Source: a virus. Taken from it: a DNA stretch of 20,513 nucleotides. The stretch is taken from positions 1-20,513 of the IMG/VR virus record IMGVR_UViG_3300043410_001854; one strand, given 5' to 3'. The translations under genes and the position numbers were made by a program. The notes beneath the pieces are model-generated. The model made no database searches. It was not told the origin of the DNA and saw nothing but the letters and a program-made list of their open reading frames with translations. Shown in pieces: positions 1-20,513 of the stretch; position 1 is the stretch's first letter, and each line of letters starts with the position of its first letter.

Positions 1-318
1 TATCATCAGAGCACTGATGTTGTGATGATCCACTATCTTGATGTGGGCATTGGTCGCGATCCTGAAGCTGGCAAGACCAAGCGTCATGGCACTCATGCGT
101 TGCTTTTGCTTGATCCGCGCGGTGCGCCCAACTTTCCTTGGTATGAAAAGATCGAAAGCATCATTCCTCGTCAGGGTCTTACGGTTCTGCATCCCGGCTA
201 TCTTTGGCATGAGACAAACCCGTGGCGTGAAACGGAAGGCGTTCGCGTTGCCATTGTCGTGAACTTTCAAATTGCCAAGCCGGGTTACGGCTCCCTCCAT
301 CAAAAGCTGAACGGGTGA
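1..318 (+). CDS. 2OG-Fe(II) oxygenase, C-terminal part (cut by window edge)
   Basis: The frame is open to the left edge, so only about the last 105 residues are visible and the true start lies outside; the GTG at 22 is probably internal. The fragment resembles the C-terminal half of the double-stranded beta-helix of putative 2OG-Fe(II) oxygenases (PF13759-like). A strand ending in LLLLDPRG is followed by RQGLTVLHPGYLWHETNPW and then GVRVAIVVNF. The H of LWHETNP would be the distal iron ligand and the R of GVR the 2-oxoglutarate-binding arginine. The proximal iron-binding HxD/HxH would lie upstream of the window. The family uses Fe(II), O2 and 2-oxoglutarate to hydroxylate substrates; the substrate here is unknown. 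It ends three bases before the radical SAM gene and is probably cotranscribed with it. The family match is from memory of motifs. Confidence 0.72.
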   Translation, partial: YHQSTDVVMIHYLDVGIGRDPEAGKTKRHGTHALLLLDPRGAPNFPWYEKIESIIPRQGLTVLHPGYLWHETNPWRETEGVRVAIVVNFQIAKPGYGSLHQKLNG

Positions 319-321
319 GCC

Positions 322-1716
322 ATGTTTGAACTTATTCTTCGTGGACCCGCTGGCGACGATGTGACGCTTGAATACGATCCAGCAACCTCGCGCTGCGTGT
401 GGGCTGGAACGGACGAACAGCTTGACGCTGACCGCTTTGGCTTTCAGCCGCCGCCGAAACAATGGCAGAAAGCGTTTGCCGTCAGCCCTAGCAACCCGGC
501 TGGCAAAAGCCGCAAGCCAAAGAACATCAAGATTCAGCTTGGCTTGAAATGCAATTACGCCTGCACCTATTGCAATCAGCGTTCACAGCCGCATGACGGG
601 GAGGCCAATCCCAAAGCGGTCGAACGCTTTCTGTCTAAGATGCCGCAATGGTTTGACATTGATGACGGCGCTGGCGTTCGCGTCGAGTTCTGGGGCGGCG
701 AGCCGCTGGTTTATTGGAAAATGTTGAAGCCGTTGGCCGAGGGTGTGCGCAAGCTTTACCCAAAAGCGCAGTTCAACATGATTACCAATGGCTCTTTGTT
801 CGATCAGGAAAAGGTCGATTGGATTTACGACATTGGTATGAGCATTGGCGTGTCGCATGACGGCCCTGCTTACGAAGCTGGCCGTGGTTCTGACCCGCTC
901 AACAATCCAGAGCAGCGTCGTTGGATTCGCTATGCTTATGACCGGCTGTTTGCCGAACGTCGCATTGGTTTCAACTGCGTCTTGTCTTCCAAGAACGTCA
1001 GCTTGTTTGTGGTTCGCCGCTATCTTGCACTGAAGCTTGGCGTTCCTGAAGAAAACATTCCGCTCAGCACTGAAGAAATCCTACTGCCTTATGATGACGG
1101 CGGCGTGTCAATGTCCATGCTGGATGATCTGACTGCCAAACGCCTGACGCATGTCACGTTCTATGAAGCCATCACTGGTCGCTCGTCTGGCGTTTCGACA
1201 GTCGAGACAAAGACAATGGACTTTTTGAAGTCGATTGCCCAGCAACGTCCTGCTTCTGCGCTTGGTCAAAAGTGCGGCATGGATCAGGAAGGCAACATTG
1301 CGCTTGATCTGAATGGCAACGTCGTCACCTGCCAGAATACGTCGGCTCTGACAAAGCACCGCATTGGCCATGCGGAAGCGTTTGACAGCATCAAGCTTAC
1401 GACTGCGCATCACTGGTCCACGCGCGCGGAATGCGTCAAATGCCCGGTGCTTCAGCTTTGCCAAGGCGCTTGCTTCTACCTTGAAGACAATCTGTGGGCC
1501 AAGGCTTGCGACAATTCGTTTGCCTACAACGTCGGAATGCTGGCCGCTGCGCTCTTTCGCGCAACCAATCGTGTGCTTGTTGAAGTGCGTGGCCCAGACA
1601 TTCGTGGGCGCGGCAACACCGTTGTGCCTGTGATCGAAGGCAACTTCCTCAACAGCCCACTGCCCGAATGGTATTTCGGAGACGAGTTCAAGATTGAAGT
1701 GAGGACCACTCCATGA
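322..1716 (+). CDS. Radical SAM/SPASM domain protein
   Basis: This 464-residue protein has the radical SAM signature CxxxCxxC at C77, C81 and C84, which binds the SAM-cleaving [4Fe-4S] cluster, and a GGEP motif at 125-128 that contacts the SAM amino group. A full C-terminal SPASM pattern follows: C318, a glycine-containing gap, C337, then Cx2Cx5CxxxC at 371/374/380/384, and a last Cys at 396. These residues normally hold two auxiliary Fe-S clusters. SPASM enzymes usually modify peptides or proteins (sulfatase maturases, PqqE, sactipeptide and mycofactocin enzymes), so a peptidyl substrate is likely; which one is not shown. Residues 1-65 match nothing I recognise, and I see no clear RRE. About 60 residues follow the SPASM domain. 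The stop overlaps the next start (ATGA), so translation is probably coupled. All cluster cysteines are intact. Confidence 0.93.
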   Translation: MFELILRGPAGDDVTLEYDPATSRCVWAGTDEQLDADRFGFQPPPKQWQKAFAVSPSNPAGKSRKPKNIKIQLGLKCNYACTYCNQRSQPHDGEANPKAVERFLSKMPQWFDIDDGAGVRVEFWGGEPLVYWKMLKPLAEGVRKLYPKAQFNMITNGSLFDQEKVDWIYDIGMSIGVSHDGPAYEAGRGSDPLNNPEQRRWIRYAYDRLFAERRIGFNCVLSSKNVSLFVVRRYLALKLGVPEENIPLSTEEILLPYDDGGVSMSMLDDLTAKRLTHVTFYEAITGRSSGVSTVETKTMDFLKSIAQQRPASALGQKCGMDQEGNIALDLNGNVVTCQNTSALTKHRIGHAEAFDSIKLTTAHHWSTRAECVKCPVLQLCQGACFYLEDNLWAKACDNSFAYNVGMLAAALFRATNRVLVEVRGPDIRGRGNTVVPVIEGNFLNSPLPEWYFGDEFKIEVRTTP

Positions 1717-1901
1717 GCTACACCTTGAAAGAAGGTTGGACCGCCGAGGTCGAGCCGGAAGAAGAAGAAGGCAAAAGCAAAGTCACCATCAAGCGTGGTG
1801 AAACGCTGTTCGCCATCTATCACGTTGCGCATTACCCCGATGAAAACCCGATCATTGTGGTTGCCGCGCTGTGCCCTGCTGCATTTGCTGACGTTGAATA
1901 A
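1713..1901 (+). CDS. Small acidic protein coupled to the radical SAM gene
   Basis: This 62-residue protein is not recognised. Its ATG overlaps the radical SAM stop as ATGA, and GAGG lies about seven bases upstream. It has a strongly acidic patch near residues 15-19 (EPEEEE), a lysine-rich stretch, and a C-terminal half with hydrophobic runs, one cysteine (in ALCPAAF) and two tyrosines. There is no signal peptide, transmembrane segment or double-glycine cleavage motif. Its size and tight coupling to a SPASM enzyme make it a possible substrate or accessory of that enzyme, but this is inference. It could equally be a small structural or unrelated phage protein. Confidence 0.7.
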   Translation: MSYTLKEGWTAEVEPEEEEGKSKVTIKRGETLFAIYHVAHYPDENPIIVVAALCPAAFADVE

Positions 1902-1912
1902 GGACCACCACT

Positions 1913-2266
1913 ATGATTGAGCAGCTTGTCCCGCGCGTCTTGGCGACCCGCAATGCCGCCCATCAGGCTCATTGGAAGACCAAGAGCTACGCGCAGCACG
2001 TCGCGCTTGATGAATTTTACGACGGCATCCTCGACGTTCTCGACAAGCTGGTTGAAACGTATCAGGGCGCGTTTGGCCTGTGCGATTTCCCGCCCCCGGC
2101 AGGCATCTTGCCCAAGGACATTGTGGCTCACATTGGTCAGGAAGCTGCGTGGATTGACGCCAACCGTTCCAAGATCGCCAAGAACCTTGGCTCACTTGAA
2201 AACATCGTGGACGAGCTGACCGGCGTTTATCTCAAGTCTTTCTACAAACTGTCGAACCTTTCCTGA
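1913..2266 (+). CDS. Small Dps/ferritin-like protein
   Basis: This 117-residue, helix-rich protein resembles phage ferritin-like families and Dps. Residues 17-52 carry HQAHWKTKSYAQH followed by D44 and E48. The order and spacing H17-x11-H29-x14-D44-x3-E48 equals the spacing of the Dps ferroxidase ligands (H, H, D, E). Aligning instead on the HW pair at 20-21, as in Dps, makes the first loop three residues shorter. A C-terminal helix follows a proline-rich loop (FPPPAG, about residues 59-64). At 117 residues it is shorter than usual Dps (about 150-190). Possible roles are iron storage or peroxide protection; sequence alone does not show which. It is the third gene after the 2OG-Fe(II) oxygenase and follows the 62-residue gene by 11 bases. 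AAGGACC upstream serves as a weak ribosome binding site. Confidence 0.75.
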   Translation: MIEQLVPRVLATRNAAHQAHWKTKSYAQHVALDEFYDGILDVLDKLVETYQGAFGLCDFPPPAGILPKDIVAHIGQEAAWIDANRSKIAKNLGSLENIVDELTGVYLKSFYKLSNLS

Positions 2267-2267
2267 T

Positions 2268-2450
2268 ATGGCGGCGGCAATGGCAAACATTAGCGAAACT
2301 GAAGCGCGGCTCAACTCACACGAAGCAGTGTGCATGATCCGCTATGAGGCAATCAATGCGCGTCTGAAAAGGATCGAACACATCCTGATGGCGTCGGCTG
2401 CATTCATCATCGCGACACTTGGCGCGATTGTATTCAAGCTGCCGCACTGA
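2268..2450 (+). CDS. Small membrane protein of the lysis block (XhlA-like layout)
   Basis: This 60-residue protein has an amphipathic, coiled-coil-like N-terminal part (about residues 5-40, with NARLKRIEHIL) followed by one C-terminal transmembrane segment (about 41-57) and a short KLPH tail. This layout is like XhlA/hemolysin-type lysis accessory proteins. It lies between the cassette and the endolysin, in the usual holin position, so a holin or holin-accessory role is likely but unproven. The start is one base after the preceding stop, and its TGA overlaps the next ATG (TGATG), which suggests coupled translation. Confidence 0.65.
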   Translation: MAAAMANISETEARLNSHEAVCMIRYEAINARLKRIEHILMASAAFIIATLGAIVFKLPH

Positions 2451-2914
2451 TGCTTGATCCCTTCACCATACTTGCCACCGCCAAGGCGGCAACCGAGGGC
2501 ATCAAGCAAGCGATTTCGCTTGGCAAAGATGTGCACTCCTTGGTGAAGGACATGACCGCAATCATGGGCGCGGAGGCGGACCTTGCCAAGCTGGCGGCTG
2601 ATCCGCCGCGTGGCTGGGGAGTGCAGGGCAGCGCGGAAGAGATTGCGTTGCAAGCCCTGACCGCTCGCAAGCAAGTCGAAGCGCTGAAGCAACAAGTGCA
2701 AAACGAGCTGGTCGCTCAATACGGTCTGCGGATCATGGACGAATTAAACCGCGAGATCACTGCTGTTCGCAAACATCAAAAAGCTATGCAGTTAAAAGCG
2801 GCCAAAGAGCGAGAAGAGTTTGTGCGGATGATGATGTGGGTCGTGCCGACTGTCGGCATCCCGATCATTTTGTTGATCGTCATTGTGACGGTCATTGTGA
2901 AACACGGGGGCTGA
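2450..2914 (+). CDS. Membrane-anchored phage protein, possible holin
   Basis: This 154-residue protein has an N-terminal region rich in alanine and lysine (LDPFTILATAKAATEGIKQA), a long predicted coiled coil at about 68-125 (QALTARKQVEALKQQVQNEL onward), and one strongly hydrophobic segment at about 128-150 (VVPTVGIPIILLIVIVTVIV) ending in KHGG. Proteins of this kind lie beside endolysin genes in marine and alphaproteobacterial phages, judged from memory. It follows the 60-residue membrane protein with an overlapping start and precedes the endolysin by three bases. A holin or spanin-like accessory role is inferred from position. An internal virion protein is an alternative. Confidence 0.7.
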   Translation: MLDPFTILATAKAATEGIKQAISLGKDVHSLVKDMTAIMGAEADLAKLAADPPRGWGVQGSAEEIALQALTARKQVEALKQQVQNELVAQYGLRIMDELNREITAVRKHQKAMQLKAAKEREEFVRMMMWVVPTVGIPIILLIVIVTVIVKHGG

Positions 2915-2917
2915 CCC

Positions 2918-3649
2918 ATGCAAATGTCTAATGCTGGCATCGACGTGATGCTGAAGAAGTTCGAGGGCTGCAAGCTCAAGGCATATCGTTGCCCGGCCAA
3001 TGTCCTCACGATTGGTTACGGCCATACGTCAGCAGCGGGTGCGCCCGAAGTGACGGAAGGCATGACCATCAGCCAGCAGGACGCGCTCGACATTTTGCAC
3101 CGCGATCTGCGCAAGTACGAGGAAGGTGTCGAAAAGCTGGTCAAGGTGCAGCTTACGCAGAACCAGTTCGATGTGCTGGTGGACTTTGCTTACAACGCCG
3201 GACTGGGTGCGCTCGCCAAGTCGGGCCTTCTTCGCGCTGTGAATGCGCGCGACTTCGACAAGGTTCCCGACGAGCTGATGAAGTGGACAAAGGGCGGCGG
3301 CAAAGTGCTGCCCGGTCTGGTCAAACGTCGTCAGGCTGAAGCCGTCTGGTGGCGCGCGCATGAGCATCATGCTGACGACCATGAGGACCATCGTCATGAG
3401 CCGGACACTGTGCCGGTCAAGTCGATGGCCGAATCAAAGCAGGGCAACGGCGCGCTTGCGGTCGGTGCACTCGGTTCGGTGGGCGCTGCGCAGCAGGTGG
3501 TCGAGCAAGTGCAGGATGCCAACAACTTGTTCGACACTGTGCTGGACCTTCTGCACAAGCCAAGCTTCGTCATCATGGTGGTGATCGTCGGGATTGGCGC
3601 AGCCATTTGGTATTGGCGCAAGCAACACATGGAGGCGCACGGTGTTTAG
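2918..3649 (+). CDS. GH24 (T4/P22-type) lysozyme endolysin with C-terminal membrane segment
   Basis: This is a 243-residue peptidoglycan hydrolase. Residues 8-145 form a glycoside hydrolase 24 domain with the catalytic pattern E-8aa-D/C-5aa-T as E16, C25 and T31, inside FEGCKLKAYRCPANVLTIGYGH. The later part has FDVLVDFAYNAG and LPGLVKRRQAEA WW, typical of the family. After the domain comes a histidine/aspartate-rich linker (148-162, HEHHADDHEDHRHEP), an Ala/Gly/Val stretch and one transmembrane segment (216-233) followed by RKQ. Ordinary members are about 150-170 residues, so the last 80 residues are an extension. There is no N-terminal signal or SAR helix. The ATG at 2918 follows the previous stop by three bases; an ATG at 2924 is also possible. 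Confidence 0.93.
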   Translation: MQMSNAGIDVMLKKFEGCKLKAYRCPANVLTIGYGHTSAAGAPEVTEGMTISQQDALDILHRDLRKYEEGVEKLVKVQLTQNQFDVLVDFAYNAGLGALAKSGLLRAVNARDFDKVPDELMKWTKGGGKVLPGLVKRRQAEAVWWRAHEHHADDHEDHRHEPDTVPVKSMAESKQGNGALAVGALGSVGAAQQVVEQVQDANNLFDTVLDLLHKPSFVIMVVIVGIGAAIWYWRKQHMEAHGV

Positions 3650-3875
3650 CGTTCTGCTCTCTCCCCTTGGTCGCTATTTCGCCTTGGCTGGGATCATCCT
3701 CATGATCCTTGCCGGGGCTTACATCAAAATTCGTTCTGACGCCGTGGCCGCTGTAGAGGCACAGGCTACCGTCGATGCCCTACGGAGGACCACTGATGCG
3801 ATACGCGCTGGCGATTCTGTCCCTGTCTCTGCTGACCGGGTGCGCGACCACGACCGCAACGAGCGTTCAGAATAA
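3642..3875 (+). CDS. Rz-like inner-membrane spanin subunit (i-spanin)
   Basis: This 77-residue protein starts at GTG 3642. I chose this start because GGAGG lies about six bases upstream and it gives an N-terminal transmembrane segment (about residues 11-28, RYFALAGIILMILAGAYI). Longer readings into the endolysin frame add nothing membrane-like. A charged helix follows (VEAQATVDALRRTTDAIRAG), as in Rz proteins, which span the periplasm and pair with an Rz1 lipoprotein to disrupt the outer membrane. It overlaps the endolysin stop, and an Rz1-like lipoprotein is embedded in its 3' end in another frame, the classical spanin layout. It is shorter than lambda Rz. Confidence 0.75.
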   Translation: MFSVLLSPLGRYFALAGIILMILAGAYIKIRSDAVAAVEAQATVDALRRTTDAIRAGDSVPVSADRVRDHDRNERSE

Positions 3876-3996
3876 GGCGGTCTGTTCCGTCTGGAAGGAC
3901 ATTGGCTGGTCCAAGAAGGACACGACTCAGACGATCACCGAGGTCAAGGTGAACAACGCTCGCCGGGATGTGTGGTGTCGTGACGTTGCGGAATAA
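3796..3996 (+). CDS. Rz1-like outer-membrane lipoprotein (o-spanin)
   Basis: This 66-residue protein starts at ATG 3796, with GGAGG at 3784-3788. An in-frame ATG at 3775 would add seven residues ahead of the signal. It has a lipoprotein signal peptide with lipobox LLTGC at residues 12-16, so C16 would be lipidated and the mature protein has about 51 residues. Two further cysteines lie near residues 30 and 61. The first 80 bases overlap the Rz-like gene in a different frame, the known Rz/Rz1 arrangement. Mature Rz1 is usually proline-rich, which this one is not, so it belongs to a more divergent o-spanin type. Confidence 0.78.
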   Translation: MRYALAILSLSLLTGCATTTATSVQNKAVCSVWKDIGWSKKDTTQTITEVKVNNARRDVWCRDVAE

Positions 3997-4036
3997 CTTG
4001 TGCCGACTTTTGTGCTGGTTCAGACCGCTTTCGTTC

Positions 4037-4051
4037 ACGCGCTTTGCGCGT
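4037..4051. repeat. Short perfect hairpin
   Basis: ACGCGC-TTT-GCGCGT forms a six-pair stem with a three-base loop between the Rz1-like gene and the attachment region. It has no T-tract, so it is not a standard terminator. Confidence 0.4.
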
Positions 4052-4067
4052 CCTGCGGAGTGGGGCA

Positions 4068-4096
4068 TTGACCCCAAGCTCTGGAAACATTAGAGG
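4068..4096 (+). promoter_or_regulatory. Sigma70-like promoter ahead of the tRNA half
   Basis: TTGACC at 4068-4073, a 17-base spacer, and TAGAGG at 4091-4096 make a good -35/-10 pair. The predicted start at about 4103 lies just before the first base of the tRNA half at 4107. The phage therefore seems to carry the promoter of the tRNA as well as its 5' half. Read from sequence; no transcript data. Confidence 0.55.
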
Positions 4097-4106
4097 AATC
4101 GGGCGC

Positions 4107-4148
4107 GGTCCCGTAGCTCAGCTGGATAGAGCAGCGGTTTCCTAAACC
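4107..4148 (+). other. attP candidate: 5' half of tRNA-Arg(CCU)
   Basis: GGTCCCG (acceptor 5' strand), TA, the D-arm GCTC-AGCTGGATA-GAGC, and the anticodon arm GCGGT-TTCCTAA-ACC are all present, with anticodon CCT at 4141-4143. After ACC the anticodon stem should close with GC, but the sequence reads CC and then departs. There is no TpsiC arm (GTTCRA) and no 3' acceptor strand, so this is not a working tRNA gene. Integrase lies 55 bases away and reads toward it, and late genes lie on the other side. This fits an attP core identical to the 5' part of a host tRNA-Arg gene, with exchange in or near the anticodon loop. Recombination would restore a full tRNA at the end next to the lysis genes. 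Confidence 0.72.
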
Positions 4149-4174
4149 CCCCTGCGCGTTTCCTCCCGAGACTA

Positions 4175-4208
4175 GAAGTGGCTGCGCTCCAGCCACTTCC
4201 TTTTATTT
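4175..4208 (+). terminator. Rho-independent terminator between attP and int
   Basis: GAAGTGGCTG (4175-4184), loop CGCTC, CAGCCACTTC (4190-4199) forms a perfect ten-pair stem followed by CTTTTATTT. It would stop rightward transcription from the lysis genes or the tRNA half. Its T-tract overlaps the integrase stop codon. On the other strand the hairpin is followed by TAGTCT, so termination of int mRNA would be weaker. Confidence 0.82.
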
Positions 4209-5258
4209 GCCGGTTATAAACCGCTGCTCCTGTAACATGATTTGTGCCGTCTCGCCTTTGGCGATGAGCGCCTGTTCGGGCGTCAAGAACTCAAGATACA
4301 TCTCCGTCGTCTTGATCGACGTGTGCCCCAAGTCTTTCTGAAGCCGATAGATATTGCCGCCAGCCTGTAAGAAGCGGACTGCATAAACGTGCCGCAGGTC
4401 ATGGAACTTGAAGCGCACAAAGGAACGTGCCGATTTTTGTACCCGCTTCACCACTTTGCTGAAGTAGGACGCTGGGTTCTTCCACGCCTCGCCGTCGTGG
4501 TGGAAGACCACGGTCGAGGTGATGTGCCGAGGGCAGGACTTAAAGAGAGCGGCGGCTGCATCGTTGAGCCGGATCACCCGGCGCTTGTTGCGCTTGCCGA
4601 TCAGCGTTAGCTCGTCGCCGTGCAAGTGGGTCCAAATGGACTTGCACAGCTCGTTCTGCCGCGCGCCTGTCAGCAACGAAGCCCGTGCCATCAGAGCCAT
4701 TGATGGCGAGCAATCAGCCAGCACCAGCTCAATGTCTTTCTGCGGCGGCAGCACAATAGGATCGCGCCGCTCGGTCATGCGTTGCAGCTTGTCGAGGGCA
4801 GGGTTGCCTTCACGCCAGTTTCGGTCATCGGCATAGGCTAGAAGCTGGGAAAGCGCTCCCAAGTCGCGCTTGATGGTGGCAATCTTCACCGTCTTCTTGC
4901 GGCGCTGAACGTACTCGTTGATTTCTTTCTTGCCGATCTGATGGATCAGCAGACTGCCAAAGTCCACGGCCAGCTGAGTAAACGAGGTGGCGTATCGTCG
5001 TCGGGTCTTGTCGGATAGCCCGTCAGCCTGATCGTCTTGCGACCATGCGATCACGACATCCCGCCAGCCTACGGCCTCCTCGCCTCGGTGGCGTCGGCCA
5101 TAGGCTGTCTCTCTCAGCTCATTGGCCGCGCGCTGCGCAACCTGTCGATTGCGTGTGCGTAGGCTTTCTCTTGTTTCGATGCCGCCAATGGTAAAGCGAA
5201 CCCACCAGATACCGCTCTTGCCCCTCTGGTAGATGTGGGTGTCCTTCTGTTCAGCCAT
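4203..5258 (-). CDS. int: Tyrosine recombinase integrase
   Basis: This 351-residue integrase is counted from the ATG at 5258 (MAEQKDTHIYQRG). The frame stays open upstream to 5315, but those residues overlap the excisionase domain and are not integrase-like. The N-terminal part (about 8-70) is the arm-binding type (GIWWVRFTIGG), followed by a SAM-like core-binding domain and the catalytic domain. Catalytic residues: R200 (LLTGARQNEL), H286 and R289 (FHDLRH), H312 (LGHTSIKTT) and the nucleophile Y321 (MYLEF). All are present. It catalyses integration and excision at the adjacent tRNA-Arg attachment sequence. It is the last gene of the leftward operon, so it is likely expressed with the early and recombination genes. 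Confidence 0.95.
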   Translation of the reverse strand: MAEQKDTHIYQRGKSGIWWVRFTIGGIETRESLRTRNRQVAQRAANELRETAYGRRHRGEEAVGWRDVVIAWSQDDQADGLSDKTRRRYATSFTQLAVDFGSLLIHQIGKKEINEYVQRRKKTVKIATIKRDLGALSQLLAYADDRNWREGNPALDKLQRMTERRDPIVLPPQKDIELVLADCSPSMALMARASLLTGARQNELCKSIWTHLHGDELTLIGKRNKRRVIRLNDAAAALFKSCPRHITSTVVFHHDGEAWKNPASYFSKVVKRVQKSARSFVRFKFHDLRHVYAVRFLQAGGNIYRLQKDLGHTSIKTTEMYLEFLTPEQALIAKGETAQIMLQEQRFITGK

Positions 5259-5434
5259 GTCTCGCGCTCTTTGGCTTCGATGAATTGCTGCAACTGGACT
5301 GGATCGAACGTCCAAGTATGTCCGATCTTAGCAGCACCCGGCAACTCACCCCGAAGGGCAAGATGCTGGGTGGTGCGTGTTGTCAGGCCGAGCAAGGCTG
5401 ATGCTTGCTCGACCCGGATGCGTGGCTTGCTCAT
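5114..5434 (-). CDS. xis: Excisionase-like helix-turn-helix protein
   Basis: The first ~58 of 106 residues form a compact MerR/HTH_17-type DNA-binding domain (VEQASALLGLTTRTTQHLAL, then RGELPGAAKIGHTWTF, then DPVQLQQFIEA), as in excisionases and AlpA proteins. Its position directly upstream of int supports a recombination directionality factor. The remaining ~48 residues overlap the integrase N-terminus in another frame by 145 bases. They are basic and low-complexity, and may only be the run to the next stop. The start overlaps the stop of the preceding gene (ATGA). Confidence 0.78.
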   Translation of the reverse strand: MSKPRIRVEQASALLGLTTRTTQHLALRGELPGAAKIGHTWTFDPVQLQQFIEAKERETWLNRRTPTSTRGARAVSGGFALPLAASKQEKAYAHAIDRLRSARPMS

Positions 5435-5811
5435 GCGTCGGGGTTGTCAACCTTCACGGGGGCAAACATTTCAGCCATGCGCTTGATGTCCTCGTCCACC
5501 TGCTCTTCGATCTCGACCGGGATCGGAACAGTCGGGCGAATCTTTTCGGAGCGCGCTTCGGCAAACTGTCCAGCGAACGCAAGGTAGTTCACCCCGTCTA
5601 CATAGTTGTCGAGCTTCTGTGCGCTGGTCCGAATGCGCGCCATCTTCAACGCAGTCATGAAGATCGCAGCGTGCCAAGGCGTAAGCTGTTCGCCTGTCAT
5701 CAGATTGTAGATCAGGCAGACCCGCTCATAGAGTGCGTTCTCATCACCGTAGTCAGCACCACGGTCGCGCAACATGGCAACCGATTCGGCCAGCAATTCT
5801 TTATGGTTCAT
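5431..5811 (-). CDS. DUF6378-like phage protein
   Basis: This 126-residue protein starts at ATG 5811 (MNHKELLAES), preceded by a GAGAAA element and overlapping the previous stop. The upstream in-frame ATG at 5874 lies within the preceding gene. The pattern RGADYGDENALYERVCLIYN, then TPWHAAIFMTALKMARI, then LDNYVDGVNYLAFAGQ resembles a family common in phages (DUF6378, function unknown), sometimes compared with MazG-like all-alpha folds. The C-terminal ~35 residues are acidic. It lies in the leftward operon just before the excisionase. Confidence 0.72.
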   Translation of the reverse strand: MNHKELLAESVAMLRDRGADYGDENALYERVCLIYNLMTGEQLTPWHAAIFMTALKMARIRTSAQKLDNYVDGVNYLAFAGQFAEARSEKIRPTVPIPVEIEEQVDEDIKRMAEMFAPVKVDNPDA

Positions 5812-6026
5812 CTGATTTCTCTTTCCTCTGCCCAGCGTCGAAGGTCGCTCTTGAAGTTGCGATGCCCACGCCAATCGGACCCTGATGCTGGGATGACAAA
5901 GAACCGGGTGCGTGTTCCATGTGAAACGTGCAGCCGTATGTGTTTGCGTGTGTCTTCAATTCGGATGAGTCGGCAGCCAACACACTCGACTGCCGACAAG
6001 TAAGGTTCGATCTGCTTTCGTTTCAT
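5808..6026 (-). CDS. Small basic phage protein, HicA-like pattern
   Basis: This 72-residue protein has the pattern RKHIRLHVSHGTRTRFFVIP, then SGSDWRGHRNFKSDLRR, seen in small basic alphaproteobacterial phage proteins. It faintly recalls the HicA dsRNA-binding fold (KHxxL/RL and a basic C-terminus). No HicB-like partner is adjacent, so a toxin role is not supported. Its stop overlaps the next start (ATGA), and it begins eight bases after the DUF932 stop. Confidence 0.62.
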   Translation of the reverse strand: MKRKQIEPYLSAVECVGCRLIRIEDTRKHIRLHVSHGTRTRFFVIPASGSDWRGHRNFKSDLRRWAEEREIR

Positions 6027-6033
6027 GCGCCTC

Positions 6034-6888
6034 CTATGCAGCCACGCCCTTCAGCTCAGCCATGCGCTGCGACAGATGCCAGAGCGCACGGTTGAGCTTC
6101 ACGTCTTGGTCAATGCCATTGACCTGCCGGGTGCGAATCCAGCGGACCTGATTGGTTTCAGGATTGGTGGTGCGGTAGGCGAGGCCACCACGGATGACGT
6201 TCTCCTGCACACGGTTGAACACGGTCCAGAGATCGTCAGCCAGATCGTCGGGACGACGGGCTGCAAGAAGGTGAGTGGTCGGCATGGCGTCGGCTGTGGT
6301 GCTGTCACCAAAGCGGATCATCTTGGCCGACTCGGCAAACGCCAGCTTTTCATCCGGCGCAAGCGTCACGTCGCCCCACTGGGCGGGCGCTGCCAGCGCG
6401 TTCTGCGCTTGGGTCAGCACGGTGTAAGTCCCTTCGATCACCTTGTTCTGAACATCGCCAGAGTGTTTGACCTTGGTGGACTCCACCGTGCCGACTTGCG
6501 CTACGAGCGAATTGAGACAGCGGATGCGGAACAGGCCAGCCATCAGCTCGTATGCAGAGGTGCCATCGTTGGCATTCTTCAAAAGGATTTCGCAGACCGT
6601 ATCGCCCACCTTGTACTTGGCGTCGTCGTCAATGCGACGCAGACGGATCAAGTGCTTGGTGAACTCACGGCGGCTTTCGTCGCGCGAGTTGGACTGCTTG
6701 ACGCCAACCGGCATGAAGCCTTCGCGTGTCAAGCCACGCAGGATTTCAATGGTCGGAATCGGGCGAAAGCGGTCGCTTCTGCTTTCGTGCTTGTCAATAG
6801 CAAAGATTGACGGAGCCATGCGGTGCAGCTCGTCTTCAGTTAAAGCGCGAGCCGAATCAAATCGAGCAGTGTTCGTGTAGATCGTCAT
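6034..6888 (-). CDS. DUF932 phage/plasmid-like protein
   Basis: This 284-residue protein starts at ATG 6888 (MTIYTNTARFDSARALTEDELHRMAPSIFA). The frame is open to 7110, but that part overlaps ssb and is unlike the family. The body matches DUF932 (TIGR03299-like), a widespread phage and plasmid family of unknown function: GFMPVGVKQSNSRDESRREFTKHLIRLRR, RIRCLNSL, KHSGDVQNKV, and the AELKGVAA end. Members often lie near recombination and replication genes, as here between ssb and the excisionase block. A GGAATTGACC element ahead of the start is a weak ribosome binding site. Confidence 0.85.
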   Translation of the reverse strand: MTIYTNTARFDSARALTEDELHRMAPSIFAIDKHESRSDRFRPIPTIEILRGLTREGFMPVGVKQSNSRDESRREFTKHLIRLRRIDDDAKYKVGDTVCEILLKNANDGTSAYELMAGLFRIRCLNSLVAQVGTVESTKVKHSGDVQNKVIEGTYTVLTQAQNALAAPAQWGDVTLAPDEKLAFAESAKMIRFGDSTTADAMPTTHLLAARRPDDLADDLWTVFNRVQENVIRGGLAYRTTNPETNQVRWIRTRQVNGIDQDVKLNRALWHLSQRMAELKGVAA

Positions 6889-6918
6889 GGTCAATTCCTC
6901 TGGGGTTGGGGATTGGGT

Positions 6919-6950
6919 GGAGGGGACGCCGTACCGACAACGCCCCCTCC
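6919..6950. repeat. Imperfect GC hairpin between ssb and DUF932
   Basis: GGAGGGG-A-CG at 6919-6928 pairs with CGCCCCCTCC at 6941-6950. A second short dyad AGCTGG...CCAGCT lies at 6958-6976. Neither has a T-tract on the leftward strand. They may protect or process the mRNA between ssb and DUF932. Confidence 0.4.
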
Positions 6951-6976
6951 GTTTCCAAGCTGGGCTGGGGTCCAGC

Positions 6977-7381
6977 TCAGAAAGGGATGTCTTCGTCGGG
7001 CGGCAGCTCGGCAGCAGCTGGGCGGTTGCGCGTTTGTGCCGGTGCGTCGTCGCGCTGCTCGCTGTTGCTGAGCAAGACGATGTGACCGCCGAAGGAAATC
7101 TCAACTTCAAGAGCGGTGCGCGTGTCGCCGTTTTTGTCTTTGAATGCGCGCGTCTGAAGCTGGCCGACGACCATCACTTGATTGCCCTTGCGGACATAGT
7201 TCTTGATGATTTCGTTCTTGCGGTCATCCCAGCAGACGACGCTGTACCAAGTCGTCACCTTCTCATCCTTGACCTTGCGGTTCACGGCGATGGAGAAGTT
7301 GCAGACTGTTTTGCCTTTGACGTCTTTGAACTCGGGCAGCTGCCCGACGTTGCCGACAATGGTGATCTGAGCGAAAGACAT
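6977..7381 (-). CDS. ssb: Single-stranded DNA-binding protein
   Basis: This 134-residue protein has an OB-fold: SFAQITIVGNVGQLPEF, CNFSIAVNRK, TTWYSVVCWDD, YVRKGNQVMVVGQLQTRAF, RTALEVEISFGGHIVLL. A disordered linker and the acidic tip DEDIPF follow; the tip recruits partner proteins in bacterial SSBs. It coats ssDNA in phage replication and in recombination with ERF and the exonuclease. It starts one base after the stop of a 59-residue gene in the same operon. It is shorter than E. coli SSB (178), mostly in the linker. Confidence 0.96.
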   Translation of the reverse strand: MSFAQITIVGNVGQLPEFKDVKGKTVCNFSIAVNRKVKDEKVTTWYSVVCWDDRKNEIIKNYVRKGNQVMVVGQLQTRAFKDKNGDTRTALEVEISFGGHIVLLSNSEQRDDAPAQTRNRPAAAELPPDEDIPF

Positions 7382-7561
7382 TCATTGCTCCCTGATGAGG
7401 ACGATGTTGCGGCCTTCCTTGCGGAAGGTCATGCGGAAGTCGGGCTTGCGTTTGAGGACACGGCGAATGAGTTCGCGCGCCGTGCCTCCTGTTGCTGCGC
7501 CAATGGTGATGGACTCATTGGGCTTGAGGGTTTCAAACGGGGTGAGGTTGTAACGAGCCAT
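7382..7561 (-). CDS. Small basic protein between erf and ssb
   Basis: A 59-residue frame starts at ATG 7561, overlapping the erf stop (ATGA), and ends right next to the ssb start. The product begins MARYNLTPFETLKPNESITI, contains GAATGGTARELIRRVLKRKP, and ends in RNIVLIREQ. It is basic, with a predicted strand-helix-strand character. I do not recognise it. Tight coupling on both sides and no gap in the operon support it as a real gene. Confidence 0.68.
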   Translation of the reverse strand: MARYNLTPFETLKPNESITIGAATGGTARELIRRVLKRKPDFRMTFRKEGRNIVLIREQ

Positions 7562-8148
7562 CAGTTTGTCGCCTCGCTGCCATTGGCCTTTGTCAGAAGC
7601 GCCTTCCGCTGTGCAAAGTTGGAGCGGAGAACCTGCATCTGTGCAGGTGTCATGGCAGACGAATGCTGCTTAATCTGCGGAGCGACTTCTTCTTCCAGCT
7701 CTTTGATGGACGCAGCCATCTGGATCGTCATCTTCAGCGTGGCGACGACTGCCGACTCATGCACGACTTCCTGATCTTCGTCGGGATCGTCACCGCTTTC
7801 GAGGCCGAGCGCTTTGAGCAGCGCATACTTGACGGCGTAGCTGATTGCCTTGCCCGGCCCCTTGTCCTGATCGTCAATGCCATAGCCAGCCGAAGCCACG
7901 TCGATGTAGTCGGTCGGCTCGTCAATGTTGACAAACCGCACGGTCATCGTGACTTCCGTACGGTTGCCCTGCTGATGCAGCCGCATGTCGTAGGGGTAAT
8001 AGATCACGCCGTTGCTCAGCAGCGCCGGTCGTACCTTGGCAGTGACGGCATCGTGGCTGACAATGCTGTAACGCATCCCCTGCTTCTTCTCTTTCTGAAT
8101 GTAGGTCACGTCGCGCATGACCGCAGCCAGTCGTTGATGGATGTTCAT
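7561..8148 (-). CDS. erf: ERF-family single-strand annealing protein
   Basis: This 195-residue protein has the family's core at 88-116: GYGIDDQDKGPGKAISYAVK, then YALLKALGL. Preceding strands (YSIVSHDAVTAKVRPALLSNG, TEVTMTVRFVN) also fit ERF/RAD52-like annealing proteins, as in phage P22. It anneals complementary ssDNA and works with an exonuclease and SSB, both encoded nearby. The acidic segment after the core (SGDDPDEDQ) is typical, and the C-terminal helix-rich end is variable. The start overlaps the preceding stop (ATGA). A perfect copy of the operator dyad lies inside its 3' part at 7633-7646. Confidence 0.92.
   Translation of the reverse strand: MNIHQRLAAVMRDVTYIQKEKKQGMRYSIVSHDAVTAKVRPALLSNGVIYYPYDMRLHQQGNRTEVTMTVRFVNIDEPTDYIDVASAGYGIDDQDKGPGKAISYAVKYALLKALGLESGDDPDEDQEVVHESAVVATLKMTIQMAASIKELEEEVAPQIKQHSSAMTPAQMQVLRSNFAQRKALLTKANGSEATN
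7633..7646. promoter_or_regulatory. Operator-like dyad inside erf
   Basis: CTGCA-TCTG-TGCAG is a perfect match to the CTGCA-N4-TGCAG sites near the repressor, extended by one more pair on each side. It lies in coding sequence and has no partner 30 bp away, so it may be chance or a weaker accessory site. Confidence 0.3.
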
Positions 8149-8324
8149 TGCAAAGTTCCTTCTGCTTCTTGTTCAATCATGGCGTCGGACAATGCCAACT
8201 GGGTAAGGGCTTGAGATGCGCAGGTGTAGATGGGAGCAAACTCCCGCAGCTGCGTCTCTTCGCCAAACTGGATGACGAGGTGAGCCAAGTCCTCCAGCGC
8301 ATTGCGTAGTTCGTTGTGCGTCAT
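8145..8324 (-). CDS. Small acidic hypothetical protein upstream of erf
   Basis: A 59-residue frame starts at ATG 8324, overlapping the stop of the winged-helix gene by ATGA, and ends overlapping the erf start by ATGA. The product begins MTHNELRNALEDLAHLVIQF and is predicted to be a helical, acidic protein (ALSDAMIEQEAEGTLQ at the end). It is not recognised. Double coupling in an otherwise gap-free operon is the main support. Confidence 0.66.
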   Translation of the reverse strand: MTHNELRNALEDLAHLVIQFGEETQLREFAPIYTCASQALTQLALSDAMIEQEAEGTLQ

Positions 8325-8650
8325 TGCTCGTAATCCTTGTGAACCCAGATTGTGTGGCGCTTGCCGTTGACCATCCGAAACATTCCGGTGTCCACGATCA
8401 AACCTATCTCGGTCAGCTCGGCACGACGCGAACGATAGGTCGAGCTGGTCGAATTGAAGAACGTGTTGAGGTCGATGTCGGTGAAGCCGAACGCGCGTTT
8501 GCCCTCGGCAAAATCGAGAACGAGCTTCTGTATCTTGCCGATCTTGGGAGCGATGGCTTCCGCTGCTTCGATGCTGGTGATGCGATCATCAGCACGGTGC
8601 AGCCGGTAGCTGTCAAAGAAATCGGAAAGCATCTTGCCGGGAGTTGTCAT
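8321..8650 (-). CDS. Winged-helix-like phage protein
   Basis: This 109-residue protein has an N-terminal helix region (MTTPGKMLSDFFDSYRLHRA), then a winged-helix-like segment: KIGKIQKLVLDFAEG, GFTDIDLNTFF, TYRSRRAELTEIGLIVDTGM, and a wing ending RHTIWVHKDYE. This is a common alphaproteobacterial phage family, probably DNA-binding. It lies between the exonuclease and the ERF gene and overlaps both neighbours by ATGA-type junctions. A role as regulator or recombination accessory is inferred only from position. Confidence 0.72.
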   Translation of the reverse strand: MTTPGKMLSDFFDSYRLHRADDRITSIEAAEAIAPKIGKIQKLVLDFAEGKRAFGFTDIDLNTFFNSTSSTYRSRRAELTEIGLIVDTGMFRMVNGKRHTIWVHKDYEQ

Positions 8651-9462
8651 GTGCGCTCCTTGATTGAGAGACGGCCAGCCTTGTCGCGCTTGATGTAGAT
8701 GCCAACGCCCAGCACTTCGGCTGCATCGGCTGGCACTTGCGCTTTGATTTCTTTCACCGCTTTGTCAAACGTCTGCGCAGCTTCACGATTGGCAAGCCAG
8801 TCGCCAGCCAGTGAAGTGAACTGGTTCTTGTCGGTGAAGTCGTAGGCGCGCAGCCCGTCGATCTTGTTGGCGTCGGCCAGCTTTTTGATTGCCGGGATCA
8901 CGCCAGCCGGAGGCTCAAGCGGCGGCACCTCGTTTTCAACGTGCCACCAGAATGCAGTCTCGGCTTCAATGAGCGCGTTGATGTAATCTGTGGTGATCTC
9001 GACCAGACCCCAGACAGGTTCGGTGTTGCCGGGGATGATGGAAAACCAACACGACTGCACACCACAGATCGCAGCGTAGTGCGCCATCTGCGGCATGTAA
9101 TACTGGGCGGTCTCCCTGAAATTGGCAGCGCCATGCGTGTGCTTCATTTCGAGGAACGTGTTGTCCTCGCTCACCCACGCATCAAGGTGGCCGAACATGA
9201 AGCCGTGCTTGGGGTGAACGCGCACCAGCTTGGAGCTGTCGAGGTCAAGCGCCTTGCTGCTGCGCTTGGCAAACCAGCTGCGGTGAAACGGTTCGGTGTG
9301 CTTGCCGAGCTGAACGGGAAACACATCGGCCAGATCAGGCGGTGGCGTGATGCCCAGCTTCTCGTTGTAAACGGTAAGCCAGTCGCCTTCGATGATCTTC
9401 TTGGCGTCGGTGCCGCCCATGCCTCGACGGCGGTTGTGGGTTGGGTCTTCATTGAACTGCAT
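8647..9462 (-). CDS. YqaJ-type phage exonuclease
   Basis: This 271-residue protein starts at ATG 9462, chosen because GGAG lies six bases upstream; a GTG at 9474 is the alternative. It matches the YqaJ viral recombinase/exonuclease (PD-(D/E)xK) family: GMGGTDA at 14-20, GKHTEPF at 53-59 (E57), GHLDAWV with D94, LEMK with E105 and K107, and the helix QYYMPQMAHYAAICG from 120. It would resect double-stranded ends 5' to 3' so that ERF can anneal the resulting strands. It is the first gene after an operator pair, so it probably heads a separately regulated recombination/integration transcript. Confidence 0.9.
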   Translation of the reverse strand: MQFNEDPTHNRRRGMGGTDAKKIIEGDWLTVYNEKLGITPPPDLADVFPVQLGKHTEPFHRSWFAKRSSKALDLDSSKLVRVHPKHGFMFGHLDAWVSEDNTFLEMKHTHGAANFRETAQYYMPQMAHYAAICGVQSCWFSIIPGNTEPVWGLVEITTDYINALIEAETAFWWHVENEVPPLEPPAGVIPAIKKLADANKIDGLRAYDFTDKNQFTSLAGDWLANREAAQTFDKAVKEIKAQVPADAAEVLGVGIYIKRDKAGRLSIKERT

Positions 9463-9492
9463 GGTGAACTCCACGGGGGTTGGGACATTGAA

Positions 9493-9521
9493 ACTCTACT
9501 GCATTCGTGCAGCATACGCAA
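9493..9521 (-). promoter_or_regulatory. Leftward promoter for the recombination/int block
   Basis: On the minus strand TTGCGT (9521-9516), a 17-base spacer, and TAGAGT (9498-9493) lie just upstream of the exonuclease start. The spacer ends with the whole 14-bp operator 9499-9512, so repressor binding would block polymerase. Confidence 0.55.
9499..9512. promoter_or_regulatory. Operator, pair 1 promoter-proximal site
   Basis: CTGCA-TTCG-TGCAG is a perfect dyad in the spacer of the leftward exonuclease promoter. It is exactly 30 bp from its partner at 9529. Confidence 0.72.
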
Positions 9522-9528
9522 CAGGAAA

Positions 9529-9542
9529 CTGCAAGGATGCAG
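9529..9542. promoter_or_regulatory. Operator, pair 1 distal site
   Basis: CTGCA-AGGA-TGCAG is a perfect dyad, 30 bp from the 9499 site, directly beyond the stop codon of the helicase-loader-like gene. Confidence 0.72.
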
Positions 9543-9543
9543 C

Positions 9544-9954
9544 TCAACGCACATACAAAAGGGCGCGCTGAAACCGTTCGATGGTCACGGTCATCAGCTC
9601 ATGGTGTATCTTGGCGTGTTCAATTATCTCTGCCGGATACGGAAGGCGCGGCCACTTGTGCACTTTGAGGACAGCGCGACAGCCTTGCTTGAAAGCAGGA
9701 GCGCTGAGATCGGACAGCGCAAGCTCGTAGAGGGCCAAGCCGGTTGGCTCTGGTACTGGCACATTGAACATCTGCGCCATGGCTCTCAGCGCCTTTGCAA
9801 TGTCATCTGGCGTGGGTGGTGCCATTGCATTTTTGATGGACCAGATGGCGTGGTTGAAAGCCTCACGCGCTTCAGCTTTTTCCGATGAGCTTAGGTGCTG
9901 GCCCTTGGTCCGAATGATTACGGATGCGTAGGTATTCGTCGATTCGTCGATCAT
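9544..9954 (-). CDS. Replication accessory protein, helicase-loader-like
   Basis: The frame is open from 10158, but its 5' part overlaps the conserved C-terminal domain of the replication initiator, so the start is uncertain. ATGs lie at 10104, 9981, 9954 and 9825; I give 9954 (136 residues), and none has a good ribosome binding site. The C-terminal half (MAQMFNVPVPEPTGLALYEL, ALSDLSAPAFKQGCRAVLKV, HKWPRLPYPAEIIEHA) resembles helicase-loader or replisome-organiser-type phage proteins that deliver the host replicative helicase. Its position after the initiator fits this. The function is inferred. Confidence 0.6.
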   Translation of the reverse strand: MIDESTNTYASVIIRTKGQHLSSSEKAEAREAFNHAIWSIKNAMAPPTPDDIAKALRAMAQMFNVPVPEPTGLALYELALSDLSAPAFKQGCRAVLKVHKWPRLPYPAEIIEHAKIHHELMTVTIERFQRALLYVR

Positions 9955-10558
9955 TGTCTGAAGCACGGTCGCCACGGGCATAGGATACGACGGGGCTTCG
10001 TTGATAGGTGACAGAGCGACGGCACCAGTTGCGGAAGGTGGCGTCCCAGTTTGCGTGGGCCTTCCCGTTTCCAAGCCAGTAATCACGGAACCGAGCTGCT
10101 TCATTGTTGACATCCAGATTGGGGAACGCTTGCACAGCCCAGCTATACAGAGCTGCACTGGGTTCCCAGTCTTCGGGGAGAGCGGTCAAGCGTGTGCGCT
10201 TGGGAGAGGTGATAGGTTCATTGATAGTATTAGGTGCATCTGGTGCACTACCATCTTGAACGTCGTGCACTACGGGGTGCACGTCGTGCACCACCAGCTT
10301 GAGGCGATAGACGTTGTGAGAGATCGCACCCATTGGCGTCAGCTCGGTGCGCTTGGTCAGCAGACCTTGCGTTTCAAGCTCGGCCAGTTTGTTGACGACT
10401 GACCGTTTGCTCATTTGCGTTTCGTCAGCCAGCCGCACCATCGACGGCCAGCTTTCGTTGCGCTCGTCTGCATAGTTGGCGAGGACCAGCAGCAGCAGCT
10501 TGGCAAGTGGGTCGCCAGTCTTCTGCTTGACGGCCCAAGCCATAGCTTGAAAGCTCAT
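9872..10558 (-). CDS. Phage replication initiator (winged-helix, O-like)
   Basis: This 228-residue protein has an N-terminal winged helix (about 15-70: GDPLAKLLLLVLANYADE, WPSMVRLADETQMSKRSVVN, KLAELETQGLLTKRTE). A valine/histidine-rich linker follows (VVHDVHPVVHDV, 89-100), then a C-terminal domain (123-182: FRDYWLGNGKAHANWDATFR, NWCRRS) like the DnaT/replisome-organiser type. AGGAGAA lies about nine bases before the ATG. It would bind the phage origin and recruit the loader and helicase. The DNA for its linker holds repeated GTGCA words that could be the origin, as in lambda O. Its last ~80 bases overlap the loader gene in another frame. Confidence 0.82.
   Translation of the reverse strand: MSFQAMAWAVKQKTGDPLAKLLLLVLANYADERNESWPSMVRLADETQMSKRSVVNKLAELETQGLLTKRTELTPMGAISHNVYRLKLVVHDVHPVVHDVQDGSAPDAPNTINEPITSPKRTRLTALPEDWEPSAALYSWAVQAFPNLDVNNEAARFRDYWLGNGKAHANWDATFRNWCRRSVTYQRSPVVSYARGDRASDNDRRIDEYLRIRNHSDQGPAPKLIGKS
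10234..10290. repeat. GTGCA-word cluster inside the initiator gene (origin candidate)
   Basis: Five GTGCA words start at 10234, 10243, 10265, 10277 and 10286 within 57 bases. Three of them read GTGCAC, a palindrome, and CGTCGTGCAC recurs nearly exactly at 10261 and 10282. They lie in the linker-coding part of the initiator gene, where lambdoid phages place ori iterons. The word spacing is irregular, so an origin is only a suggestion. Confidence 0.4.
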
Positions 10559-10591
10559 CGTGTATTCTCCTTGATTGGAAGGGTGCGACCA

Positions 10592-10620
10592 GCGCCGCCC
10601 TTACAAGGGCGGGGCGGCGC
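10592..10620. repeat. GC-rich palindromic element A
   Basis: GCGCCGCCCTT-ACA-AAGGGCGG-type hairpin (on the plus strand GCGCCGCCC, TTACAA, GGGCGGGGCGGCGC). It holds the stop codon of the 69-residue gene in its loop. It closely resembles the element at 13010-13035. No T-tract follows. Confidence 0.55.
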
Positions 10621-10810
10621 GCAGTCGTGCCCGCTCCAGTTCCTTTAAGGCGTTGTTGGCAATCTCAATGCAGCGGTGTTCATCCCAAAGCGGGACGTTA
10701 ACGATCTCTCGAAATGCGATCTCGCACTTGGCAAGAACGTCGGCGTGTTCACGAATGATGCGGCCAAACTCAACGACCAGCTTGTGTTCCTTGGCGTGGT
10801 AGTCGGTCAT
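10601..10810 (-). CDS. Hypothetical early protein
   Basis: This 69-residue protein (MTDYHAKEHKLVVEFGRIIR onward) is helix-rich, charged and soluble, and not recognised. Its start overlaps the stop of the preceding gene (ATGA), and its last residues RAAPPL are encoded by GC-rich element A. It lies just upstream of the replication initiator. Confidence 0.68.
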   Translation of the reverse strand: MTDYHAKEHKLVVEFGRIIREHADVLAKCEIAFREIVNVPLWDEHRCIEIANNALKELERARLRAAPPL

Positions 10811-11013
10811 GTTCTCCTCCGTCGAGACAGCTCCACGTCGATCTCGACGGTCGCTTCGTTTAAGGCAAAGACCTTCTCAAGCTGCGCTTCAACATCTGTG
10901 ATGATGGTGGCGGCGCGGCGCTCAAGCATTGCTTTGAGTTGGTCAAGATCATCAGTCTTCATGTCGGCCAGCCTGTCCAACTGATACTTCAATGACGCTG
11001 GAAGCTGGGACAT
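10807..11013 (-). CDS. Hypothetical coiled-coil early protein
   Basis: This 68-residue protein starts at ATG 11013 (MSQLPASLKYQLDRLADM), with GGGGAT upstream. A longer reading from 11082 would overlap the DUF1064 gene. The product is almost wholly helical, with heptad-like leucines (LDRLADMKTDDLDQLKAMLE), and ends in LSRRRRT, a strongly basic tail. Function unknown. It is coupled by ATGA to the next gene. Confidence 0.68.
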   Translation of the reverse strand: MSQLPASLKYQLDRLADMKTDDLDQLKAMLERRAATIITDVEAQLEKVFALNEATVEIDVELSRRRRT

Positions 11014-11023
11014 AATTGATCCC

Positions 11024-11458
11024 CTACGGTGTCCGGCCCTCCCATTGCCCGACAGACTTGGAAGGAATCTCGTTGATCTCAATTGTGTAGATGGCTTCGA
11101 CCAGCTTCTTCTTCATGACATAGACATCTGTGACCATGCCCTTCACATCCTCGACCACCACCTTCACAGTGCGGCCAGTCTCGTCGAGGACTGCGTATCT
11201 GAAATCAGCTCTGTAAGTTGCGACGTGCTTGCCGTTGACAGCCAGCGGGAACGACGGCTGCAATTCAATGCGCTCAATTTTTTCCTGCTCAGCCAATCGC
11301 AAAAGCTGTTTGTAGCGGACGCCTTCAGCCTGACTGGCAAACCAATGGCCGTCGATGTGTTCGCCTTTGGCGTTGTACTTTCCTTGACGACCGGGCTTGC
11401 CCCCACGCAGCAGCGCGCGAGCCTCGACCGTCGAGACACGAACCTGCGGCTTAGCCAT
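11024..11458 (-). CDS. DUF1064 PD-(D/E)xK nuclease-like protein
   Basis: This 144-residue protein has the DUF1064 signature: KYNAKGEHIDGHWFASQAEG (27-46, E45), RYKQLLRLAEQEKI, LQPSF, RADF with D85, and VEDVKG with E103 and K106. These residues form a PD-(D/E)xK active-site set. Members of the family are thought to be nucleases near phage replication genes, possibly acting on branched or stalled DNA. The last 18 residues look atypical for the family. It overlaps the next upstream gene's stop by eight bases and lies early in the leftward operon. Confidence 0.86.
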   Translation of the reverse strand: MAKPQVRVSTVEARALLRGGKPGRQGKYNAKGEHIDGHWFASQAEGVRYKQLLRLAEQEKIERIELQPSFPLAVNGKHVATYRADFRYAVLDETGRTVKVVVEDVKGMVTDVYVMKKKLVEAIYTIEINEIPSKSVGQWEGRTP

Positions 11459-11675
11459 TGATGACCTTGATGGTGAGGTTGAGGGACTGTGCCCAGCACA
11501 TGAGGTAATAGGAAGTGGGCAAGCGCAGTCCGGCTTCCCATTTCGCTACCATGTTGTCCGACACTCCAATGCGGGCGGACAAATCTTCCTGACTGATGCC
11601 CTTATCTTTGCGGGCCGCAACGAGCTGGCGAATCAGCTCTCCGTAAAACTCTTGCTCAAGCCGCGTCGTCAACAT
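11451..11675 (-). CDS. XRE-family helix-turn-helix regulator
   Basis: This 74-residue protein starts at ATG 11675 (MLTTRLEQEFYGELIRQLVA); the frame opens at 11786 but those residues overlap the Cro-like gene. It has an XRE domain at about 12-55 (ARKDKGISQEDLSARIGVSD NMVAKWEAGL). It may be a DNA-binding regulator of the early genes. It overlaps the preceding Cro-like stop by about 20 bases and precedes DUF1064. It is distinct from both the CI-like and Cro-like proteins. Confidence 0.8.
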   Translation of the reverse strand: MLTTRLEQEFYGELIRQLVAARKDKGISQEDLSARIGVSDNMVAKWEAGLRLPTSYYLMCWAQSLNLTIKVING

Positions 11676-11898
11676 CGACAGAGGCCGAGGGATTGCGCGA
11701 AGGGTGAAGCCCTTCAGGTATGGTCGCTTCGCCTGTGAGCTGCTGCCAAACTCGGTTGGCCGTGTCAAAGTGCAAGTCTGTTCCATTCTTTGCCCGGTAA
11801 AACGTGGACGTAGGCAGACCTGCGGCGGTGAACGCAGCCTTCAAGTCGGCACCTTGCCGGTCAGCGATGAGTTCCAAAACGTGGAAGTAGGTAAGCAT
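11656..11898 (-). CDS. Cro-like early regulator
   Basis: This 80-residue protein starts at ATG 11898 (MLTYFHVLELIADRQGADLK); upstream in-frame codons lie inside the operators. It has a helix-turn-helix at about 18-40 (LKAAFTAAGLPTSTFYRAKN) and a flexible, charged C-terminus (ASVDVDDAA). It is the first gene of the leftward operon, divergent from the CI-like repressor, with an operator pair directly ahead. This is the position of Cro in lambdoid switches. Sequence similarity to Cro itself is not evident, so the name rests on context. Confidence 0.7.
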   Translation of the reverse strand: MLTYFHVLELIADRQGADLKAAFTAAGLPTSTFYRAKNGTDLHFDTANRVWQQLTGEATIPEGLHPSRNPSASVDVDDAA

Positions 11899-11904
11899 GT
11901 GCCA

Positions 11905-11933
11905 ACCGTGCTGCACGTTTGCAGATTTGTCAA
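11905..11933 (-). promoter_or_regulatory. Leftward early promoter for the Cro-like gene
   Basis: On the minus strand TTGACA (11933-11928), a 17-base spacer containing the whole operator 11911-11924, and CACGGT (11910-11905). The -35 is perfect and the -10 is poor. The register matches the exonuclease promoter exactly: -35, three bases, operator, -10. Confidence 0.5.
11911..11924. promoter_or_regulatory. Operator, pair 2 promoter-proximal site
   Basis: CTGCA-CGTT-TGCAG is a perfect dyad inside the spacer of the leftward early promoter, 30 bp from 11941. Confidence 0.78.
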
Positions 11934-11940
11934 TGCGAAA

Positions 11941-11954
11941 CTGCAACCGTGCAG
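11941..11954. promoter_or_regulatory. Operator, pair 2 distal site
   Basis: CTGCA-ACCG-TGCAG is a perfect dyad, 30 bp from 11911, upstream of the leftward early promoter. Confidence 0.78.
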
Positions 11955-12016
11955 TAGGAACCTGTGAAAAGGTGGGAGATCAGACGTTTGACCTGTTGCG
12001 AATCACTTGCACACAG

Positions 12017-12030
12017 CTGCAAAGATGCTG
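12017..12030. promoter_or_regulatory. Operator, pair 3 (one mismatch)
   Basis: CTGCA-AAGA-TGCTG differs from the dyad consensus at one base. It overlaps the -35 area of the rightward repressor promoter, 30 bp from 12047. Confidence 0.62.
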
Positions 12031-12039
12031 CTTGCCGGA

Positions 12040-12045
12040 TATAGT
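12040..12045 (+). promoter_or_regulatory. -10 element of the repressor promoter
   Basis: TATAGT lies between the two pair 3 dyads and is the best -10 ahead of the repressor. No clear -35 is seen at 16-18 bases. Transcription would start near 12052, inside the second dyad, giving a leader of about 46 bases. Confidence 0.5.
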
Positions 12046-12046
12046 G

Positions 12047-12060
12047 CTGCATGTTAGCAG
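12047..12060. promoter_or_regulatory. Operator, pair 3 start-site dyad (one mismatch)
   Basis: CTGCA-TGTT-AGCAG differs from consensus at one base and covers the expected repressor transcription start, which suggests autoregulation. Confidence 0.6.
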
Positions 12061-12097
12061 CAAGGAGGGAACCAAGAATCAAACCGGACAGGACGCC

Positions 12098-12682
12098 ATG
12101 AACACTGGCGAAAAGATCACGCGCAATGCAGTGCGTGTGTGGATGCGGCAGGTCATGGAAGAGAAAAGTTGGAACGCCTCGGAATGGGCTCGCCGCGCTG
12201 GCACCAGTCCGACAAACATAACACGGGTGCTGTCACCGACGTCGGAAATCATTCCGACGAGCGCGACCCTTGCCAAGTTGGCACGGGCGGCTGGCAGTCA
12301 GCCCAATCTTGGAGCCTATCAGCGAATTGCAGCTCGCTATGTAGTGCTTCGGATGTTGGACTGCTTGATGACCGTTGATGATGACCAGACGATCATCGCC
12401 CCGGTGGATTTGTCGGAAGACGCTTTCGCCGTGCGAGTAACTACAGACATGATGAACGTGGCCGGGATCATGGCCGACGACGTTGTGTTCTGTGAACCGA
12501 CAGACCGGGTGCCTCCAACCGAAGGGCGCATCGTTGTCGCCCACCGGAAAGGCATCGGGTATATCGGGAAGTTTGTGCCGCCGTGGTTAATCTTCCACTC
12601 CACGACGGCACATGCGCCTCAGCCTTTGAAGGGGCTGGAAATCGTAGGCGTTTGCGTGGCCGCTACTCGGCGGCTTCCCTGA
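12098..12682 (+). CDS. CI-like repressor with S24-type C-terminal domain
   Basis: This 194-residue protein starts at ATG 12098, with AGGA upstream; the frame is open from 11897 but those residues cross the operators. The N-terminal half has a helix-turn-helix (about 26-65: NASEWARRAGTSPTNITRVL). The C-terminal half resembles LexA/CI S24 domains (AFAVRVTTDMMNVAGIMADD VVF at 109-131, EGRIVVAHRKGIGYIGKFV at 142-160). The usual GDSM catalytic serine is replaced (TTDMM at 115-119), so self-cleavage is probably lost, although a lysine at 158 remains in the expected strand. It maintains lysogeny, most likely by binding the CTGCA-N4-TGCAG operators. Its 3' end overlaps the convergent gene at 12663 by 20 bases. 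Confidence 0.84.
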   Translation: MNTGEKITRNAVRVWMRQVMEEKSWNASEWARRAGTSPTNITRVLSPTSEIIPTSATLAKLARAAGSQPNLGAYQRIAARYVVLRMLDCLMTVDDDQTIIAPVDLSEDAFAVRVTTDMMNVAGIMADDVVFCEPTDRVPPTEGRIVVAHRKGIGYIGKFVPPWLIFHSTTAHAPQPLKGLEIVGVCVAATRRLP

Positions 12683-13205
12683 GCGGAGCGCTGTCGTTGT
12701 CTGCCCCCGTGGCAGCGACAGCAGCCGCCGCTGCGGCCAGCTCGCCGCGTTCCATCAGCTCATTCAAATCCTTGCCGGACATGACCTTGACGGTAAGCCG
12801 TTCATCAGACGGCTTGAGGATCACCTTGTGAGTGTCGCTCCAGCGTTCCTCAAACAAGTTCTTCTGAGCAAACAGCCCGTCGATCAGCGTGGACTGAGAC
12901 AACGGCACGATAAGGCGCTGGCTCCAGTTCATGTCGATGACAAAGTAATTGCGGTCGTCGCTGAATGTCTTGCTCATGCTTTTCTCCTTAAGGTTGGACG
13001 GAGGACTGAGCGCGCCCTCACAGAGGGCGGGGCGCGCGAAGTCGGACGGCCAATCGGCCTGTTCAATCGCAAATACGAAATCGCCCAACACTTTGGGCAT
13101 ATCGCAAGCGAATCGTTCGTAGTCGTCTCGCAGTTCTTTGGCGAACCGCAGCGCGTCTACGACCTCACCATTGAAGGTGAGGTATTTTTCTGTGACTGAG
13201 ATCAT
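12663..13205 (-). CDS. Hypothetical early protein, possibly two genes in one frame
   Basis: One open frame of 180 residues runs from ATG 13205, which overlaps the stop of the preceding small gene by ATGA. It may hold two proteins. Residues 1-60 (MISVTEKYLTFNGEVVDALR onward) are a separate-looking small domain. The linker crosses GC-rich element B. At 12977 there is a second ATG (MSKTFSDDRNYFVIDMNWSQ) with AAGGAG six bases upstream, giving a 104-residue product rich in beta-forming residues and ending in an alanine-rich stretch. Neither part is recognised. Either the second start makes an extra short form, or a stop was lost between two genes. Confidence 0.65.
   Translation of the reverse strand: MISVTEKYLTFNGEVVDALRFAKELRDDYERFACDMPKVLGDFVFAIEQADWPSDFARPALCEGALSPPSNLKEKSMSKTFSDDRNYFVIDMNWSQRLIVPLSQSTLIDGLFAQKNLFEERWSDTHKVILKPSDERLTVKVMSGKDLNELMERGELAAAAAAVAATGADNDSAPLREAAE
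13009..13035. repeat. GC-rich palindromic element B
   Basis: GCGCGCCCTC-ACA-GAGGGCGGGGCGCGC is a near copy of element A at 10592-10620: the same CGCCCT, three-base centre, AGGGCGGGGCG design. It lies between the two parts of the 12663-13205 frame and immediately before the internal ribosome binding site. Confidence 0.55.
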
Positions 13206-13294
13206 CGCGTCATCCAGTCGGACCAGAGGGCGATTGCTGTGACAAAAGCTGTCAGGGCAAGCAATTCAATGGTGACTTCCCAGAGCATACGCAT
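13202..13294 (-). CDS. 30-residue single-pass membrane peptide
   Basis: Starting at ATG 13294 (AGGAAG about seven bases upstream), the frame encodes MRMLWEVTIELLALTAFVTA and ends in IALWSDWMTR, with one transmembrane segment at about 8-24. A longer reading from 13447 gives no membrane or domain pattern before it. Its stop overlaps the 13205 start (ATGA). Not recognised. Such small early membrane peptides may affect host envelope functions, but nothing here shows a role. Confidence 0.55.
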   Translation of the reverse strand: MRMLWEVTIELLALTAFVTAIALWSDWMTR

Positions 13295-13360
13295 TGGCGT
13301 TCTTCCTATTGTTTGAAGGGGGGGTCTGACTGCCGCCAACGCGCCCCAGTTAGATGACCA

Positions 13361-13401
13361 GCCCCGCCCTGCGCTCGCGCTGCGCGCTTGCTGGGCGGGG
13401 T
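13361..13401. repeat. GC-rich inverted repeat C
   Basis: CCCCGCCC (13362-13369) and GGGCGGGG (13393-13400) form a perfect eight-pair stem, extendable by a G-T and an A-T pair, around a GCGC-rich loop. It lies in the gap between the membrane peptide and the coiled-coil gene. Confidence 0.5.
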
Positions 13402-13410
13402 TAAGGTGGT

Positions 13411-13440
13411 TGCCACTGGTCCGGCAATGAACCAGTGGCA
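13411..13440. repeat. Perfect hairpin downstream of the coiled-coil gene
   Basis: TGCCACTGGT (13411-13420) and ACCAGTGGCA (13431-13440) form a ten-pair stem with a ten-base loop, just past the stop at 13447 on the leftward strand. There is no T-tract, so it is more likely an mRNA end-protecting or Rho-linked structure than a classical terminator. Confidence 0.5.
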
Positions 13441-13446
13441 GAAGCA

Positions 13447-13659
13447 TCAGGTGAACTGATACGGGATGATGAGGTGTTCCAAATGAACCAGCGCAGCTAT
13501 CCGTTCTTCCTCAAAGGCTTCCAACTCAAAGTCGATGAGGTCATCCAGCACGTTGATCTGCTCTTGAAGCTGGTAACGGGTCTTGTAGCGATTGCTGTGG
13601 TTCAGCTGATCTTGCAACGCATTACGCTCGTCAATGAGGTCTTTGATTGACTGGGGCAT
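13447..13659 (-). CDS. Hypothetical coiled-coil early protein
   Basis: This 70-residue protein starts at ATG 13659 with GGAGAA about eight bases upstream. It is nearly all helix with heptad patterns (MPQSIKDLIDERNALQDQLN, YQLQEQINVLDDLIDFELEA). No domain is recognised. It is the second gene of the leftward cluster that starts at 14232, and a stem-loop follows its stop. Confidence 0.68.
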   Translation of the reverse strand: MPQSIKDLIDERNALQDQLNHSNRYKTRYQLQEQINVLDDLIDFELEAFEEERIAALVHLEHLIIPYQFT

Positions 13660-13719
13660 GACAGGTTCTCCGATTTGAGAAATTGAGGCTGAGGCCGAAA
13701 CCCCAGCCTCGTGGCTGCG

Positions 13720-14232
13720 TCAGTTGACGCGGATCGCGTCAGACTTCGGAGCGGTTGCGCGAATCTCTTCGAGAGCTGCGAGCGCGGCGCGCATGGTGTC
13801 GCTCTGCTCAGCACCCGCGTTGATCTGCGGCTTGGTGCGCTGCTTGTAGGGGACGTAAGCTTCGCCAAGCTCACGCTCATGCACCGCCTTGGCGTGGTCG
13901 AGTGTTGCCGAGACAACCGCGATCTGAAGCTGGAGGCGCTTGACCCAGCGGGTCTGATCCTCGACCTGCTTGGTGCCGATCTCATCGCCCATGTTCGAGC
14001 GGATTAGACGGTCCAGCTTCTTGCCAGCTGTGATGAGCTGGTCGTGCTGCTCTTCCAGCAGCTTCTCTGCCGTGTAGCAGATGCCGTTAAGCATCCGGCG
14101 CTGAACATAAGCCATTCCGTTGTATCGAATGATCTGTCCGTCCTGATCGATCTTTTCCTGATAATCAGTGAACTCGCCAGCGAACACGGTGAGAGCGGAT
14201 TCGAGAGCTGAGGGCTGGTTCTTCTTAGACAT
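13720..14232 (-). CDS. Conserved hypothetical phage early protein
   Basis: This 170-residue protein starts at ATG 14232 with AGGAG upstream. It is helix-rich and soluble: an N-terminal MSKKNQPSALESALTVFAGE, a central coiled coil (AEKLLEEQHDQLITAGKKLD, KRLQLQIAVVSATLDHAKAV), and a polar C-terminus. I do not recognise a family. It is the first gene of the leftward cluster, directly next to the structured intergenic region, so it is likely transcribed from a promoter inside 14240-14440. No signal peptide or membrane segment. Confidence 0.75.
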   Translation of the reverse strand: MSKKNQPSALESALTVFAGEFTDYQEKIDQDGQIIRYNGMAYVQRRMLNGICYTAEKLLEEQHDQLITAGKKLDRLIRSNMGDEIGTKQVEDQTRWVKRLQLQIAVVSATLDHAKAVHERELGEAYVPYKQRTKPQINAGAEQSDTMRAALAALEEIRATAPKSDAIRVN

Positions 14233-14235
14233 GAC

Positions 14236-14437
14236 TTTCTCCTACTGTAGCCCGGCAGGCCATCTGCCGGTGTCCCCAGCACATCAGTCGCGATCCGGGG
14301 GTGTCACCGAGGGCTGATCCCCAGCGAAGCGGGTCAGCCCGAGGGGAACGGCTTGCCCGTTGACGCCCACGGGCGCGACTGATTGCGATTAAGGGACACA
14401 GGCGGGTGGACTGACGGGCGTGAAGCAGTAGGAGAAA
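14236..14437. repeat. Nested inverted repeats in the divergent intergenic region
   Basis: This intergenic stretch is bounded by a perfect 12-bp inverted repeat, TTTCTCCTACTG (14236-14247) and CAGTAGGAGAAA (14426-14437), each copy containing an AGGAG. Inside are CCGGCAG-GCCAT-CTGCCGG (14252-14270), a ten-bp pair ATCAGTCGCG/CGCGACTGAT (14283-14292, 14374-14383), a hairpin GGGCTGA-T-CCC...GGG-TCAGCCC (14311-14340) capped by GCGAAGC (14324-14330), and GCCCGT/ACGGGC (14355-14374). It is a candidate packaging, origin or control site. No protein-coding role seen. Confidence 0.6.
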
Positions 14438-14442
14438 CGCTC

Positions 14443-14526
14443 ATGGCTGAAGAAGCAGCCCATGGTCAGCGAACGGGTCCGCTCTCGCCGTGCCGAGCGG
14501 CTACCTGTCAATTCATCTGTCAGTAA
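14443..14526 (+). CDS. Possible 27-residue leader peptide
   Basis: ATG 14443 has AGGAG at 14430-14434 at good spacing, and the frame encodes MAEEAAHGQRTGPLSPCRAA ending in ICQ. It is the only well-placed ribosome binding site in the gap before terminase. No family is known, and the site's AGGAG also belongs to the inverted repeat, so this may be chance. Confidence 0.3.
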   Translation: MAEEAAHGQRTGPLSPCRAATCQFICQ

Positions 14527-14591
14527 AAATCTGTCAGTCAGGATCAATGCCGCCCGATACGCACATGGCTCTGTCACTGGTGCATTGACAG
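14505..14591 (+). repeat. CTGTCA repeats upstream of the small terminase gene
   Basis: CTGTCA occurs at 14505, 14517, 14531 and 14571, and its inverse TGACAG at 14586. Two of the copies belong to a longer ATCTGTCAGT direct repeat at 14515 and 14529, spaced 14 bases. The last two form a dyad, CTGTCA-N9-TGACAG. They lie 60-150 bases before the small terminase gene, where pac sites or late regulators often bind. Confidence 0.5.
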
Positions 14592-14651
14592 AATCTCATA
14601 CTCGGCTGATCTGGGGGGCAGGGGGGCCACCTGAGAAGGCAAGCAGAACCT

Positions 14652-15053
14652 ATGAGTAATGATCTGATCGAAGTCGATGAAGCCGTACCAGTCCGTCAAG
14701 GTCTGACCGTGAAACAGAGCGCTTTCGTTGATGCGTATGTAGCAAACGGCGGTCGCCTCAAGGATGCTGCGGTCGAGGCAGGTTACGCCGAGAAATCTGC
14801 GCATGTCGAAGCCAATCGGCTGATGAAGAACCCATTGATATGCCAAGAGATTCACAAAGAGTGCATGATGCAGCTGGCCCGCAAGGCACCGCAAGCACTA
14901 CAGACGGTCACGGGGCTGATGTCTTCCGCTAAGAGTGAGTTCGTAAAGCTTCAGGCTGCTCAAGACTGGCTTGACCGTGCTGGCTTCAAGCCAGTGGACA
15001 GGAAACAGATTCAGATGCAGGGGGACCTTCAGGTAAACATTGACCTGTCGTGA
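14652..15053 (+). CDS. terS: Terminase small subunit
   Basis: This 133-residue protein has the small-terminase DNA-binding pattern: LTVKQSAFVDAYVANGGRLK, DAAVEAGYAEKSAHVEANRL, MKNPLICQEI (about 18-68), followed by an oligomerisation-type helix region (KAPQALQTVTGLMSSAKSEF, LQAAQDWLDRAGFKP). It recognises the packaging site and hands DNA to the large subunit. It starts the rightward late transcript. The ribosome binding site is weak (GAAGG about 12 bases upstream). The large subunit follows after four small genes. A GGCAGGGGGG word lies both before it (14617) and just after it (15056). Confidence 0.9.
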   Translation: MSNDLIEVDEAVPVRQGLTVKQSAFVDAYVANGGRLKDAAVEAGYAEKSAHVEANRLMKNPLICQEIHKECMMQLARKAPQALQTVTGLMSSAKSEFVKLQAAQDWLDRAGFKPVDRKQIQMQGDLQVNIDLS

Positions 15054-15060
15054 GAGGCAG

Positions 15061-15103
15061 GGGGGTCAAAAACAAAAGACCCCCGGAGGGTGTGACCACC
15101 CTC
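15061..15103 (+). terminator. Tandem hairpins after terS (attenuator or terminator)
   Basis: GGGGGTC-(ten A-rich bases)-GACCCCC (15061-15084) is followed at once by GAGGGTG-TGAC-CACCCTC (15086-15103) and then ATCTGTAATTTT. Both stems are perfect seven-pair stems. The second could be a weak intrinsic terminator, which would lower expression of the head genes relative to terS. Confidence 0.5.
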
Positions 15104-15192
15104 ATCTGTAATTTTCCCACGCATACCCGCTGCACCAGTGCATTTTCTTTTTTCCCGTTGATGTGCTGTCTCAGGCCAGAGAGGTCACTGGC

Positions 15193-15378
15193 ATGGACAA
15201 GCATCCGTATTCACATCCGCAGGACAAGCTGCTCGCACAGACAGAGCAGGTGTCTGTTGTTGTGTCGGAAGCTGCGCCGCAGGAACCAAGCCCAACCCAC
15301 GATTTTCTTCCGGCTGCGCCGGATTTTAGGGCCGAGCCGAAGGGCCGGAAGAAGGAGCAAGCAAATGGCAAAAGGTAA
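15193..15378 (+). CDS. Small hypothetical protein between terS and terL
   Basis: This 61-residue protein starts at ATG 15193 (MDKHPYSHPQDKLLAQTEQV), with GAGAGG about eight bases upstream; an in-frame ATG at 15163 is the alternative. It is polar and proline-rich (EAAPQEPSPTHDFLPAAPDF) with a basic C-terminus (GRKKEQANGKR), and probably disordered. Its stop overlaps the next gene. Function unknown. Its place in the packaging operon suggests a head-assembly or packaging accessory. Confidence 0.58.
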   Translation: MDKHPYSHPQDKLLAQTEQVSVVVSEAAPQEPSPTHDFLPAAPDFRAEPKGRKKEQANGKR

Positions 15379-15565
15379 TGGTGGCGGCTTCAGCCGTGAC
15401 GTGATGATGGACACAACCAGCCACACTTCGGGTGGCAAGGGTCATCCGTCGCTCAAGGGTGCGGACAAGACGCAGGGCATGTCGGCTGGCGGCAAGGTCA
15501 ACTCTGGCGTTGGCTACGGCACGGCAAAGGCTACGCCGAAGGTGAAGACCACTGGCCGTGGCTAA
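15365..15565 (+). CDS. Small glycine/lysine-rich phage protein
   Basis: This 66-residue protein starts at ATG 15365 with AAGGAG upstream; the frame extends back to 15050, but that part is unlike a protein and crosses the hairpins. The product, MAKGNGGGFSRDVMMDTTSH onward, is rich in Gly, Lys, Ser and Thr and basic (TAKATPKVKTTGRG at the end), probably disordered and nucleic-acid-binding. It overlaps the previous gene by 14 bases, and its TAA overlaps the next ATG (TAATG). Confidence 0.62.
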   Translation: MAKGNGGGFSRDVMMDTTSHTSGGKGHPSLKGADKTQGMSAGGKVNSGVGYGTAKATPKVKTTGRG

Positions 15566-15786
15566 TGACTGATCTCATCCTAGCCCCCAAGGATGAAGGC
15601 ACATGGTCCAGCCGGTTGTCCGTGCTGGACCGTGAGCGTCTTCGCAAGGTGGTCAAGAACGTCCACCTTCGCCATTACCCCACTGAGAAGATCACTGACT
15701 ACGAGGCCGACAAGCTCATCAATGCGCTCGGACCAGAGGTAGGTGAAAAACTCATCAAACAAGCTCTGGACCGAGGATTGCTGTGA
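15565..15786 (+). CDS. Small hypothetical protein of the packaging operon
   Basis: This 73-residue protein (MTDLILAPKDEGTWSSRLSV onward) is soluble and helical, with KITDYEADKLINALGPEVGE followed by KLIKQALDRGLL. It is not recognised with certainty; similar short proteins lie ahead of large terminase genes in other podoviruses. Start and stop both overlap the neighbouring genes (TAATG and TGATG), so it belongs to a tightly packed operon. Confidence 0.68.
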   Translation: MTDLILAPKDEGTWSSRLSVLDRERLRKVVKNVHLRHYPTEKITDYEADKLINALGPEVGEKLIKQALDRGLL

Positions 15787-15929
15787 TGGCCTCCGTAAAA
15801 GTTGCGACACTCAAGAACAAGGTCACACGCGCCAAAGGCGCTGGACAGAATGCCGATGCCAAGTTGCAGAAGCGCACGGTTGCCGCAAACAAGGCCAAAA
15901 GCCCGAAGAGCCGTAAGCCCATCCAGTGA
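15786..15929 (+). CDS. Very basic 47-residue protein
   Basis: The frame from ATG 15786 (overlapping the previous TGA) to TGA 15927-15929 encodes MASVKVATLKNKVTRAKGAG and ends in SPKSRKPIQ. It is highly basic, with about 14 Lys/Arg and one acidic residue, and probably binds nucleic acid. Its stop overlaps the GTG start of the large terminase (GTGA). No family is recognised. Coupling on both sides supports it. Confidence 0.62.
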   Translation: MASVKVATLKNKVTRAKGAGQNADAKLQKRTVAANKAKSPKSRKPIQ

Positions 15930-17443
15930 GTTCGCTTTCCTATAAGCCGGGCGGCCAAGTCCTCAAGGACTTCCTGCTGGACACGACCAGCTTCTTCGTG
16001 GGGCTGCGCGGACCTGTCGGCTCTGGAAAGTCAGCCGGTTGCTGCATCAAGATTTTTCTTTTTGCGCTGGCCCAGAAACCGGGGCCGGACGGGATTCGAC
16101 GTTCCCGTTGGGCGATTGTCCGTAACTCCTACCCCATGCTTCGGACAACGACCATGCAAACTTGGCTGCAATGGTTCCCCGAAGAAGTGTGGGGACCAGT
16201 CGTCATGCACCCGCCGCCCTATACCCATGTCCTCAAAAAAGGGGACATGGAGCTTGAGGTGCTGTTCCTTGCCCTCGACCGACCGGAAGATGTCAAGAAG
16301 CTGCTGTCTCTTGAACTGACCGGCGTTTGGGTCAACGAAGCGCGCGAGCTGCCCAAGTCCATCATTGATGCCTGCACCATGCGCGTCGGTCGCTATCCTT
16401 CCATGAAAGACGGCGGGCCGAGCTGGTATGGCGTCATTGCCGACACCAACGCGCCGGACGACGACCACTGGTGGCCGATCATGGCTGGCGAAGCGCCGCT
16501 GCCGGATCACATCAGCCGCGAAGAAGCGTTGCTGCTGGTCAAGCCCGCCAATTGGAAGTTCTTCAATCAGCCGGGTGGCATGGTCCCAATTATGGGCGAA
16601 GGCCGCGAGATCACTGGCTATGAGTTGAACCCGGAGGCAGAAAACCTCAAGAACCTCACGCCTGACTATTACCCGCGCATCATCCAAGGCAAGTCAAAGG
16701 ACTGGATCGCCGTCTATGTGCTGAACAAGCTGGCGTCTCTGTCCGATGGCAAGCCGGTCTATCCCGACTTTGATGAGGCCATCCATGTCGCGCATGACCA
16801 CATCCAGCCTGTCCCCAACGTGCCCATCGTCATCGGCGTGGACTTTGGTCTTACGCCTTCTGCCGTATTTTGCCAGCGCATCCGCCATCGGTGGCTCATC
16901 CTGCGCGAGCTGGTCGCAACGGACATGGGCATCGTCCGCTTTGCGGAGCTGCTGCGGGGCGAGTGCGCGACACAGTTTCCGGGTTTCTCGTTCCAAGTTT
17001 GGGGCGATCCGGCTGGCGATTACCGCGCGCAAACGGATGAACGCACCCCGTTTCAGGTGCTTCGGACTGCCGGGATCACGGCACGGTCGGCTCCCACGAA
17101 CGATGTCGCGCTTCGTATTGAGGCGGTGGCAAACCCGCTGACCCGCATGATCGACAAGGAGCCGGGCATGTTGCTCGACCCCCGCTGCGTCAATCTGCGC
17201 AAGGGGTTCGGCGGCGGCTATCACTATCGCCGGATGCAGGTGTCTGGAGCTGAGCGGTTCGAGATGTCGCCCAACAAAAACAAGTTCTCCCATGTGCACG
17301 ACGCCTTGCAATATGCCCTGTGCGGCGGCGGCGAATCCCGCTCGCTGACCATCGGCACCGGCCCGCAGCGCCCTGTCGTCGCCAAGGGAAACTACGACGT
17401 TCTGGCCCGCAAACCACGGCGGCGGCTGACAAGTGCATTGTGA
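15926..17443 (+). CDS. terL: Terminase large subunit
   Basis: This 505-residue protein starts at GTG 15926, coupled to the previous stop. The ATPase domain has Walker A GPVGSGKS (29-36), Walker B VWVNEAR (134-140, catalytic E138), and a coupling motif near 170-175 (VIADTNA). The nuclease domain has the acidic residues D306 (VDFG), D361 (GDPAG) and D459 (HDAL). It cuts concatemeric DNA and pumps it into the procapsid through the portal. The basic tail RKPRRR at 495-500 is typical. It is directly followed by the connector-region genes. Confidence 0.96.
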   Translation: MSSLSYKPGGQVLKDFLLDTTSFFVGLRGPVGSGKSAGCCIKIFLFALAQKPGPDGIRRSRWAIVRNSYPMLRTTTMQTWLQWFPEEVWGPVVMHPPPYTHVLKKGDMELEVLFLALDRPEDVKKLLSLELTGVWVNEARELPKSIIDACTMRVGRYPSMKDGGPSWYGVIADTNAPDDDHWWPIMAGEAPLPDHISREEALLLVKPANWKFFNQPGGMVPIMGEGREITGYELNPEAENLKNLTPDYYPRIIQGKSKDWIAVYVLNKLASLSDGKPVYPDFDEAIHVAHDHIQPVPNVPIVIGVDFGLTPSAVFCQRIRHRWLILRELVATDMGIVRFAELLRGECATQFPGFSFQVWGDPAGDYRAQTDERTPFQVLRTAGITARSAPTNDVALRIEAVANPLTRMIDKEPGMLLDPRCVNLRKGFGGGYHYRRMQVSGAERFEMSPNKNKFSHVHDALQYALCGGGESRSLTIGTGPQRPVVAKGNYDVLARKPRRRLTSAL

Positions 17444-17489
17444 CTGCGCCTCTGGGTAGGTCATCCGTGGGAGAACCACGGAGTTCGCC

Positions 17490-17723
17490 ATGTGCTTTTC
17501 TGCGCCCAAACCGCCACCCCCGCCCGCTCCCGACCCGGCTGTTGAAGCGCAGAAACAGGCGTCGTTTGAGGCCAGTGCTGCCAAGCTTGCCGCTGAAAAA
17601 GATTCATCGACTGACGCCAGCCGCGCTCGCGCTTACGGTTTTTATGGCACTCGCTCCATGCTGGGCCAGAACGCTGGTGGCAATCTGCTCTACGTCATTA
17701 GTCAGGGCACTCCGAATCAATGA
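17490..17723 (+). CDS. Small proline-rich N-terminus phage protein
   Basis: This 77-residue protein starts MCFSAPKPPPPPAPDPAVEA, a form known from other T7-like phages between large terminase and portal genes. The rest is an alanine-rich helix (QKQASFEASAAKLAAEKDSS) and a glycine-rich end (GQNAGGNLLYVISQGTPNQ). GGAG lies upstream of the ATG, and its TGA overlaps the portal ATG. Function unknown; a head or packaging accessory is likely. Confidence 0.72.
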   Translation: MCFSAPKPPPPPAPDPAVEAQKQASFEASAAKLAAEKDSSTDASRARAYGFYGTRSMLGQNAGGNLLYVISQGTPNQ

Positions 17724-19333
17724 CCATCATCCTCCCCAGCGCCCCGATCCCGCTTGAGAAAAGCGAAAAAGACGATGTGAAAATCGTCATTGCTCGCTTC
17801 ACTCGCGCAACGCAGCTCAAGCAGCCGTGGCTCTCCATGTTTGAGGAGTGCTACGAATACGCGCTGCCGGGGAAGGAAAGCGTCTTCCTTCAGGCAAACG
17901 CCCAGCGCCGCACCAACAAAATCTTTGACGAGACGGCTGTCGTCGGCGTCCAAGAATTTGCAAGCCGTCTTCAGGCTGGCATCTGCCCGAACTATGCCCG
18001 CTGGATCGAACTTGAAGGCGGCTCCGAAATCGAAGCCAAGGATCGCGCCGAGGTCAATGCTGCGCTTCAGGGCGTGACCGAATACGTCTTTGATGTCATC
18101 AACAGCTCGAACTTTGCACAGGAAGTTGCAGAGTCATTCCTTGATCTGGCGGTTGGCACCGGCACTCTTCACGTTGATGAGGGCGATGATGTTCTCCATC
18201 CAATCCGCTGCACAGCGCTTCCGCTCGCGCAGGTCTACATTGATGTTGGTCCTGACGATTCGGTGGACTATGTGGCGCGTGAGCGCAAGCTTCGCATTTC
18301 GCAAATTCGTCAACGCTATCCGAAAGCTCGTCTGACCAAGACGCTTGCCGACCAGCTCGACAAGGGCGAGGACGGCTTTGTTGATTTGCTTGAAGTCGCA
18401 ATGCGCGACTGGGATGAGCCGGACGAAACATGGTGCTTCTACCTGATTGACCGCGCCAACAAAGAAGCGCTGCTGGATCAGGACTATGTTGGCATTGGTT
18501 CCAACCCGTTCATCGTGTTCCGCTGGGCCAAGATGGCTGGCGAAGCATGGGGCCGTGGCCCGCTGCTTCATGCCATGCCCGCCGTTAAGACCTGCAATCT
18601 CACCGTCGAGCTGATCCTTGAGAATGCCGAAATGGCAATCTCAGGCATCTACACGGCGGAAGATGATGGCGTGGTGAACGTCGACAACATTGAGCTGCTG
18701 CCCGGAACCATTATCCCAATTGCCCCCGGCAGTCAGATGCGCGCTTTGAACAGCGCGGGCAACTTCGATGTTGCGCAGCTGATCCTTGGAGACATGCGCG
18801 CCAACATTAAACGCGCTCTCTACAACGACATGCTGGGCAATCCCGACAAAACGCCCATGTCCGCCACGGAAGTCTCGACCCGCATGGCAGACCTGTCGCG
18901 TCAGATTGGCAGCGCCTTTGGCCGTCTTCAGACCGAATTGATTGAGCCGTTTATCCGGCGCGTCATTTGGATTTTGAAGAAGCAGGGCCGCATCAAACTC
19001 CCGACGGTCAACGGTCGTCAGGTCCGCATCCGTGCTACGTCTCCTCTCGCGCAAGCACAGAAGCATCAGGACGTGACGACCGTTGCCGGATACGTCCAGA
19101 CCATCGGCCAGATGTTTGGACCGCAGATGACCAACGTCCTCGTCAAGAGCGAGGAAGCTGCTGCCTACATGGGCGAAAAGCTGGGCATCCCGCAGAAACT
19201 CCTGCGCTCCGAACAGGAACGCGCGCAGCTTGTGCAGATGCTACAGGGCGCAATGGCGCAGCAGAATCCAAACCCCAACATGCAGCAGGAACCCCCACCT
19301 AATGCCGCAAGTGCCAGCCCGACCGGGGCCTGA
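17720..19333 (+). CDS. Head-tail connector (portal) protein, T7 gp8-like
   Basis: This 537-residue protein has the pattern of podoviral connector proteins (PF12236-like): WLSMFEECYEYALPG, TNKIFDETAVVGVQEFASRL, FAQEVAESFLDLAVGTGTLH, NPFIVFRWAKMAGEAWGRGP, LELILENAEMAISG-like stretch, and PMSATEVSTRMADLSRQIGS (about 375-395). It forms the dodecameric ring through which DNA enters, and nucleates head assembly. The C-terminal ~30 residues are Gln/Pro/Asn-rich. Length is typical for the family (T7 gp8 is about 536). It lies between terL and the scaffold, as in T7-like phages. Confidence 0.92.
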   Translation: MTIILPSAPIPLEKSEKDDVKIVIARFTRATQLKQPWLSMFEECYEYALPGKESVFLQANAQRRTNKIFDETAVVGVQEFASRLQAGICPNYARWIELEGGSEIEAKDRAEVNAALQGVTEYVFDVINSSNFAQEVAESFLDLAVGTGTLHVDEGDDVLHPIRCTALPLAQVYIDVGPDDSVDYVARERKLRISQIRQRYPKARLTKTLADQLDKGEDGFVDLLEVAMRDWDEPDETWCFYLIDRANKEALLDQDYVGIGSNPFIVFRWAKMAGEAWGRGPLLHAMPAVKTCNLTVELILENAEMAISGIYTAEDDGVVNVDNIELLPGTIIPIAPGSQMRALNSAGNFDVAQLILGDMRANIKRALYNDMLGNPDKTPMSATEVSTRMADLSRQIGSAFGRLQTELIEPFIRRVIWILKKQGRIKLPTVNGRQVRIRATSPLAQAQKHQDVTTVAGYVQTIGQMFGPQMTNVLVKSEEAAAYMGEKLGIPQKLLRSEQERAQLVQMLQGAMAQQNPNPNMQQEPPPNAASASPTGA

Positions 19334-19646
19334 TGGAGTTGTCCGACCGGTTGCAGAGGAAGAGCGCCTGAACAGCCTCTTCCATGCAGTCTTTGCACAT
19401 CCCGCTGGAATGGAGGTGCTGAAGCATCTTCGGCGGATCACTATTGAAACAGCGGGTGGACCGCTGATCTCAAGCGACGAGTTGCGCCACCGTGAGGGCC
19501 AGCGCTTCCTTGTCTATCTAATTCAGGCCCGCATCAACCTTGCTGAGAACCCCCCCAATGAGCATGATCCAGCAGCAGCAAAGCGCACCCGCCGCGTCCG
19601 ACGCCAACGCAGCGAACTCTACGACGACCCCGAACCCGACTTCTAA
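19302..19646 (+). CDS. Bbp19-like small head protein
   Basis: This 114-residue protein starts at ATG 19302 (MPQVPARPGPDGVVRPVAEE); the frame is open further up but that part lies inside the portal gene. It has the pattern LNSLFHAVFAHPAGMEVLKH ... SSDELRHREGQRFLVYLIQA, like the Bbp19 family found next to portal and scaffold genes. The C-terminus is basic (KRTRRVRRQR) then acidic. It overlaps the portal end by 32 bases and the scaffold start by 89 bases in another frame. Function unknown. Confidence 0.72.
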   Translation: MPQVPARPGPDGVVRPVAEEERLNSLFHAVFAHPAGMEVLKHLRRITIETAGGPLISSDELRHREGQRFLVYLIQARINLAENPPNEHDPAAAKRTRRVRRQRSELYDDPEPDF

Positions 19647-20382
19647 TACGCCGCCGCAGACCAACGAGCCGCCGAAAGACGGCCCGAAAGGCGCAATCAA
19701 CAACCAGATCACCGATGCGGTGACGCAGGTTGGCGACCGTCCGGCTTGGCTTCCTGAAAAATTCAAGTCGCCGGAAGACCTTGCCAAGTCCTATGGCGAG
19801 CTGGAAAGCTGGCGCGGCAAGAAGGAAGAAGAGCTTACGGCTTCGCTGCTTAAGGACCGTCCTGAAGCTGCGGACAAATATGAGCTGCCCAAGTTTGAAA
19901 ACTCAAATGTCGATCACGAAGCTCTGGCTGCACACCCGTTGGTCGGCTGGTGGCGCGATCAGGCATACAAGCGCGGCTTGTCCAATGACGAGTTCAAGGC
20001 TGGCGTTGAGCAGTATGTGAATGCCTTGACCGCCAATCTGCCCAAGGCAGAGGAAGAGGTGAAAAAGCTGGGCGAAAACGCCACGGCTCGCCTTGAGCGC
20101 GTCAACGCTTGGGTCGGCGCAACTTTTACGGACCCGGAAGAATACTCGGCCATCCAGCAGATCGGCGCGACGGCGGCTGGCATTAAGGCGCTTGAACGCG
20201 CCATGAAGGCGGCTGGCGGTTCGGTGGATGTGAATACCGGGGACGCTGGTCGCGGCCCGGAGGACAACGAAGCTGACATCCGTGCTCTCATGGACAGCAA
20301 GGCATATTGGCATCCTGCCGACCGTGATCCCAAGGTCGTGCAGCGCGTTGAAGCCTTCTTTGCCAAGAAGTATCGCGGATGA
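19558..20382 (+). CDS. Capsid assembly scaffolding protein
   Basis: This 274-residue protein starts at ATG 19558; an earlier TTG at 19540 is unlikely. It has a Gln/Asn/Pro/Thr-rich disordered N-terminus (to about residue 45), then GDRPAWLPEKFKSPEDLAKS YGELE (about 60-85), a typical scaffold-type segment, long helices (PKAEEEVKKLGENATARLER), and an acidic-to-basic C-terminus (VEAFFAKKYRG) like those that contact the coat protein. It directs procapsid assembly and leaves before or during DNA packaging. Position after the portal and presumably before the major capsid gene fits. Confidence 0.85.
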   Translation: MSMIQQQQSAPAASDANAANSTTTPNPTSNTPPQTNEPPKDGPKGAINNQITDAVTQVGDRPAWLPEKFKSPEDLAKSYGELESWRGKKEEELTASLLKDRPEAADKYELPKFENSNVDHEALAAHPLVGWWRDQAYKRGLSNDEFKAGVEQYVNALTANLPKAEEEVKKLGENATARLERVNAWVGATFTDPEEYSAIQQIGATAAGIKALERAMKAAGGSVDVNTGDAGRGPEDNEADIRALMDSKAYWHPADRDPKVVQRVEAFFAKKYRG

Positions 20383-20513
20383 AAATTCGCGCTTACGAAC
20401 AGCGCGATTTTCCAGACCTGCTTTTGTTGGGCGCGGACATGCACTCGGAAAGCGACTTTGCTCCTTTCCAGTTCAGTCCCGCCCACGTTCGGCAGCTTGA
20501 ACAGATCGTGCTG
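20379..20513 (+). CDS. GNAT-like acetyltransferase, N-terminal part (cut by window edge)
   Basis: The ATG at 20379 overlaps the scaffold stop (ATGA). The 45 visible residues, MKIRAYEQRDFPDLLLLGAD and onward, look like the first strand and helix of a GNAT N-acetyltransferase (IRxxxxxDxxxLxxL). The acetyl-CoA-binding part would lie outside the window. GNAT genes occur in the head operon of other podoviruses. Its role here is unknown, and the family call is tentative because only the start is seen. Confidence 0.55.
   Translation, partial: MKIRAYEQRDFPDLLLLGADMHSESDFAPFQFSPAHVRQLEQIVL

Follow-up and report, generated by a model that had tools for sequence, protein, structure and literature searches.

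At the left edge of a temperate phage fragment, a 2OG-Fe(II) oxygenase and a radical SAM/SPASM enzyme are encoded by neighboring genes whose products probably modify, post-translationally, the tip of a tail fiber. The proposed target is a C-terminal tract in which every second residue is cysteine and most of the others are asparagine (hereafter, the NC tract), and the whole is best explained as a fiber-tip maturation module. The radical SAM family is linked to fibers with such tracts in both directions: the tract is found when the enzyme is the query, and the enzyme is found when the tract is.

The DNA analyzed (hereafter, the window) spans 20,513 bases, the whole of one IMG/VR virus record, and is part of the genome of a temperate podophage of the T7-like type. 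It encodes a head-tail connector (PF12236, E 2e-96) and a T7-type capsid assembly protein (PF05396), together with a tyrosine integrase, an S24-type repressor, ERF and YqaJ recombination proteins, and a Phage_lysozyme (2918-3649, E 1e-46). The window has no near match among 50,697 phage records. A search for its left continuation, using the oxygenase as the query, returned distant relatives only; the record L002 begins within its radical SAM gene.

The left-edge genes and the radical SAM/SPASM family

Four co-directional genes sit directly ahead of the lysis genes (Table 1), in the order truncated oxygenase, radical SAM/SPASM enzyme, 62-aa open reading frame (ORF), and DUF5856, followed by small membrane-type proteins and then the lysozyme. 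The radical SAM enzyme exceeds the cut-offs of PF04055 (35.3 bits, cut-off 29.5) and of the SPASM model TIGR04085 (33 bits, cut-off 27), and matches PHROG_1802 with an E of 4e-62. Its catalytic cysteines are conserved: in addition to the SAM-cluster motif, each of the seven cysteines of the SPASM region, which is expected to hold two auxiliary clusters, is kept in 58–59 of 59 relatives. At least 544 candidate stretches in IMG/VR encode relatives of this enzyme. The family is carried by genomes of siphophage and podophage type and also by cultured Alpha- and Betaproteobacteria, there within prophage-like loci. Among the 50,697 phage records, a close enzyme is found only in the Achromobacter phages JWF and 2-1. 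No NCBIfam equivalog scored above its cut-off, the nearest being PapB (NF047865). Two other assignments were tried and rejected: viperin (NF038283), at 49 bits against a cut-off of 180 and with a SPASM domain present in the window enzyme, and QueE, whose score fell under its cut-off.

The oxygenase gene is cut by the left edge of the contig. It matches PHROG_81 (E 1.7e-7) and, less strongly, PF13759 (E 9e-4, 20 bits), where its score lies under the Pfam cut-off of 27, as expected for a truncated gene. It can be aligned with 26 oxygenases of the relatives, full-length ones included, most of which adjoin a radical SAM gene, and it is 40–63% identical to several of them. The invariant histidine of its HPGYLWHE motif is one that we take, from what is known of 2OG oxygenases, to be a probable Fe ligand. 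The 62-aa ORF can be regarded as a real gene because it has homologues in L011 (73 aa) and L145, the only two found, each directly after the radical SAM gene. A role for its product as a RiPP precursor was considered and rejected: it has a single cysteine and no repeats, and is missing from most loci.

These results agree with much of the initial annotation, which had read from the sequence alone a 2OG-Fe(II) oxygenase, a radical SAM/SPASM enzyme, and a tiny acidic gene between the latter and the last gene, all in a co-directional run of close or overlapping genes placed before the lysis genes; the family matches, the conserved residues, the homologues of the small gene, the coordinates, and the lysozyme match bear out each of these points.

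Table 1. Coordinates and supporting evidence for the features at the left edge of the window.
Feature	Position	Strand	Evidence or remark
2OG-Fe(II) oxygenase, C-terminal ~105 aa	1..318	+	PHROG_81, PF13759; N-terminal part beyond contig edge
Invariant His codon in HPGYLWHE motif of oxygenase	208..210	+	Same His in 27 aligned sequences
Radical SAM/SPASM enzyme, 464 aa, PHROG_1802 family; putative module core	322..1716	+	PF04055, TIGR04085, PHROG_1802
CNYACTYC, the CxxxCxxC SAM-cluster motif	550..573	+	Invariant across 59 relatives
SPASM region, seven Cys (C318, C337, C371, C374, C380, C384, C396)	1273..1509	+	TIGR04085, conservation
Acidic 62-aa protein; putative accessory	1713..1901	+	Overlap of 4 bases with radical SAM gene
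DUF5856, Dps-like helical protein; neighbor outside the module	1913..2266	+	PF19174, PHROG_858

Linkage of the radical SAM enzyme to fibers with an NC tract

Relatives of the radical SAM enzyme were gathered by alignment-guided scans of IMG/VR and GTDB genomes, up to 80 relatives per scan, so that the counts below refer to the matches listed and are not totals. Related sequences are not independent, an effect that was lessened by clustering at 80% identity; this gave 68 lineages, 56 of which have at least 5 kb upstream of the enzyme. The recurrent partner is a fiber-type protein with a Cys/Asn-rich C-terminus ending in alternating residues (e.g., NCNCNCACDC). In the forward count, a tract ORF lies near the radical SAM gene on the same strand in 50 of the 56 lineages, usually 0–3 kb upstream with a median gap of 1.4 kb, and a tract on the opposite strand was seen at one locus only. 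Tracts with at least four XC units accompany the enzyme in 44 of 56 lineages versus none of 79 enzyme-less phage loci (Fisher p 7e-25), the latter being a control set chosen by DUF5856 in which, among the matches listed, no radical SAM gene occurs. For the reverse direction, IMG/VR was scanned with a DNA pattern for NCNCNC[NDAT]C, and the enzyme was not used as a query. Among the matches listed, 38 pattern-only loci have 4.5 kb or more of sequence beyond the tract, and 37 of these carry a radical SAM gene downstream, the forward and reverse tests sharing one family profile. No tract was found in six of the 56 lineages, mostly the lowest-scoring and divergent ones, and most of these lie in apparently chromosomal neighborhoods. 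Tract-less divergent members include L149, L153, and L154 (Variovorax) and L123 and L124 (Bacteriovorax), all apparently chromosomal, and may use another substrate.

The tract is a C-terminal feature of the fibers that carry it. It ends no more than nine residues from the C-terminus in 57 of 69 tract ORFs, and 10 of the remaining 12 continue straight from the tract into a Hint-like region, which starts, e.g., with CFPAGT. Hint domains self-cleave, and cleavage at this place would make the tract the new C-terminus; fibers that close with a Hint-like domain may thus expose the tract by self-cleavage. Examples in which this domain directly follows the NC tract at the fiber C-terminus are L010:9712-11163, L011:5504-7075, and L015:5401-6342. 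Across the 69 ORFs, the residue X of (XC)n is Asn in 66%, Ala in 17%, and Asp in 10% of cases. The codons are mixed, with 141 AAC and 111 AAT for Asn and 211 TGC and 169 TGT for Cys, which, together with the Ala and Asp substitutions, indicates that selection acts at the protein level; a mere DNA microsatellite was ruled out on these grounds.

The carriers are fibers of several kinds, with a T7 tail-fiber N-domain in 3 of 45, collagen repeats in 5 of 45, and other PHROG tail-fiber families represented; Pfam Hom_end_hint was found in 7 of 45. In the same carrier search, the tract itself was covered by no Pfam or NCBIfam model. The distribution is what would be expected if one kind of tip had been grafted onto unrelated fibers, with the enzyme accompanying it each time. 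In JWF and 2-1, an NC-tract fiber with a Hint domain lies two genes upstream of the radical SAM gene (in JWF, the fiber is PJWF_00028, with the tract NCNCDCNCNC); the records of both phages annotate the enzyme by domain alone and do not note its link to the fiber.

Between the fiber and the radical SAM enzyme, 40 of the 56 lineages encode a protein of ~300 aa. Its predicted model contains an Ig-like C-terminal domain (pLDDT 83.8). In the PDB, Foldseek found nothing beyond weak, generic Ig-type matches to this model (e.g., intimin), whereas seven caudovirus proteins without a name matched it strongly. L015:6342-7289 and its homologues make up a conserved phage protein with no named family, tightly linked to the module. 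In the nearest relatives (L011–L015), the gene order is fiber, 300-aa protein, then an oxygenase, a second radical SAM enzyme, or neither, followed by the main radical SAM enzyme and the lysis region. No fiber and no NC tract are visible within the 20,513 bases of the window itself. Because its own fiber would lie off the left end of the contig, the tract that we ascribe to it is a prediction based on the gene order shared with L011, L012, L014, and L015.

Oxidative partners of the enzyme and the place of DUF5856

A 2OG oxygenase is encoded near the radical SAM enzyme in 24 of the 56 lineages, and the pair recurs beside an NC-tract fiber in many of them. The recurrence lends good support to the earlier suggestion that a protein of the phage itself is the target of two different modifying chemistries, and the repeated presence of oxidative enzymes at these loci suggests further modification of the same fiber tip. 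The identity of the partner varies. In L012:6980-7987 and L017:6959-7981, as well as in L013, a different, second radical SAM enzyme takes the place of the oxygenase, directly upstream of the main one. Fatty-acid-desaturase-like proteins adjoin the radical SAM enzyme and an NC-tract protein at L005:4378-5819, L008:855-2296, L048:4353-5872, and L037:2-418, and are perhaps an alternative oxidative partner. The locus L287:3393-10427 combines, in a single run, three TNGNG/NC-rich fibers, a 300-aa Ig-type protein, five 2OG oxygenases, and a radical SAM enzyme, possibly reflecting several separate hydroxylations of one fiber family.

DUF5856, the last of the four left-edge genes, behaves differently. 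Its product matches PF19174 at 62.7 bits (gathering cut-off 34.6), and residues H17, H20, H29, D44, and E48, which follow a Dps-like HX8H...DX3E pattern, are kept in 79–80 of 80 sequences. A single-sequence structure prediction gives four helices, but with low confidence (pLDDT 58.8), and the score against the Dps model is 13 bits for a cut-off of 114. Of the mini-ferritin first read here, the Dps-like metal residues are real, and the ferritin identity is not confirmed. None of the 79 other DUF5856 phage loci, among the matches listed, contains a radical SAM gene, and most radical SAM loci examined lack DUF5856. The relative L290 is particularly informative. Its DNA similarity to the window opens exactly at position 1913, the start codon of DUF5856, runs at 80% identity to 2446, returns at 3419, and continues from 4220 onward. 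Upstream of DUF5856, which is retained along with the next gene, L290 carries different fiber genes, one of them glycine-rich; the genes for the oxygenase, the radical SAM enzyme, and the 62-aa protein are all missing there, and its whole 35-kb record is without radical SAM. Comparing L290:1-9033 with window positions 1913-7904 therefore reveals a natural fiber-module swap in a close relative without the modifying enzymes: enzymes come and go with the fiber, while DUF5856 stays. DUF5856 was accordingly rejected as a member of the module.

These observations bear on the reading originally given to the region, i.e., a four-gene cassette for handling iron, with a mini-ferritin as the iron source for enzymes that modify a protein of the phage or a peptide of the host. 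The four genes are adjacent, the Dps-like metal residues would suit such a role, and DUF5856 also follows the radical SAM gene in L012 and L013, but its separation from the enzyme in all 79 other loci, its persistence alone in L290, and its absence from most radical SAM loci make this reading extremely improbable. The genes are individually real; as a unit of four they are largely refuted, the lack of co-occurrence affecting DUF5856 alone and not the pair of oxygenase and radical SAM enzyme.

Proposed chemistry of the fiber tip and competing readings

We propose a tail-fiber tip module whose maturation half would consist of the radical SAM enzyme and the oxygenase, the 62-aa gene having an accessory role. 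The other half would be a fiber with a Cys/Asn-rich mature C-terminus ending in (N/D/A-C)n, expected just upstream of base 1. Late in infection, around the time of fiber folding, the radical SAM/SPASM enzyme would modify the tract, probably assisted by the oxygenase. The tract is the putative radical SAM substrate on the strength of the two-way linkage, the constant strand and order, the conservation, and the loss of the enzyme with the fiber. The likeliest chemistry would be thioether links from the cysteine sulfur to a carbon of the neighboring Asn, Asp, or Ala, and the oxygenase would hydroxylate Asn or Asp of the tract. The outcome would be a fiber tip that is both rigid and stable, at the place where contact with the receptor is expected; from this position, we infer a rigid or reactive receptor-binding tip with a role in adsorption.

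Among the closest known systems is the family's own PHROG_1802 entry, the ‘radical SAM domain-containing protein’ of JWF and 2-1, which has an NC-tract fiber upstream. The His-Xaa-Ser repeat system, in which HxsA is paired with HxsB and HxsC, offers another case of a repeat-rich segment matched to radical SAM maturases. The window enzyme matches HxsB and HxsC weakly, with scores far under their cut-offs, but that system involves no phage fiber, a different repeat, and two dedicated radical SAM enzymes. PapB, the freyrasin ranthipeptide maturase, shares the radical SAM and SPASM domains and is the best NCBIfam match (window residues 69-386). It is a Cys-Asp/Glu thioether maturase that works on repeated cysteine motifs with acidic partners and accepts Cys-Xn-Asp with n = 0–6 (PMC9413430), a spacing tolerance that would fit N, D, or A next to Cys in the tract. 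However, the window enzyme scores 61 bits against the PapB equivalog cut-off of 340, a likeness in working only, which makes the thioether bond type a guess. Unlike PapB, the enzyme would act on a virion fiber, at a C-terminus in which Asn and Cys alternate, and a gene for a small precursor peptide was not found. Asn is commoner than Asp in the tracts, and a radical SAM Cys-Asn thioether was not found in the literature searched.

Other fates of the same tract can be weighed against the thioether. Since the reaction type is not fixed by radical SAM alone, the enzyme could carry out an epimerization or another C-H modification; Asn is the main tract residue, and the core domain matches that of the epimerase YydG (E 1.5e-7). 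We consider this unlikely, as the presence of all seven SPASM cysteines is more in keeping with a thioether-forming or dehydrogenating maturase, and epimerization would leave the cysteine at every second position unexplained. Conversion of the tract cysteines to formylglycine, which would yield aldehydes and a tip able to bond covalently to amines, is the reaction type of the anaerobic sulfatase-maturating enzyme (anSME), full-length radical SAM/SPASM structures of which (4k36-4k39) match the family and which acts on a Cys-containing protein substrate. Of the solved structures matched over their full length, 4k36 scores best against the family profile (E 2e-17 over profile positions 75-401); the annotation of the JWF homologue is likewise anSME-type, and the putative substrate is Cys-rich. 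In anSME, however, an Asp directly after the second SPASM cysteine is the proposed base, and this position is Gln (53) or His (6) in the 59 relatives, never Asp. The anSME motif C-x-A/P-x-R is absent from the tracts inspected, and the anSME model scores only 41 bits (cut-off 349), so that formylglycine appears very improbable.

A further reading dispenses with enzymatic modification of the tract altogether and treats it as a metal-binding, Fe-S, or disulfide tip, with the enzymes acting indirectly or on another protein, such as the ~300-aa neighbor. Alternating cysteines do resemble metal-binding tracts, and the neighbor shows a linkage of its own in the 40 lineages mentioned above, but some linked loci (L003, L006, and JWF) are without it, and of all partners the tract keeps company with the enzyme most constantly, whichever of the two serves as the query; we regard this reading as improbable. 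Enzymatic maturation of the tract by the radical SAM/SPASM enzyme is thus the explanation retained.

More broadly, we lean slightly toward a general and previously unrecognized way of building receptor tips in tailed phages, in which a phage radical SAM/SPASM enzyme would mature modular NC-tract ends, in many cases alongside 2OG or other oxidative enzymes and at times with a Hint domain that exposes the tract, to give a new cross-linked residue in the virion. No description of such a fiber-tip module was found in the open-access literature searched, which is weak evidence of novelty. If the proposal is correct, phage fibers would be chemically remodeled by radical chemistry, beyond folding and trimerization, adding a new layer to adsorption biology and bringing peptide-maturase chemistry into virion assembly. 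The IMG/VR candidate stretches would then be a new source of enzymes, and the isolated phages JWF and 2-1, as the only carriers of a close enzyme among the phage records, would serve as natural test systems. Among cultured bacteria, the genome of Thalassobacter stenotrophicus CECT 5294 holds three separate copies of the radical SAM gene and its tract (L126, L128, and L158), which are probably prophages.
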